From assembly GCF_022760755.1 (NCBI RefSeq), contig NZ_JAIVFP010000001.1:1902001-1966000 (forward strand): a stretch of 64,000 nucleotides of DNA, given 5' to 3'. This stretch comes from Candidatus Rhodoblastus alkanivorans. GTDB lineage: Bacteria > Pseudomonadota > Alphaproteobacteria > Rhizobiales > Beijerinckiaceae. The position numbers and the translations under genes were made by a program. The notes below the pieces were generated by a model. The model did no database searches and was not told the origin of the DNA. It saw only the letters and a program-made list of their open reading frames with translations. Below are positions 1 through 64,000 of this stretch, in pieces (position 1 is the stretch's first letter; every line of letters starts with the position of its first letter).

Positions 1-1296
<1,296 letters not shown>

Positions 1297-1326
1297 AGCG
1301 CGACGCCGTTCGAACGCTGGAAAAAA

Positions 1327-1355
1327 GCCGGGATGCGGGCGCATCCCGGCTTTTT
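1327..1355 (+). terminator. Rho-independent terminator of lon
   Basis: A perfect 10-bp GC-rich stem (1327-1336 with 1341-1350) and a 4-base loop are followed by five T residues. It starts 30 bases after the lon stop codon. A run of A residues on its 5' side could let it work on the other strand too, but no minus-strand gene needs it here. Confidence 0.93.
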
Positions 1356-1487
1356 CGCGCAGCACATCCCGAATGCGGCGCGAAAGCTTGGCTTTTTTTC
1401 GGCATTTTCGGCCTGTTTGGTTTGCGGTCGCTTGCTTTGCCACGGATTCAAAGGGAAAGTGGCGGCGTCGAAAGGGTGCGATTCGAG

Positions 1488-1516
1488 TTGCGGTCGCCCT
1501 CGCGGCGCCTTATTCG
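1488..1516 (+). promoter_or_regulatory. candidate sigma-70 promoter of hup
   Basis: TTGCGG and TATTCG are separated by 17 bases, about 100 bases upstream of the HU start codon. The match to consensus is moderate and other placements in this spacer are possible, so this is a tentative call. Confidence 0.35.
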
Positions 1517-1619
1517 TCCGCGCCTCGACGGGAAATCAATTTCCGCGGCGTCGGGGGCGCCGTGGCAGGTCACCTTGGCGCTCTCCGGCGAGAAGCGCCC
1601 CATTCAAGGAAAAAACGAG

Positions 1620-1898
1620 ATGACGAACAAAGCCGAATTGATCGATGCGGTGGCGGAAGCGACGGAAAGCTCGAAGGCGGCCGCCGGTGTGGCGCTCGAC
1701 GCGGTGATTGCGGCCATAACCGACGCTCTGCACAAAGGCGAAGAAGTCCGTTTGGTTGGTTTCGGCACGTTCTCCGTCAAGACCCGCGCGGCGGGCAAGG
1801 GCCGCAATCCGGCGACCGGCGCCGAGATCGACATTCCGGCGTCCCGCAGCGTCCGCTTCAAGCCCGGCGCTCAGCTCAAGGACATCGTCAACAAGTAA
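1620..1898 (+). CDS. hup: DNA-binding protein HU (nucleoid-associated)
   Basis: HU is a small dimeric histone-like protein that bends and compacts DNA. The 92-residue product has the usual family length and layout: an N-terminal helical dimerisation part (MTNKAELIDAVAE), the hinge VGFGTFSV, and the DNA-binding arm with the signature GRNPATG and a proline-bearing tip (IDIPAS). The ATG at 1620 was chosen because AAGGA lies 9 bases upstream and the protein then starts exactly where the family does. The frame stays open to 1422 without conservation. It sits directly downstream of lon as its own transcription unit. Confidence 0.97.
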   Translation: MTNKAELIDAVAEATESSKAAAGVALDAVIAAITDALHKGEEVRLVGFGTFSVKTRAAGKGRNPATGAEIDIPASRSVRFKPGAQLKDIVNK

Positions 1899-1951
1899 GC
1901 TGGTTCTCGCCCGGGCGCGGCCCGTCCGCGCCTCGGCCGCGACATTCAGTC

Positions 1952-1980
1952 TTGCCAGCGGCGGCCGCGCGACCTATCTC
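1952..1980 (+). promoter_or_regulatory. sigma-70 type promoter of tRNA-Val
   Basis: TTGCCA, a 17-base spacer and TATCTC lie 39 bases before the first base of tRNA-Val. Spacing and position are ideal for a housekeeping promoter of a stable RNA. Confidence 0.6.
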
Positions 1981-2019
1981 CGGGGAGGCCCGTCCGGCAG
2001 GGCGTCGTCACGTCGGTTC

Positions 2020-2095
2020 GGGCGGTTAGCTCAGTTGGTAGAGCATCTCGTTTACACCGAGAGGGTCGGCGGTTCGAGCCCGTCACCGCCCACCA
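2020..2095 (+). tRNA. tRNA-Val (anticodon TAC)
   Basis: The cloverleaf is complete over 76 bases. The acceptor stem GGGCGGT pairs with ACCGCCC, the D arm is GCTC/GAGC, the anticodon stem TCTCG/CGAGA encloses loop TTTACAC with anticodon TAC, and the T arm carries TTCGAGC. Discriminator A and an encoded CCA end it. It reads GUA/GUG valine codons. Confidence 0.97.
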
Positions 2096-2111
2096 AACCG
2101 AAGGGAAATCG

Positions 2112-2747
2112 ATGGTGGCCGGGAAGTTTGGCGGTCCTTCGCTCACAACCGCTCCAGCCCTGGCGGCGTTCGCCATTTTCCTTCTGTCGTCGCCCGCCGC
2201 GAGGGCGATGGATTTTCATCTCCAGAGCGTTTCCGATGGCGCCTGTCGGGCCCATTGCCCGCGCGTCATCGTCGCTCAAGGCCAGATCGCCAATTCCACA
2301 CCGGACGATTTCCTGGCGTTCCTGCGTGAAAATATTCGCAATCGCGACTTGCGGACCGTCGTCCTGCTCAATTCGCAGGGCGGTTATGTCATGGCTTCGA
2401 TGGAGTTGGGGCGGATGTTCCGGCGAATCGGCGCTGCGACCGTCGTCGCCCATAAATGCCTCTCGGCTTGCGTTTACGCCTTCATGGGCGGGATCAAAAG
2501 GGTCGCGCCGCGTGGGACCTATCTTGGCATTCACCGGATGTTCGCCAACACTTCGGACGGAATATTCGACGAGACGCGCCGCGTCTATGACGATGGCTCT
2601 ATGGCGGGCATGCTGATGCGCTATAGCGCGCGCATGGGCGTCAGCCGCGATCTTGTCCGCTATGCCGAGCACGTTTCCTCGCAAACCATCCATTTCGTCA
2701 CGAGCGCGGAAATGGCGCGCTGGCGGCTGGCGAGCCGCAAGTTCTGA
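2112..2747 (+). CDS. secreted ClpP-fold protein, COG3904-like
   Basis: The 211-residue product begins with a signal peptide (residues about 1-32, hydrophobic core LAAFAIFLLSS, cleavage near ARA). The rest resembles the COG3904 group of predicted periplasmic proteins with a ClpP/crotonase-like fold. Typical pieces are the strand-turn LNSQGGYV (near residue 90), the nucleophile-like CLSACVYAF (near 115) and a later GIHR segment. By homology to ClpP the Ser in CLSAC could be catalytic, but activity has not been shown for this group as far as I know. It lies between two tRNA genes, apparently as a lone gene starting 16 bases after tRNA-Val, so it may be co-transcribed with that tRNA. Confidence 0.75.
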   Translation: MVAGKFGGPSLTTAPALAAFAIFLLSSPAARAMDFHLQSVSDGACRAHCPRVIVAQGQIANSTPDDFLAFLRENIRNRDLRTVVLLNSQGGYVMASMELGRMFRRIGAATVVAHKCLSACVYAFMGGIKRVAPRGTYLGIHRMFANTSDGIFDETRRVYDDGSMAGMLMRYSARMGVSRDLVRYAEHVSSQTIHFVTSAEMARWRLASRKF

Positions 2748-2794
2748 GTGACGCTTGCGCGTGGGTGAAGGTTCACGAATTCGCCATATGGCGC

Positions 2795-2823
2795 TTGACT
2801 TGCCGGCACGCCTGTCTTAATTC
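2795..2823 (+). promoter_or_regulatory. sigma-70 promoter of tRNA-Asp
   Basis: TTGACT and TAATTC are separated by exactly 17 bases, placing the likely transcription start near 2830, about 32 bases upstream of the mature tRNA-Asp. This is the best consensus promoter in the window. Confidence 0.75.
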
Positions 2824-2861
2824 GCAGGCCTCCGATCGACGCGACAGCGTCACGGTCGAGC

Positions 2862-2938
<77 letters not shown>

Positions 2939-3261
2939 TTTCATGCCTGCCCGGCCCTTTCCGCTATGGCGCGGCGTGAGTGTGCGCGCAAAGCTTGTTG
3001 CCGCTTCAATCCCCTTTATTCGCAGAATGGCTTCTCCGCGCAATGCGGTGGAGCAGAAATAGCTCGCGTGGCGTGATACGAGCGGCGCGTCGGCTGTTTG
3101 TTGTTCCCATTGCCACTTATATTGTCTTTCGCGGCGCCAATTTTATCTATGGGGTCGCAAATTGCCGTCGTGAGAATGAATCACTCAATTTCATTCGCTT
3201 TCCAGCAACTTCGTCTCAACAGGCGATTTCGAATTTGTAGCCGTTTCCCACATAAGGCGCT

Positions 3262-3615
3262 CTGAACGACGCCATCCACCGATTCGGGGCGCCCGAGAAC
3301 ATGAACATCAGGGCAGCCGGTTCATGTCCTTTGCCTGGACCGACCGCTTGAAGCGCGTCGGCGCCCGAATCTCGATGGACGGCAAGGCCCGCTGCATCGA
3401 CAACGTCCTCATCGAACGGCTCTGGAGGCCGCTGAAGTATGAATGCGTCTACCTGCGCACATGGGAACGGGCACGCACGCCAAGGTCGGGATCGGTGGCT
3501 GGATGACCTTCTACCATCCCCGGCGACCTCACGCCGCCCATGGCGGGCGGGCCCGCGCGCCGTGGTTTATTGGAACAGGATTGAATCCGACCAGAAGGCC
3601 CGGAAAGTAACTTAA
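3262..3615 (+). pseudogene. IS3-family transposase (OrfB) C-terminal remnant
   Basis: The translation matches the end of the IS3-family DDE integrase (rve domain) in three different frames. Segments are GAPENMN (3262-3308), then QGSRFMSFAW through NVLIERLWRPLKYE (3309-3460), then GTGTHAKVGIGGWMTFYHPRRPHAAHGG (about 3465-3545), and finally VVYWNRIESDQKARKVT with TAA at 3613. Single- or two-base deletions near 3308 and 3463 and another shift near 3555 break the frame. The second catalytic Asp of the usual TDQG motif is missing, while the Glu in NVLIERLW remains. The N-terminal two thirds, OrfA and terminal inverted repeats are absent, so this is a dead fragment. Confidence 0.85.
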
Positions 3616-3642
3616 ATTTCGCCGGAAATTATCCAACCCGGA

Positions 3643-3656
3643 GGGAGTAGCTCAGT
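3643..3656 (+). repeat. partial copy of tRNA-Asp 5' region
   Basis: Fourteen bases are identical to tRNA-Asp positions 2864-2877 (acceptor end plus D-arm start). The similarity then stops and no tRNA can be folded. It lies 28 bases after the end of the IS3 relic. Confidence 0.6.
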
Positions 3657-4080
3657 GAATCAGATCACGCTCGATTCGCCGAGGCCTTGGGACGCGTCCA
3701 GCCGCTCCCACCGCGGTCCCGCGCCGGCGGGGCTCACGACCAGTTGTTCTTTTCCGGACAGCCTTTCTGGCGGGGCAGGGCGCATTTGTGCCATGCAGCA
3801 AGACCCTGGGTCCGACTTTCGCATGAGGCTAAACTAAATCATGGTCGGAATCGCCTGGGCTTTGCTGGAAATATCTGGAATTCCAAGAGATTTATGATTA
3901 CATCCGGCGCCGATGGCGCCGCTGGCCGGGGTCGTCGGAGCGCGCTTTGGCCTTGCGCCCGGCGCCGCCCTGCGATACGGAACCAATGTGATCCAGCGGC
4001 GGGGGGCGACTGCGCGCCAGCCTGCCGCGCCGGGGCGCTCAGCCCGGAAAAGGACAATTGAGAGCAAGGACGTCCCTCCC

Positions 4081-4446
4081 ATGCCGGTCCTCCTGAACGA
4101 TTATCTGCCGCTGGTGATCTTCATCGCCCTGTCGGCGGTCATTTCGGGGGCGCTGCTGGTCGCGCCCTTCCTGCTCGCCTTCAAGGCGCCCGACGCCGAA
4201 AAGCTCTCGGCCTATGAATGCGGCTTCAACGCCTTCGATGACGCTCGCATGAAATTCGACGTCCGGTTCTATCTGGTGTCGCTGCTCTTCATCATCTTCG
4301 ACCTGGAAGTGGCCTTCCTGTTCCCCTGGGCGGTGGCCTTCCGCAAGATCGGCGCTTTCGGCTTCTGGTCGATGATGGTCTTTCTTGGCGTGCTGACCGT
4401 CGGCTTCGTCTATGAGTGGAAAAAGGGAGCCCTGGAATGGGATTGA
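4081..4446 (+). CDS. nuoA: NADH-quinone oxidoreductase subunit A
   Basis: NuoA is a three-helix membrane subunit of complex I at the junction of the peripheral and membrane arms. The 121-residue protein has transmembrane segments near residues 10-32, 65-87 and 95-115, and the conserved loop [20 protein letters not shown] between helices 1 and 2. The ATG at 4081 follows AGCAAGGA. It is the first gene of an uninterrupted 14-gene nuo operon and overlaps nuoB by 10 bases, which suggests translational coupling. Confidence 0.97.
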
Positions 4447-5021
4447 TTTCCGACAAGGGCAGCACGATCGTCGCGCCCGCGCCGCGGGGCGTTCTCGACC
4501 CGCGCACCGGCAAGCCGATCGGCGCTGACGACCCTACATTCCTGGCGATCAACGACCAGCTCGCCGACAAGGGCTTTCTGGTCACCGCGACCGACGATCT
4601 GATCAATTGGGCGCGCACCGGTTCGCTGATGTGGATGACCTTCGGTCTCGCCTGCTGCGCGGTGGAGATGATGCAGGCGGCCATGCCGCGCTACGACGTC
4701 GAGCGCTTCGGCTTCGCCCCGCGCGCCTCGCCGCGCCAGTCCGACGTGATGATCGTCGCCGGCACGCTCACCAACAAGATGGCCCCGGCTCTGCGCAAGG
4801 TTTATGACCAGATGCCCGAGCCGCGCTACGTCATCTCGATGGGCTCCTGCGCCAATGGCGGCGGCTATTACCACTATTCCTATTCGGTGGTGCGCGGCTG
4901 CGACCGCATCGTTCCGGTTGACGTCTATGTCCCGGGCTGTCCGCCTTCCGCCGAGGCCCTGCTTTACGGGATCATGCTGCTGCAGCGCAAAATCCGCCGC
5001 ACCGGCACGATCGAACGCTGA
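4437..5021 (+). CDS. nuoB: NADH-quinone oxidoreductase subunit B
   Basis: NuoB (PSST) carries cluster N2, the last 4Fe-4S centre before quinone. The 194-residue product shows the paired cysteines CCAVEM, then GSCANGGG and VPGCPP, together the four N2 ligands. ATG 4437 lies inside the end of nuoA with AGGGAG about 9 bases upstream. An in-frame ATG at 4416 has no such site. A 71-base gap, without obvious structure, separates it from nuoC. Confidence 0.97.
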
Positions 5022-5092
5022 CGCGAATATCCGGCGCGCCGTCCGGCGCGTCATTCTGTCTTGCCGGCGCCAGCCGGATATTGGGGTGAAGC

Positions 5093-5734
5093 ATGGCTGA
5101 CGGGCAGAACGCCGTGACGGACCACGCCGCGGACTTGCGGGAAAAACTGAAGGATTTGTCCGGGAAGATCTGGTCGGCCCTTGGCGGTTCCGTCCTGTCG
5201 GCGGATATCGCCTATGACGAGCTGACGGTCGTGTTCGAGGCGAAGAACTGGGTTCCGGCGCTGACTTATCTGCGCGACAACGGCTTCATCTCCTTCATCG
5301 ATCTCACCGCCGTGGACTGGCCGTCGCGCGAAAAGCGCTTCGACGTGGTCGCGCATCTGCTCGACCCCAAGGCCAATCTGCGCATCCGTGTCAAATGCAT
5401 GACCGACGAGGTCACGCCGGTCGAGAGTTGCGTCGATGTCTGGCCCGCCGCGAACTGGTTTGAGCGCGAAGCCTATGACATGTATGGCGTCTTGTTCTCC
5501 AATCATCCCGACCTGCGCCGGATGCTGACCGATTACGGCTTCGACGGCCATCCCTTGCGCAAGGATTTCCCGCTGACCGGCTATGTCGAGGTGCGTTACG
5601 ACGACGCCCAGAAGCGCGTGGTCTATGAGCCGGTCAGCCTCAGTCAGGAATTCCGCAGTTTCGATTTCCTCTCGCCCTGGGAAGGCGAGTCCTACACCCT
5701 TCCCGGCGACGAGAAGGCGACGAAGCAGGCTTGA
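5093..5734 (+). CDS. nuoC: NADH-quinone oxidoreductase subunit C
   Basis: NuoC is the 30-kDa peripheral subunit that packs against NuoD near the quinone site. The 213-residue protein contains the family signature around residues 120-145 ([22 protein letters not shown]) and the end motif [11 protein letters not shown]. The start ATG at 5093 follows a GGGGTGA site. It is separate from nuoD, not fused as in E. coli. Confidence 0.97.
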
Positions 5735-5791
5735 GCGGGGCGGACGGTTGGCGGGCGGCATGGCGAAGACGAGCGTCGAGGTGAAAAACTG

Positions 5792-6997
5792 ATGGGCGAA
5801 CAAGTAATGTCCGGACAGGCGCCGCGCAATTTTTCGATCAATTTCGGGCCGCAGCATCCCGCGGCGCACGGCGTTCTGCGGCTGGTTCTCGAGCTTGACG
5901 GCGAAGTGGTCGAGCGCGTCGATCCGCATATCGGCCTGCTGCATCGCGGCACCGAGAAGCTGATGGAAGCCCGGCCCTATATGCAGAACACGCCCTATTT
6001 CGATCGGCTCGACTATTGCGCGCCGATGAATCAGGAGCATGCTTTCTGCCTCGCCATCGAAAAGATGCTCGGCGTCGAGGTTCCCCGCCGCGCCCAGCTC
6101 ATCCGCGTGCTCTATTGCGAAATCGGCCGCCTCCTCTCGCATCTCCTCAACGTCACCACCCAGGCGATGGACGTCGGCGCGCTCACCCCGCCGGTGTGGG
6201 GCTTCGAGGAGCGAGAGAAGCTGATGGTGTTCTACGAGCGCGCCTCGGGCGCCCGGATGCACGCCAATTATTTCCGCCCCGGCGGCGTCGCCAAGGACCT
6301 GCCGCCCAAGCTGATCGAGGACATCGGCGCCTGGCTCGATCCCTTCCTCAAGCTGTGCGACGACCTTGAAGCCCTGTTCGTGGAAAATCGCATCTTCAAG
6401 CAGCGCAATGTCGATATCGGCGTGGTGACGCTGGAGGATTGCTGGAAATGGGGTTTCTCTGGCCCGGTGTTGCGCGGTTCAGGCGCCGCCTGGGATTTGC
6501 GCCGCGCCCAGCCCTGTGAATGCTACGAGGAAATGGAATTCGACATTCCGGTCGGCAAGCATGGCGATTGCTATGACCGCCAGGTCGTAAGGCTTGAGGA
6601 AATGCGCCAGTCGGTGCGAATCATGCGACAATGCGTGAACAAGCTGCTGGATCGCGCCAATGAGGGCCCGGTGCTGGCGCCGAATCACAAGATCACGCCG
6701 CCGCGCCGCGGTGAAATGAAGCGTTCGATGGAATCGCTCATCCATCACTTCAAGCTGTTCACCGAAGGTTTTCGTGTGCCGGAGGGCGAGGTCTATGTGG
6801 CGGTCGAGGCGCCCAAGGGCGAATTCGGCGTCTATCTCGTCTCCGACGGCACGGACAAGCCCTATAAGTGCAAGATCCGCGCGCCGGGCTTCGCCCATCT
6901 GCAGGCCATGGACATGCTGAGCCGCGGCCACATGCTCGCCGACGTGTCCGCCATTCTCGGCGCGCAGGACATCGTGTTCGGGGAGGTGGATCGGTGA
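5792..6997 (+). CDS. nuoD: NADH-quinone oxidoreductase subunit D
   Basis: NuoD (49 kDa) is evolutionarily related to the large subunit of NiFe hydrogenases and forms the quinone-binding cavity with NuoB. The 401-residue product has [14 protein letters not shown] near residue 15, [12 protein letters not shown] near 50 and the C-terminal [12 protein letters not shown] 5792 follows GAGGTG by 8 bases; an in-frame ATG at 5807 is a weaker alternative. Its TGA overlaps the GTG of the next small ORF. Confidence 0.97.
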
Positions 6998-7206
6998 CGG
7001 TCGTCGAATCCCTTCGCAAAAACGGCCATTTTCTGCTGACGGGCTTCCTCTCCGCCGTCGTCCTCCTCGTTGTCATGCGCTGGTCGGACGGCGCGCCCCT
7101 GTTCCAGCCGCAATCCGATTTCGGCATTCTCATCGGCGCCGCGCTGGTCGCCGGTTTCCTTATTTACCGTGATGTGCGCGGCTCCAACGGAAAGCAGTCA
7201 TCATGA
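6994..7206 (+). CDS. small two-helix membrane protein within nuo operon
   Basis: This 70-residue ORF is not one of the canonical Nuo subunits. It starts at GTG 6994, overlapping the nuoD stop as GTGA, and ends overlapping the nuoE ATG as ATGA, so it is tightly coupled on both sides. Two hydrophobic stretches, near residues 12-28 and 42-58, flank a short polar loop ([12 protein letters not shown]). The family was not recognised. A supernumerary or assembly role in complex I is inferred from position only. Confidence 0.7.
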
Positions 7207-7871
7207 GCGTTCGCCGTCTCGCCGAGAAGCAGCCCGAGAGCTTCGAGTTCACGCCGGAAAACCGGGCGTGGCTCGACGCCCAGATCACCAAATACCCGCC
7301 CGGCCGCCAGGCGTCGGCTGTGGTTCCGGCCTTGTGGCAAGCCCAGAAACAGCACGACTATTGGCTGCCGCAGAAGGCCATCGAAAAGGTCGCCGACATT
7401 CTCGGCATGCCCTACATTCGCGTGCTTGAGATCGCGACCTTCTACACGATGTTCAATCTGGAGCCGGTCGGGAAATTTTACGTGCAGCTCTGCGGCACCA
7501 CGCCGTGCCAACTCGGGGGCGCGGACGAACTCATCCGCGTCTGCGAGGAGCGCATCGGGCCGCAGCGCAAGGTCACGGCGGACGGCATGTTCTCCTGGCT
7601 GGAGGTCGAGTGCCTCGGCGCCTGCTGCAACGCCCCGATGGTCCAGATCAACGACGATTATTACGAGGACCTCGACGCCGCCAGTTTTTCCAGGCTGCTC
7701 GACGATCTGGCGGCCGGTCGCCCGACCCATATCGGGCCGCAGAACGGGCGTTTGCGCTCCGAGCCGCTCGGCGGGCTGACCTCGCTGACCGAGTTCTACG
7801 GCGCCGACGGCAAAAGCGGTCCGCTCACCGATCTTGAGGCTGCCTTGCAGCCCGCCCACCCCGGCAAGTGA
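7203..7871 (+). CDS. nuoE: NADH-quinone oxidoreductase subunit E
   Basis: NuoE (24 kDa) carries the 2Fe-2S cluster N1a next to the flavin. The thioredoxin-like domain shows the four ligands in CGTTPC (near residue 98) and CLGACC (near 139). At 222 residues it has a C-terminal extension of about 50 residues beyond the cluster domain ([10 protein letters not shown] onward), as often seen in alphaproteobacteria. The start ATG overlaps the preceding small ORF by four bases. Confidence 0.97.
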
Positions 7872-7881
7872 GGAGGCGAGG

Positions 7882-9183
7882 ATGCTTCAGGACAAGGACC
7901 GCATCTTCCAGAATCTCTATGGCTATGGCGACTGGGGCCTGGAGGGCGCGAAAAAACGCGGCGCCTGGGACAACACCAAGGGTCTGCTCGAAAAGGGCAA
8001 GGACTGGATCGTCAAGGAGATGAAGGATTCGGGCCTGCGCGGGCGCGGCGGCGCCGGCTTCCCGACCGGCCTCAAATGGTCCTTCATGCCCAAGCCCGAC
8101 CCGGCGCGGCCGTCCTATCTCGTGGTCAACGCCGACGAATCGGAGCCCGGCACCTGCAAGGATCGCGAGATCATGCGCAACGACCCGCATCTGCTGGTCG
8201 AGGGCTGTCTGGTCGCCGGTTTCGCCATGGGGGCTTCGGCCGCCTATATCTACGTGCGCGGCGAATTCATCTTCGAGCGCGAGCGTCTGCAGGCGGCGGT
8301 CGATCAGGCCTATGCGGCCAATCTGATCGGCAAGAACAATATCCACGATTATCCGTTCGAGGTTTTCGTTCATCACGGCGCCGGCGCCTATATTTGCGGC
8401 GAGGAGACGGCGCTGATCGAGTCCCTTGAGGGCAAGAAGGGCATGCCGCGCCTGAAGCCGCCGTTCCCGGCCAATGTCGGCCTCTATGGCTGCCCGACCA
8501 CGGTCAACAATGTCGAATCGATCGCGGTCGCGCCGACCATCCTGCGTCGCGGCTCGGCGTGGTTCGCCGGCTTCGGCGCGAAAAACAATTCGGGCACGAA
8601 ATTGTTTTCGATCTCCGGCCATGTGAACAGGCCGTGCAATGTGGAAGAGGCGATGTCGATCCCCTTCCGCGAGCTGATCGACAAACATTGCGGCGGCATT
8701 CGCGGCGGCTGGGACAATCTGCTGGCGGTCATTCCCGGCGGCTCTTCGGTGCGCTGCGTGCCGGCCCATGAGATCATCGACTGCCCGATGGATTTCGACA
8801 GCCTGTCCAAGCTCAAATCGGGCCTTGGCACCGCGGCGGTGATCGTGATGGACAAGTCCACCGACATCATCCGCGCCATCGCCCGGCTGTCGCATTTCTA
8901 CAAGCACGAGAGCTGCGGCCAATGCACGCCCTGCCGCGAGGGAACGGGTTGGATGTGGCGCGTGATGGAGCGCATGGTCGAGGGCCGCGCCCAGAAGAAG
9001 GAAATTGACATGCTGTTCGAGGTGTCGAAGCAGATCGAAGGGCACACGATCTGCGCGCTCGGCGACGCCGCGGCCTGGCCGGTGCAGGGACTGATCAATC
9101 ATTTCCGCCCGGTGATCGAGGAGCGTATCGACAGCTATACCGCGCGCGCCGACAAGGACGCGATCAAGGTGGCGGCGCAATAA
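7882..9183 (+). CDS. nuoF: NADH-quinone oxidoreductase subunit F
   Basis: NuoF (51 kDa) binds NADH and FMN and carries 4Fe-4S cluster N3. In the 433-residue protein the glycine-rich nucleotide segment [13 protein letters not shown] lies near residue 55, the FMN region [15 protein letters not shown] near 85, and the cluster ligands in [11 protein letters not shown] near 350 with a later C in [10 protein letters not shown] 7882 was chosen because GAGGAGGCGAG immediately precedes it; the frame extends upstream into nuoE without conservation. Confidence 0.97.
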
Positions 9184-9190
9184 CGTTTGG

Positions 9191-9221
9191 GCCTCGACCG
9201 CTCCAGCGGGCGAGGCAAAAG
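9191..9221 (+). repeat. REP-like hairpin repeat, copy 1
   Basis: Thirty-one bases are identical to 9323-9353. The first 26 form an imperfect palindrome: stem GCCTCG/CGAGGC, a one-base mismatch, inner stem CCGCT/AGCGG and a 2-base loop. It begins 8 bases after the nuoF stop codon. Confidence 0.85.
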
Positions 9222-9266
9222 ATGAATTCCGCATCGGCGAAGCCGGTGCTAGGAGCGAATGCGACC

Positions 9267-9298
9267 GGGCGTCGAAAGACGCCCGTCAAACGACGGGC
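9267..9298 (+). repeat. pair of mutually exclusive hairpins in the nuoF-nuoG spacer
   Basis: GGGCGTC (9267-9273) pairs with GACGCCC (9278-9284) around a GAAA tetraloop. GCCCGTC (9281-9287) can instead pair with GACGGGC (9292-9298). The two stems share four bases, so only one can form fully. There is no T run, so this is not a terminator. Confidence 0.7.
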
Positions 9299-9322
9299 TA
9301 CGGCCGAGCTGATGCGAGGGGC

Positions 9323-9353
9323 GCCTCGACCGCTCCAGCGGGCGAGGCAAAAG
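9323..9353 (+). repeat. REP-like hairpin repeat, copy 2
   Basis: This is the second identical copy of the 31-base palindromic repeat. Its 3' tail AAAAG runs into the nuoG ribosome binding site (AGGGA at 9352-9356), so folding of the hairpin could affect nuoG initiation. Confidence 0.85.
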
Positions 9354-9362
9354 GGAAGAATG

Positions 9363-11441
9363 ATGGCCAAGATCATCGTCGATGGCGTCGAACTGGATGT
9401 CCCGCCGGAATATACTTTGCTCCAGGCGTGTGAAGTCGCGGGCAAGGAAATTCCGCGCTTCTGCTATCACGACCGCCTGTCGATCGCGGGCAATTGCCGG
9501 ATGTGCCTGGTCGAGGTGAAGGGCGGCCCGCCCAAGCCGACGGCCTCCTGCGCCATGTCGGTGCGCGACCTGCGCCCGGGCCCCAATGGCGAACCGCCGG
9601 TGGTGCTGACCAATTCGCCGATGGTCAAGAAGGCCCGCGAGGGCGTGATGGAGTTTCTGCTCATCAACCATCCGCTCGACTGCCCGATCTGCGATCAGGG
9701 CGGCGAATGCGACCTGCAGGACCAGGCCGTCGCCTTCGGCATGGACCGCTCGCGCTATCATGAGAGCAAGCGCGCGGTGGAGAACAAATATATCGGGCCG
9801 CTGGTCAAGACCGAGATGACCCGCTGCATCCATTGCACCCGCTGCGTCCGCTTCACCGCCGAAATCTGCGGCACGTCCGACATGGGCGCGATCGGGCGCG
9901 GCGAGGACATGGAGATCACCACTTATCTCGAACAGGCGATGACCTCCGAATTGCAGGGCAATGTCACCGACCTCTGCCCGGTTGGCGCGCTCCTGCCCAA
10001 GCCGCAGAATTTCCGCGCCCGCCCTTGGGAATATAACAAGACCGCGGGCGTGGACGTCATGGACGCGCTCGGCTCCTCGATCCGTATCGACACTCGCGGC
10101 CGCGAGGTCATGCGCATCCTGCCGCGCCCCAATGACGCGGTGAACGAGGAATGGATTTCCGACAAGGCCCGCCAGATCGTGGACGGGCTGAAGATTCAGC
10201 GCCTCGACCGGCCTTTTGTCCGCGACAACGGCAAGCTGCGTCCGGCGACCTGGGCGCAGGCCTTCGCCGCAATCGCGGCCAAGGTCAAGGCGACGGCGCC
10301 GGAGAAAATCGGTTTCATCGGCGGCGATCTGTCCTCGGTCGAGGATCTTTACGCCGCCAAGTCGCTCGCCGAATCGCTTGGCGCCAAGAATATCGACGCG
10401 CGCCAGGATGGGGCGAGGCTCGATCCCGCTAAAGGACGCGCCTCCTATCTGTTCAATGCGACCATCGAAGGCGTCGACCATGCCGACGCTCTGCTGATCG
10501 TCGGCTCGAATCCGCGCTGGGAAGCGCCGGTGCTCAACGCCCGCATCCGCCGCCGCTGGCGCCAAGGCGGTCCTCACAACTCCCATTTCCCGGTCGGCGT
10601 GATCGGTGAGAAACTCGACCTGACTTATACATATGACTATCTCGGCGCCGGGCCCGATGTCCTCGCCAAGGTCGCGCAGGGCGAGGGTTTCGGCGAAATC
10701 CTGGCCAAGGCCGAGCGGCCGCTGATTCTGGTGGGGCAGGGTGCTTTGGCGCGCGAGGACGGCGCCGCCATTCTTGCGCTCGCGGCCAGGCTCGGCGCCC
10801 CCAAAGGCGACTGGACCGGCCTCTCCATTCTCCATACCGCGGCCGCGCGGGTCGGCGCGCTTGACATCGGCTTCGTTCCGGGCGACGGCGGCCTCGACGC
10901 TTCGGCCATGGCCAAGGCGGGCGCGCTGGATCTGGTCTTCCTCGTCGGCGCCGATGAGATTTCGGTCGAGCCGGGCGCCTTCGTCGTTTATGTCGGTTCG
11001 CATGGCGACCGCGGCGCCCATCGCGCCGACGTCATCCTGCCGGGCGCGGCCTATACCGAGAAATCAGGCACTTACGTCAACACCGAAGGCCGGGTCCAGA
11101 TTTCCGACCGCGCCGCCTTCCCGCCCGGCGAAGCCCGTGAGGAATGGGCGATCTTCCGCGCTCTTTCGGCCGCGCTCGGCAAGCCGCTGCCCTTTGATTC
11201 TCTGGCGCAGCTGCGGGCGAAACTTTACGCGGCTTACCCCTGGCTCGCGCGCATCGACGCCATCGCGACCTCCGATCCCGCTTGCCTCGCGTCGCTTCCG
11301 GCCGGGACTTTGGGGCAGGGCGCCTTGGTGTCGCCGGTCTCCGATTTCTTCCTGACCAACCCGATCGCCCGCGCCTCGCGCGTCATGGCGGAATGTTCGG
11401 CCCTCGCCAAGGGCCGCCTCACCGCGCAAGCCGCGGAATAG
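9363..11441 (+). CDS. nuoG: NADH-quinone oxidoreductase subunit G
   Basis: NuoG (75 kDa) forms the electron-transfer chain from the flavin to NuoI. The 692-residue product starts with a 2Fe-2S ferredoxin domain ([15 protein letters not shown] near residue 35), then the His/Cys cluster motif [14 protein letters not shown] near 105, the 4Fe-4S motif CIHCTRC near 155 and DLCPVGAL near 205. A molybdopterin-oxidoreductase-like domain without cofactor follows. Two adjacent ATGs exist at 9360 and 9363; the second has better spacing from AGGGA. The frame is open upstream to 9222 through the repeats but is not conserved there. Confidence 0.96.
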
Positions 11442-11452
11442 GAGAGAAGAAC

Positions 11453-12463
11453 GTGGACCTCCTGCTCTCCATTCTCCTGATCGTCGTCAAAAGCCTCGCG
11501 CTTCTGGTGGTCGGCCTGATTCTGGTCGCCTATTACATCCTGCTCGACCGCAAAGTCTGGGCGGCGGTGCAGCTGCGGCGCGGCCCCAATGTCGTCGGAC
11601 CGTGGGGTCTCCTGCAAAGCTTCGCCGACATGTTCAAGTTCCTGTTCAAGGAGCCGATCATTCCAGACGGCGCCAACAAGGGCGTCTTCCTGATCGCGCC
11701 CCTGGTCACGGCGACCTTGTCGCTGGCGGCCTGGGCGGTGATCCCGGTCAACGACGGCTGGGCCGTCGCCAATCTCAACGTCGGCATTCTTTATATTTTC
11801 GCCATCTCGTCGCTCGGCGTTTACGGCATCATCATGGGCGGCTGGGCGTCCAACTCGAAATATCCCTTCCTCGCGGCTCTGCGCTCCGCCGCGCAAATGG
11901 TGTCCTACGAAGTCTCGATCGGCTTCGTCATCATCACCGTACTGCTCTGCGTCGGCTCGCTCAATCTCACCGACATCGTTCGCGCCCAGGACACCCGTTT
12001 AGGCCTGTTCGGCTGGTACTGGCTGCCGCTCTTCCCGATGTTCGTGATCTTCTTCGTTTCGGCGCTCGCCGAGACCAACCGCCCGCCCTTCGATCTGGTG
12101 GAAGCGGAATCGGAGTTGGTCGCGGGCTTCATGGTTGAATATTCGGCGAGCCAATATCTACTGTTCATGCTCGGCGAATATGTCGCCATCGTCACCATGT
12201 GCGCACTGATGACGATTCTGTTCTTCGGCGGCTGGCTGCCGCCGGTGAACATCCCGCCCTTCACCTGGATTCCGGGCGTGATCTGGTTCGTGCTCAAGCT
12301 GACCTGGTTCTTCTTCATGTTCGCCATGGTCAAGGCTTTCGTGCCGCGCTACCGTTACGACCAGCTGATGCGTCTGGGCTGGAAGGTCTTTTTGCCGATT
12401 TCGCTCGCCTCGGTGGTCGTCGTTGCCGGGGTGCTTGAATTCATCGGCAAAGTCGCCCACTGA
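11453..12463 (+). CDS. nuoH: NADH-quinone oxidoreductase subunit H
   Basis: NuoH (ND1) is the membrane subunit that forms the entrance of the quinone chamber. The 336-residue protein has about eight transmembrane helices. It shows the signatures [15 protein letters not shown] near residue 25 and the acidic cytoplasmic loop [18 protein letters not shown] near 210. A GTG start at 11453 is preferred: GGAGAGAAGAAC precedes it by the right distance and the first helix begins directly after it. Longer readings run back into nuoG. Confidence 0.96.
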
Positions 12464-12472
12464 GGACATGCC

Positions 12473-12961
12473 ATGCAGATCGTTTCCTCCGCCAAGGCCC
12501 TGCTCCTCAAGGAATTCGTCGCCGCCTTCTTCCTGTCCTTCCGCTATCTCCTGAAGCCGAAGGCGACGCTGAACTATCCGCATGAGAAGAACCCGCAGTC
12601 ACCGCGCTACCGCGGCGAACATGCGCTCCGCCGCTATCCCAACGGCGAGGAGCGCTGCATCGCCTGCAAATTATGCGAGGCCATCTGTCCGGCGCAGGCC
12701 ATCACCATCGAGGCCGCGCCGCGCGGCAATGACGGCACGCGACGCACCACCCGCTATGACATCGACATGACGAAATGCATCTATTGCGGCTTCTGCCAGG
12801 AAGCCTGTCCGGTCGATGCGATCGTCGAGGGGCCGAATTCGGAATTCGCGACCGAAACCCGCGAGGAATTGTTCTTCGACAAGCAACGACTGCTCGACAA
12901 TGGCGCGATCTGGGAGCGCGAAATCGCTCGCAACATCGCCGCCGACGCCCCCTATCGCTGA
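12473..12961 (+). CDS. nuoI: NADH-quinone oxidoreductase subunit I
   Basis: NuoI (23 kDa, TYKY) carries two 4Fe-4S clusters, N6a and N6b, passing electrons to NuoB. The 162-residue product has the two ferredoxin motifs [12 protein letters not shown] (near residue 62) and [12 protein letters not shown] (near 102), and an amphipathic N-terminal helix that lies on the membrane. It ends with TGA just before a hairpin and a 167-base spacer, the longest in the nuo operon. Confidence 0.97.
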
Positions 12962-12983
12962 AGGCAGGGCGCCCGCCCTGCCT
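12962..12983 (+). repeat. hairpin directly after nuoI
   Basis: A 9-bp stem (12962-12970 with 12975-12983) has a 4-base loop and begins at the nuoI stop. No T tract follows, so it is more likely a processing or mRNA-stability element than a terminator. Confidence 0.6.
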
Positions 12984-13030
12984 AAAGCTCAACTTTACCT
13001 CGCGCCGACTCACGGTTAAGCAGCGTCGGC

Positions 13031-13078
13031 GAGAGCATGGTCCCGATAAGTGGAATCCGGTTTTCGGGATCAAGGTCA
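13031..13078 (+). repeat. degenerate Rhizobiales dispersed palindrome
   Basis: The sequence from GAGCATGGTCCCGATAAGTGG to GGTTTTCGGGATCAAGGTC is a recognisable diverged copy of a short palindromic repeat that I know as widely scattered in Hyphomicrobiales genomes (GATC-CCGAAAAGTGG-AACCGGTTTTCGG type). It fills the nuoI-nuoJ spacer. The identification is from memory of the family. Confidence 0.6.
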
Positions 13079-13128
13079 AAAACGAGAGCAAACGATCAAG
13101 GCCCGCTCGCCGGGCGCACAGGTGGACC

Positions 13129-13731
13129 ATGACGCTTGCCACGGCTTTCTTCTATCTGTTCTCGATCGTCATGATCGCATCCGCCGTCATGGTCATCGCG
13201 GCGCGCAACCCCGTTCATTCGGTGCTGTTCCTGATCCTCGCCTTCGTCAATGCGGCGGGGCTGTTCCTGCTCACCGGCGCGGAATTTCTGGCGATGATCC
13301 TCGTCGTCGTCTATGTCGGCGCTGTGGCGGTGCTCTTCCTGTTCGTCGTGATGATGCTCGATGTCGATTTCGCCGAGCTGAAACAGGGTTTTCTGCAATA
13401 TTTGCCCATCGGCATGCTGGTCGGCCTGATTGTGCTCGTCGAGCTGATTACGGTGATCGGCGCCTGGTCGGTCGCGCCGCAGGCCGTGCTCGCGACGCCG
13501 ACGCCGGGAAATCTGACCAACACCGCGGCGCTCGGCCAGGTGCTCTACACGCAATATGTCTATCTGTTCGAGGCCGCCGGCTTCGTCCTGCTCACCGCGA
13601 TGATCGGCGCCATCGTCCTGACCCTGCACCATCGGTCGAACGTCCGCCGCCAGAACATTGCGGAGCAGAACGCGCGCACCCGCGCCTCGGCCATCGAAGT
13701 TAAGAAAGTCCCGTCGCGGGCGGGCGTTTGA
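13129..13731 (+). CDS. nuoJ: NADH-quinone oxidoreductase subunit J
   Basis: NuoJ (ND6) is a five-helix membrane subunit whose third helix changes conformation during turnover. The 200-residue protein has transmembrane segments over residues 5-165 and the motif [21 protein letters not shown], which forms the key pi-bulge helix. ATG 13129 fits the family start; the frame stays open upstream through the repeat spacer without conservation. Confidence 0.96.
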
Positions 13732-13741
13732 GGAGCGCGCA

Positions 13742-14050
13742 ATGGTCATCGGTCTCGAACATTATCTGATCGTCGCCGCGATCCTGTTCACCCTGGGCGT
13801 CGCCGGCATCATCCTCAACCGCAAGAATATCATCATCATCCTGATGTCGGTCGAGCTGATCCTGCTCTCGGTGAACCTCAATCTGGTCGCCTTTTCCGCC
13901 CATCTCCACGATCTGACGGGGCAGATCTTCGCTCTGTTCATCCTCACCGTGGCAGCCGCCGAGGCCGCGATCGGCCTCGCCATCCTCGTCACCTATTTCC
14001 GCAACCGCGGCACGATCGCGGTCGAAGACATCAACATGATGAAGGGCTGA
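13742..14050 (+). CDS. nuoK: NADH-quinone oxidoreductase subunit K
   Basis: NuoK (ND4L) is a three-helix proton-channel subunit. The 102-residue protein carries the conserved glutamates within [11 protein letters not shown] and [10 protein letters not shown] and ends [12 protein letters not shown] 13742 follows GAGGAGCGC, a good ribosome binding site just after the nuoJ stop. Confidence 0.97.
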
Positions 14051-14054
14051 AAGC

Positions 14055-16079
14055 ATGTATTCGGCAATCGTCTTTCTCCCCCTTCTCGGATTCCTGATCG
14101 CCGGCCTGTTCGGCCGCCGGATCGGCGACCGCCCGTCCGAAATCGTCACCACCACCTTTCTGTTCATTTCCCTCCTTCTGTCCTGGATCGTGTTCTTCCG
14201 TGTCGGCTTTTCCGGCGCTCCCTTTTCCGCGCCGGTGCTCGGCAACTGGATGACCTCGGGCGATCTCAAGATCGACTGGGCCTTGCGCGTCGATACTTTG
14301 ACCGCGGTGATGCTGGTGGTGGTGACGACGGTCTCCGCGCTCGTCCATCTCTATTCGATCGGCTATATGCACGAGGACCCGTCTCGGCCTCGCTTCTTCG
14401 CCTATCTGTCGCTGTTCACCTTCGCCATGCTGATGCTGGTGACCGCCGACAATCTTGCCCAGATGTTCTTCGGCTGGGAAGGCGTCGGCCTCGCCTCCTA
14501 TCTGTTGATCGGCTTCTGGTACGAAAAGCCTTCGGCCAACGCCGCCGCGATGAAAGCCTTCGTGGTCAACCGCGTCGGCGATTTCGGCTTCGCCCTCGGC
14601 ATTTTCCTGGTTTTCATGCTGACGAAGTCGATCAGCTTCGATGTGATTTTCGCCGCCGCCCCGGGCCTCGCCCACAAGACGATCCATATTTTCGGCTCCA
14701 ACTGGGATGCGATGACGCTCACCTGCCTGCTGCTTTTCATGGGCGCGATGGGCAAGTCGGCGCAGTTCCTGCTCCACACCTGGCTGCCTGACGCCATGGA
14801 AGGCCCGACGCCGGTTTCCGCCCTCATCCATGCCGCGACCATGGTCACCGCCGGCGTGTTCATGGTGGCGCGCCTGTCGCCCTTGTTCGAGCAATCCTCG
14901 ACCGCGCTCGCCGTCGTCACCGTGATCGGCGCAACCACCGCCTTTTTCGCCGCGACGATCGGCCTGGTGCAGAACGACATCAAGCGCGTGATTGCTTATT
15001 CGACCTGTTCGCAGCTCGGCTATATGTTCGTCGGCTTGGGGGTAGGGGGCTATTCGCTCGGCATTTTCCACCTTTTCACCCACGCCTTCTTCAAGGCCCT
15101 GCTGTTCCTCGGCGCCGGTTCGGTCATCCACGCGATGCATCACGAGCAGGACATGCGCAAGATGGGCGGTCTGGCCAAGAAAATCCCGATCACCTTCTGG
15201 TGCATGACCGCCGGCACTTTGGCCCTGACCGGCTTCCCGCTGACCGCCGGCTATTTCTCCAAGGACGCGATCATCGAGGCGGCCTATGCCGCGGGCCTGC
15301 ACAGCCAGGCCGCGACCTATGGCTATGTGCTGACGGTTGTGGCGGCGGGATTGACCTCGTTCTACAGCTGGCGCCTGGTGTTCATGACTTTCTTTGGCAA
15401 GCCGCGCTGGGCGGAAGCGGTTCACGGCGACGCGCACGGGCATGACGATCACGCGCACGCCGACCAAGGCCACGACGATCATGGCCACGACGATCACGGC
15501 CATCACGCGCTCGATCCGCATGAATCGCCCAATACGATGCTGATCCCGCTCTATGTTCTGTCGTTCGGCGCGATTTTCGCCGGCATGATCTTCAAGGGCG
15601 CCTTCATCGGCGAAGATATGACCGGGTTCTGGCGAGGCTCGCTGTTCTTCGGCCCGCACAATCACATCATGCATGCGATGGAGGAGATCCCGAAACTGGC
15701 GGGGCTGCTGCCCTCGCTGCTGATGGTGCTCGGCTTCGTCATCGCCTATTATTTCTATATCGTCTCGCCGGAAACGCCGGTCCGTCTCGCCGAGCGCTTC
15801 CAGCCGCTGTACCAGTTCCTGCTCAACAAATGGTACTTCGACGAGCTTTATGACTTCCTCTTCGTCCGTCCGGCCTTCTGGCTCGGCCGGCTGTTCTGGA
15901 AGGGCGGCGACGGCGCGATCATCGACCGGCTCGGCCCGGACGGGATTGCCGCGCGCGTGCTCGACGGTTCCGGCTGGGTGGCGCGGCTGCAGACCGGCTA
16001 CATCTACAATTACGCCTTCGCCATGCTGATTGGCCTCGCGGCGATCATCACCTATTATTTGGTCTACGGGGCGCGCTGA
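14055..16079 (+). CDS. nuoL: NADH-quinone oxidoreductase subunit L (with His/Asp-rich insert)
   Basis: NuoL (ND5) is the distal antiporter-like proton pump subunit with a long lateral helix at its C-terminus. The 674-residue protein shows the signature [19 protein letters not shown] near residue 140, the channel Lys region [35 protein letters not shown] near 230-265, and the lateral-helix end near 560-674. Residues about 457-489 form an extramembrane loop with 12 His and 9 Asp in 33 positions. It starts 4 bases after nuoK, and its stop overlaps the nuoM start (TGATG). Confidence 0.97.
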
Positions 16080-17590
16080 TGTTTGGTTTTGGCATTCTCT
16101 CCTGGCTGACCTTCCTTCCTCTGGTCGGCGCCGCGCTCATTCTGCTGGTCCCCGGCGAAACCGATGCGGGCAAGAACAATATCCGCTGGATCGCGCTGTG
16201 GACGACCCTCGTCGTCTTCGCTCTGTCGCTTTATGCCTGGAGCAAATTCGTTCCCGGCGTCGCGGACTTCCAGTTCGTCGAGCAGAAAAGCTGGTTCGGC
16301 TCGGGGCTCAACTACAAGATGGGCGTGGATGGCATCAGCTTTCCCTTCGTGGTGCTGACCGCCTTCCTGATGCCGTTCTGTATCGCGGCCTCCTGGTCGT
16401 CGATCCAGAACCGGGTCAAGGAATATTTCATCGCCTTCCTGGTGCTGGAAACGCTGATGATCGGCGTGTTCTGCGCGCTCGATATCGTGCTGTTCTATCT
16501 GTTCTTCGAGGGCGGCCTCATCCCGATGTTCCTCATCATCGGCGTGTGGGGCGGCAAGCGCCGCATCTATGCGGCCTTCAAATTCTTTCTCTATACGCTG
16601 GTCGGCTCGCTGCTGATGCTGATCGCAATTCTTGCGATGTACGCCCAGACGCATACGACCGACATCACCGCCTTGCTGCACGCCAAGTTCGATCCGAGCA
16701 TGCAGAAATATCTGTGGCTCGCCTTCTTCGCGTCTTTCGCGGTGAAAATGCCGATGTGGCCGGTCCACACCTGGCTGCCCGACGCCCATGTCGAGGCGCC
16801 GACGGCGGGCTCGGTGATCCTGGCGGGCATCCTGCTGAAGATGGGCGGTTACGGCTTCATCCGCTTCTCACTGCCGATGTTCCCCGACGCCTCGCATTAT
16901 TTCGCGCCGCTGGTCTTCGCTCTGTCGGTCATCGCGATCATCTATACATCGCTGGTCGCTCTGGTGCAGGAGGACATCAAGAAGCTCATCGCCTATTCCT
17001 CGGTGGCGCATATGGGCTTCGTCACCATGGGCCTGTTCGCCATGACCCAGCAGGCGGTCCAGGGCGCGGTGTTCCTGATGGTCTCGCACGGCCTGGTCTC
17101 GGGCGCGCTCTTCCTCTGCGTCGGCGTGGTCTATGACCGGATGCACACCCGTGAAATCTCGGCCTATGGCGGCATTGTCGAGCGCATGCCGCTCTATGGC
17201 GCGATCTTCATGGTCTTCACCATGGCCAATGTCGGCCTGCCGGGCACTTCGGGCTTCGTCGGCGAATTCCTGTCGCTGCTCGGCACGTTCCAGACCAATA
17301 GCTGGGTCGCCTTCTTCGCCACCACTGGCGTGATCCTCTCGGCGGCCTATGCGCTTTACCTTTACTGGCGGGTCATCTTCGGCAAACTGGAGAAGCCCAG
17401 CCTCATGAGCCTGAAGGATCTGAACCCGCGCGAAATGGCGGTTCTGACGCCGCTCGTCCTGCTGACGATCTATTACGGCGTCCATCCCGGCCCGATCCTC
17501 GACGCCTGCTCCGGCTCGGTCGCCGAATTGGTCAAGGGCTATCATTCGGCGCTGGCGCTGACCAAGACCGCCGCCCTCACGCTGCCTTGA
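16079..17590 (+). CDS. nuoM: NADH-quinone oxidoreductase subunit M
   Basis: NuoM (ND4) is an antiporter-like proton-pumping subunit with about 14 helices. The 503-residue protein shows [17 protein letters not shown] near residue 145 with the conserved Glu, and [37 protein letters not shown] near 225-260 with the channel lysines. The ATG overlaps the nuoL TGA by one base, so translation is coupled. Confidence 0.97.
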
Positions 17591-17600
17591 GAGACGTTCC

Positions 17601-19034
17601 ATGAATTCGCTCAGTCTTGAACTCGCTCATGCGCTCCCCGAAATGATTTTGGCGGTCGGCGCGATCGTCATGGTGCTGGTCGGCGCCATTCGCGGCAAGG
17701 ATGACGACGGTCCGATGTCCGAACTGGCGGTCGTCGCGCTTGGCGCGGCTCTGGTCACCATCCTGCTCGGCCACCGCGAAGCCGGTGTCGTCTTCAACGG
17801 CGCCTTCATCGACGACGGCTTCGGCGATTTCATGAAGGCCTTGTCGCTGACGGGGTCGATCGTCGTCCTGCTGATGGCGGGTGATTTCCTGCGCGGCGCG
17901 GGGGTGAACAAGTTCGAATTCCCGATTCTCATTGTCCTCGCCACCCTCGGCATGCTGATGCTGATCTCGGCCAATGGCCTGATCGCGCTCTATCTCGGCC
18001 TGGAGCTGATGTCGCTGTCGCTCTATGTCGTCGCCGCCATCAGCCGCGACGACGCCCGCGCCTCGGAAGCCGGCCTCAAATATTTCGTCCTCGGCGCCTT
18101 GTCGTCCGGCATGCTGCTTTATGGCGCCTCGCTGCTCTATGGCTTCGCCGGAACGGTGTCCTTCGCCGGCATCGCCTCCGCGATCGGCGGCCATCCCAAT
18201 ACCGGCGTGATCTTCGGCCTGGTGTTCCTGTTCGCCGGCCTCGCCTTCAAAATGTCGGTCGTTCCCTTCCATATGTGGACGCCGGACGTCTATGAGGGCG
18301 CGCCGACCCCGGTCACCGCCTTTTTCGCTTCGGCTCCGAAAATGGCCGCCGTCGCCATTACGGTTCGCGTCATCATGACCGCCTTTCCCGGCGCGGTCGC
18401 CCAATGGCAGCAGATCATCGTGTTCCTGGCTCTGGCCTCGATGGCGCTCGGCTCCTTCGCGGCGATCGTCCAGACCAATATCAAGCGCCTGATGGCCTAT
18501 TCCTCGATCGGCCACATGGGTTTCGCTTTGGTCGGCCTCGCCGCCGGCACCGAGGCGGGCGCGCGGGGCGTCGCCATCTATATGGCGATCTATCTCGTCA
18601 TGACGCTCGGGACCTTCGCCGCCATCCTTTCGATGCGGGTCAACGGCAAGCCGGTCGAGAAGATCGCCGATCTTTCCGGTCTTTCGCGCACCAATCCGAC
18701 CATGGCCTTTTTCCTCGCCATGCTGATGTTCTCGCTCGCCGGCGTGCCGCCGCTCGCGGGCTTCTTCGCCAAATTCTATGTCTTCATGGCGGCGGTCGAG
18801 GCCAAGCTCTACTGGCTGGCGGTGATCGGCATCCTGACCAGCGCGGTCTCGGCCTATTATTATCTGCGTATCGTCAAGATCATGTATTTCGACGAGCCAG
18901 AGTCGGCCTTCGACCGTCCGAGCATGACCCAGCGCGCGGTTCTGGCCGTGTCGTCGCTGGCCATGCTGCTGTTCTGGATATTCCCGGCGCCCCTGGTCGA
19001 CGCCGCCGCCGCCGCCGCGCATTCCCTGTTCTAA
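17601..19034 (+). CDS. nuoN: NADH-quinone oxidoreductase subunit N
   Basis: NuoN (ND2) is the third antiporter-like subunit of complex I. The 477-residue protein has about 14 transmembrane helices, the motif YLGLELMSLSLYVVAA near residue 133, and the channel segment AFKMSVVPFHMWTPDVYEGAPTPVTAFF near 215-240. It is the last nuo gene, 10 bases after nuoM, and birA follows directly. Confidence 0.97.
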   Translation: MNSLSLELAHALPEMILAVGAIVMVLVGAIRGKDDDGPMSELAVVALGAALVTILLGHREAGVVFNGAFIDDGFGDFMKALSLTGSIVVLLMAGDFLRGAGVNKFEFPILIVLATLGMLMLISANGLIALYLGLELMSLSLYVVAAISRDDARASEAGLKYFVLGALSSGMLLYGASLLYGFAGTVSFAGIASAIGGHPNTGVIFGLVFLFAGLAFKMSVVPFHMWTPDVYEGAPTPVTAFFASAPKMAAVAITVRVIMTAFPGAVAQWQQIIVFLALASMALGSFAAIVQTNIKRLMAYSSIGHMGFALVGLAAGTEAGARGVAIYMAIYLVMTLGTFAAILSMRVNGKPVEKIADLSGLSRTNPTMAFFLAMLMFSLAGVPPLAGFFAKFYVFMAAVEAKLYWLAVIGILTSAVSAYYYLRIVKIMYFDEPESAFDRPSMTQRAVLAVSSLAMLLFWIFPAPLVDAAAAAAHSLF

Positions 19035-19083
19035 GGCCTTGTCTGGCGCGGGCGAGGGGCGGTCGGCCAAGCGCGACCCCGGC

Positions 19084-19869
19084 GTGAAGGATTTTTACTG
19101 CGCCGTGGGGCCACAGGCGGCGCGCGCCGGCTACAGGCTGGAGGTCTTTACATCGCTCGCATCCACCAATGACGAGGCGATGAGCAGGATCGCCGCGGGC
19201 GATCCCGGACGGCTGTGGATCGTCGCCGCGACCCAGACCAGGGGCAGGGGGCGGATGGGCCGGGTGTGGAACTCTCCGCCCGGCAATCTTTACGCCAGCC
19301 TGCTGCTGGTCGATCCGGCGCCGCCGGCGCGGCTTGCCGAAATCGGCTTCGTCGCCGGGGTGGCGCTGATCGACGCCTTGCGGGTCCTCGCCGGGCCCGG
19401 GCCGGCGATCCTCCTGAAATGGCCGAACGACGCTCTGGGCGACGGCGCCAAATTGTCGGGTCTGCTGCTCGAAGGCGCGAGTCTGCGCAACGGCCAGTTC
19501 GCCTGCGTGGTCGGCGTCGGCGTGAATTGTCAGTCTTCTCCGGTCGACGCGCCCTATCCGACGGCGAGCCTGCGCAGCCTCGGCGCGGCCTCGTTCGATC
19601 GCGGCGCCCTGTTCGCCGAATTATCGGAAAGATTCGCTCATTGGCTCGAGGTCTGGTCGCGGGGCGCGAATTTCTCCGCGATCCGCGCCGCCTGGCTCGC
19701 TCGCGCGGGCGGGCTGGGCGAGAGAGCGCAAGTGACGCGCAACGGCGAGAAACTGGAAGGAATCTTCCGCGGCATTGACGCGCAAGGGCGCATGCTGTTG
19801 GAAAAGGCAGGCGGAGCAGTTGAGACGATTGAGGCGGGTGATGTGGCGTTCGATCCACGGCGCGCGTGA
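19084..19869 (+). CDS. birA: biotin-[acetyl-CoA-carboxylase] ligase
   Basis: BirA activates biotin with ATP and transfers it to biotin carboxyl carrier protein. The core shows STNDEAM near residue 20, TQTRGRGRMGRVWNSPPGNLYAS (biotinyl-AMP loop), LKWPNDAL and GVGVNC, followed by a small C-terminal domain. There is no N-terminal DNA-binding domain, so this is a ligase without repressor function, about 261 residues long. The start is uncertain. GTG 19084 gives the usual short N-terminus; a TTG at 19039 five bases after nuoN would add 15 residues. It overlaps the rnj reading frame region and is probably co-transcribed with nuoN. Confidence 0.9.
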   Translation: MKDFYCAVGPQAARAGYRLEVFTSLASTNDEAMSRIAAGDPGRLWIVAATQTRGRGRMGRVWNSPPGNLYASLLLVDPAPPARLAEIGFVAGVALIDALRVLAGPGPAILLKWPNDALGDGAKLSGLLLEGASLRNGQFACVVGVGVNCQSSPVDAPYPTASLRSLGAASFDRGALFAELSERFAHWLEVWSRGANFSAIRAAWLARAGGLGERAQVTRNGEKLEGIFRGIDAQGRMLLEKAGGAVETIEAGDVAFDPRRA

Positions 19870-19892
19870 AGGCGGGTCCTCGAAGGCGGGAA

Positions 19893-21560
19893 ATGGCGAC
19901 AGACAGGGAAGAAATCGTATTCGCTCCGCTCGGCGGGCTCGGCGAAATCGGCATGAACGCCGCGCTTTATGGCTTCGGGCCGGAAAAAAAGCGCAAATGG
20001 ATCCTGGTCGATTGCGGCGTCGCCTTCGCCGGCGCGAACATGCCCGGGGTCGATCTCATCCTGCCGGACCTCTCCTTCATCGAGAAACGCCGCGCCGATC
20101 TTCTCGGCCTGATCGTCACCCACGCCCATGAGGATCACGTCGGCGCCATCGCTTCGCTGTGGCCGCGTCTCGGTTGTCCGGTCTATGCCACGCGCTTCGC
20201 CGCCGGCCTGCTTGCGACGCGCCGCCTCGCCGAACCCGGCGCGCCGGATGTGCCGATCCATGAGGTTAAGCAGGGCGGCCGCCTCAATCTCGGGCCTTTC
20301 GACATCGAATTCGTGCCGATGTCGCATTCCATCCCTGAGTCCAACCTGCTGGCGATCCGCACCAGCGCCGGCCTCGTCGTCCATACCGGCGACTGGAAGC
20401 TCGATCCGTCGCCGGGGCTGGGCAAGACCACCGATATCCGGCGGTTGAAGGAGATCGGCGACGAGGGCGTGCGCGCGCTAATCTGCGATTCGACCAATAT
20501 TCTGCGCGAGGGCGAAAGCCCGTCCGAGGCGCAGGTCGCCGAGGTCCTGCGCGAAAAAATCCTCGCCGCCCCGGGGCGGGTGCTGGTGACGACCTTCGCC
20601 TCCAATGTCGCGCGGCTGCGCGCGGTCTGTCTCGCCGCCGAGGCGGCGGGGCGCCGCGTCGTGCTCGCCGGCCGGGCGATGGAGCGGTCGCTGGAGGTGG
20701 CGCGCGAATGCGGCTATCTCGACGGCGTGCCGGAACTGCTGTCGCTCGACAGTTTTTCCCGGATTCCCGCCCATAAAACGCTCGTTCTCGCCACTGGCAG
20801 CCAGGGCGAAGCGCGGGCGGCGATGGCGAGGATCGTGCGCGGCGAACATCCGGTCAAGCTTTCGCCGAACGATCTGGTGATCTTTTCCTCGCGCACCATT
20901 CCCGGCAACGAACGTGAGGTGAATGCGATCGTCAATGGCCTGATCCTGCAGGGCGTGGACGTGCTCACCGATCGCGACGCCCTGATTCATTGCTCCGGCC
21001 ATCCGCGGCGCGGTGAAGTCGCGCAGCTTTATCAATGGCTGCGGCCGCAGACCGCCGTGCCTGCCCATGGCGAGGCGCTGCATCTTCAGGTCCACGCCGA
21101 ATTCGCGCGCAAAGCCGGGGTCGAAAATGTGCTGGTCGCCCATAATGGCGACCTCATCGCGCTCGGTCCCGATGCGCCCGCCCATCTCGACCAGATCGCG
21201 CACGGCAGGCTCTATCAGGACGGAGACCTCATCCTGAGCGAAAAAGAAGAGTGTTTCCGCGAGCGCCATCGGCTGGCGGCGGCGGGAATCATCTCGATCG
21301 CTTTCGCGCTGACGGCCGAGGGCGACGTGGCGGGCGTGCCCGACGTCACCATGTTTGGCTTGCCGCGGAAAACGCGCGACAATCGCGCGATGGACGAGGT
21401 GGTGGACCGCGCTCTGTTCGAGACGCTGGAATCCCTCCCGCGCGCGCGCAAGAGGGACATTGACGCGGCTTGCACCGCGGTCGAGCGCGCGGTGCGCGCG
21501 GCGGTCGGCGCCGTCTGGGGCAAAAAGCCGCATGTCCATGTGCTGGCGATCGAGGTTTGA
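19893..21560 (+). CDS. rnj: ribonuclease J
   Basis: RNase J is a metallo-beta-lactamase/beta-CASP nuclease with endo- and 5'-3' exoribonuclease activity in mRNA turnover and rRNA maturation. The 555-residue protein shows the zinc motif VTHAHEDHVG near residue 75, a later His in MSHSIPES, the Asp in VVHTGDWK, the beta-CASP motifs with IFSSRTIPGNE near 335 and HCSGHPRRGE near 370, and the C-terminal domain. ATG 19893 follows GGCGGG; a GTG at 19866 overlapping birA would add nine residues. It belongs to the conserved nuoN-birA-rnj-mce order. Confidence 0.94.
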   Translation: MATDREEIVFAPLGGLGEIGMNAALYGFGPEKKRKWILVDCGVAFAGANMPGVDLILPDLSFIEKRRADLLGLIVTHAHEDHVGAIASLWPRLGCPVYATRFAAGLLATRRLAEPGAPDVPIHEVKQGGRLNLGPFDIEFVPMSHSIPESNLLAIRTSAGLVVHTGDWKLDPSPGLGKTTDIRRLKEIGDEGVRALICDSTNILREGESPSEAQVAEVLREKILAAPGRVLVTTFASNVARLRAVCLAAEAAGRRVVLAGRAMERSLEVARECGYLDGVPELLSLDSFSRIPAHKTLVLATGSQGEARAAMARIVRGEHPVKLSPNDLVIFSSRTIPGNEREVNAIVNGLILQGVDVLTDRDALIHCSGHPRRGEVAQLYQWLRPQTAVPAHGEALHLQVHAEFARKAGVENVLVAHNGDLIALGPDAPAHLDQIAHGRLYQDGDLILSEKEECFRERHRLAAAGIISIAFALTAEGDVAGVPDVTMFGLPRKTRDNRAMDEVVDRALFETLESLPRARKRDIDAACTAVERAVRAAVGAVWGKKPHVHVLAIEV

Positions 21561-21574
21561 TAGAGGAGCAAGGA

Positions 21575-21979
21575 ATGATCGGCCGTTTGAACCATGTTGC
21601 GATCGCCGTGAAGGACATCGCAGCCGCTTCGGAAACCTATCGCAACGTCTTGGGCGCGAAGGTGTCCGAGCCGACGGCCCAGCCGGAGCATGGCGTGACG
21701 GTGGTGTTCATCGAGCTTCCCAACACCAAGATCGAGCTGCTCGAACCGCTCGGCGAGGCCTCGCCCATCGCCAAATTTCTGGAAAAGAACCCCGATGGCG
21801 GCATGCACCATGTCTGCTATGAGGTCGAGGACATTCTCGCCGCGCGCGACCGCCTCAAAGCGACCGGCGCGCGGGTGATCGGCGACGGCAATCCCAAGAT
21901 CGGCGCCCATGGCAAGCCGGTTCTTTTCCTGCATCCGAAGGATTTCAACGGCACCCTGGTCGAAATCGAGCAGGTCTGA
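21575..21979 (+). CDS. mce: methylmalonyl-CoA epimerase
   Basis: This enzyme interconverts the two methylmalonyl-CoA epimers in propionate and odd-chain metabolism. The 134-residue protein is a single vicinal-oxygen-chelate (glyoxalase-like) domain pair. Metal ligands are visible in RLNHVAIAV (His near residue 7), the GMHHVCYEVED segment (near 84) and the terminal TLVEIEQV (Glu). GAGGAGCAAGGA precedes ATG 21575. It is tightly placed between rnj and the DUF1467 gene. Confidence 0.93.
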   Translation: MIGRLNHVAIAVKDIAAASETYRNVLGAKVSEPTAQPEHGVTVVFIELPNTKIELLEPLGEASPIAKFLEKNPDGGMHHVCYEVEDILAARDRLKATGARVIGDGNPKIGAHGKPVLFLHPKDFNGTLVEIEQV

Positions 21980-21989
21980 GAGGCGGGGA

Positions 21990-22244
21990 ATGGCCCATTT
22001 CAATTTCGCACCCTTTTCCCTGTCGATGACCATAGCGGTCCTGTTCGTGACCTGGTGGGTGTGTCTGTTCGCCGTCCTGCCCTTTGGCGTGCGCAACCAT
22101 CGAGAGGAGCATGAGGACCTGCCCGAGGGAGCCGATCCGGGCGCGCCGGTCAAGCCGATGCTGGTTCGCAAGGCGCTCGCCACCACCGCCCTTGCCGTCA
22201 TCGTCTATGGCATCATTGTCGTCATCACGAATGTGGCGGGCTGA
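21990..22244 (+). CDS. DUF1467 family membrane protein
   Basis: The 84-residue product has two transmembrane helices (near residues 12-33 and 62-82) around the conserved core WWVCLFAVLPFGVRNHREE. It matches the DUF1467 family, which is almost always next to mce, usually followed by proS, in alphaproteobacteria; its function is unknown. The start ATG follows GAGAGGCGGGGA. Its last 20 bases overlap the 3' end of the opposing TAXI gene. Confidence 0.88.
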   Translation: MAHFNFAPFSLSMTIAVLFVTWWVCLFAVLPFGVRNHREEHEDLPEGADPGAPVKPMLVRKALATTALAVIVYGIIVVITNVAG

Positions 22245-23586
22245 TTTCGACGCTTTCGTCCGTGGCGCGCGGGGTCGCAGCGGACGCCGCCGTCAAGGCG
22301 GCGTGGCGCCGCTCGAAACGCCGCATCGCATGCTGGATGGCGAGCGATGTCTTCCATTGCTCGCCCTTGTCGGAATCGCTTGACGCTTCGACGCAGGCGA
22401 CGAACGCCTCGTGCAATTCCTGCTCCAGGGTTTCGAGCCGGTCGCGATCGGCGGTGGCCGCTTCGCCCGCCAAAGCGATCAGGCGCCGCAAGGCGATGCG
22501 GTCGTTTTTCGCGCTTCGCGCGCTCATTGACGAGACCAGCAGGGTCAGCAGCGAGGCGCCGACGCTCAGCGGAATGCCGACGATATAGAGATAGCGCTGG
22601 GCCTGGTCGAAAAAGCTCTGGTCGCCATTGTTGAGATAATCGGCGAAGCCGGGATGGATCGGCAGCATTGGATTCTGGTCGCTGACGTCGGGCGCTTCGA
22701 TCTGGCCGGCCAATGGCGAAAGGTTCATCAGCTGCGCCTTGGCGGTCAGGATCGAGCGGCCGATGGCGTTGGCGACGATGTCGGGCATGGCGATCGGCAC
22801 GGCGAAGCGATAATTCACCGCAAGCGTGGTCACCGTGTCGTCGGGTACTTCCGGCTTGGCGTGGAATCCGCCCTCGGGGACGTCGTAGGATTCGAAAGCC
22901 GGGAAACGTTTGACGATGGCGTCGGCGTCGTCGAAGCCCAGGATTTTCGGCGCGCCTTGGGTCACGCGGGCGATTGAGGCGACCGTATCGACGACGTCGC
23001 CGGGGCCGACCGGGCCGATGGCGAGCGCCGCCGCGGCCTGCTTGCGCGCGATCGCCGGGCCGATCTCCGCGACCGGAAGGAAGACGCGCTTCACCCTGTC
23101 GGGCGCGATGCTGTAATAATTCAGCAGCAGATCGAGCGCGTGGGAATTCTCATTCTGCGCGGGCCCGATCGGAATGGCGATGGTCTTGCCGGCGAGATCG
23201 ACGAGGCTGGAAATAGCCGAATGATGGGGAACGATGATCGCGACGGCGTCGTGGCGCAGGATCACCAGGGTCTCGCCATTGACGGGCAGCGGAACGTCGC
23301 TTCGGATGACCGCAATATCGACCTTGCCCTGCTCCAGGGCCTTGGCGCTGGCGCGCACATCGGCCACTGGGACTGCCTTGAACCTGATGCGCGGATGCTG
23401 GATTTCGGCGACCTTGATGAAGGCCGCGATGAAACGATGCGCCTGGCTGCCCTCCGGCCCCGTCGTGATGCGCAGCATCGCATGAGGAGATATGAAATAG
23501 ACCGCCGCCAGCGCCCCGGCCAACGCCAGGAAGGCGATCGCGGCGGCGATGGCCATGGCGCGCGATTTGGCGAAAAGTCCAAACAA
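22225..23586 (-). CDS. membrane-anchored TAXI-family solute-binding protein
   Basis: The 453-residue protein starts with a signal-anchor helix (near residues 11-33), continues with a TAXI-type periplasmic binding fold (motifs TGPEGSQAHRF, VDIAVIRSD, LAGKTIAIPIGP), and has a second transmembrane helix near 348-368. A cytoplasmic coiled-coil-like tail of about 85 residues follows (RLETLEQELHEAF). Ordinary TAXI proteins bind acidic substrates for TRAP transporters, but no DctQM-type permease is nearby, and the C-terminal helix plus tail are unusual for a free binding protein. A sensory role is possible. The start is probably TTG 23586, because ATG 23556 would remove the basic residues before the helix. 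Confidence 0.8.
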   Translation of the reverse strand: MFGLFAKSRAMAIAAAIAFLALAGALAAVYFISPHAMLRITTGPEGSQAHRFIAAFIKVAEIQHPRIRFKAVPVADVRASAKALEQGKVDIAVIRSDVPLPVNGETLVILRHDAVAIIVPHHSAISSLVDLAGKTIAIPIGPAQNENSHALDLLLNYYSIAPDRVKRVFLPVAEIGPAIARKQAAAALAIGPVGPGDVVDTVASIARVTQGAPKILGFDDADAIVKRFPAFESYDVPEGGFHAKPEVPDDTVTTLAVNYRFAVPIAMPDIVANAIGRSILTAKAQLMNLSPLAGQIEAPDVSDQNPMLPIHPGFADYLNNGDQSFFDQAQRYLYIVGIPLSVGASLLTLLVSSMSARSAKNDRIALRRLIALAGEAATADRDRLETLEQELHEAFVACVEASSDSDKGEQWKTSLAIQHAMRRFERRHAALTAASAATPRATDESVEISPPHS

Positions 23587-23739
23587 GCCTCTGGCTCCTG
23601 CGCTGGGGCGGCGAATATTAAGACGGCGTCAGGCGCCGGCAAACGGCAATTTCGCGCCGATGACGCTGGCGCTGGTGAAAATGATTCAAAGCCTGTAAGC
23701 ACCTTGAAAAAACGCGGCCCTGATTGAGGTGAGGATTCG

Positions 23740-24687
23740 ATGGCGCTCTCCGACAACCAGCTCGATGAAATCCGCGCGATGCGGGCCGACGGATCGGCGA
23801 CCTTGCGGCCGACCGTTCCCGCTTTGGAGGAAATTCTGTTCGAGCCGATCCGGGTTCTGGACCACGGCTTTCTCCGCGTCATCGACTATATGGGCGACGA
23901 TGCAGCGGTGGTGCAGGCCGCGCGTGTGTCTTACGGCAGGGGGACGAAGAAGGTCTCGGAGGATCGCGGCCTCATCATGTATCTGATGCGGCATTGGCAC
24001 ACGACGCCGTTCGAAATGGCGGAGATCAAATTTCACGTCAAACTGCCGATCTTCGTCGCAAGACAATGGATCAGGCACAGAACCGCCAGCATCAATGAAT
24101 ATTCGGCGCGTTATTCGATCCTCGACAAGGAGTTCTACATTCCGGACGAGGAGCATCTCGCGGCGCAATCGACCGCCAATCGCCAGGGGCGGGGGGAAAT
24201 TTTGACCGGCGACGAGGCGGCCCGCGTGCTGGAGATGTTGCGGTCGGACGCGGAAAAAACCTATGCCGATTACGCCTGGATGCTCAATGAAAATCCGGAT
24301 TCGACCGTCGCCGACGCGAATCGCGCCGGATTGGCGCGCGAACTCGCGCGCATGAACCTGACCTTGAACACCTATACCCAATGGTATTGGAAGACCAATC
24401 TCCACAATCTGATGCATTTCCTGCGCTTGCGCGCCGACGTTCACGCCCAGTACGAAATTCGCGTCTATGCCGAGAAAATGCTCGATGTCCTGCGCCGCTG
24501 GACGCCTTTGACCTACGACGCTTTCGTCGAATACCGGCTCGGTTCGGTCAGCCTGTCGCGGACAGCGCTGAATGTGGTCAAAAAGCTAATCGCGGGCGAA
24601 AAGGTGACCCCGGAGGCCAGCGGCCTCTCGCCGCGCGAATGGCGCGAACTGATGCATGTCCTAAGCGAGGCAGACGCGCAGAAATAG
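23740..24687 (+). CDS. thyX: flavin-dependent thymidylate synthase
   Basis: ThyX makes dTMP from dUMP using methylenetetrahydrofolate, with FAD and NADPH as redox partners. The diagnostic ThyX motif [15 protein letters not shown] (form RHRxxSxNE) lies near residue 110, and further substrate residues are in [12 protein letters not shown] near 222. At 315 residues it matches the long alphaproteobacterial form. GAGGTGAGGA precedes ATG 23740. It is a single gene, divergent from the TAXI gene and convergent with bcsN. Confidence 0.96.
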
Positions 24688-24727
24688 GCGCGCCGCAAGC
24701 AGGGCGCGCGTTCGGCCGGAACGGCGG

Positions 24728-25657
24728 TCACTGGCGCGGTCCGCGCAGGGCTTCAGGCGGCAGGTCGGCGCCGATCGCGGCGTGCGGGGCCTGTGCGGCG
24801 ATCGGTTGCGGCGGCGCCGCCACCGGGGCCATATAGCGCAATCCTTGGGCGTTCACGTAAGGCTCGGCGGGCGCCGCCTGCGCATATTCGGGGCGTCGCC
24901 GGGGCTCGGCCGCCCGTCGCTCGGCCGCCCGTCGCTTGGCCACGCGCGCCGGCCGGGGAGGCGCTTCGGCAATCGCTTGGGCGGAGCCGTAATTTTCGGG
25001 AATATCGACGACGATCTCGCGCGCGTCGTGGACAAGGTCGTCGATGGTGGCGTCGGCGCGACAGAGTTTGATCCGCAATGTGGCGGGCGCCGCTTCGACG
25101 CCTTCGAGCGGTATGCGCCGGCCGTTTTCGAAACTGCGGCGCGCGTCGTCGATATATTGCCAGACGTAAATGCAGCGCAGATCCTTGCCCTTGCGGCCGA
25201 TCGCCACGCCGATCCGGCCATAGCGGTTGGAATAGTCGCCATTGGCGACGACCTCCATGCGCATGCCGGGGAATTGCCGTGTCAATTCCTCGCGAATGCC
25301 GGCCTCGCCAGGTTTCCATACTGGAACCTTGTTGGACGAATAGAGCGTCTTGCCGCTCTGGATGGCGATTTCGACATGGTTGTCGGCCGAGGGGACATCG
25401 GAGGCGAGTTCTATTCTCTGCCAATAGCCGTTGGGATGGCGGCGATCGCTGACCGCCCTGGGCTGGCCGGCGCTGTCCGGAAGATGCGCCAAAGCGAAAT
25501 CTGCCGCGATTCTGCGCGGATGCGGGTCGAACCGGCCTTGGGCCGGCGATTCGGTCGCCAGAGCCACCATATCGAGATTATTGGCTCCGCTTTGCTGGCG
25601 CCCGCCGCAGGCGGCGACGCTCAGCACGAGAGGGAGAAGGAAAAGCGTCTTTTTCAT
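24728..25657 (-). CDS. bcsN: cellulose biosynthesis protein BcsN (lipoprotein)
   Basis: BcsN is an accessory protein found in alphaproteobacterial (type III) cellulose operons; its exact role is unknown. The 309-residue product starts with a lipoprotein signal (MKKTLFLLPLVLSVAAC, Cys near residue 17). A BcsN-like central domain (residues about 40-220) follows, then a basic Ala/Arg repeat region near 245-265 caused by a short tandem DNA repeat around 24905-24945. ATG 25657 is favoured: GAGGA sits 9 bases upstream, whereas ATG 25666 touches it. It begins 1 base after the bcsK stop and is the last gene of the operon. Confidence 0.82.
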   Translation of the reverse strand: MKKTLFLLPLVLSVAACGGRQQSGANNLDMVALATESPAQGRFDPHPRRIAADFALAHLPDSAGQPRAVSDRRHPNGYWQRIELASDVPSADNHVEIAIQSGKTLYSSNKVPVWKPGEAGIREELTRQFPGMRMEVVANGDYSNRYGRIGVAIGRKGKDLRCIYVWQYIDDARRSFENGRRIPLEGVEAAPATLRIKLCRADATIDDLVHDAREIVVDIPENYGSAQAIAEAPPRPARVAKRRAAERRAAEPRRRPEYAQAAPAEPYVNAQGLRYMAPVAAPPQPIAAQAPHAAIGADLPPEALRGPRQ

Positions 25658-25658
25658 T

Positions 25659-27797
25659 TCAGCCATTCCTCATCGGATCGGTCCTGGCGGCCGGCGTGAC
25701 GATCGCGGGCAGACCGGGCGCGGGCTGCGGCGCGATGATGGGCGGCGCGGCGGAGGCGGGCGCATTGATCTGGGCGGGCGCCGCATTGATGACCTGGGGA
25801 GGCGCCCGATTGAATTGGGCGAGCGGCTCCGCGGCCGGCGGGACCGATTGCGGCAGGCTCGGCGCGGCGGGCGAATCGAGCTGGACAGGATCTTCCCGGC
25901 GTTCGAGCGCCCACAAGGTTCCGGCCGGCGCGATCTGTTCCGCCGCGGTCGGCGCGCTGGCGGTTGTGACGCCGTTATAGCCGGGCAGCAGGGCAAATCC
26001 GTAACGTTCGTAGGGCATGGGGCCGACGCCGGGAACGCGATGGGCCACCAGCGGGATGCCGCCCGGTCGCGGTTCGGGCGCATAGCCGCCGGGTTTGGCC
26101 GCGGGGTCCGCGCCGACCGCGGCGTTGACGACCGATGGCTGCCCGACCGCCGCGAAGCGCAGCGGATTTTCCGGTCCGACATGAATGGGAAATTCCGTCC
26201 GGCGAATTTTCGGCATTCCCGCGAGCGAGGCGCGTCCGCTGGCGGCGTCGTCCGGCCCGGCGACTCGGCCCCAGACATATTGGCGCGCCGGATCCTGGGT
26301 ATAGGCCCCGGGAACATTGACGCCCCCCATTTGCGCGGCCCTTGTGGCGGCCCAGCGCCTCGCGCGCCCATTGTCGTCGCAAGGGGTCGGCGGATGCCGC
26401 CGTCCGTCGGGGAACAGCAGCGCCACGACCTTCGGAAACAGGCCGTCGTAGCGATTGATCAAATCGACCGCGTCGCGCCGCTTCTTCAGCCGCATCAAGG
26501 TCAAGGCATAGCCATAGACGGTGCCTTCCTTGGGGCGCCAGGCGACGGCGCGTTCGAACCATTGCAGCGCCGCGCCGAACTGGCAGGAATTATAGGCGTA
26601 CCAGGCGAGCGCCTGCGCGCCTTCCCCGGATGCGCTGTCCAGCGTGACCTCGCCATAGCGGGTGAGCCGCGCCGGTTCGATATAGGGCGGAATCGGCTTG
26701 GTCAGATCGGTCTCGAGCGTGTCGATGAAGAGGATCGAATTGTTGACCAGAGGCTTGCGCCAGGCGTAAGCGACCTCCTCGGTTTCGCGCCTCTTGCCGA
26801 GCCAGCGCAGCGACAAGGCCAGGCCATGGGCCACCATGGCGTCGCCGCCGCGAGCGAGGGCGAATTTGAACCAGTCGAGCGACGGCGCATAAAGCTTGAG
26901 CTTGTAATAATACCAGCCGAGCAGCGCCGGCTGGTTGGGGTCGCTGGCGCCATGGGCGAAATCGCCGAAGATCTTGAGATCCTGGGCGTCGACCTGCTGC
27001 TGGCGCTCGTCGTGAAGAAAGGCGGCGATGCGCGCGCGGGCGATGTCGGGCGCGATGACGTCGAATTCGCTTTTGCCGGCGGAATCCTTGTGCGCCATGG
27101 CGAGCAATTGCTCGACCTGATCCATGCGCAGCGACCCCATGGCCTTCTGCACCGTCGCCAGCCGCAACGGCGGATCGGTTTCATTCTGGAGGATGGTCTT
27201 GTAGACGGTCAGGGCGTCGCCGGTCAGGCGCGATTTCTGATAGGCTTCGGCGATCGTCCACAGCACGTCGATATCGACGCCTTCGAGATGCGCGCCGGAA
27301 TCCTTCAGCATCTGCACGATGTCGCCGAACCTTTGGCTTTTGGCGAGATCGACGATCCGGTTTCGGAACAATTTGGCGGCCAGTTTGGCGCGCAGATCCG
27401 CCGAGGGCTCCCAGCCCGGCTCGGCCTTCCGCCGCTCCGCGATCGCCTGGCGCAATTCGTCCAGCTTGCCGGCGCCGTAGAGATTCCACAAATCCTGCTC
27501 GTCCTCGCCGCCGGGCGCGGCCTGGGCGTAATTGAGGTCGGGAGGAGTCCAATCGGGATAAAGCCGGCGCAGGCGGCGCAACTCCGCCTGGGCGCGGGCG
27601 GTCTGGCCGCTCGACGCATAATAGCGCAAGGCGCTCTCGTCGACCCGGCGCTCTGGTCCGCTCGTCCTCGGCATCGCGGCGGAAGATATGGCGGCGCCGG
27701 GCGTCTGCGCGCAAGCTGAAGCGCCCGCGCCGGCGGCGAAAGCCACAGCGAGCGCCGAAAGCGCGAGTTTTCCGGGAGGCCTCAGCTTTTGGAACAT
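25659..27797 (-). CDS. bcsK: TPR protein of cellulose export (BcsK/BcsC-like, no beta-barrel)
   Basis: The 712-residue protein has a signal peptide (residues 1-30, ending ASACAQ) and then helical tetratricopeptide-like repeats over about residues 50-480, such as LLGWYYYKLKLYAPSLDWFKFALARG and ALAWYAYNSCQFGAALQWFERAV. The last 170 residues are low-complexity, rich in Pro, Ala and Gln. BcsC proteins end in a 16-strand outer-membrane barrel; that domain is absent here, as in the BcsK group of type III operons. A periplasmic scaffold guiding the glucan is the likely role. ATG 27797 gives the signal peptide. The start lies 16 bases inside the bcsZ end. Confidence 0.8.
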   Translation of the reverse strand: MFQKLRPPGKLALSALAVAFAAGAGASACAQTPGAAISSAAMPRTSGPERRVDESALRYYASSGQTARAQAELRRLRRLYPDWTPPDLNYAQAAPGGEDEQDLWNLYGAGKLDELRQAIAERRKAEPGWEPSADLRAKLAAKLFRNRIVDLAKSQRFGDIVQMLKDSGAHLEGVDIDVLWTIAEAYQKSRLTGDALTVYKTILQNETDPPLRLATVQKAMGSLRMDQVEQLLAMAHKDSAGKSEFDVIAPDIARARIAAFLHDERQQQVDAQDLKIFGDFAHGASDPNQPALLGWYYYKLKLYAPSLDWFKFALARGGDAMVAHGLALSLRWLGKRRETEEVAYAWRKPLVNNSILFIDTLETDLTKPIPPYIEPARLTRYGEVTLDSASGEGAQALAWYAYNSCQFGAALQWFERAVAWRPKEGTVYGYALTLMRLKKRRDAVDLINRYDGLFPKVVALLFPDGRRHPPTPCDDNGRARRWAATRAAQMGGVNVPGAYTQDPARQYVWGRVAGPDDAASGRASLAGMPKIRRTEFPIHVGPENPLRFAAVGQPSVVNAAVGADPAAKPGGYAPEPRPGGIPLVAHRVPGVGPMPYERYGFALLPGYNGVTTASAPTAAEQIAPAGTLWALERREDPVQLDSPAAPSLPQSVPPAAEPLAQFNRAPPQVINAAPAQINAPASAAPPIIAPQPAPGLPAIVTPAARTDPMRNG

Positions 27798-28921
27798 GAC
27801 GCATATCTCAGATGCGCGGCGACAATCGCGAGGAGGTGCAATGTCGCCGGATAATAGTTTGCGTTGGTCGCGGCGGTAAAAAACATCGGGTTCAGGGGCG
27901 TTTTCCGCGTCGCGCAAAGGGTCAGTTCGGCGATGGCGTCATAGTCGCGATCGCCGAATGGCGCGCCGCGGCGGCCGTCGTCGAGATTGACCGGCCCAAG
28001 CGCGGGATCCTGCGCCCATAAGGCGACGAAGGGCGCGAAAGTCGCGCGGTCGCCGACGCCCGCCATGGCCATGTAAAGCGGAATGCGGATGGCGTTATAG
28101 GAAAAGGCGCGGGCAAAGCCTGTCGCCGGCTCCCATCTGCCATTCTGTTCGGATATCCAGTCCGGCGGCAGGTGGGCGGGACCGACGCGCGCGGCCTTGA
28201 TCAGCGTCAGCCCGGACTGGATGAGGCCATTCCAATCCACTTCCGGCGCGACTTGCGGCAGGCGCTCGAACGCGGGGAAAACCCAATAGGACAGATTGAG
28301 GACCGGACCGTCGGGCCGGTCCTCCTTGGCGAAACCGGCCACTGCCGGCAGCAGCAGCGGCCCCGCCTCGCCGCCGACCAGCAGCAATTTGCGGCCGATT
28401 TCGACGGCGATGCGGCGCGCCGCGACGCGATAGGATTCGTCGCCCCAATAATCCGCCGCTTCCGTCAATCCCCATGCGACCAGGATGTCGCCATCGGAGG
28501 CGTCGTTCATGTCGGTGACCGGGGGGCGGGAGCGCGGATCCCAGCGCCATGCGATGAGCTGATCCTCCCGGGTCATCATATTGGCGCGGGTAAAGCCCCA
28601 AATGCGGTCGAAAGCCTCATGGTCGTTCGCCGCGACAGCGAGGAGCATGCCATAGCCCTGACCTTCGCTATGGCTGATGGCGCCATTGGCGTAATCGACT
28701 ACGCGGCCGGATTGCGTGATGAAGCGCGCCTTGTAGCGCGCCCAGAGGTCGGGGCTGGCCAGGCTTCCGCCGAGCTTCCTTTCGCTGGCGTCGAGATCGA
28801 GCCTTTCCGCGGTTGCGGCGGGCGCGGCCGACGGCGTCTGCGCGGGGGCCTGCGCGGGGGCGGCGCCCGCGACGAGCAGCAGGCCGATGAAGTAAAGGGT
28901 GTGGGCGATCCTGGGCCTCAT
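27782..28921 (-). CDS. bcsZ: periplasmic endo-1,4-beta-glucanase BcsZ (GH8)
   Basis: BcsZ is the glycoside hydrolase family 8 cellulase that accompanies cellulose synthesis. The 379-residue protein has a signal peptide (about 1-24), then the GH8 core with SEGQGYGMLLAV (near residue 85, catalytic acid Glu) and DASDGDILVAWGL (near 142, catalytic Asp region), and C-terminal NANYYPATLHLL. Its start overlaps the bcsB stop by four bases (ATGA). It lies in the order bcsA-bcsB-bcsZ-bcsK. Confidence 0.94.
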   Translation of the reverse strand: MRPRIAHTLYFIGLLLVAGAAPAQAPAQTPSAAPAATAERLDLDASERKLGGSLASPDLWARYKARFITQSGRVVDYANGAISHSEGQGYGMLLAVAANDHEAFDRIWGFTRANMMTREDQLIAWRWDPRSRPPVTDMNDASDGDILVAWGLTEAADYWGDESYRVAARRIAVEIGRKLLLVGGEAGPLLLPAVAGFAKEDRPDGPVLNLSYWVFPAFERLPQVAPEVDWNGLIQSGLTLIKAARVGPAHLPPDWISEQNGRWEPATGFARAFSYNAIRIPLYMAMAGVGDRATFAPFVALWAQDPALGPVNLDDGRRGAPFGDRDYDAIAELTLCATRKTPLNPMFFTAATNANYYPATLHLLAIVAAHLRYASCSKS

Positions 28922-31632
28922 TCCGCCCTCCGGCCGACATTACGCACGAATTCGAGGGTGGCGGCGGCGAGAATGAAAGCGACGATCAGGGTAAAGGTGA
29001 CATAGACCGCCGGATTGAGCGACAGCCAGCTGGCGGAGATCAAGCGCACATTGGAGACCGACAGGGGCTGGGTCGCGACAAAGTGCAACTGGCTTGCCGG
29101 CAAAGTCGCAATGGCGCCGTCGGAATCGTCGAGCAGCGAGAGGCGTCCGTCGACATGCCGCCAGACGCGCGGATCGGAAAGGCAATCCACCGATTGCGAC
29201 AGCAAGGTGGAATTGGGCGCCGTCACCAAAGTCCAGACGTCGTCGGCTGCCGCGCCGCGCACGGTCTGGGCGATCAGAAGCGAATTGTCGCTGCGGTAGA
29301 TGATTTTCGCCGCCGCCTCGTCGCCGTTCGCGATGAGCGCCTGCGCTTCGTCCATCGTTCCCCGCCAGGCCGCGCCGGCCACGTCGGCGATTTCCGCGCC
29401 GGCGCCTTTCAGCCATTGCCGCCAACGCTCATGACCGCCCAGCTTTTCCGACCATGCATCGAATAGATCGCGATTGGCGGGCGTTTCCGGGGGATTCGCC
29501 GCTTCGGCGAGCAGTGCGGCAATATCGACCGGCGGGACCCCGGATGCGGGACCGACGACCGGCGCGCGCCGCAAATGGCAGGCCGCCGGGAGGTTCTTTT
29601 GCAGCACCAGCCGGCTGCGGGCGCGAATGTCGGCCGGCGACGGTTTGGCGAGGGAATCAGCGGGGGCGGCGGATCGATCGGCCCAGGCGGCGCGCAATCT
29701 TTCGGGGTCGAGGCCAAGGGCGCGCGCCGTCGCGAAATCGAGCTGGCCGGCGGCGGCGACGACCAAAGTGGCGCCCGAGCCGACCGCCGGCGGAGCCGTG
29801 GTGAAGCGGAAGTCGATCGGGCGGCCGGCCGAGGCGGCCATGCGCGCGGCGAAGGTGGCGGCGGCGGCGATCGAATGAATGTCTGGCGATGGAGCGTAAA
29901 GCTTGGGCTGTTTCCCGCCGCCGATATAGGGGAATCCGCCTGAAGCGGTGACCGCGAGATCGGGCACGCGGCCAATGCGCGCCAGTTGCGGAATCCGGAT
30001 CGTGGTCGAATCGAGGAAGAGGAAGCGCTTCTTGTTGGCGATCGCCGCGAGCGGATCGCAGGCGGCGTCCGCGGCGGTCGGCAATTGCGCCTGGATCTCG
30101 ATGCGATTGAGGCCGGGACGTAAAAATCCGAGCGGCAGGGGCAGGGTCTTGTCCTTGAAGACTGCCCCACGGGCGTTGGATAGCGGGGCCGAGACCGCGT
30201 TATGGCCGTTGATGGCGACGATGATCTTGGCGTTCGACAGCAGGCCCGGCGCATAGCCGCCGGCAAGGTCGAGCGGGACCTTGGCGTAATCGGCGGAATA
30301 GAAATCGGCCGGCATGATGATGTTGAAGCCGACGCGGAAATAGCGCCCGGAAAATTCCTCGCTGTGGAGGCCGAGATCGGCGAGTTTGACGGTCTCGCCG
30401 CCGGTCACGCGGTAGCCGGGGAAGGCTTGCGAAGCGCGCAGGCCGGCGCGTGAGCCGCGCGGCTGCGCCGTCTTGTCGAATTGGCGCAGGGCCCGATTGA
30501 CGTCGTCCTGCGTCCTGCCGGTGATGACGATCGTGGCGCGTCGCGCCGCCGTCGCCGGCAGGAAGGCGAGACGGGGGCCGTCGATCCCGCCGAAGGCGGC
30601 GAGATCGGGAATCCGGGCCAGGTCGGCGGCGAGGCCGACCACCAGATTGACGCCATAGGCGCCGCCCGCCATGGGCCCGACATCGACCATCGGCTGCTCG
30701 AAATGGCCGCTCGAGGCGATGATCTGCACCGCGCGAATGACGCGTTCGATATTGCCTGGGCTGGTCCGTCCCGGCAGAACCGCCCGCACGGGCAGGGCGC
30801 CTTGGGAGTCTGGCGGCAACGCGGCGAGGTCGGCGAGGCCGAGCGCCTCGTTCTGGCTGCTCGGCGCCAGAATTCCGGTCTGCGACGGATCGATCTGGGT
30901 CCAGAGTTCGTAAGTCGCTTCGAGGGAGCAATCGACGCGGTGGCGCTCGTCTACCGCAATGCGCACCGCATTGAAGCCGGGCTTGACGAGATTGGGCGGA
31001 ATGTCGAAATCGACGGTCTGCACCTTGTCGAAGGCGCTGATCCGGGTGGCGCCGATTTCGACGTCGTTGATCGACACGATGATTTTCGACGCCTCCGGCA
31101 TGACCGAGACAGCCGACATGTAGCCGAGCTGGAAACGCAATCTGCTGCGCGCCTGCGCCTCGGAAAGATAGATCGGCCATTCCGACGCGCCGATTTCGCC
31201 GCTCAGACGAAAGCCCTGGATATTGTTGGGCAGATGGCGAAGCACGAAGCCGCCTTCCGCCGCATTTGGCTCGGAGGTGGGGGCGGGCGCCGGCCCTGGC
31301 CCCGGCGCGGCGGCGGCGGACGGCGGAAGAGGCGCAGGCGGCGATGCGGCGGCGACAGGCGTCGATGCGGCCGGCAAGCGAATCCGTGGCGCGGCCTCGA
31401 TCGTTCCGACCGGGGCAGGATCGATTTTCGCGGCCGGGCCGTCGCGATCGGCCAGGAAGGCCGGCGGCGCGAAGGCGATGCGGTTCGGCGCCAGGAAAAG
31501 CGCCTCGTCCGGCGTCGCCGTCCGGGGTTGAGCGCGAGCCGCCGCGAGCGCCAGAATGACGGCGGCGGTCGTCGCGGCCCCTCGAAGGGCGTGCTGCGGC
31601 GAGCGCGTTTCCGCCTTTGGCCTCGGGCTCAT
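28918..31632 (-). CDS. bcsB: cellulose synthase regulatory/translocation subunit BcsB
   Basis: BcsB is the periplasmic partner of BcsA, anchored by a C-terminal helix, that guides the nascent glucan. The 904-residue protein has a signal sequence, a Pro/Ala-rich linker (about residues 75-120), then two repeats of carbohydrate-binding plus flavodoxin-like domains, and an anchor helix near 870-893 (VYVTFTLIVAFILAAATLEF). The ATG at 31632 is preferred over the in-frame TTG at 31638 that overlaps bcsA. The bcsA stop lies just inside this junction, so the genes are coupled. Confidence 0.93.
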   Translation of the reverse strand: MSPRPKAETRSPQHALRGAATTAAVILALAAARAQPRTATPDEALFLAPNRIAFAPPAFLADRDGPAAKIDPAPVGTIEAAPRIRLPAASTPVAAASPPAPLPPSAAAAPGPGPAPAPTSEPNAAEGGFVLRHLPNNIQGFRLSGEIGASEWPIYLSEAQARSRLRFQLGYMSAVSVMPEASKIIVSINDVEIGATRISAFDKVQTVDFDIPPNLVKPGFNAVRIAVDERHRVDCSLEATYELWTQIDPSQTGILAPSSQNEALGLADLAALPPDSQGALPVRAVLPGRTSPGNIERVIRAVQIIASSGHFEQPMVDVGPMAGGAYGVNLVVGLAADLARIPDLAAFGGIDGPRLAFLPATAARRATIVITGRTQDDVNRALRQFDKTAQPRGSRAGLRASQAFPGYRVTGGETVKLADLGLHSEEFSGRYFRVGFNIIMPADFYSADYAKVPLDLAGGYAPGLLSNAKIIVAINGHNAVSAPLSNARGAVFKDKTLPLPLGFLRPGLNRIEIQAQLPTAADAACDPLAAIANKKRFLFLDSTTIRIPQLARIGRVPDLAVTASGGFPYIGGGKQPKLYAPSPDIHSIAAAATFAARMAASAGRPIDFRFTTAPPAVGSGATLVVAAAGQLDFATARALGLDPERLRAAWADRSAAPADSLAKPSPADIRARSRLVLQKNLPAACHLRRAPVVGPASGVPPVDIAALLAEAANPPETPANRDLFDAWSEKLGGHERWRQWLKGAGAEIADVAGAAWRGTMDEAQALIANGDEAAAKIIYRSDNSLLIAQTVRGAAADDVWTLVTAPNSTLLSQSVDCLSDPRVWRHVDGRLSLLDDSDGAIATLPASQLHFVATQPLSVSNVRLISASWLSLNPAVYVTFTLIVAFILAAATLEFVRNVGRRAE

Positions 31633-31634
31633 GG

Positions 31635-33947
31635 TCAAGCCTTCTTCGCCGTTTGGACCGCTTGCGCCGTGGCGTCGCGCATCTGGGCCGCTGCGAGATC
31701 GAGCAGGTTGCGCAGGCCGGCGACCGAAACATCGGCGATTTCGGTCGCGGTCCGCGGTTCGGGTTCAGGCTCGGGAACCGCCTTGCGCGCGATCTCGGGG
31801 AGCCAATCCCTGACGGCGTAGCGGATCGCCCGGACCGGCTCGGAAAGGCCCCACCAGATGAACTGGCCCGAACCGGCGAGCAGGTTCTTGTGGCTGCGGC
31901 GCGACCTCAGGAAGCGGGGGAGCGCATCGGAATCGCCATACATCAATTCGGCCAGAGCGAAATAATCGCGCGGGCGCATATCGTCGAACTGGGCGCCGAC
32001 CAGGGCTTCGTCGGGCGATGTGGTCTCGCGCAGGATATGGAAGGGGAGGCTCTGGCGCGGATGCCGCGCCGCCGGCATCGGCCTGACATAGAGCCGGCCC
32101 CTGACCGAGCGTATCGCCAGGCTTTCCGGCGCCGCGTCGGTAAAGACGAAGGCGCAGCCGCCGGCCGACACATTCTTGATCCGCACCGGATAGCGCACGC
32201 CCTCGATCACCGCCGCCCCTTCGCGGTCGACGCCAAGGCGAGGATGGCGGTCGGGCTGTTTGCGCTCGGACACCGCGCCGAGCGCCGCTCCGGCGATCAT
32301 CAGATTGAAGCCGTTCCACAGGCTGACGACCAGCATCAGGCCATTGGCGCCGGGATCGAAAGCATAGCGCCAAAGCGCGACGAATTGGGCGACGAGCAGG
32401 AGACCCCAGGCGGCGAAGAACGGCCAGGACAGTTCCGACAAATGGTCCTCGTCGAGCGACAGGCCCTTGGCGGTGACATTGAAGGTCGGCTTGCGCGGCG
32501 AGGCGACCACCGAGACGATGGCTTTGGCGAGAAAGATTCCCTGAACGTATTCGTAGAGTTCCGATACCCAGGGCCAGCGCAGCCTGCCGTAAATATAATT
32601 CTGGAGCATCATATTAACGATCATGTACACTAGCGTATAGGAAAGGGCTTCGTTGACGTTGGCGACAAATAGCTTGATATCGAAGAAGATATAGCAGAGC
32701 GGCGCGAACATGAAGATGAGCCGCGGCACGGGGAAGAACCAGAATGTCATGCTGGACAGATAGGCGAGCCTCTGGATCGGCTTCAGGCCCTTCTTGAAAG
32801 TCGGATTTTTCAAGAGCATGATCTGAAACATGCCCTGGCACCAGCGCGAGCGCTGGCCGATGAAGGACGAGAAGGTCTCCGGCTGCAGACCGGCGATGAG
32901 GGGCTTGTCGACGAAAACGCTGTGCCAGCCGCGCGAATGGAGTTCGAAGGCGGTTTCGCAGTCCTCGGTGATGGTCACGCCGGAAAAGCCGCCGGTTTCA
33001 AGCAGAGCGGCGCGGCGCAGCAGCGCGGCCGAGCCGCAGAAGAATGAGCCGTCCCATTTGTCGAGACCGCGCTGGGTCATCGAATAGAACATTTCGTTTT
33101 CGGACGGCATCGCGTTGAAAGTGCGCAGGTTCTTCTCGATCGGATCGGGATTGAGAAAGACGTGCGGCGTCTGCACCAGGAAGAGTCGCGGGTCGCGGCG
33201 GAAATGACCGACCGTTTCGCGCAGGAAGGCGCGAAAAGGCGCGTGATCGGCGTCGAAGACGACGATGATTTCGCCATCGGTGTGCGGCAATTGGGCGTTC
33301 ATATTGCCGGCCTTGGCGTGCTCGTTCTTGGCGCGGGTGCGGTAATGGGCGCCAAGCTCGGCGCAAAGCGACTGAAGCGACGCCCGGCGTTCGCGCGCGG
33401 CCTTCGCCTTTTCGGGATTGCGGTCGCCGCATTTCTGGTCGGTCCCGCCGTCGTCGAGCAGATAGACGTTGAGCTTGTCGGCCGGATAATCCATCGATTT
33501 CGCCGCGGCGACCGTCGTGGCGAGGATATATTCATCCTCATTATAGGTCGGGATGAAGATATCGACCGTGGGCAGGTCGGCGTCGCGCTCGAGCTTCGGG
33601 CGCCGCAACGGTTCGATATTGATGATCAGGCTGATCGTCAGGATGACGACGCAATAAAGCTCGGCGCCGAACAAAATGACGCCGCAGATGAAGCCGGTGA
33701 CGTCGGATATCGGCGGCAAGGTCTCGGCGCCGCGCCAATAGATGTAGCGGATGACGACAAAGGTGGCGAGGGCGAAGAACAGCTGGCGCGCCAGCGCGCC
33801 GCGCAGGAAAATCCACACGCCGAGCATGAGCACGATAACGGCGCCGCCGAGGATGCCCTGAGCGGCGACGCTGACCGGCTGGGTCAGGAGCAGCAAGGCG
33901 AACAGTCCCGCCACCAACCAGAAACTCAAACGCAACGCCAACGCCAT
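31635..33947 (-). CDS. bcsA: cellulose synthase catalytic subunit BcsA
   Basis: BcsA polymerises UDP-glucose into beta-1,4-glucan and threads it through the inner membrane. In the 770-residue protein the GT2 motifs are clear: DDGG near residue 166, FDADH near 233, TEDCETA near 325 and QRSRWCQG near 367. Helices flank the catalytic domain. The C-terminal PilZ domain (about 575-680) has NVSAGG, but the arginine motif reads KQPDR rather than RxxxR. Ahead of the ATG (33947) is AAGGAAG. It is the first of the overlapping A-B-Z-K-N genes. Confidence 0.96.
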   Translation of the reverse strand: MALALRLSFWLVAGLFALLLLTQPVSVAAQGILGGAVIVLMLGVWIFLRGALARQLFFALATFVVIRYIYWRGAETLPPISDVTGFICGVILFGAELYCVVILTISLIINIEPLRRPKLERDADLPTVDIFIPTYNEDEYILATTVAAAKSMDYPADKLNVYLLDDGGTDQKCGDRNPEKAKAARERRASLQSLCAELGAHYRTRAKNEHAKAGNMNAQLPHTDGEIIVVFDADHAPFRAFLRETVGHFRRDPRLFLVQTPHVFLNPDPIEKNLRTFNAMPSENEMFYSMTQRGLDKWDGSFFCGSAALLRRAALLETGGFSGVTITEDCETAFELHSRGWHSVFVDKPLIAGLQPETFSSFIGQRSRWCQGMFQIMLLKNPTFKKGLKPIQRLAYLSSMTFWFFPVPRLIFMFAPLCYIFFDIKLFVANVNEALSYTLVYMIVNMMLQNYIYGRLRWPWVSELYEYVQGIFLAKAIVSVVASPRKPTFNVTAKGLSLDEDHLSELSWPFFAAWGLLLVAQFVALWRYAFDPGANGLMLVVSLWNGFNLMIAGAALGAVSERKQPDRHPRLGVDREGAAVIEGVRYPVRIKNVSAGGCAFVFTDAAPESLAIRSVRGRLYVRPMPAARHPRQSLPFHILRETTSPDEALVGAQFDDMRPRDYFALAELMYGDSDALPRFLRSRRSHKNLLAGSGQFIWWGLSEPVRAIRYAVRDWLPEIARKAVPEPEPEPRTATEIADVSVAGLRNLLDLAAAQMRDATAQAVQTAKKA

Positions 33948-34251
33948 GCCCGCTTCCTTGGTTACTGGATACCGTAAAGGAAGATGTTTAACGTCAGCGT
34001 TAAGTGGTCATTATAGAAAAAAGTCTTCTTTTTCTTATGATTAACGGCAGGTTTCTCATTTAAAATCAGCGCCATGGCGTCGGGGAAACCTTGCGGCGCC
34101 GTCACTGAATTCGGCGCTTTCGTGGGCAAGACGGGGCGCTGCCGGGCCGCGCGGCGTTCAATTCATGGGATCGGCGAGGGAAGCCATTCGCGACGGAGTC
34201 GTGGCGAGTTCGCGAAAGACTGCGGTCCGTTTTTTCCGCTGCGGCTTCAGG
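33948..34251. other. bcsS-bcsA intergenic region
   Basis: This 304-base spacer separates the bcsS stop from the bcsA start on the minus strand. It is AT-rich next to bcsA (33975-34065) and contains the 16-base palindrome at 33988-34003. A bcsA promoter is therefore likely here. No ORF with coding character was seen. Confidence 0.6.
33988..34003. promoter_or_regulatory. TTAACG palindrome upstream of bcsA
   Basis: TTAACG and CGTTAA flank a 4-base centre, 41 bases upstream of the bcsA start. The two TTAA elements are 8 bases apart, one more than in a classical CtrA box. It may be an operator for the bcs operon. Confidence 0.4.
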
Positions 34252-35076
34252 TCAGAAGGCCAATTGGGCGTCGAGGAGGGCATAGCCGCCGGAGCCGGTG
34301 ACCCGGCTGCTGGTGGCGCCGCCCGAGAGGCCAAAGGCGAGCCGGCCGATGGTGAGGCCGGTCAAATGGACGCCGGCGCGATATTCCGAATAGAAGCGAT
34401 TGCCCAGGGCAAGAAACTCGGGACCGATGAAGACATTGCCCCAGATCCGGTAACCGGCCTTGATGCGGGAATAATATTCCGAATTGTTCGTGCTGAAGGA
34501 TCCGTAACCGCTCAGCATCGTATTGGGGGTCGGATTGCCGTAGAATTCACCGGCGATCTTCGCGCCAATCGAGAAGCCGGCGGTCGGATTATTAGGATCG
34601 GGATAGGACAGGGTCGTATTGCTCAGCTCCATGCCGCCGAACAGCGCGAAGGACCAGTTGCGCATGACCCAGCCATAACCGCCGAGCACACCGCCGTCTT
34701 CCTGGTCGGCGTAGATTTTCTTCCGGACGCCGACGGTCGCCGGCGCGACGGCGGGCAGGGTGGTGAAGTAATTATAGGTTCCGGCGACGCCCTCGACCCG
34801 GAATCGGAAGCCGTTCTGCCGGAAATCGCCGTCGATCGCCCCGGTGACGGCGGCGGCGCCGAAAACGCTCTGCGTGGTGGTCGCCGAGCCGGAGGCGTCC
34901 AGCAAGACGGTCGGCGCGTAATCAGGCTCCGTGGTCTTGTCGCCGGTGTACCAGTCGGCCGCGCCCGCCGCCTGGGCCTGGACGATCCACAAGGCCGCCG
35001 CCAGCAAAAACTTCGACCGACGCGCCGGCAAAGGGGCTGGCGTTTGCGCCGAAAATGGTCTGGCAACGGCTTTCAT
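34252..35076 (-). CDS. bcsS: cellulose biosynthesis protein BcsS (outer-membrane barrel-like)
   Basis: BcsS is a conserved accessory protein of alphaproteobacterial cellulose operons. The 274-residue product has a signal peptide (to about residue 40, ending AGAAD). It is followed by repeating amphipathic beta-strands rich in Gly and aromatic residues, for example GGVLGGYGWVMRNWSFALFGGMEL, GSFSTNNSEYYSRIKAGYRI and the C-terminal GGYALLDAQLAF with terminal Phe. That pattern fits a small outer-membrane barrel. It lies upstream of bcsA on the same strand with a 304-base gap, so it may have its own promoter. Confidence 0.82.
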   Translation of the reverse strand: MKAVARPFSAQTPAPLPARRSKFLLAAALWIVQAQAAGAADWYTGDKTTEPDYAPTVLLDASGSATTTQSVFGAAAVTGAIDGDFRQNGFRFRVEGVAGTYNYFTTLPAVAPATVGVRKKIYADQEDGGVLGGYGWVMRNWSFALFGGMELSNTTLSYPDPNNPTAGFSIGAKIAGEFYGNPTPNTMLSGYGSFSTNNSEYYSRIKAGYRIWGNVFIGPEFLALGNRFYSEYRAGVHLTGLTIGRLAFGLSGGATSSRVTGSGGYALLDAQLAF

Positions 35077-35102
35077 CCGTGAATTCCAATCAAGCGATCA
35101 GC

Positions 35103-35131
35103 CCCCGAACGGTCGCGCGTGCCGTTCGGGG
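35103..35131 (-). promoter_or_regulatory. hairpin in the bcsS leader
   Basis: CCCCGAACGG (35103-35112) pairs perfectly with CCGTTCGGGG (35122-35131) around a 9-base loop. It lies 26 bases before the bcsS start codon. There is no T run on either side. It could be a leader structure or a block on read-through from tRNA-Gln. Confidence 0.5.
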
Positions 35132-35214
35132 CATGATTGACCAAGCGTAATGTCAATCGCTAAATTGCGGATATTAACGGGTGATTTCGCAGAAACGCCG
35201 GAAACGAAACATGA

Positions 35215-35229
35215 TTAAGCCGCGTTTAA
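35215..35229. promoter_or_regulatory. CtrA-type box (TTAA-N7-TTAAC) upstream of bcsS
   Basis: TTAA, exactly seven bases, then TTAAC is the full consensus for the alphaproteobacterial cell-cycle regulator CtrA. It is 139 bases upstream of bcsS. Binding is inferred from the consensus only. Confidence 0.45.
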
Positions 35230-35376
35230 CGCTTGGTCGTTCCGTCGCCGGCGCGACGCGTTGCCAATGTCGCTACGCAACGCCGTAGACGTTTGACGAA
35301 AGCTCATGCCCCGCGCCGGACTTCAGGCCCGGCGGCGGCGAACTTTCCAGTTTTGATTCAGCTGGTCAGGAATTTT

Positions 35377-35450
35377 TGGCTGGGAGACCTGGATTCGAAC
35401 CAAGATTAACGGAGTCAGAGTCCGCTGTTCTACCGTTGAACTATCTCCCA
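35377..35450 (-). tRNA. tRNA-Gln (anticodon CTG)
   Basis: Read on the minus strand the 74-base gene starts TGGGAGA, pairing with TCTCCCA at its end. The anticodon loop is CTCTGAC with anticodon CTG, the T loop is TTCGAAT, and discriminator G is followed by encoded CCA. It reads the CAG codon. Confidence 0.96.
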
Positions 35451-35475
35451 CCGGGCCGGTGGCCGAAGTGGGATT

Positions 35476-35504
35476 GGAATAGCGAAGTGAGGGATCAAAC
35501 GCAA
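35476..35504 (-). promoter_or_regulatory. sigma-70 promoter of tRNA-Gln
   Basis: On the minus strand TTGCGT and TATTCC are separated by 17 bases, ending 25 bases before the tRNA. Spacing and position are right for a stable-RNA promoter. Confidence 0.55.
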
Positions 35505-35646
35505 CCCCTGTTTGGCCTTCGACCAAGGATCTAAGTGGCGCCATTGTGATGGTTTTCCACATAAAAGCCTTGTCTGGCCTCTTCGCGGGGCTTTATGCTG
35601 GACGGACAATGGGTAGAAGACGCTGGCGCCAGGCGCGGGAGGAATT

Positions 35647-36729
35647 GTGTCGTCGATCGACGCGATAGGGAGCGGGAATTCCATCGAGCAGGCCGTGCGC
35701 CTGCAGGGATTCTCCACCAACGGCGACCGGCGGCTGGCGCGGCGGTCAGCGACCTATGCCGCACTCGATCTTGGCACGAATAATTGCCGTCTCCTGGTCG
35801 CGCGGCCAGTTCGTGAGTCCGAAAGCGCTTCCGGCGAACATTTTCGCATTGTCGATTCTTTTTCCCGGATCGTTCGGCTGGGCGAAGGTTTGACTCAAAC
35901 CGGCCGGCTCTCCGAAGCCGCGATCCAACGCACCATCGACGCGCTTCTGGTGTGCCGCGAGAAAATGGCCGCGCGCGGGGTGACGCGTTCGCGCCTGATT
36001 GCAACCGAGGCCTGCCGCTCCGCCGCGAATGGATTCGAATTCATCGAACGGGTTCGCGAGCGCGTCGGCCTGGAGCTCGAAATCATCAGCCGCGAAACCG
36101 AGGCGCGGCTTGCCGCCGAGGGTTGCGCGTCGCTTGCCGATTCGGCGGCGAAAAGCGTGGTGCTGTTCGATATCGGCGGCGGCTCGTCCGAGATTGTCTG
36201 GCTTGCGGCGGGCGCCGGCGTCCCGGGGGGCGACCGGATCCGCCATTGGACTTCGCTTCAACTCGGCGTCGTGACGCTCGCCGAACGTTTCGGCGGCGCC
36301 GAAGTTTCTTATGCGCAGTTCTCGGCCATGACCGATCTGGTCGAGGCGGAATTGCAGAGTTTTCTCGCCAGCGCGTCGTGCGAGGAGCGCTGCCAGCGCT
36401 TTCATCTGCTCGGGACGTCGGGGACGGTGACGACCTTGGCGGGTGTGCACCTCAATCTTCCGCGCTACGACCGCCGGAGGGTTGACGGGCTTTGGATGTC
36501 ACGCGCTGAAATCGACGCCGTGATGAATCGGCTGCGGCGCATGTCTTATGCCGAGCGCTCGCAGAACTCCTGCATCGGGCCGGAACGCGCTGACCTTGTC
36601 CTCGCCGGCTGCGCGATTCTGGAGGGGATTCGGCGCTGCTTCCCCTCGGAGCGGATTCGAATCGCCGACCGCGGCTTGCGTGAGGGGATGCTGCTCGAAC
36701 TGATGCGGGCCGACCGATCCGTCGATTGA
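35647..36729 (+). CDS. Ppx/GppA family phosphatase
   Basis: This family includes exopolyphosphatase and pppGpp pyrophosphatase; which activity this one has cannot be told from sequence. The 360-residue protein has the ASKHA-fold motifs AALDLGTNNCRLLV (near residue 40), ATEACRSA, SRETEARL, and the phosphate loop LFDIGGGSSEIVW near 175, then GTSGTVTTLAG near 260. It is the short two-domain form lacking the C-terminal HD region. The GTG start at 35647 follows GGGAGGAATT. rlmE follows 66 bases downstream, a common pairing in Hyphomicrobiales. Confidence 0.9.
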   Translation: MSSIDAIGSGNSIEQAVRLQGFSTNGDRRLARRSATYAALDLGTNNCRLLVARPVRESESASGEHFRIVDSFSRIVRLGEGLTQTGRLSEAAIQRTIDALLVCREKMAARGVTRSRLIATEACRSAANGFEFIERVRERVGLELEIISRETEARLAAEGCASLADSAAKSVVLFDIGGGSSEIVWLAAGAGVPGGDRIRHWTSLQLGVVTLAERFGGAEVSYAQFSAMTDLVEAELQSFLASASCEERCQRFHLLGTSGTVTTLAGVHLNLPRYDRRRVDGLWMSRAEIDAVMNRLRRMSYAERSQNSCIGPERADLVLAGCAILEGIRRCFPSERIRIADRGLREGMLLELMRADRSVD

Positions 36730-36795
36730 GACGGGCCCTGTTCATTCCGCGCTTTTGAAGCTACGGGAGGGTCTTCTCGGGCGAAAGGGCGGCGG

Positions 36796-37533
36796 ATGGC
36801 GAAGACGACGAAAGGGCCGGGCGGACCAGGCGGGCGTGAATTGAAGACGCGGGTGAAAACCGCGCGGAAGCGGACGCTCTCTTCGACCCTTTGGCTCCAG
36901 CGGCAGTTGAACGATCCCTATGTCGCGCGCGCCAAGCGCGAGGGCTGGCGTTCGCGCGCCGCCTTCAAGCTGTTGGAGATCGATGAGAAGTTCCATCTGC
37001 TGCAGCCGGGGCAGAAGATCGTCGATCTCGGCGCGGCGCCCGGCGGATGGGCGCAGGCGGCGGCGAGGAAGGTCAAGTCGGCGGAAGGGCGCGGTAAGGT
37101 CGTCGGTATTGATTTGCTCGACATCGAGCCGATCGCCGGCGTCGATTTCGCAGTGCAGGATTTCCTTGCGCCGGAAGCGCCAGAGCGGCTGAAGGCAATG
37201 CTCGGCGGGGAGGCGGACGGCGTGCTTTCCGACATGGCCGCCAACACCACCGGCCACAAGCGGACGGATCATTTGCGAATCATCCACCTGGCCGAGCTTG
37301 CCGTCGAATTCGCCGGCGAAGTCCTCAAACCGGGCGGCTTTTTCCTCTGCAAATTGTTCCAGGGCGGCGAAACAGGCGAATTGGTGACGCGGCTGAAACG
37401 CGACTATGCCCTCGTGCGCCATGTCAAGCCCGGCGCGAGCAGGGCGGATTCAGCCGAGCTCTATGTCCTTGCGACAGGCTTTCGCGCCATGCGTTTCGGC
37501 GGATTGCGAAGCAATCTTGCGGAAACCGAATGA
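36796..37533 (+). CDS. rlmE: 23S rRNA (uridine 2'-O-) methyltransferase RlmE (FtsJ)
   Basis: RlmE methylates the 2'-OH of a uridine in the 23S rRNA A-loop using SAM. The 245-residue protein has a basic N-terminal extension, the substrate segment RSRAAFKLLEIDEKF (catalytic Lys), SAM motif VDLGAAPGGWAQ near residue 75, the Asp in VLSDMAANTTGH near 142 and the catalytic Lys in FLCKLFQGGE near 192. It is likely co-transcribed with the phosphatase gene. Confidence 0.94.
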   Translation: MAKTTKGPGGPGGRELKTRVKTARKRTLSSTLWLQRQLNDPYVARAKREGWRSRAAFKLLEIDEKFHLLQPGQKIVDLGAAPGGWAQAAARKVKSAEGRGKVVGIDLLDIEPIAGVDFAVQDFLAPEAPERLKAMLGGEADGVLSDMAANTTGHKRTDHLRIIHLAELAVEFAGEVLKPGGFFLCKLFQGGETGELVTRLKRDYALVRHVKPGASRADSAELYVLATGFRAMRFGGLRSNLAETE

Positions 37534-37542
37534 ACAAAGAAA

Positions 37543-37566
37543 AGGCCCGGTCGTAAGACCGGGCCT
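37543..37566 (-). terminator. Rho-independent terminator of the outer-membrane protein gene
   Basis: A perfect 10-bp stem (37543-37552 with 37557-37566) has a 4-base loop. The T-rich tail (TTTCTTTG) exists only on the minus strand, so it ends the minus-strand omp transcript. It lies 10 bases after the rlmE stop and may also block convergent transcription. Confidence 0.88.
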
Positions 37567-37608
37567 GATCGGGAAGTTCCTTGATCCTTGCGGATCTCAG
37601 TACTTTTC

Positions 37609-38370
37609 TCAGTACTTGGCGACGACCGGAGCCGGGGCGCTGAACAGATAGGCCAGGCCGACGCGGATGGTGTTGACCGAGGTCTGTTCGCGGAGCGGGG
37701 TGTAGGCAGCAACCCACGGGCTCAGGTTGTAGTTGCCGAAGTCGTAGTAGCGATATTCGACGCGACCAACCCAGTTCGGGGTGAAGGCGTATTCGACGCC
37801 GCCGCCGACATCGTAGCCGGACAGGTCGGCGGTCCTGGAGACGGTGCCGTACCAGATGCCGTTGGTGGTGCCGGTGAGGGACGCGGTGCCCTGAGCCCAG
37901 GCCGCGCCGCCGATGGCGTAGAACAGAGCGCGGTCATAGGAGATGCCGACGCGGCCGTTGATCGAGGCCAGCCAGTCGATGCCGGTCTTGGTGGTCAGAG
38001 CCGCGCCGAGCGGAGCGTCGGGCAGAGGCGGGGTCACGAACGAGTAGCTCTGGTTGGCCCCGGTGCCCTGGAAGTCGCCTTCGATGCCGAGGACGAAGTT
38101 CTGGTTGAACTGATAGTTATAGCCGACATAGCCGCCGCCCATGACGCCCGAGGTGTCGAGGGAGTGCGAGTTCCAGCCGGTCCAGTCGGAGTGCAGGCTG
38201 GTCGAGCCGAACGCGCCGCCGATGTCCGCGCCGAGGTAGAAGCCGGTCCAGGAGAACGCCGGGACGGGCGCGACATAGACGGGAGCTTCCTTGCGCGAGG
38301 GGAGGTCGGCCGCGAAGGCCGAACCCGCCAGAGCCGCAAAGGCGACCGTGGAGAGCAGAAGAGTACGCAT
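37609..38370 (-). CDS. outer-membrane beta-barrel protein (Omp25/RopB-like)
   Basis: The 253-residue protein has a clear signal peptide (residues 1-20, AGSAFAAD) followed by an eight-strand-type barrel of the Omp25/Omp31 porin-like family common in Hyphomicrobiales. Typical segments are FSWTGFYLGADIGGAFG near residue 40, GYVGYNYQFNQNFVLGIEGD near 80 and GVEYAFTPNWVGRVEYRYYDFG near 200. AAGGAAGG precedes the ATG. The last codons plus stop (AAG TAC TGA GA) are directly duplicated downstream, so read-through would add only a few residues. A strong terminator follows, which suggests high expression. Confidence 0.9.
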   Translation of the reverse strand: MRTLLLSTVAFAALAGSAFAADLPSRKEAPVYVAPVPAFSWTGFYLGADIGGAFGSTSLHSDWTGWNSHSLDTSGVMGGGYVGYNYQFNQNFVLGIEGDFQGTGANQSYSFVTPPLPDAPLGAALTTKTGIDWLASINGRVGISYDRALFYAIGGAAWAQGTASLTGTTNGIWYGTVSRTADLSGYDVGGGVEYAFTPNWVGRVEYRYYDFGNYNLSPWVAAYTPLREQTSVNTIRVGLAYLFSAPAPVVAKY

Positions 38371-38922
38371 TTGATATTTCCTTCCTTGCTAAAAGCCAAA
38401 ACGACCGCAAGCCGCTATCGTGGCAAGACCATAATTCGACTTAACCGGCAAGGCTAGCCGAATAAAACTTCGTCGGCTTGATTGCCGTGGCGTGTTGCAA
38501 AAGTGCCTCACTTCAGGCCGTATTCGCCGGGGATTCGGCGGAGACGCGGCGTAATGACAATCAATGACGAAAATTTGATATTCCATTAAGGACGAAGTGG
38601 CGAGCGTAAAATTTGCCATTTATTAGCCATAATTTGAAAAGAGTCCGACCGAGTTCTTGAGAAACGGCGGTGGGGGCGCGGATGAGTCGCTCATTCGGCA
38701 TGATCATCCGAGGTATTAGCTTTAACTGTTTGTGATCTATTTAAAAAAATGCCTGCAGCAATTGGCGGTCTCCCGGCGGACTCCCACAGAGTTGACTAAG
38801 GCGTTTCTACCATCGCCGCCCCGAAATCGTGGCCTGCCGAACGGCGTAGATTTTTGCGCGCTCCAGAGCGGCCGCGTTCTTGCTTACAACGACCTTCGGG
38901 ATCGCGGCGCATGACGCCGACT
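38371..38922. other. 552-base spacer between omp and the MFS gene
   Basis: No credible gene was found. The stretch 38560-38760 is markedly AT-rich for this genome. It contains the promoter side of omp (near 38371-38480) and the 11-mer TTAGCTTTAAC at 38716, which recurs at 42029. The last 170 bases regain high GC. Confidence 0.6.
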
Positions 38923-40326
38923 CTATTCCGCGCTCTCCCGGGCGGCGGCCCGCCCCGCGAGCGCCGCGCCGGCGTCGACCGGCAAACGAAGGAAAATGAG
39001 GGCGGAGGCGGCCGAAATGGCGGCGACGACGAAAAAGGCGGGCGGGAAGACCTGATAGCCGATCTCGTCGCCGGGAAAAAAACGCCGCGCCATTTCGACG
39101 ACGGCGGCGGCGATCGCGACGCCCGAAGCCAGCGCCAATTGCTGGGCGACCGACGACAGGCTCGTCGCCTTGCTCATCTGCGAGGGTTCGACATCCGCGA
39201 AGGCGAGCGAATTCAAGGCGGTGAATTGCAGGGAGCGGAAAAAGCCCCCGATGAAAAGGGCGATCAACAGGATCGCCTGCGGCGTGTCGGGCCGAAACCA
39301 GCCGTTCAGGGCGAGAAAGGCAGAGCTGATCACGGCGTTGAACAGCAGTGTGGAGCGGAAACCGAATCGACTCAGGGCGCTCGCGGCCGTCGCCTTCATC
39401 ACCAGGGCTCCGGCAGTGGCGACGAAAGTGGTCAGCCCGGATTGAAAAGGCGTCATGCCGAAACCGAGCTGGAGCAGCAAAGGCAGAAGAAAAGGCGTGG
39501 CGCCGACGCCGATCCGGAAGAAAAAGCCCCCAACGACGCTCGCCCAATAGGTTCTGATCCGAAGCAGACGCAAATCGAGAATGGGATTGGCGAAGGTCAT
39601 GGCGTGGCGGATATAGAGGGCCATCAGGATTGCGCCGAATGCGATCAAGGCAATATTGGCGCTGCGCGGGATGAAGTGGCGACCCAAAACCGTCAGGCCG
39701 AAAATCAGGCTGGACAGGCCCAGTCCCGACAGCGCGAAACCTTTGCGATCGAAGGCGGAAACGTTTTCGTCGCGGATGTCGGGGATATAGAGCGTCGACA
39801 GGACCACCCCCAGGACGCCGACGGGCACGTTGATCCAGAAATTCCAGCGCCAGTGGAGATAAGTGGAGATGAAGCCGCCGAGCGGCGGGCCGAGCATCGG
39901 GCCGACGAGCGCGGGAATGGTGAGATAGGCCATGGCGCGCACGATTTCGCTGCGCTCGACCGAGCGAAACAGGGTCAGCCGGCCGACCGGGGTCATCATC
40001 GCCGCGCCGCAGCCCTGAAAAATCCTGGCTCCGACGAATTCAGGCAGGTTGCTGGACAGGCCGCAGAGAATCGATCCGACGGTGAACACCACGATCGCCG
40101 CGCGAAAAACCCTCTTGGCGCCGTATCGGTCCGCGACCCAGCCGGAAGCGGGAATGAACACCGCCTGCGCCAGCAGATAGGAGGTCATCGCCAGCTTGAG
40201 CGCGATCGGGTCCTGTTTCAGATCGAGCGCAATGGCCGGGAGGGACGTCGCGATGATCGTCGAGTCGAGATTCTCCATGAAGAGAGCGACGGCGACGATC
40301 AGCGACGTGAGGATGAAAGGGCGCAA
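38923..40326 (-). CDS. MFS drug-type efflux transporter, DHA2 (EmrB-like)
   Basis: The 467-residue protein has about 14 hydrophobic helices and the DHA2-family motifs: LDSTIIATSLPAIA in helix 1 (motif D1), GWVADRYGAKRVF (motif A, near residue 62), GARIFQGCGAAMM and GPMLGPPLGGFIS (motif C). It is a proton-coupled inner-membrane exporter; the substrate is unknown. The start is TTG 40326, since the next in-frame ATG (40278) would cut helix 1. It lies 30 bases downstream of the CelD-like acyltransferase on the same strand, so both may form one operon. Confidence 0.85.
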   Translation of the reverse strand: MRPFILTSLIVAVALFMENLDSTIIATSLPAIALDLKQDPIALKLAMTSYLLAQAVFIPASGWVADRYGAKRVFRAAIVVFTVGSILCGLSSNLPEFVGARIFQGCGAAMMTPVGRLTLFRSVERSEIVRAMAYLTIPALVGPMLGPPLGGFISTYLHWRWNFWINVPVGVLGVVLSTLYIPDIRDENVSAFDRKGFALSGLGLSSLIFGLTVLGRHFIPRSANIALIAFGAILMALYIRHAMTFANPILDLRLLRIRTYWASVVGGFFFRIGVGATPFLLPLLLQLGFGMTPFQSGLTTFVATAGALVMKATAASALSRFGFRSTLLFNAVISSAFLALNGWFRPDTPQAILLIALFIGGFFRSLQFTALNSLAFADVEPSQMSKATSLSSVAQQLALASGVAIAAAVVEMARRFFPGDEIGYQVFPPAFFVVAAISAASALIFLRLPVDAGAALAGRAAARESAE

Positions 40327-40356
40327 GGCTTGAAACCGGCGGCGGAAACGGAAAAT

Positions 40357-41523
40357 TTAGATAGCCGTCCCCGCGCCGGAGGGGAACCTGTTTTGCCCCA
40401 TATTTGAAGACTCGCCGCAAGCTCGGTCGGAGCGCGCCGCGGCGCGCGCAAGATGGCGGAGCATGGACCCTATCGGCAGCCCGGGATCGGTCAGCGCATG
40501 GACCGCATCCTTGGCGAGCGGCCGCAAGCGGGCGAGGGCGAATGCGGCGACCGCGCCCCGGGCGTTGAACGGCCGATAGAGCGCGCCCATCGTCGTCGCG
40601 CCTGTGGCGAAGGCCAGTTTGTAGGGGTCCGCCGGCGGCAGGAAGTCGAAATGTTTGACGCCCTGCCGGGCGAGCAGGGGCATGAGAAGCAAGGTCAAGG
40701 CGTGGCCGGGCGAGCAATCGGCCAGATCGGAATCATAGGCGGCGATCAGCGAGCGATAGGCGTCCTCGCGGCGCAGGCCCAACTCGACGGAAACGAGCCT
40801 TTCGCCGGCCCATAATCTGTGGACGCAGAGCACGCCTTTTTCGGCCAGGGCCAGCGCGCAGGCCACGACGTCGGGGTCCGCCAGCGAGGCGCTGGACCGT
40901 CGCTGGCGGCGCAGCCATTCGCTCTTGAAGGCCAGCGCCTGTTCGGCGGCGTTGCGGCGATCCTGCGGGCCGGCGCCGGCTTCGAGGCGCAATTCGCCGT
41001 GCGACGCGAGCTTTTTCATTCGCCGCTCGATGCTGCGATGGCGCCGGGGCGCGCGGCCAAGGTCGACGAAGGGCGCGGCGAATCGAGACGCGCTGGCCAG
41101 GACGAGAGGGGCGCCGCAGGCGGCGAGAACGCCATCGGCGCGCAGCCGGGTCAGGGCGAGCAGATCGATGTCGCCCCAGCGGCCGATTTCAGCCTCGGCC
41201 GCGGCGAGCCAGTCCGGCCGGCGCGGTCCGGGCAAAGCGAGCGCGTCGCCATATTGGGCGAGCGGTTCGCCGAGCCAGCGGGCGACCGCCGTCCCGCGCA
41301 TGCGGTCGATCTGCAAAGGCAGCAGCATGACCAGCCGGCCGTTCTCGCGAACGGCGACCAGCCGCGCGGCGGATTTGCCCGATTCGCAGCACAGCCGCCA
41401 CGCCGGCGCCTGGAAGCCGGTCGCCTCGGGCGTCGCCTTTTCGAGCGCCCGCCATTCGGCCGCGAGGCTTTCGATCGCGGCGGGGCTCGCCAGCGTGCGG
41501 GCGGTGATCGCCGGTTCGGTCAT
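40357..41523 (-). CDS. CelD/BcsL-like GNAT acyltransferase (Acetyltransf_6)
   Basis: The 388-residue protein resembles the COG5653 group, named for the rhizobial cellulose protein CelD, with a GNAT-type Acetyltransf_6 domain in the C-terminal half. Visible features are WRALEKATPEATGFQAPAW near residue 25, HRSIERRMKKLASHGELRLE near 155, and GKVLCVHRLW/ VSVELGLRREDAYRSLIAAYDSD near 245 with the acyl-CoA region SPGHALTLLL. Its ATG overlaps the stop of the upstream 136-residue gene (ATGA). The family includes cellulose-linked acyltransferases, and the bcs operon is 5 kb away, but a direct role is only inferred. Confidence 0.72.
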   Translation of the reverse strand: MTEPAITARTLASPAAIESLAAEWRALEKATPEATGFQAPAWRLCCESGKSAARLVAVRENGRLVMLLPLQIDRMRGTAVARWLGEPLAQYGDALALPGPRRPDWLAAAEAEIGRWGDIDLLALTRLRADGVLAACGAPLVLASASRFAAPFVDLGRAPRRHRSIERRMKKLASHGELRLEAGAGPQDRRNAAEQALAFKSEWLRRQRRSSASLADPDVVACALALAEKGVLCVHRLWAGERLVSVELGLRREDAYRSLIAAYDSDLADCSPGHALTLLLMPLLARQGVKHFDFLPPADPYKLAFATGATTMGALYRPFNARGAVAAFALARLRPLAKDAVHALTDPGLPIGSMLRHLARAAARSDRACGESSNMGQNRFPSGAGTAI

Positions 41524-41930
41524 CGCGCGACCCGGCAGGGCTCGATGTCGACAAAGCCGCCGGGGGCGGACGGATCGACGCGGAAATCGATGGTCATCGC
41601 GAGTTGCGCCGGTGTGCGGCGCGACAAATCGTGGCCGCCCAACCAGGGCCTCAGCACGCCGTTGGCGTAATCCACCGCATAGCCGGCGCGCAATTCGTCG
41701 GTCCAATGTTCGGTCGTGAAGGATATGTTGACGCAATCGCCATTGACCACGCGATGCGGGCAGGCGCGCTTGCGCTCGCGCGCCTGCCACAGGCTCTGGC
41801 CGGGGACGTCGCTGTGATGGGCGGCCGACATTTTGGGCGAGGAGATGAGCACGCTCATCGAGCGGCGATAGGGGCGGCGGCCGAAATGGGCGGCGCCGTC
41901 GGCGCGCCATTTGAGCAGATTGGCAGACAT
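41520..41930 (-). CDS. protein of unknown function, coupled to the CelD-like gene
   Basis: The 136-residue product is soluble and without signal peptide or membrane helix. It has a basic N-terminal third and a C-terminal half rich in Trp and polar residues (NISFTTEHWTDELRAGYAVDYANGVLRPWLGG). I do not recognise a family. Its stop overlaps the next gene by four bases, which supports it as a translated gene. The frame extends upstream to 42014; ATG 41930 was chosen because codon use changes there, but the start is uncertain. Confidence 0.55.
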   Translation of the reverse strand: MSANLLKWRADGAAHFGRRPYRRSMSVLISSPKMSAAHHSDVPGQSLWQARERKRACPHRVVNGDCVNISFTTEHWTDELRAGYAVDYANGVLRPWLGGHDLSRRTPAQLAMTIDFRVDPSAPGGFVDIEPCRVAR

Positions 41931-42028
41931 AACGCATTCCAACGGGTTTCGACCGTTCGTAATCGGGAAGGTCACAGCTCCATCATGCCTGAAGTCGGCG
42001 GCAAATCGGCGCAAGTCTAAAGAATTGG

Positions 42029-42039
42029 TTAGCTTTAAC
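42029..42039 (+). repeat. 11-mer TTAGCTTTAAC shared with 38716-38726
   Basis: Here it is part of the inverted repeat GGTTA-GCTT-TAACC, 99 bases upstream of the unknown gene at 41520-41930. The other copy is in the omp-MFS spacer. It may be a regulatory site, but two copies are weak support. Confidence 0.3.
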
Positions 42040-42113
42040 CGTAAACAGCGCTCGCGGCCGGGTTCGAGCCGGCGCCATCAGCGGACGAAACGCTTGGTCC
42101 GATCCTACGCCGC

Positions 42114-42136
42114 CATTGCGAGCGAAGCCAAGCAAT
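42114..42136 (+). repeat. dispersed repeat of the 'IASEAKQ' type, copy 1
   Basis: The 23 bases CATTGCGAGCG...CAAGCAAT match a short repeat I know to be widespread in proteobacterial intergenic DNA, often mistranslated as IASEAKQ. A second copy with three mismatches is at 53728-53750 on the other strand. It lies just beyond the 3' end of the FAD oxidoreductase pseudogene. Confidence 0.65.
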
Positions 42137-42162
42137 GACGGCGGTAAGGCGCTCGCGCCTCG

Positions 42163-42831
42163 TCAGGCTTCGCGATGCGGCGCGACGGCGAGGACTTGCG
42201 GCGTCTCGAACGGCAACGCCGCGCGCAGGCCTCTGCGCGCGGTCCGGGCAAGAAAGCCGAGGCCGCGGCGCAGCCGCCAGCGCAGGCCGGGGGCGACGGA
42301 CATTTCCTGCAATTGGCGGCTGCGCGCCAAAGAGGCGGCGTCGGTGGCGCGCTTTTGCGGATCGGCATAGAAAGCGCGCGATCTTTTCCGCGCCCATGCC
42401 CGGCGTCGCCAGCCATTCTGACAGATAAACGGCGAGGCGGGCGACGCCGGAAAAGACCTTGTCGAGGCCGGAGCCGCTGGCGGGGCAGGCGGTTGCGAAC
42501 GAATCGCCGATCAGAACCACGCCGGGCCGAGTCACATTCTCGTTCCGATAACGATTGACCGACCGCAAGGCCGGCGCGTCGTCCAGGGCGAAATCGTCGA
42601 TCAGGCGGCCGAGGCCGGTCAATCATCCGGCGGAGTTCCTGTTCGGGCGAGGCCTTCATTCGCTCGATCCAGGGATCGTCCGCCGCGCGATAGACGAAGA
42701 GATTGCCGCGCATCGCCACGCCGATAGGTAGCGGTTTTGACGCCCTGGCGCGCCAGGACGAGAGCAAGCGCCGCGCCCGCCGCGCCGGCGCCAACCACCG
42801 CCACGGCATAGTCCGGCTCCCGATTCGACAT
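42163..42831 (-). pseudogene. FAD-dependent oxidoreductase/monooxygenase, internally deleted and frameshifted
   Basis: The N-terminus is intact: ATG 42831, then AVAVVGAGAAGAALALVLARQGV, a dinucleotide-binding fold with GxGxxG. After about 35 residues it jumps straight to a late segment (MRGNLFVYRAADDPWIERM), so a large middle part is missing. Further shifts near 42620 and 42380 move the frame to VVLIGDSFATACPASGSGLDKVFSGVARLAVYL (the FAD-binding GD motif) and then FYADPQKRATDAASLARSRQLQ to a TGA at 42163. Family members are about 400 residues, while only 220 codons remain in three frames. It is a decayed UbiH/halogenase-like flavoprotein gene. Confidence 0.8.
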
Positions 42832-42912
42832 TCTCGTGGCTCCAGGCCCTTTTCCACGCCCATTAAGCGCCCGCGCCCGATAATATTTGATTGGCGCCGC
42901 GCTAAGGTTTGA

Positions 42913-44490
<1,578 letters not shown>

Positions 44491-44690
44491 GGGGGCGCGC
44501 CGTCGCGGACGAGCGCGGAACGCCGGGGTTGATCGGCGCACTGGAAAATCAAGACTTCGGCGCATGTCCGAGATGGGCGGTAAGCGGCCGTCCCTCAACG
44601 GTCTGCTTCCGGCTCGAAGCGGAAGGTCGCAAGAGCCTCCGGCAAGGGCGGCTTTGCGCCTTGGCGGAAACTCGCGGCAGGGTCAGCCGA

Positions 44691-46823
44691 TCAGTCCAGG
44701 CAGCGCAGGGGGGCGGAAAGAAGAAATCGCCGGTCGGCGTTGAGGCCGACGAAAATGTCGAAATCGCCCGGCTCCAGCATCGGCCGAAGATCGGCGTCGA
44801 GGCAGGACAGGTCTTCGGCTGCGAGAGCGAAACGAACGGTCCTTTTCTGCCGCGCCGCCAGTTTCACCTTGGCCCAATTCTTCAACTCCAGCACCGGCGG
44901 CGCGGCAGTGGCGACACAATCACGCGAAAAGAGGAATATGGTTTCGAACGCTGGCCGGTCGGAAAGGTTCTGCGCGTCGATTGCAACCCGGATGCGGTCG
45001 CCCCGCCGGAATTCGGCGTGGGCGAGGCGCAGATTGTCCAGTTTGACCTGGGCGTAGGACAGGCCATGGCCGAAGGGAAAAAGAGGTTCGTTCGGCAAAT
45101 CGATATATTTGCTGGTGAAGGGATCGGTCGGATTGGCCGGCCGGGCGGCGGGCCGTTCGGCGAAAAAGACCGGAATTTGACCGACGTCCAGCGGCCAGGT
45201 GACGGGAAGCCGCCCGGTTGGATCGAATCGTCCGGTCAGAACCTCGGCGATCGCCTCGCCGGCGCCTGCGCCGAGAAACCAGGTCGCGACCAGGGCGCGG
45301 GCGCGCTCGGCGAGAAAGGGAACGATGAGAGGCCGGCCGGATGAGAGAAGGGCGACGACAGGACGGCCGCTCGACAGCACGGCTTCCGCCAGTTGGCGCT
45401 GGCGCCCCGGAAGTTCGGGACGCGCCCTGCTCGCCGCCTCGCCGCTCATGTTTGCGGCCTCGCCCAGGCAGAGAATGGCGGCGTCGGCGTTCTGACAAAG
45501 CGCCCGCGCCGCGGCAATGCCGCTTTCATCGTCGCCGGCGATGGTCACGCCCAGCTGGCAATGGATTTCGCGTTCCGGAAGGGCGGCGCGCAAGCCGTCG
45601 AGAATGGTTGCACATTGGCGCGGGTCGCCCGCCAGCGTCCAGGGGCCGACCATTTCCTCTCGCGCCTCGGCGAGCGGACCGACCACGGCGATGCGGCGGA
45701 TGTTCTCGCCGAGCGGCAGGATCCCGTCATTGGCGAGGAGGGTGATGGCGCGCCGGGCGACGTCGAGGGCGAGTTTTTTCGCCGCACGCGATGCGGAGCG
45801 CGCCCCTTTCGTTCGGCGGTAGGGATCGTCGAACAGGCCGAGTTTCATCTTGAGGGTGAGGATTCGCCGCACCGCCGCGTCAATGTCCTTCAATTCCGCG
45901 AGACCGCGCGAAAGCGCTTCAGGCAATGCGGCAAGATAGACGCCGCTCACCATGTCGATATCCACGCCGGCTTTCAGCGCCAGGCCCGCCGCTTCGGCGC
46001 GGTCGGCGGCGACGCCATGGTCGATCAGCTCTTCAATGGCGGCGTAATCGCTCATGATCACACCGTCGAATCCGAGCTTTCCGCGCAAATATGAGCGCAG
46101 CAACGGAACATGCGCGGTCATCGGGACGCCGCCAAGCGAGTTGAAGGCCGACATGATGGCGGCGCAGCCGGCTTCGACGGCGGCGCGGAACGGCGGCAGA
46201 TAGGTCTCGTGCAGAGTTCGTTCGGACATGTCGGCGGCGGCATATTCGCGCCCCGCCAGCGCGGCGCCGCCGCAGCAGAAATGTTTGGCGGTCGCGGCGA
46301 GCGCGCCCGGCGAGGCGAGATCTCCGCCTTGAAAGCCGCGCACCTTGGCGGCGGCGAAGCGCGCGCCGACCAGGGGGTCTTCGCCGAAGCCTTCGGCCAT
46401 GCGGCCCCAGCGCGGGTCGCGGGTTGTGTCGAGCATGGGCGCGAAGGTCAGATCGACGCCGTCGGCCGCGGCCTCCCGCGCCGCCGCCCGCGCCGTGCGC
46501 TCCCAAAGATCGGGATCGAACACGGACGCCTCGGCAAGGGGAATGGGAAAGACAGTCCGGTGGCCGTGCAGGACATCGACGCCGAAGAACAGGGGAATGC
46601 CGAGCCGCGTTTCTTCCACCGCGAGCTTCTGGAAACGATCGGTCGCTTCCCGGCCCCAGAGATTCAGCAGGGAGCCGACCTTGCCGGCGCGAACGCTTTC
46701 CGTCGTCGCCTCGCCGCGAATCGGTCCCGTCGCCGCCGCGCCTGCCGGCGACATGGTCATCTGGCCAAGTTTCTCTTCGAGGGTCATTCTGGCGAGAAGT
46801 TTTTCGATCCAGTTCAAGTCCAT
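44691..46823 (-). CDS. glycoside hydrolase family 3 (beta-glucosidase type)
   Basis: GH3 enzymes release glucose or xylose from beta-linked oligosaccharides. The 710-residue protein has the N-terminal barrel with LRGKLGFDGVIMSDYAAI (nucleophile Asp near residue 261) and substrate residues in HFCCGGAA and RWGRMAEGFGEDP. The alpha/beta sandwich (GRLPVTWPLDVGQIPVF) and a C-terminal fibronectin-like domain follow. There is no signal peptide from ATG 46823, so it is probably cytoplasmic and acts on imported oligosaccharides. Extending to 46946 gives no signal sequence either. It is divergent from the ABC gene across a 111-base spacer. Confidence 0.92.
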   Translation of the reverse strand: MDLNWIEKLLARMTLEEKLGQMTMSPAGAAATGPIRGEATTESVRAGKVGSLLNLWGREATDRFQKLAVEETRLGIPLFFGVDVLHGHRTVFPIPLAEASVFDPDLWERTARAAAREAAADGVDLTFAPMLDTTRDPRWGRMAEGFGEDPLVGARFAAAKVRGFQGGDLASPGALAATAKHFCCGGAALAGREYAAADMSERTLHETYLPPFRAAVEAGCAAIMSAFNSLGGVPMTAHVPLLRSYLRGKLGFDGVIMSDYAAIEELIDHGVAADRAEAAGLALKAGVDIDMVSGVYLAALPEALSRGLAELKDIDAAVRRILTLKMKLGLFDDPYRRTKGARSASRAAKKLALDVARRAITLLANDGILPLGENIRRIAVVGPLAEAREEMVGPWTLAGDPRQCATILDGLRAALPEREIHCQLGVTIAGDDESGIAAARALCQNADAAILCLGEAANMSGEAASRARPELPGRQRQLAEAVLSSGRPVVALLSSGRPLIVPFLAERARALVATWFLGAGAGEAIAEVLTGRFDPTGRLPVTWPLDVGQIPVFFAERPAARPANPTDPFTSKYIDLPNEPLFPFGHGLSYAQVKLDNLRLAHAEFRRGDRIRVAIDAQNLSDRPAFETIFLFSRDCVATAAPPVLELKNWAKVKLAARQKRTVRFALAAEDLSCLDADLRPMLEPGDFDIFVGLNADRRFLLSAPLRCLD

Positions 46824-46934
46824 GCCCGAATCCCGTCCTGCCCGCTTGCCCGACGCCTCGGCCAATGATGTTATAGGCAGCTGGATTATGCAAAAGCGGG
46901 CGCTTGGCGAGGCGACGGTAGCGGTCGAGGATCG

Positions 46935-48716
46935 ATGGCGGAACATGCTGGCGCCGCTCCTGAGGCCGCGGTCGAGAAGCAGTCGCAGGACGACGGCTTC
47001 GTCGCGTTGGCGCGCCTCCTGCTGAGGGCCCTCGGCGCTTCGCCGCAGCGCGCCGCCCTTCTGAGCCTGGCGGGAGGGCTACTCGCCGTCGTCGGCGCCA
47101 CCGCCGGCATGCAGATCCGCCTGAACATATGGACGAAGGCCTTTTACGATTCTCTCTCCGAAAAGGACATCGCCGGCTTTGGGCGGCAGCTCCTGCTCTA
47201 CGTTTTCATCGCCGGCGCGCTGCTCGCTCTCAATGTCGCTCAGAGGTGGCTGAGCATGACGATGAAGATGAAATTGCGCGAAGGGCTGACGCGCGACCTC
47301 ATCTCTGAATGGCTGACGCCCCGCCGCGCGTTTCTCATCGCCGGGGCGGGGGCCATCGGCGTCAATCCCGACCAGCGCATCCACGAGGACGCCAATCATC
47401 TTTCCGACGTCTCGACCGATCTCGGCGTCGGCCTGCTGCAGGCCGCGCTGCTGCTCGTCTGTTTCATCGGCGTGCTGTGGGGCCTGTCGGAGGGCGTGGT
47501 CCTGTCGTTCCGCGGCGCCCGTTTCAGCATTCCCGGCTATATGGTCTGGGCCGCGCTCACTTACGCCGGCGCGGCCTCATTGCTGTCCTGGCGCGCCGGA
47601 CGGCGGCTCATTCAGCTCAACGCCGAGCGCTATGCGCGCGAATCCAACCTGCGATTCGCCCTGGTGCACGCCAACGATCACGCCGAAGGCATCGCCGTCT
47701 ATCGCGGCGAGAACGAAGAATCGACCCAGCTCAACACCCAGCTCGACCGCCTTCTCGTCATCCTGCGCCAGGTGATCAGCGTCACCACCCGGCTGACCTG
47801 GGTGACTGCCGGCTACGGCTGGTTCACCATCGTCGCGCCGATCGTCGTCGCCTCGCCCGCCTATTTCGCCGGAAACCTCACCTTTGGCGGGCTGCTGATG
47901 GCGGTCGGGGCCTTCGATCAGGTGCAGCAGTCTTTGCGCTGGTTCGTCGACAATGTCGGCGTGATCGCGGACTGGCGCGCCACTCTGTTGCGCGTCGCCG
48001 CCTTTCGTCGCGCGCTGGGGGCCATGGACCGCATCGGCGGCGGCGGCCCCCGCATCGAGTTGACGGTCTCGCCGGATAACAGGCTGCTATTGGACGATCT
48101 CACGGTCATGTCACGGTCGGGCGGCATAACGTTCGACGAGGCCCATGTGGAAATCGCCGCGGGCGAGCATGTGCTGATCGTCGGCGCGCCGGGGGTGGGC
48201 AAGACCAGCCTGTTTCGCGCAATGGCCGGCCTGTGGACCTGGGGCTCCGGGCGCATCGCCTTGCCGTCGGATGACCGGATCATGTTCATGCCCAAGCGCC
48301 CCTATATTCCCGATGGCTCCTTGCGCGAGATTCTGGCCTATCCGGCGCAAACGGAAATCTTCGCTGCGGAGCAGTTCGACGCCGCCCTGACGCGGATGGG
48401 CCTCTCCCACCTCGTCGGCCGCCTGGACGAGAGCGGACGCTGGGACCAGAACCTCACTGACGCGGAGCAGCAGAGCGTGGCCTTCGCCCGCGTGCTGCTG
48501 CACAAGCCGCTCTGGGTCATCGTCGATTCCGCCATCGATTCGCTCTCCCTCGTGTCGCGGAAGGCATTGTTCGACATTTTCAGCGAGGAGCTTTCCGCTT
48601 CGACCCTGGTCAATATTGCCGGATCGCAAGGCGCTGATCCGTTCTTTCGGCGCATTCTCTGTTTGACCCGCAAACCGCAACGTGAAAGCTTGGCCCAGCG
48701 CCGCGCCGCCGGCTGA
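46935..48716 (+). CDS. SbmA/YddA-type ABC transporter protein with degenerate ATPase motifs
   Basis: The 593-residue protein fuses an N-terminal membrane domain of the SbmA/BacA-YddA type (ABC_membrane_2, about six helices over residues 40-340; signature NPDQRIHEDANHLSDVSTDLGVGLL) to a C-terminal nucleotide-binding domain. Walker A (VGAPGVGKTSLFRAMAGLW) is intact near residue 417. The signature, normally LSxGEQQR, reads LTDAEQQS. Walker B reads WVIVDSAIDSL, with Ser where the catalytic Glu should be and the D-loop changed. It may bind but not hydrolyse ATP. GH15 follows 47 bases downstream in the same direction. The substrate is unknown. Confidence 0.88.
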   Translation: MAEHAGAAPEAAVEKQSQDDGFVALARLLLRALGASPQRAALLSLAGGLLAVVGATAGMQIRLNIWTKAFYDSLSEKDIAGFGRQLLLYVFIAGALLALNVAQRWLSMTMKMKLREGLTRDLISEWLTPRRAFLIAGAGAIGVNPDQRIHEDANHLSDVSTDLGVGLLQAALLLVCFIGVLWGLSEGVVLSFRGARFSIPGYMVWAALTYAGAASLLSWRAGRRLIQLNAERYARESNLRFALVHANDHAEGIAVYRGENEESTQLNTQLDRLLVILRQVISVTTRLTWVTAGYGWFTIVAPIVVASPAYFAGNLTFGGLLMAVGAFDQVQQSLRWFVDNVGVIADWRATLLRVAAFRRALGAMDRIGGGGPRIELTVSPDNRLLLDDLTVMSRSGGITFDEAHVEIAAGEHVLIVGAPGVGKTSLFRAMAGLWTWGSGRIALPSDDRIMFMPKRPYIPDGSLREILAYPAQTEIFAAEQFDAALTRMGLSHLVGRLDESGRWDQNLTDAEQQSVAFARVLLHKPLWVIVDSAIDSLSLVSRKALFDIFSEELSASTLVNIAGSQGADPFFRRILCLTRKPQRESLAQRRAAG

Positions 48717-48763
48717 GCAGGATTTCCGAAAGGCGGTCGCCAGTCTTCGGAATGAGGTCCTCG

Positions 48764-50233
48764 ATGAGCAAGCCGCGATCTGAGCCTTGGACACAAGGAC
48801 TGGACGATTGGCTGGCGCGCCAATATCGGCGCTGCGCCGAACTCATGCCGCGCGCCATTTCGGCGACGCATCTGGTCAAGCATCGCCCCAATTACGGTCA
48901 GACCATCCGTCCGGCGCGCGGCTCCATCCTCGCTTCCACCGATCTCGCCGAAAATCCCGATTATTTCTTCCATTGGCTGCGCGATTCCTCCGTGGTCGTC
49001 GACGGCCTGCGCTACCTCATCGAGGACGGGTCATTAGGCGACGAGGGCCTGAGGCTTTTCGGGGAATTCGTCGAATTCAGTCTGGCGTTGGGCCAGCTCG
49101 ACGGGCGCGCCAATCCGCACGACGAGGAAGAACGCGCCGGCGTCCTGCCGGACCATGTCAAATATGTGCGCACGCGCGAGGAAATGGCGGATATCCATGG
49201 CGAGAGCGTGCTCGGCGAGGCGCGTCTGACCGCCGACGGACGGCTGGACATTCTGCAATGGTCGCGTCCGCAGAATGACGGCCCGGCGCTGCGGGCGCTC
49301 GCCCTGATGCGCTATTGGCGCAACGAAAGCCTCCGTCCGCTTCTGCCGATCGCCGCCATGCGGACCCTGATCGAAGACGATCTCGACTATACGCTCAAAT
49401 ATTGGCGGGAGCCCTGCTACGACATTTGGGAAGAGCATCGTCGCCGCCACTATCACACCCAGATCGCACAATTCGCGGTCCTGAGCGATGGAGCCGAATG
49501 GGCGCAATCGCTCGCCGACGCGCGCCGCGCCGAAAATTGCGCCTTGGCGGCGCAGGAGACGGCGCGAACGCTCGATCAGTATTTCGACGCCGGCGCCGGC
49601 GCCTATCTGACGCCGCTCCCCGATCCGTCACTGAAACCCACCCCGACCATGCGGCTCGATTTCGCCGCCATCCTTGGCGTGGTCCAGGCGGCCCGGCTGA
49701 GCGGTCCCCACAGTCCCGCCGATCCCAAAGCCCTGGCGACTTTGGCCAGGCTCGAACAACTCTTCGATGGCGCCTATCTCATCAATCGCAACCGGCCGAA
49801 GGAATGCGGAATTGCGCACGGGCGCTATGACGGCGACGTTTATTTCACGGGCGGCGCTTTTTACTTTTCCACGCTCGGCGCGGCTGAATTCTACTACCGT
49901 TTTGCCATAGCCGCCGCCACCGGCGAACCAATCGCTCTTTCGCTCTACAATCGCGAACGCCTCGCCGAAATGCTGGGCGAGGAGGCTTGGGTCCTGGGCG
50001 AGGAGGCGCTCCGGCCGCAGTTTCGCGAAAGGCTGGCGCGGGTCCTGATCGAGCGCGGCGACGCGGTCATGGCCACGGTGCGCCGGTTCGCGCCGGAATC
50101 GGGCGTTCTCGCGGAGCAGTTTTCCCATATCGACGGCGCGCCGACTTCGGCTTTGAACCTGACCTGGAGCTACGCCTCCTTCATCATCGCGTCCGCGTGC
50201 CGCAGGCAGGCCTTGCGCTCGATGGACCGGTGA
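48764..50233 (+). CDS. glycoside hydrolase family 15 (glucoamylase-like)
   Basis: GH15 enzymes remove glucose from the ends of alpha-glucans or trehalose-type substrates. The 489-residue protein keeps the (alpha/alpha)6 hallmarks: FHWLRDSSVVV near residue 70, CYDIWEEHRRRHYHTQIAQ near 225 with the general acid Glu, and GVLAEQFSHIDGAPTSALNLTWSYASFI near 455 with the general base Glu. There is no signal peptide, so it is probably cytoplasmic. ATG 48764 has GAGG 7 bases upstream; ATG 48752 would add four residues. It forms an operon-like pair with the ABC gene. Confidence 0.9.
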   Translation: MSKPRSEPWTQGLDDWLARQYRRCAELMPRAISATHLVKHRPNYGQTIRPARGSILASTDLAENPDYFFHWLRDSSVVVDGLRYLIEDGSLGDEGLRLFGEFVEFSLALGQLDGRANPHDEEERAGVLPDHVKYVRTREEMADIHGESVLGEARLTADGRLDILQWSRPQNDGPALRALALMRYWRNESLRPLLPIAAMRTLIEDDLDYTLKYWREPCYDIWEEHRRRHYHTQIAQFAVLSDGAEWAQSLADARRAENCALAAQETARTLDQYFDAGAGAYLTPLPDPSLKPTPTMRLDFAAILGVVQAARLSGPHSPADPKALATLARLEQLFDGAYLINRNRPKECGIAHGRYDGDVYFTGGAFYFSTLGAAEFYYRFAIAAATGEPIALSLYNRERLAEMLGEEAWVLGEEALRPQFRERLARVLIERGDAVMATVRRFAPESGVLAEQFSHIDGAPTSALNLTWSYASFIIASACRRQALRSMDR

Positions 50234-50487
50234 GATTCTTCTCCCCAAGCAGAAGCAGGTCGTGCCGCAAATTCCTCTCTTCGACGGATCGAACCGAACA
50301 GACAGCACATTCTCAAGGGCTGGTCGGAAAGCGGTCGCGGGCGGAACGTCCGGTTTATGAGGCACGCAGTCCTTGCGGGAGGGGGGGCGATCTTCCGCTA
50401 TCCGCCGGAAGCCGACAATGCAGCGAGTGTTCGGAATGATGCCTTCGGCTGGCGCCTCATCGCTGGATCGTGGGACGAGGAAGGCCG

Positions 50488-51993
50488 TTACTTTCCCTCG
50501 ATCATTTTGCGCGCCGCATCGCGGAAGGCGGCGCGCGAGCCGTCCTCGGCGTAGAACATGTGGCCCCCGGCGAGTGCAAGAAGATCGATCCGCTCCGGCG
50601 AACCAATGTCCGCGCTCTGAGCCAGCAGCAGGCAAGTCCCGAAATAGGGCGTCACGAGATCGTTGAGGCCCAGCGCCACAAGAACCCTGATGCGAGGATC
50701 GAGCGCCATGACGCGGTGAAGATCGGACAGGGATTCCTGGCCGAGACGACCATGGCCCCAGTCCCAGCTTTCCGAAACCTTGTCGTTCAGAATTTCATAT
50801 TTGGAATCGCCGACCGGCCATTTGAGCCTTCCCGTCACGACCTGCTCCATGGCCTCGGCCAACGGCGCGCGCAGCGCGTCGAGCACGGGGTCGGCCCACT
50901 CGGACGGAGGCCGCCTCGGGTCCGGGCTGAGGCCGCGCGTGGCGCCGTCATAGAAGCTCGCGACGGTGCGGCCGGAAGGGTCCGAATCGCGCGTCCAATC
51001 CTCGGCGCTGACGCGGCCGCCGAGCCGACGCAGTTTTTCGGGCGCCAGGCCGGTCATGGCCGAGAGGCGGCTGACGATTCGCTCCAGCGCAGCCTTGTCC
51101 CGCGGGCCGCGCAGCAGATCGGCGAGGTAGTCGCCTTGCGCATAGGCCTCCGCCTCGGCCAAAGCGGCGCGGTCCTTTGCGCCCGTGTGGCTGGCGACGA
51201 GCGATGGCAGGCGGGAGGCGTCGAGCAGCGGATTGTTGCGGCCATGGATCCAGGAGAAGTCGAGGACCGGGGACAGCAGGATCAGGCCATCCATCCCGAT
51301 ATTCTCCTTTTCCTGCAAGACGCGGACGATTTTGGGCGCACGGAAGCCGCCATAGCTTTCGCCAAGCAGATATTTGGGGCAGGCTTGGCGATGCTCCCGC
51401 ACGGTCCAGCGCCGGATGACGACGGCGAGCATGTCGATGTCGCCGTCCACCGACAAAAATCTCTTTCGCGCGGCTTCATTGGTCGGCAGGCGCGAGTAGC
51501 CGGTTCCGGGCGGATCGAGGAAGACGAGATCGGCGAAGTCGAGCCAGCTTTCCTGATTGTCCACGAGGCGCGGCGGCGTGGACGGAACGGCGCCGGCGAA
51601 GGGCAGGCGCCAGGGTCCGATGGCGCCGAGGTTGAGCCATGCCGACCCGGCCCCAGGGCCGCCATTGACAGCGAAGACGATGGGACGACAAGCGGCGCCG
51701 CCGCCGCCGCCCGCTTCCGCCTTCGGCGGTTCGACCGTGAAGGCGAGGGTGGCGATTTCGGCAAGGACCTCGCCCGATCGAGCATCCTTGACCGGCACGG
51801 CCGAAGCCGTCGCCTTGAACCCGAGCTTGCGGCCGCCGATCTCGATGCTCTGTTCGGTGACCGACGGCGCGGGCAGAGGTTCGTACTTCTGCTCCGGAGC
51901 CTTGGCGAGCGCCGCTCCCCCGACCAGCAGGATCGCGAAAGCCAGCGGAAGGATCGGCGGGCTTGATCGCGGCTTTGTCCAGAAGGGTTTCAT
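50488..51993 (-). CDS. S10 family serine carboxypeptidase-like protein, secreted
   Basis: S10 peptidases have an alpha/beta-hydrolase fold and cleave C-terminal residues. The 501-residue protein has a signal peptide (about 1-32, ILPLAFAILLVGGAALAKA), the oxyanion-side motif FAVNGGPGAGSAWLNLGAIGPW, the nucleophile in YLLGESYGGFRAP near 205, an Asp in VLVALGLNDLVTP near 435 and the catalytic His in LALAGGHMFYAED. ATG 51993 follows GGGAG; a TTG at 52053 would add 20 residues. It is a single minus-strand gene, probably periplasmic. Confidence 0.9.
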   Translation of the reverse strand: MKPFWTKPRSSPPILPLAFAILLVGGAALAKAPEQKYEPLPAPSVTEQSIEIGGRKLGFKATASAVPVKDARSGEVLAEIATLAFTVEPPKAEAGGGGGAACRPIVFAVNGGPGAGSAWLNLGAIGPWRLPFAGAVPSTPPRLVDNQESWLDFADLVFLDPPGTGYSRLPTNEAARKRFLSVDGDIDMLAVVIRRWTVREHRQACPKYLLGESYGGFRAPKIVRVLQEKENIGMDGLILLSPVLDFSWIHGRNNPLLDASRLPSLVASHTGAKDRAALAEAEAYAQGDYLADLLRGPRDKAALERIVSRLSAMTGLAPEKLRRLGGRVSAEDWTRDSDPSGRTVASFYDGATRGLSPDPRRPPSEWADPVLDALRAPLAEAMEQVVTGRLKWPVGDSKYEILNDKVSESWDWGHGRLGQESLSDLHRVMALDPRIRVLVALGLNDLVTPYFGTCLLLAQSADIGSPERIDLLALAGGHMFYAEDGSRAAFRDAARKMIEGK

Positions 51994-52340
51994 CCCAATG
52001 CTCCCGAGCGCGGCCCCCGCCGCGAAGATGACGGCGCACCGCGACAATGCCAAGAGTTAATCGGCGCCCTTTCAGCCGGCGCCCGTGCGCAAAACGCGAT
52101 CTCGTCGATAGAGGCCGTCGACGCACGCTGGCGATTTCCGCCTTATAGCCCCGCGATTTTTGCCGAATTCGCGTCGTTTTCGCAAAAAGGCCGCCGATTT
52201 TCGTCGATTTCCACATCCTCTCTTTGAGGCGCCGCCATCGCGCGACACGCCAATTCGTTCTTGCCTGGGCGTCCCGAGTGTGAAACGACGGCCGCCCGTG
52301 AGGCGCCGGCTTGGCGTCGTTCCTTCTCCTCAAGGCCAGC
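51994..52340. other. S10 peptidase-RsmB divergent spacer
   Basis: These 347 bases separate two divergently transcribed genes and should carry both promoters. I saw no conserved site, hairpin or coding ORF here; longer frames across it are shadows of the methyltransferase gene. Confidence 0.55.
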
Positions 52341-53642
52341 ATGCACCCCTCCGCCCGGATCGCCGCCGCGATTGAAGTTCTTGACGATCTTGAGACGCGT
52401 CGTCGCCCCGCTGCCGACGCGCTGAAGGACTGGGGGCTCGCCCATCGTTTCGCCGGGTCGAAGGACCGGGCGGGGATCGCCTCGCTGGTCTATGACGTCC
52501 TGCGCCGCCGCGCCTCGGCGCGCTGGGTCATGAAGGCGGAGACGCCGCGTGCGGAAATGATCGGCGCGCTCCTTCTGGCGCGCGGCCTGAGCGCGCAAGA
52601 GATCGCCGGCCATTTCAGTGGCGAGGGCCATGCGCCCGCGCCATTGAGCGAGGACGAGAAAGCGGCGCTCGCGGCGCCCGATCTTTCCGGCGCGCCGATC
52701 TGGGTCGCCGGCGACTTCCCCGAATGGCTGGCGCCTCATTTCGCCCGCGCCTTTGTCGAAAAAGCCGTCGAGGAAGGCCGGGCGCTCGCCGCCCGCGCGC
52801 CGCTCGATCTGCGGGTGAATGCGCTGAAGGCGACGCGCCAGCAGTCGCTCGAAGAACTGGCGCATCTCGGCGCGCAGGCGTGCCGTTTCGCGCCGCTGGG
52901 CTTGAGAATCGCGCAAGGGGCGGACGGACGGGCGACGGCGCTGTCGGGCGAGCCGGCCTATGCGCGCGGGCTGGTCGAAATCCAGGACGAGGGTTCGCAG
53001 ATCGCGTCGCGCATCGCGCGCGCCGCGCCCGGCGAGCAGGTTCTCGACCTGTGCGCCGGCGGCGGCGGCAAGAGCCTCGCAATGGCCGGCGACATGGAAA
53101 ATCGCGGCCAGATTTACGCCACCGATTCCGACGGCCGGCGGCTGACGCCGATCTTTCCCCGGCTGGAGCGGGCGGGGGCCCGCAATGTCCAGGTCCGCGC
53201 GCCGCGCGGGCCGAATCACGATCCCGCAGGCGACCTCGCCGGCGCCTGCGATCTCGTGCTGGTGGATGCGCCCTGCACCGGGACCGGCACGTGGCGGCGC
53301 AATCCCGACGCCAAATGGCGCATCAGGCCCGGCGCGCTGGAGCAGAGGATCAAGGCGCAGGACGATGTGCTCGCTCGCGCCGCGCTTTATGTGAAGCCGG
53401 GCGGCCGCCTCGTTTATGTCACCTGTTCGCTGCTGTGCGAGGAAAACGAGGACCGGATCGCGGCCTTTCTCGCCGGCCACATTGATTTCGCAGCCGAGCC
53501 GGCGGCGGAAAGCCTTGCCAAGGCGGGTCTCGCCGGTCTCGACGCCGCCGCTTCGCCTCACGGCCCGGGCCTTCGGCTCACCCCCGCGCGCCATGATACG
53601 GACGGCTTTTACGCCGTCGTCCTGCTTCGGGCGGCCGGCTGA
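52341..53642 (+). CDS. RsmB/NOP-family RNA (cytosine-5-) methyltransferase
   Basis: This family methylates cytosine C5 in rRNA or tRNA. The 433-residue protein has an N-terminal helical NusB-like part, SAM motif VLDLCAGGGGKSLAMA near residue 235, the active site VDAPCTGTGTWRRNPD near 312 (PC motif) and VYVTCSLLCEENE near 358 (TC motif). Both catalytic cysteines are present. ATG 52341 follows CAAGG; an upstream TTG at 52311 is less likely. In related genomes this gene usually lies close to guaB; here 7.8 kb of accessory genes lie between. Confidence 0.92.
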   Translation: MHPSARIAAAIEVLDDLETRRRPAADALKDWGLAHRFAGSKDRAGIASLVYDVLRRRASARWVMKAETPRAEMIGALLLARGLSAQEIAGHFSGEGHAPAPLSEDEKAALAAPDLSGAPIWVAGDFPEWLAPHFARAFVEKAVEEGRALAARAPLDLRVNALKATRQQSLEELAHLGAQACRFAPLGLRIAQGADGRATALSGEPAYARGLVEIQDEGSQIASRIARAAPGEQVLDLCAGGGGKSLAMAGDMENRGQIYATDSDGRRLTPIFPRLERAGARNVQVRAPRGPNHDPAGDLAGACDLVLVDAPCTGTGTWRRNPDAKWRIRPGALEQRIKAQDDVLARAALYVKPGGRLVYVTCSLLCEENEDRIAAFLAGHIDFAAEPAAESLAKAGLAGLDAAASPHGPGLRLTPARHDTDGFYAVVLLRAAG

Positions 53643-53727
53643 CCGGCGCCAAAATCGCCGATCCGAGTCATCAGGCGCTCGCTGTGGCGGAGAAATCCTG
53701 TCGTGCTTTCAGTGTGTTGAGAGATGA

Positions 53728-53750
53728 ATTGCTTTGCTGCGCTCGCGATG
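53728..53750 (-). repeat. dispersed repeat of the 'IASEAKQ' type, copy 2
   Basis: On the minus strand these 23 bases match the copy at 42114-42136 at 20 positions. It sits between the 3' ends of the convergent methyltransferase and Aat-like genes, as expected for an intergenic dispersed repeat. Confidence 0.65.
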
Positions 53751-53770
53751 ACGACGTGGGAGCGTCGATA

Positions 53771-54730
53771 TCACGCGCCCATCGCATAATCGCCGAGGAG
53801 GCTCGCGGGGCGGCGCAGGTCGTCGGACATGCGCCAGCGTCCGTGACGGCCGCCGCAGCCGTTGCTGGCGAGTTCGGCTGCATAGGCGGCGCGGGTCATC
53901 GTGGCGCAGCGCAGCCGCAGGGCGAGCTCGGAGGGCGCCTTGATCGCGATTAGCGCGAAATTCCAGCGCTGCAACTGGAAAGCAAGGTTGTTCACGCCGC
54001 GCGCCAGCGCCTCCTCGTCGCGGGCGAACAGCCGTTCGATGGTGAAGACGCCGCCGACTGCGACTCCGATCAAACCGGCGAGCAGATCGCCGTCCGCGTC
54101 GCGGACTTCGAGCGAATGGGCGAATCCGGCGTCGTAAAGGTCGCCGAGGGCGAGATCGAGGACGGGATGGCGCCAGACGTCGCGGGACGCCCGCGCGCTC
54201 GCCAGCAGAATCTGGTCGAATGACTGGTCGAGGCTGATGTGGACGGCGGCCGAATCGGCGCCCGATATGCCGCGCGGGAAATCCCAGGGGCGCAGGACGG
54301 CATGGGTCGCCGGCGACCAGAGTGTCGGAACGCCGAGGAAATTTCGGGGGCTCAGACCGCGCGAATAAGCCTCGATCAGATAATCGGGCGCAAGGGACGC
54401 GGCGCGTCCGCAGAACCCCAGCGGCCGCTGGCCGCAGGCCTTGGTCGAGGGCGTTGCGCCGTCGGTCGCCCAGTCGCGCGCCATGCAGGCGAGCACCAGA
54501 GCGGCTTCGACGAAATGACGGGGCGAGAGCCAATGGCGCAGGCTGCGAAACCTGCGGCGCAGGTCGGCCAGAGGCGTTCCGCGCAGCGCCTCGCGGCGCG
54601 CGGCGCGCCGTTTCGCGCGTCCGAGGGCCGCGGGTCCTTCCTCGTTTCCCTCGGCGAACAATTCGGCGATGCGGGCCGCCCGCACATTGAGCGGCATGCG
54701 CGCCAGTTCGAAGAGACGGGGGTTGGTCAC
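53771..54730 (-). CDS. divergent leucyl/phenylalanyl-tRNA-protein transferase (Aat) homologue
   Basis: Aat adds Leu or Phe from tRNA to proteins with N-terminal Arg or Lys for N-end-rule degradation. Recognisable Aat pieces in this 319-residue protein are YLIEAYSRGLSP (near residue 118), TLWSPATHAVLRPWDF (near 135), the VHISLDQSFDQILLASA helix (near 165) and DAGFAHSLEVRDADGDLLAGLIGVAVGGVFTIERLFAR (near 200-235). It differs from standard Aat by a long basic N-terminus and by ERLF in place of the usual ESMF. The GTG start at 54730 is supported by GGAG 8 bases upstream. The exact reaction is uncertain. Confidence 0.72.
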   Translation of the reverse strand: MTNPRLFELARMPLNVRAARIAELFAEGNEEGPAALGRAKRRAARREALRGTPLADLRRRFRSLRHWLSPRHFVEAALVLACMARDWATDGATPSTKACGQRPLGFCGRAASLAPDYLIEAYSRGLSPRNFLGVPTLWSPATHAVLRPWDFPRGISGADSAAVHISLDQSFDQILLASARASRDVWRHPVLDLALGDLYDAGFAHSLEVRDADGDLLAGLIGVAVGGVFTIERLFARDEEALARGVNNLAFQLQRWNFALIAIKAPSELALRLRCATMTRAAYAAELASNGCGGRHGRWRMSDDLRRPASLLGDYAMGA

Positions 54731-54946
54731 TTTTCGCTCCAGACGTTACGGCAGTTAACCTTGCACGTCCGGATTGCGGGCCGGTTTGGAAAACGACTAA
54801 AATGCGCGGCAATTCATGGGCAAGGGGTCTTCATTTGCGCGCAATTCGGGTCTATCTGCGGCTCACGCGCCGGTCCCGGCGCGTGAGCCGCATCGGGCCC
54901 CTTTCGCCGGCGCCCATCTTGGTCCACGGGCGTCGAAAGAGAGGTC

Positions 54947-56257
54947 ATGATCCATTTCACCCGGTTTTTTGCGCGATTCGGCGCCGCCGCCGCCGAAGGA
55001 TCGGGCGCCGCGCCTTTCGGCGCCTATGAGCGCATGCTGGCCCTGCGCTACATGCGCTCGCGCCGCAATCGCTGGCTGCCGTCGGCCATAGCCGGGCTTT
55101 CCGTCACCGGAATCACCGTCGGCGTGATGTCCCTGATCGTCGTCATGTCGGTGATGAACGGCATGCGCGACGAGATGATTTCCAAGCTGATCGGCGTCAA
55201 CGGCCATATTTTCATCCAGCCGATCGACACGCCGCTCACCGATTACCGCGAGGTGACGGCCCAGCTCAGGAAAATCCCCGGAATCACCTTCGCCTTTCCC
55301 ATGGTGGAGAATGCGGCCGGCATTTCCTCGCCCCAGCAGCAGACCGGGGCGCTGGTCCGCGGCGTGACCGAGGCCGACCTCAAGCGCCTGCCGGGCATTG
55401 TCGGCAATGTCCGGCAGGGGACGCTCGACCATTTCGACGACAAAGTGGGCGTGGTGATCGGCGAAAAACTGGCGGAGACGCTCGGCGTTCAGGTCGGCGA
55501 CAAAGTTTCGATCCTCACCGCGAAAGGGGCGCAGACGCCGTTCGGCGTCACGCCGCGCCTCAAGGCCTATCCGGTCAAGGCGATCTACCAGTCCGGCCTC
55601 TATGACTTCGACCAGCTGATCGTCTTCATGCCGCTCGCCGAGGCCCAGGCCTTTTTCAACCGCCCCGACGAGGCCAATATCATCGAGGGCTTCGTCGCCC
55701 ATCCCGATAAGGTCGATGCGGTGCGCGAGCGGATCGTCCAGGCCATCACCCGTCCGATCATGCTGACGGACTGGCGGCAGCGCTACAAGAGCTTCTTCGA
55801 CGTGCTCAAGGTCGAGAGCGATTCGATCTTCCTCATTCTCGCGATCATCGTCGCGGTGGCCTCGCTGCTGATCGTCCAGGGGCTGATTCTTCTGGTCAAG
55901 GACAAGGGCCGCGACATCGCCATCCTGCGGACCATGGGGGCGACGCGCGGCTCGATCCTGCGCGTCTTCATCCTTACCGGCCTCTCCATCGGCGCCACGG
56001 GCGCGATTCTCGGCACGGCTTTGGGCGTGCCGCTGGCGCTGCAGCTCGAAAACATCCGCACTTTCGTGAACCGGACCTTCAACCTCAACCTGTTCCCGGC
56101 CGACATCTACCATCTGTCGCAACTGCCGTCGTCGCTCGATCTTCACGAGGTCGGTGGGATCGCCGTGCTGACCCTGTGCCTGTCCTTCCTCGCCACGCTC
56201 TATCCGTCGTGGCGCGCCGCCCGGCTCGATCCGGTCGAGGCCCTGCGCCATGAATGA
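54947..56257 (+). CDS. lolC: lipoprotein-releasing system permease LolC/LolE
   Basis: With LolD this inner-membrane permease extracts mature lipoproteins for transfer to LolA. The 436-residue protein has the four-helix FtsX/MacB topology. There is one helix near residue 48-70 ([18 protein letters not shown]), a large periplasmic domain, then three helices near 300-325, 345-370 and 400-425. The C-terminal [21 protein letters not shown] is diagnostic. Only one permease gene is present, as usual in alphaproteobacteria, so it probably acts as a homodimer. The end overlaps lolD by 8 bases. Confidence 0.95.
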
Positions 56258-56957
56258 CGAGGCTTCAAAAAACGCTCGGCGGCCGACGCTGAAACTGACC
56301 GGGGTCACGCGGCGCTACCGCGAGGGCGACGGCTTTCTCGAAATTCTCCGCGGGGCCGACGCCGTGCTGTGGCCGCACCAGGCGGCGGCGTTGGTTGCGC
56401 CTTCGGGCGCCGGCAAATCGACCCTGCTCCATATCGCGGGGCTATTGGAGCGGCCGGACGGCGGCGAGGTCGAGATCGAGGGCCAGCCGACCTCGGGCCT
56501 GAACGATTCGCAGCGCACGGCCCTGCGGCGAAACCGAATCGGCTTCGTCTATCAGTTTCACCATCTCCTGCCGGAGTTCACCGCGACGGAAAATGTCATG
56601 ACGCCGCAGATGATCGCCGGCCTGCCGCGCCAGGAGGCGCGGCGCCGGGCGCTGGAGTTGCTCGATTATCTCGGCCTGGCGGCGCGCGCCAATCATAGGC
56701 CGTCGGAAATGTCCGGCGGCGAGCAGCAGCGCGTGGCCATCGCCCGTGCGGTCGCCAATGCGCCGGGCTTGCTGCTGGCCGACGAGCCGACCGGCAATCT
56801 CGACCCCGAAACGGCCGACCGAGTTTTCTCGGCGCTGATGTCGCTGGTGCGCGCCACTGGCCTTGCGGCGCTGATCGCGACTCACAACGTCGACCTTGCC
56901 GCGCGCATGGACAGGCGCCTGACCTTGCGCAACGGACTGCTGGCGGAAATGCCGTGA
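56250..56957 (+). CDS. lolD: lipoprotein-releasing system ATP-binding protein LolD
   Basis: LolD is the ATPase of the Lol lipoprotein release complex. The 235-residue protein has Walker A ([18 protein letters not shown], near residue 50), Q-loop in [14 protein letters not shown], the signature [14 protein letters not shown] near 152, Walker B with catalytic Glu ([12 protein letters not shown]) and the switch His in ATHNVDLA. All motifs are canonical. Its start overlaps the lolC end. Confidence 0.96.
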
Positions 56958-57079
56958 ACTGAAACCGGCTGTGGCCCTGCCGCCACATTTGCGTGCAATG
57001 CGTTATGGCGCTCTTGACCGCCGTAAAACCTCAGGATTGCCGCAATCTAGCCGCAAAAGCGGATGTTCGGCCACGCAAC

Positions 57080-57088
57080 TTATCCACA
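57080..57088 (+). promoter_or_regulatory. DnaA box 1 (TTATCCACA)
   Basis: Exact match to the high-affinity DnaA box consensus. Confidence 0.75.
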
Positions 57089-57102
57089 AGGCGCTTCCCA
57101 GC

Positions 57103-57111
57103 TTATCCACA
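57103..57111 (+). promoter_or_regulatory. DnaA box 2 (TTATCCACA)
   Basis: Exact match in the same orientation, 23 bases after box 1 (about two helical turns). Confidence 0.75.
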
Positions 57112-57230
57112 GGATGCTGCTTCGTAATCTCTTGTTTTTACGTGATATGTCATGAAGGCAACAAATCTTGAACAGTTCGTCGTCATCGGAATAAATATAG
57201 AATATCAAGCGAACATTACGAAAACAGACG

Positions 57231-57239
57231 TTATCCACA
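57231..57239 (+). promoter_or_regulatory. DnaA box 3 (TTATCCACA)
   Basis: Exact match in the same orientation at the far side of the AT-rich stretch, 89 bases before the dnaE start. Confidence 0.75.
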
Positions 57240-57327
57240 TGTTTTTGTCGAAAGATTATATTGGGGCGGGACCTTTGCGGTTCACGGCCGCATTATCGTA
57301 ATCCAATTCAGGCGTGGGAGGCGGGCA

Positions 57328-60300
57328 ATGGTCGAGCGGATGATCGAGAAAGTCGGCTTCGTTCATCTCCATGTTCATACCGCTTTTTCCTTGCGCGAAG
57401 GCGCGATCGGCGTGAGCAAATTGCTGAAGCTCGCGCTCGCCGACGTCCAGCCCGCGGTCGCGGTGACGGACGTCAACAATCTGTTCGGCGCCCTGGAGAT
57501 TTCCGAAAAATTCGCGAAGGAGGGCGTGCAGCCCATCGTCGGATGCCAGCTCACGTTGGATTTTGGCGACGTGGAAAATTTTCGCACGCGCGGCGAGAGT
57601 CTGGCGCTGGACGCCGGCAAGGGCAATATCGTGCTGTTGGCGCAAAGCGAGCAGGGCTACGCCAATCTCATGCGGCTGGTCTCGCAGGCCTGGCTCATGG
57701 TCGATCCCGGCGATTCGCCCCATGTCGGAATCGCACAGCTTGCGGCGGCGAGCGAAGGTCTGATCGCGCTGAGCGGTGGTCCGACCGGACCGCTCGACCG
57801 CGCTTTCGCGCTCGACAAGCCCGAGGTCGCGCAGGCGCGGCTCGCCGCTTTGGCGCCCTTGTTCGCCGATCGATTCTATATCGAAATCCAGCGCCACGGG
57901 CTCGAAAGCGAGCAGAAGGTCGAACCCTTCCTGCTCGACATGGCCTATCGCGAAGGCCTGCCGCTGGTTGCGACCAATGAGCCCTATTTCGCCGTCGCCG
58001 CCGATTATGACGCCCATGACGCGCTCATGTGCATCGCCGACGGCGCCGTCGTCGGCCAGGACAACCGGCGCAAGCTCACGCCCGAGCATCGCTTCAAAAC
58101 CCGCGCGGAAATGGTCGCTTTGTTCGCGGACCTGCCCGAGGCGACGCGGAACAGCGTCGAAATCGCGCTGCGTTGCGCCTATCGGCCGCGCACCCGCAAG
58201 CCGATCCTGCCTAATTTCAACGAAGGCGTCGACGAGGCGGCGGAATTGCGCGCTCAGGCCGCATCCGGCCTCGCCGACCGGATCAGCGCCCATGGCCCGG
58301 CGCCCGGCCACACCGAGGAGGATTATCGGAAAAGGCTCGAATTCGAGCTTTCGATCATCGAGAAGATGAAGTTCCCCGGCTATTTCCTGATCGTGTCGGA
58401 CTTCATCAAATGGGCGAAGGCGCAAGGGATTCCGGTCGGGCCGGGGCGCGGCTCGGGCGCGGGCTCGCTGGTCGCCTATGCCCTGACCATCACCGATCTC
58501 GATCCGATCCGCTTTTCGCTGCTGTTCGAGCGCTTCCTCAATCCCGAGCGCGTTTCGATGCCGGATTTCGACATCGATTTCTGCCAGACCCGCCGCGACG
58601 AGGTCATCGCCTATGTCCGCCGCCGCTATGGCGAGGATCGGGTGGCGCAGATCATCACCTTCGGTTCGTTCCTGGCGCGCGGCGTGTTGCGCAATGTAGG
58701 GCGGGTGCTGGAAATGCCGCTTGGCCTCGTGGACAAGCTCGCCAAGCTTGTGCCGCAGAACCCGGCCGCGCCGGTCTCGCTCAAACAGGCGATCGATTCC
58801 GAGCCCCGCCTGCAGGAAGCCGCGCAGCAGGATTCGCGAGTGCGGCAGCTGTTGGAGGTCGCGCAGAAGCTCGAAGGGCTTTACTCCAACGCCTCGACCC
58901 ATGCCGCGGGCATTGTCATCGGCGATCGGCCGCTGGATCAACTCACGCCGCTCTATCGCGATCCCAAATCCGACATGCCGGCGACCCAGTTCAACATGAA
59001 ATGGGTCGAACAGGCCGGATTGGTGAAATTCGACTTTCTGGGCCTCAAGACGCTCACGACGCTTTCAACCTGCGTCGCGTTGCTGAAACAGCGTGGGATC
59101 GAGGTCGATCTGTCGAAAATCCCGCTCGACGACCAGAAAACCTTCGACATGCTCGGGCGCGGCGAGACGGTCGGCGTGTTCCAGGTGGAAAGCGCGGGCA
59201 TGCGCAAGGCGCTGGCCGAAATGCGCGCCGACCGTTTCGAGGACATTATCGCGCTGGTCGCGCTCTACCGTCCCGGGCCGATGGCCAATATCCCGACCTA
59301 TTGCGCCGTGAAACATGGCGAGGAGGACGCCGATTACCTCCATCCCAAAATCGAGTCCGTGCTGAAGGAGACATTCGGCGTCATCATCTATCAGGAACAG
59401 GTGATGCAGATCGCCCAGATCCTGTCGGGCTATTCGCTCGGCGAGGCGGACATGCTGCGCCGCGCGATGGGCAAGAAAATCAAGGCGGAAATGGACAAGC
59501 AGCGCGCCCGTTTCGTGGACGGCGCGGTGGAGCGTGGGATTGAAAAAGCCAAGGCCGATGAAATCTTCGACCTGCTGGCGAAATTCGCCGATTACGGCTT
59601 CAACAAGAGCCATGCCGCAGCCTATGCCCTGGTCGCCTATCAGACCGCGTGGTGCAAGGCCAATCATCCGGTCGAATTCCTCGCCGCCTCGATGACGCTC
59701 GACAAGAGCAACACCGACAAGCTGGCGGAATTCCGCAACGAGGCGACGCGTCTCGGCATCAAGGTCGAGCCGCCTTCGGTCAACCGCTCCGGCGTGGATT
59801 TTGACGTTCATCGCGACGCCTCGGGCGTCCTCACGATCCGCTATGCCTTGTCGGCGGTGAAGGGTGTGGGCGAGGGGCAGGCGGAGGCTTTGGTGCGGGC
59901 GCGCGGCGCAAGATCGTTCCGCGACCTGTCCGACCTCTCGGCCCGGCTCAATCCGCGCGAGGTCAACAAGAAGGTGCTGGAGGCGCTCGCCGCCGCCGGG
60001 GCCTTCGACGAGCTGGAGCGCGACCGCGCCAAGGCTTTTGCCGCGGTCGAGCCGATTCTCGCCCTTGCCAATCGCGCGCAGGAGGAAAGCCTTGTCGGCC
60101 AGTCGGCGCTGTTCGGCGCCGCCGAGCCGGAGGCCCTGCGCCTGACCAATTACGAGAACTGGTCGGCGGAAGAGCGTCTGCGCCGCGAATTCGAGGCGAT
60201 CGGCTTCTTCATTTCCGGCCATCCGCTCGACGCCTATCAGAACGTGACGAAAAGGCTGCGGGTCGATAATTGGGCCCATTTCGCGAGGGCGGTGAAGCAG

Positions 60301-60786
60301 GGCGCCTCGGCGGGGCGACTCGCCGCCACCGTGCTCGACCGCGCCGAGCGCCGCACCAAATCTGGGTCCAAGATGGGGATCGTGACCCTGTCCGACCCTT
60401 CCGGGCAATATGAAGCGATTATGTTTCAGGAAGGACTGAACCAATATCGCGACCTGCTGGAGAAGGGCGCCTGCGTGCTGGTCACGCTTCAGGCCAATCT
60501 CGATGGCGAAGACGTGCGCGCCCGCATCACCATGGCCGAGAAACTGGACGAGGCGGCGGCGCGCATCCAGAAGGGCCTGCGCATTATTCTGCGCAATCCG
60601 GCGCCCTTGCCGCGCCTTTCGGAGCGGCTGAAGGGCCGGCCGGAAGGCGAGGTGACGCTGGTGCTGCGGCTCGACGCCCCCGAGCGCGAGGTCGAAATCA
60701 GGCTGCCCGGCCGCTATCCCGTCAATCCGCAAGCCTCCAGCGCGATCAAGGCGATTCCGGGCGTGGCGGAAGTGGAGCTGGTTTAG
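57328..60786 (+). CDS. dnaE: DNA polymerase III subunit alpha
   Basis: DnaE is the replicative polymerase subunit. The 1152-residue protein has the N-terminal PHP domain (FVHLHVHTAFSLREG near residue 11). The palm active site has PDFDIDFCQTRRDEV near 412 and the third Asp in KFDFLGLKTL near 570. The finger segment NKSHAAAYALVAYQTAW lies near 760, a helix-hairpin-helix region and the OB domain near 990-1070 (GIVTLSDPSGQYEAIMF) follow, and it ends with a tau-binding-like tail. Length matches the family. ATG 57328 follows GGGAGG; ATG 57340 is an alternative. Confidence 0.97.
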   Translation: MVERMIEKVGFVHLHVHTAFSLREGAIGVSKLLKLALADVQPAVAVTDVNNLFGALEISEKFAKEGVQPIVGCQLTLDFGDVENFRTRGESLALDAGKGNIVLLAQSEQGYANLMRLVSQAWLMVDPGDSPHVGIAQLAAASEGLIALSGGPTGPLDRAFALDKPEVAQARLAALAPLFADRFYIEIQRHGLESEQKVEPFLLDMAYREGLPLVATNEPYFAVAADYDAHDALMCIADGAVVGQDNRRKLTPEHRFKTRAEMVALFADLPEATRNSVEIALRCAYRPRTRKPILPNFNEGVDEAAELRAQAASGLADRISAHGPAPGHTEEDYRKRLEFELSIIEKMKFPGYFLIVSDFIKWAKAQGIPVGPGRGSGAGSLVAYALTITDLDPIRFSLLFERFLNPERVSMPDFDIDFCQTRRDEVIAYVRRRYGEDRVAQIITFGSFLARGVLRNVGRVLEMPLGLVDKLAKLVPQNPAAPVSLKQAIDSEPRLQEAAQQDSRVRQLLEVAQKLEGLYSNASTHAAGIVIGDRPLDQLTPLYRDPKSDMPATQFNMKWVEQAGLVKFDFLGLKTLTTLSTCVALLKQRGIEVDLSKIPLDDQKTFDMLGRGETVGVFQVESAGMRKALAEMRADRFEDIIALVALYRPGPMANIPTYCAVKHGEEDADYLHPKIESVLKETFGVIIYQEQVMQIAQILSGYSLGEADMLRRAMGKKIKAEMDKQRARFVDGAVERGIEKAKADEIFDLLAKFADYGFNKSHAAAYALVAYQTAWCKANHPVEFLAASMTLDKSNTDKLAEFRNEATRLGIKVEPPSVNRSGVDFDVHRDASGVLTIRYALSAVKGVGEGQAEALVRARGARSFRDLSDLSARLNPREVNKKVLEALAAAGAFDELERDRAKAFAAVEPILALANRAQEESLVGQSALFGAAEPEALRLTNYENWSAEERLRREFEAIGFFISGHPLDAYQNVTKRLRVDNWAHFARAVKQGASAGRLAATVLDRAERRTKSGSKMGIVTLSDPSGQYEAIMFQEGLNQYRDLLEKGACVLVTLQANLDGEDVRARITMAEKLDEAAARIQKGLRIILRNPAPLPRLSERLKGRPEGEVTLVLRLDAPEREVEIRLPGRYPVNPQASSAIKAIPGVAEVELV

Positions 60787-60816
60787 TGGCGCCGACCGGA
60801 CAGGACGGGCGCCGGA

Positions 60817-61554
60817 TTACTCCGTGAGCGTCATCAGAATATCGGCGTACCAGGCGCAATTCAGGCCCAGCGCCTCGTCGCGGTCGAGGTCGCGCGCGAC
60901 GTCGAACCGGGTCGAATGCACGCCGAGCAGCAGCCATGGCGGATCGAGCGCGGCTCCTTCGCGGCTGACCGCGCGGGTCACGACCGGCGAACCGCTCGCG
61001 CCGCGATGTGTTCGGGCGTCGGTCAGGAAAAAGCCCTGGCCCTGAAAGCGCAGCCCGAAGGAGGACGCGATCACGCCCTGACGCACCACCGGCAAATGAT
61101 GCAGGGTGTCGTGGAAGCCGAGCGGAAACCCGACGACCAGTATAAATGCGCCGGTTTCGATCGTTTCGGAGGGGCCCGGCAAATGATCGGGCGTGAAGGC
61201 GCGGTAGATCGTCGAGTCCGGCAGGGCCTCGCGCTCGATTTCGATCGCCGCGACGTCGATGTCGCCGGATTTATCGGCGCCTTGTCGCCAGGCCGGTTTT
61301 CCGTCGTCATAGAGCGGCACGGAAAAGCCGGTGGCTTTCGCCAGATCGTCACCGTCGATGTGAAGTTCGATCTCAATGCTGTCGGGAAAGTGGCCGCTGG
61401 CTTTATCGACGAGAACATGCCGGCTCGTGACGACGAACAGGCGATCATCGCGCAGGAAGAAAAAGCCGCTCGCGCCGGTAAGGATCTGGCCCTGTCGAAA
61501 GGTCGAAAAGCGCGTCGAGGTCAGAAGCAGCGGCTCGACCGACCATTTATCCAT
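60817..61554 (-). CDS. trypsin-like serine protease without export signal
   Basis: The 245-residue protein shows the chymotrypsin-fold triad: His in FVVTSRHVLVD near residue 46, Asp in GDIDVAAIEIE near 105 and Ser in THRGASGSPVV near 185. There is no signal peptide or PDZ domain, so it looks like a cytoplasmic single-domain member rather than an HtrA/Deg protein. ATG 61554 has GGGAG 6 bases upstream; the frame is open to 61599 without support. A substrate cannot be named. The next upstream gene on the same strand is the 79-residue protein at 61634. Confidence 0.78.
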   Translation of the reverse strand: MDKWSVEPLLLTSTRFSTFRQGQILTGASGFFFLRDDRLFVVTSRHVLVDKASGHFPDSIEIELHIDGDDLAKATGFSVPLYDDGKPAWRQGADKSGDIDVAAIEIEREALPDSTIYRAFTPDHLPGPSETIETGAFILVVGFPLGFHDTLHHLPVVRQGVIASSFGLRFQGQGFFLTDARTHRGASGSPVVTRAVSREGAALDPPWLLLGVHSTRFDVARDLDRDEALGLNCAWYADILMTLTE

Positions 61555-61633
61555 TCTGTCTCCCGAGATCGACGCCTGGCGATTTCGCTTTCCGGCCACC
61601 GCGCGGAGCCCTGTTTCGCAGGTCGGCCTGGCG

Positions 61634-61873
61634 TCATTTTGACAGTGGAGTAAGGCGCGATTCGGTCGTAACGCGTTCGTAGTTCTCTCGCTCGCTCTTG
61701 ATCCGGTATTGTGGTCCGGAGCCGCCGTCCGGCAGATGGCGGGTGATCTTGAAGGCGGTTTGATCGGACCCGCCGCTCAACACCACGACGGACCCGATCG
61801 AATATTTGTGGCTGAGCGAGCGCAACGGGCGGGACGGCGGATCGGCGGCCGGCTTTTTCGGATAATTGCTCAT
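61634..61873 (-). CDS. small conserved alphaproteobacterial protein, unknown function
   Basis: The 79-residue product has a Pro-rich basic N-terminus and a compact C-terminal part with the pattern FKITRHLPDGGSGPQYRIKS followed by ERENYERVTTESRL. I recognise this as a small uncharacterised family of Hyphomicrobiales that shares the QYRIKS and ERV segments; no function is known to me. There is no membrane segment. GGAGAAGGAT precedes its ATG. Confidence 0.7.
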   Translation of the reverse strand: MSNYPKKPAADPPSRPLRSLSHKYSIGSVVVLSGGSDQTAFKITRHLPDGGSGPQYRIKSERENYERVTTESRLTPLSK

Positions 61874-62042
61874 GTGCTGTCATCCTTCTCCGGAAGGTTC
61901 CGGCGCTTGCGTCGTCGAGCGCGCCATCGGCGACGACATCGGGGGCGAGCGATTGTGACCGCCTCTAAATTCTTTGAATTTCACGGCATTTTTTTGCGAC
62001 GACCCGGCATCCGCCGTTTCGCGCGCCGAAAACGCAAATAAA

Positions 62043-62067
62043 AAGCCCTGAGCGTCGCCCAGGGCTT
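62043..62067 (-). terminator. Rho-independent terminator of cspA
   Basis: On the minus strand an 8-bp stem (AAGCCCTG with CAGGGCTT) is followed by TTTTTATTTG. It lies about 68 bases after the cspA stop. Confidence 0.8.
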
Positions 62068-62134
62068 CCAGATCGCACGACGGCTCGCGCCATTACATCC
62101 ATGACCAGCGAAGCGCGCGAAATCGATTCCCTCG

Positions 62135-62344
62135 TCAGACGACCTGAAGCCGTGACGCGGAAGACTTGCCGCTCCGGCGGTCAACTGCGATTTCGTAGCT
62201 GATCTTCTGGCCTTCCGCCAGGCCCGTGAGCCCGGCTTGTTCCACCGCGCTGACATGGACAAAAACATCCGTGCCGCCATCGTCGGGCTGGATGAAGCCG
62301 AAGCCCTTTTGACCATTAAACCATTTTACAGTGCCCGTAGCCAT
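62135..62344 (-). CDS. cspA: cold shock protein (CspA family)
   Basis: The 69-residue protein is a single cold-shock domain that binds single-stranded RNA and DNA. RNP1 (KGFGFIQ) and RNP2 (VFVHVS) are intact. The start ATG 62344 follows AAGGAG by 7 bases. A leader of over 100 bases precedes it, with a hairpin plus T run (62367-62395), and a terminator follows, so it is a monocistronic unit. Such leaders often control cold-shock genes. Confidence 0.95.
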
Positions 62345-62686
62345 ATTGACTCTCCTTAAAGCGAGCAAAAAACGACTCAATTCAAGAAGTGAGTCTAGCG
62401 ATATCGAGATTTTTTGGGGGAGCGATAGCTGCGCTGTTGATGCAACGCGAATTCGACGACCGAAAAGTTCGATGTTCGTTAAATAAAGGCTTTCAGGCTG
62501 GAAAACAAGCCCCCGCAAAAACTATATTTCCAGACGAACAACTGGGCGCGCCGCGGCGAGGTCGAAACCATGCCTGCGCGACCGAGGCGATTCCCGGCGT
62601 GGCGGAAGCCGATCTCCTTCAGCGATTCGTTGCGGCCGGCCGCATTAGAGTCTATTTGAAATCGAAAGATTTCCTGGAGCCTCGCG
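62345..62686. other. cspA-lipA divergent spacer
   Basis: The 342 bases hold the cspA leader and promoter on one side (AT-rich, 62400-62530) and the lipA promoter on the other. Apart from the leader hairpin I identified no site and no credible ORF. Confidence 0.55.
62367..62395 (-). promoter_or_regulatory. terminator-like hairpin in the cspA leader
   Basis: On the minus strand GACTCA pairs with TGAGTC across a 10-base loop, directly followed by G and six T residues. It ends about 22 bases before the cspA start codon. The stem is short, so its function as an attenuator is uncertain. Confidence 0.4.
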
Positions 62687-63661
62687 ATGGCTGTCGTGCT
62701 CGACCTTCTCAATGATGATCCCCGCAAGAAGGACGATTCGCGCCCGCGTCACCCGGAAAAGGCGCACAAGCCCGACCAGCCGATCGCGCGCAAGCCGGAA
62801 TGGATCCGCGTCAAGGCGCCGGGCTCCCCCGGCTGGGCGGAGACCAACGCCATCGTCAAGGCCAACAAGCTGGTCACCGTCTGCGAGGAAGCGGGCTGCC
62901 CCAATATCGGCGAGTGCTGGGACAAGAAGCACGCCACTTTCATGATCATGGGCGATGTCTGCACCCGCGCCTGCGCCTTCTGCAACGTCAAGACCGGCCT
63001 CCCGGCGCCGCTCGACGCCGGCGAGCCCGCCCATATTGGCGAGGCGACGGCGCGGCTCGGTCTGAGCCATGTCGTCATCACCTCGGTCGATCGCGACGAC
63101 CTCGACGACGGCGGCGCCGGCCATTTCGCGGCGGTGATCGCGGCGATCCGGGCGATGAGCCCGTCAACCACCATCGAGATTCTGACGCCCGACTTCCTGC
63201 GCAAGCCGGGAGCGCTGGAGCGCGTGGTCGAAGCCAAGCCCGACGTGTTCAACCACAATCTCGAAACCGTGCCCTCGAACTATCTTACCGTCCGCCCGGG
63301 CGCGCGCTATTTTCACTCTTTGCGCCTGTTGCAGAAGGTGAAGGAGCTGGACCCGGACATTTTCACCAAGTCGGGAATCATGCTGGGGCTGGGCGAGGAG
63401 CGCAACGAGGTCCTGCAGTTGATGGACGACCTGCGCTCGGCCGAGGTCGATTTCCTCACCATCGGCCAATATCTCCAGCCGACCCGCAAACACCATCCGG
63501 TCAAGGCCTTCGTGCCGCCCGAGCAATTCAAGGCCTATGAATCCATCGCCTACGCCAAGGGCTTTCTGCTCGTCGCCTCTTCGCCGCTGACGCGTTCGTC
63601 GCATCACGCGGGCGAGGATTTCGAACGGCTGCGCGCGCGCCGGCGCGGCGCGCGCGGATGA
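62687..63661 (+). CDS. lipA: lipoyl synthase
   Basis: LipA inserts two sulfurs into octanoylated lipoyl domains with radical-SAM chemistry. The 324-residue protein has the auxiliary cluster motif [12 protein letters not shown] near residue 66, the radical-SAM motif [10 protein letters not shown] near 93, and the C-terminal [13 protein letters not shown] whose Ser binds the auxiliary cluster. It ends with TGA at 63659, 7 bases before the RatA/Coq10-like gene, the usual order in alphaproteobacteria. Confidence 0.97.
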
Positions 63662-63668
63662 GGCGCCG

Positions 63669-64000
63669 ATGCCAAGCTTCCGCACCAGCCACGTCGTCAA
63701 TCATACGCCGCAGCAGATGTTCGATCTGGTGGCGGATGTGGAAGCCTACCCCCAATTCGTGCCCTTGTGTCAGGCGTTGCGGGTCAAACGACGCTTTTCG
63801 GGCGCGGACGGCGCCGAGGTCGTTCTTGCGGAGATGGAGGTCGGCTACAAGGCGATTCGGGAGCGATTCACCAGCCGGGTGACCTTGAACCGCGCGGCGC
63901 GGCGCATCGATGTCGAATATGTCGATGGTCCGTTCAGCCATCTGGAAAACATATGGCGCTTCGTCGACGCGGACGAAGGGAAGTGTCGGATCGAATTCTA
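63669..64000 (+). CDS. RatA/Coq10-like START-fold protein (3' truncated by window)
   Basis: The visible 110 residues begin MPSFRTSHVVNHTPQQMF and continue with VADVEAYPQFVPLCQALRV, typical of the Coq10/RatA polyketide-cyclase-like family. These proteins are proposed to bind ubiquinone; RatA of E. coli was described as blocking ribosome association. The frame is open to the last base and the family is about 150 residues, so roughly a quarter is missing. It is probably co-transcribed with lipA. Confidence 0.88.
   Translation, partial: MPSFRTSHVVNHTPQQMFDLVADVEAYPQFVPLCQALRVKRRFSGADGAEVVLAEMEVGYKAIRERFTSRVTLNRAARRIDVEYVDGPFSHLENIWRFVDADEGKCRIEF

Follow-up and report, generated by a model that had tools for sequence, protein, structure and literature searches.

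The 64-kb stretch of Candidatus Rhodoblastus alkanivorans DNA analyzed here (64,000 nucleotides, C1:1902001-1966000, hereafter the window) raises the question of what a cluster of three perfect DnaA boxes is doing in the spacer upstream of dnaE, the gene of the replicative polymerase. A preliminary description of this DNA had offered three readings, namely an origin core, a DnaA-controlled dnaE promoter and a DnaA titration site. The spacer and its surroundings contain the following features:

56250-56957, plus strand: lolD-like ABC ATPase gene, upstream of the boxes (best model TIGR02211, 241.5 bits, short of the 307.75 cut-off)
57080-57088, plus strand: predicted DnaA box I (TTATCCACA), from the pattern scan; also perfect in G102
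57103-57111, plus strand: predicted DnaA box II (TTATCCACA), the better-conserved member of the pair, perfect in 7 of 9 genus genomes
57143-57262, no strand: AT-rich stretch of 33.3% GC, from base composition; probably the promoter region
57189-57214, plus strand: LexA-like 26-base element GAAT-N7-GAAT-N7-GAAC, between boxes II and III
57231-57239, plus strand: predicted DnaA box III (TTATCCACA), perfect in the Candidatus Rhodoblastus alkanivorans genome
57234-57262, plus strand: weak sigma-70-like candidate (TCCACA-17-TATATT), overlapping box III
57328-60786, plus strand: dnaE, encoding the 1152-aa alpha subunit of the replicative DNA polymerase III (NF004226, 1440.7 bits, cut-off 1002)

A pattern scan of the window returned exactly three copies of TTATCCACA, all on the plus strand, compared to a mean of 0.06 in 100 shuffles of the window, none of which (0/100) reached three. 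The counts and spacing first reported for this locus, three 9-mers within 160 bases in one orientation with two of them 23 bases apart, are exact, and the remark that the 9-mer had not been seen elsewhere in the window holds over the whole 64 kb. When one mismatch to TTATCCACA is allowed, just two extra sites appear in 64 kb, and the resulting total of five is within chance, as 23 of the 100 shuffles get there.

The 120 bases starting at 57143 have a GC content of 33.3% versus 64.1% for the window, and no other 120-base segment of the window, sampled every 10 bases, is this low. This stretch had been described as 35% GC and adjacent to the boxes; it is indeed AT-rich, but its place is between boxes II and III, with box III included, and not next to all three. 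The boxes do lie upstream of dnaE, which starts at 57328, downstream of box III. The dnaE product scores 610 bits against the error-prone polymerase model, under the cut-off of 939, and its closest named relative is that of Rhodoblastus acidophilus DSM 142 (81% identity), in a comparison that may omit entries very close to the window. A strong sigma-70 promoter was rejected: the single weak candidate compares with 0.5 in shuffles and, taken alone, provides no evidence. CcrM sites (GANTC) are found upstream of dnaE in three of the nine genus genomes, at differing places.

Three perfect boxes together with an AT-rich stretch are just what is looked for in the box cluster of an oriC, and the locus might on these grounds be read as the chromosomal origin or a second origin. 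The cumulative skew has its minimum at about 422 kb (412-452 kb computed), not at dnaE, which starts at position 1,959,328 of the chromosome. The skew changes sign at ~422-424 kb on the 4.13-Mb contig, adjoining hemE (424095-425108), and the C-terminal domain of DnaA is encoded at 450729. Ten parS-like places were found with two mismatches at most; the sole perfect one (359497) is close to a one-mismatch one (355888), while the other eight (one or two mismatches) are scattered, the nearest to dnaE being at 2,043,697, 84 kb off. The skew sign change, the hemE and dnaA genes and the pair of neighboring parS-like sites thus all fall at 0.36-0.45 Mb, whereas dnaE, at 1.96 Mb, is within the right arm and separated from hemE by 1.53 Mb.

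The skew sample covers 864 kb round the chromosome, made of 40 stretches plus the window. The right arm was positive in 18 of 21 stretches and the left arm negative in 16 of 20, with a second switch at ~2.5 Mb. Pooled values were +0.022 and -0.016 for the right and left arms, respectively, and the strand ratio of GGGNAGGG, which we take to resemble FtsK orienting sequences, was 59:10 and 10:36, the arm limits for both measures having been chosen after the sampled skew values were known. Around dnaE there is no switch (+0.021 at 1.75 Mb, -0.003 at 1.85 Mb, +0.020 in the window and +0.031 at 2.06 Mb).

On the skew and the positions of hemE, dnaA and parS, we rejected the origin core proposed earlier: the cluster is refuted as the main origin, and we regard an origin of any kind at dnaE, a second one included, as very improbable. 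One observation speaks the other way, since scanning the hemE locus at the skew change revealed no DnaA box within one mismatch, and the interval 424.7-426.0 kb (L018:12700-14000) contains only three two-mismatch 9-mers. The origin is therefore placed by skew and gene context only, and its own boxes at the hemE-linked locus may be divergent. The hemE-type oriC of Caulobacter likewise combines DnaA boxes with AT-rich DNA; the dnaE cluster differs from it in chromosomal place, the skew change and hemE being elsewhere. A DnaA-box cluster next to AT-rich DNA is thus insufficient for calling an origin, and a box-based origin finder would go wrong by 1.5 Mb in this genome.

The whole genome (4,345,403 bases in 5 contigs) carries 8 perfect TTATCCACA sites, a total that looks like chance because the same pattern read backwards also occurs 8 times (4+4). 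Their distribution is uneven, with three of the eight within 160 bases upstream of dnaE and no other two together. The other five are in the spacer between rplI-like and dnaB genes, in the spacer between uvrA-like and ssb genes, inside a Rep-like gene and inside two other genes (uvrA, rplI, Rep, and the copA, copZ, tex and ParA mentioned below, are names given by eye). Across the 11 genus genomes there are 2 to 9 perfect sites per genome, below the 8 to 29 of the backwards control, and the box is therefore not enriched genome-wide. Outside dnaE, the genus has 40 perfect sites (5 in the window's genome and 35 in the others), of which 4 are at dnaB and 2 at ssb.

We then compared the dnaE spacer between genomes of the window's genus, which is that of the purple bacterium R. 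acidophilus, and beyond. Nine of the 11 genus genomes have a strong match to this dnaE, and the R. acidophilus entries G100 and L056 were treated as one organism, counted once. G033 and G103, judged 98% and 93% complete, display weak dnaE matches only, probably owing to an assembly gap, and were left out of the dnaE box count. A box with at most one mismatch is present within 330 bases upstream of dnaE in all nine genomes, and is perfect in eight; without the window's own genome, the count is 8/8. On the coding strand, two boxes stand in tandem, with starts 23 bases apart in G000, G102, G104, G101 and G105, and 21 bases apart in G071, G099, G100 and G106. The exceptions to a perfect box II are TTTTCCACA in G102 and TTGTCCACA in G099. 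In genus genomes other than G102, the position of box I is occupied by the weaker member of the pair (TTGTCCACA, TCATCCACA or the TCCACA core alone, the latter in G100 and G106), and box III is found elsewhere in the genus in one-mismatch forms only (TTGTCCACA in G102, TTATCCACC in G101 and G104). The spacer around the boxes has otherwise diverged, with a mean column identity of 49% (six genomes, the G102 slice lacking boxes I and II).

Deep conservation of the dnaE boxes was rejected, as they are mostly absent beyond the genus. Among named relatives besides R. acidophilus, a perfect box within 600 bases upstream of dnaE is present in 1 of 78, a Methylobacterium (from 80 loci, L095, with no upstream DNA, being left out; five had less than 330 bases upstream). 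For the family, we took the best 30 loci per search, 28 of them outside the genus, from 99, 60 and 60 genomes for dnaE, dnaB and ssb, respectively, with gene starts extrapolated from where the protein match begins and hence inexact. Among these 28 best family genomes, a perfect dnaE box within 450 bases was found in one, on the opposite strand, and a box with at most one mismatch in five; two cut-off loci (L147 and L161) probably have a wrong anchor, so that 26 of the 28 are safe. A lack of conservation in close relatives, which according to the preliminary description would weaken a regulatory reading, thus applies only beyond the genus.

The genes dnaB and ssb were picked from the perfect sites of the window's genome, so that the test for them rests on the other genomes. 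Within 330 bases upstream, a box with at most one mismatch is present at dnaB in 10 of 11 genus genomes (4 perfect) and at ssb in 11 of 11 (2 perfect), and without the window's own genome these counts are 9/10 and 10/10, respectively. At dnaE, dnaB and ssb alike, the place and orientation of the box are largely kept across the genus. The conserved dnaB box is found 142-165 bases ahead of the gene, on the opposite strand; a second TCCACA directly abuts it in several genomes, an additional TAATCCACA is found at -44 in G033 and G101, and in G099 dnaB lacks a box within one mismatch. At ssb, the box is 77-83 bases ahead of the gene in 10 of 11 genomes, the exception being G105 with its box at -297. 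Among the 28 best family genomes for each gene, a box with at most one mismatch was found at dnaB in 5, none perfect, and at ssb in 14, one perfect. SSB passes the TIGR00621 model (155 bits, cut-off 54), whereas DnaB scores 320 bits versus a curated cut-off of 540, because the query was only a 254-residue fragment.

Could boxes that are no more frequent than chance genome-wide, in genomes of a single genus, merely reflect chance and shared ancestry? The genus genomes are related, so the counts of blocks and genomes are not independent, and the perfect-box totals per genome are chance-like. Against this, equal-length control blocks around the same genes, i.e. the same loci and genomes, contain the box in 1 of 246 cases, compared to 30 of 31 promoter blocks, and the neighboring spacer has diverged. 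When all 9-mers were ranked over the 31 promoter blocks, TTATCCACA came first (14 exact, 30 with one mismatch) and was the only 9-mer present in at least eight genomes of each of the three sets (dnaE, dnaB and ssb); the best unrelated 9-mer, which is GC-rich, reached 24 of 31 blocks by the one-mismatch count and fails to reach eight genomes per set. We consider that chance with common descent has a negligible likelihood of accounting for the boxes.

A second alternative concerns the protein rather than the sites, which could be the operator of some non-DnaA protein reading TCCACA. The sites are known from sequence only, and many of the conserved copies carry one mismatch (TTGTCCACA, TTTTCCACA, TCATCCACA), as such an operator would allow. 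The top-ranking 9-mer is nevertheless exactly the consensus DnaA box, TTATCCACA, and all three genes are replication genes, which makes another reader improbable. The genome encodes one DnaA, with an intact C-terminal DNA-binding domain (PF08299, 113.2 bits) containing the stretch GGRDHTTVLHA, presumably the part that reads the DnaA box.

These data point to the dnaE spacer as a promoter controlled by DnaA and belonging to a small replisome regulon of this protein, similar to the one in Caulobacter, a reading to which we assign a probability of roughly 0.76. A DnaA-controlled dnaE promoter was among the initial proposals, and it gains support from the box in 9/9 genus genomes and its recurrence upstream of dnaB and ssb. 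As conserved boxes precede these two genes also, three fork proteins would make up the small DnaA regulon. In the mechanism that we propose, DnaA would bind the tandem boxes I and II, about two helical turns apart, and in the window's species and its nearest relatives it may also bind the third box, closer to dnaE. Such binding would couple dnaE transcription to how much DnaA is present or to its activity state, with the same control probably acting at dnaB and ssb. From what is observed, i.e. the sites, their clustering, their positions and their conservation in the genus, we infer that DnaA most likely binds these regions and tunes fork-gene transcription to DnaA, the binding, its effect on transcription, its sign and its timing all being part of that inference. 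As to the sign, our guess, at somewhat better than even odds, is activation, by analogy with hdaA, gcrA, ftsZ and mipZ of Caulobacter. The locus would then offer a concrete case of an initiator controlling the supply of polymerase, helicase and SSB together.

The titration site proposed at the outset would be a sink or reset site for DnaA of the datA/DARS type that merely happens to sit upstream of dnaE. The tandem of strong boxes far from the origin, holding 3 of the genome's 8 perfect sites, fits such a site. Two or three boxes are few for this role, however, and the boxes in front of dnaB and ssb suggest a role in transcription; titration alone leaves this placement upstream of replisome genes unexplained. 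We therefore judge titration as the sole role to be unlikely, noting that both roles can coexist. The E. coli datA/DARS loci are similar in being DnaA-box clusters away from oriC, and the dnaE boxes differ from them by their promoter location and their recurrence at dnaB and ssb.

The promoter contains, between boxes II and III, a further candidate regulatory element. In alphaproteobacteria, the LexA (SOS) operator is GAAC-N7-GAAC, with two half-sites 11 bases apart. The triple GAAT-N7-GAAT-N7-GAAC upstream of dnaE is the only one of that form in the 864 kb sampled, whereas the plain GAAC-N7-GAAC occurs 17 times in the same 864 kb, so that the pair alone is not rare. The outer half-sites (GRAY-N18-GAAC) are present in 9/9 genus dnaE promoters, and the middle GAAY in 5/9 (G000, G102, G104, G101 and G105), being degenerate in G071, G099, G100 and G106. 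At ssb, a GAAC-N7-GAAC is found further upstream of the box in 8 of 11 genus genomes. The element resembles the alphaproteobacterial LexA operator described above, making an SOS input on the main polymerase possible. More broadly, and with considerable doubt, the consensus boxes of this genus might mark the fork promoters (dnaE, dnaB, ssb) and not the origin, with DnaA setting replisome supply along with initiation and with DNA damage feeding in through the LexA-like elements that precede dnaE and ssb. If true, the initiator and the SOS repressor would meet on the replicative polymerase gene itself.

Control of replication genes by DnaA has precedents. In Caulobacter, DnaA boxes are predicted for dnaB and dnaQ, which are described as members of the DnaA regulon (PMC8203912, citing Hottes et al. 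2005), DnaA directly activates hdaA, gcrA, ftsZ and mipZ (PMC3193534), and components of the replisome are listed among the targets of DnaA in a study reporting 77 cell-cycle promoters with DnaA motifs (PMC4287350). The Caulobacter crescentus regulon resembles the present one in belonging to an alphaproteobacterium, in having boxes upstream of fork genes and in including dnaB. It differs in that dnaB and dnaQ are the genes named, the main texts of PMC8203912 and PMC4287350 containing neither 'dnaE' nor 'ssb'; either gene may be among the 77 promoters of the supplementary list of PMC4287350. In Borrelia burgdorferi, gel shifts show in vitro binding of DnaA to the region upstream of dnaE (PMC9879097), which establishes there a DnaA-dnaE link that is suggested here by predicted sites. 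That organism belongs to a distant phylum, and the passages of PMC9879097 on its dnaE spacer mention one potential box and no conserved tandem pair. The Caulobacter and Borrelia precedents mean that the kind of system is already known. Our literature search found no paper combining Rhodoblastus and DnaA and, in titles and abstracts, nothing on alphaproteobacterial dnaE being under DnaA control; dnaE, dnaB and ssb, shared across the genus and with the densest box cluster at dnaE, may be new as a gene set.

Off the fork genes, a few perfect sites also recur within the genus, at copA/copZ-like (3), tex-like (2) and Rep/ParA-like (2) loci, and no recurrence was seen, judging by eye, among the remaining sites of the 40 outside dnaE. 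A perfect TTATCCACA lies between copper-ATPase-like and copZ-like genes in three genus genomes (L190, L194 and L216, at 1501) and upstream of a tex-like gene in two similar ones (L198 and L205, at 1501). Two genus genomes carry a Rep-like/ParA-like gene pair (L001:679-2420 and L204:679-2426), with a perfect box inside each Rep-like gene.
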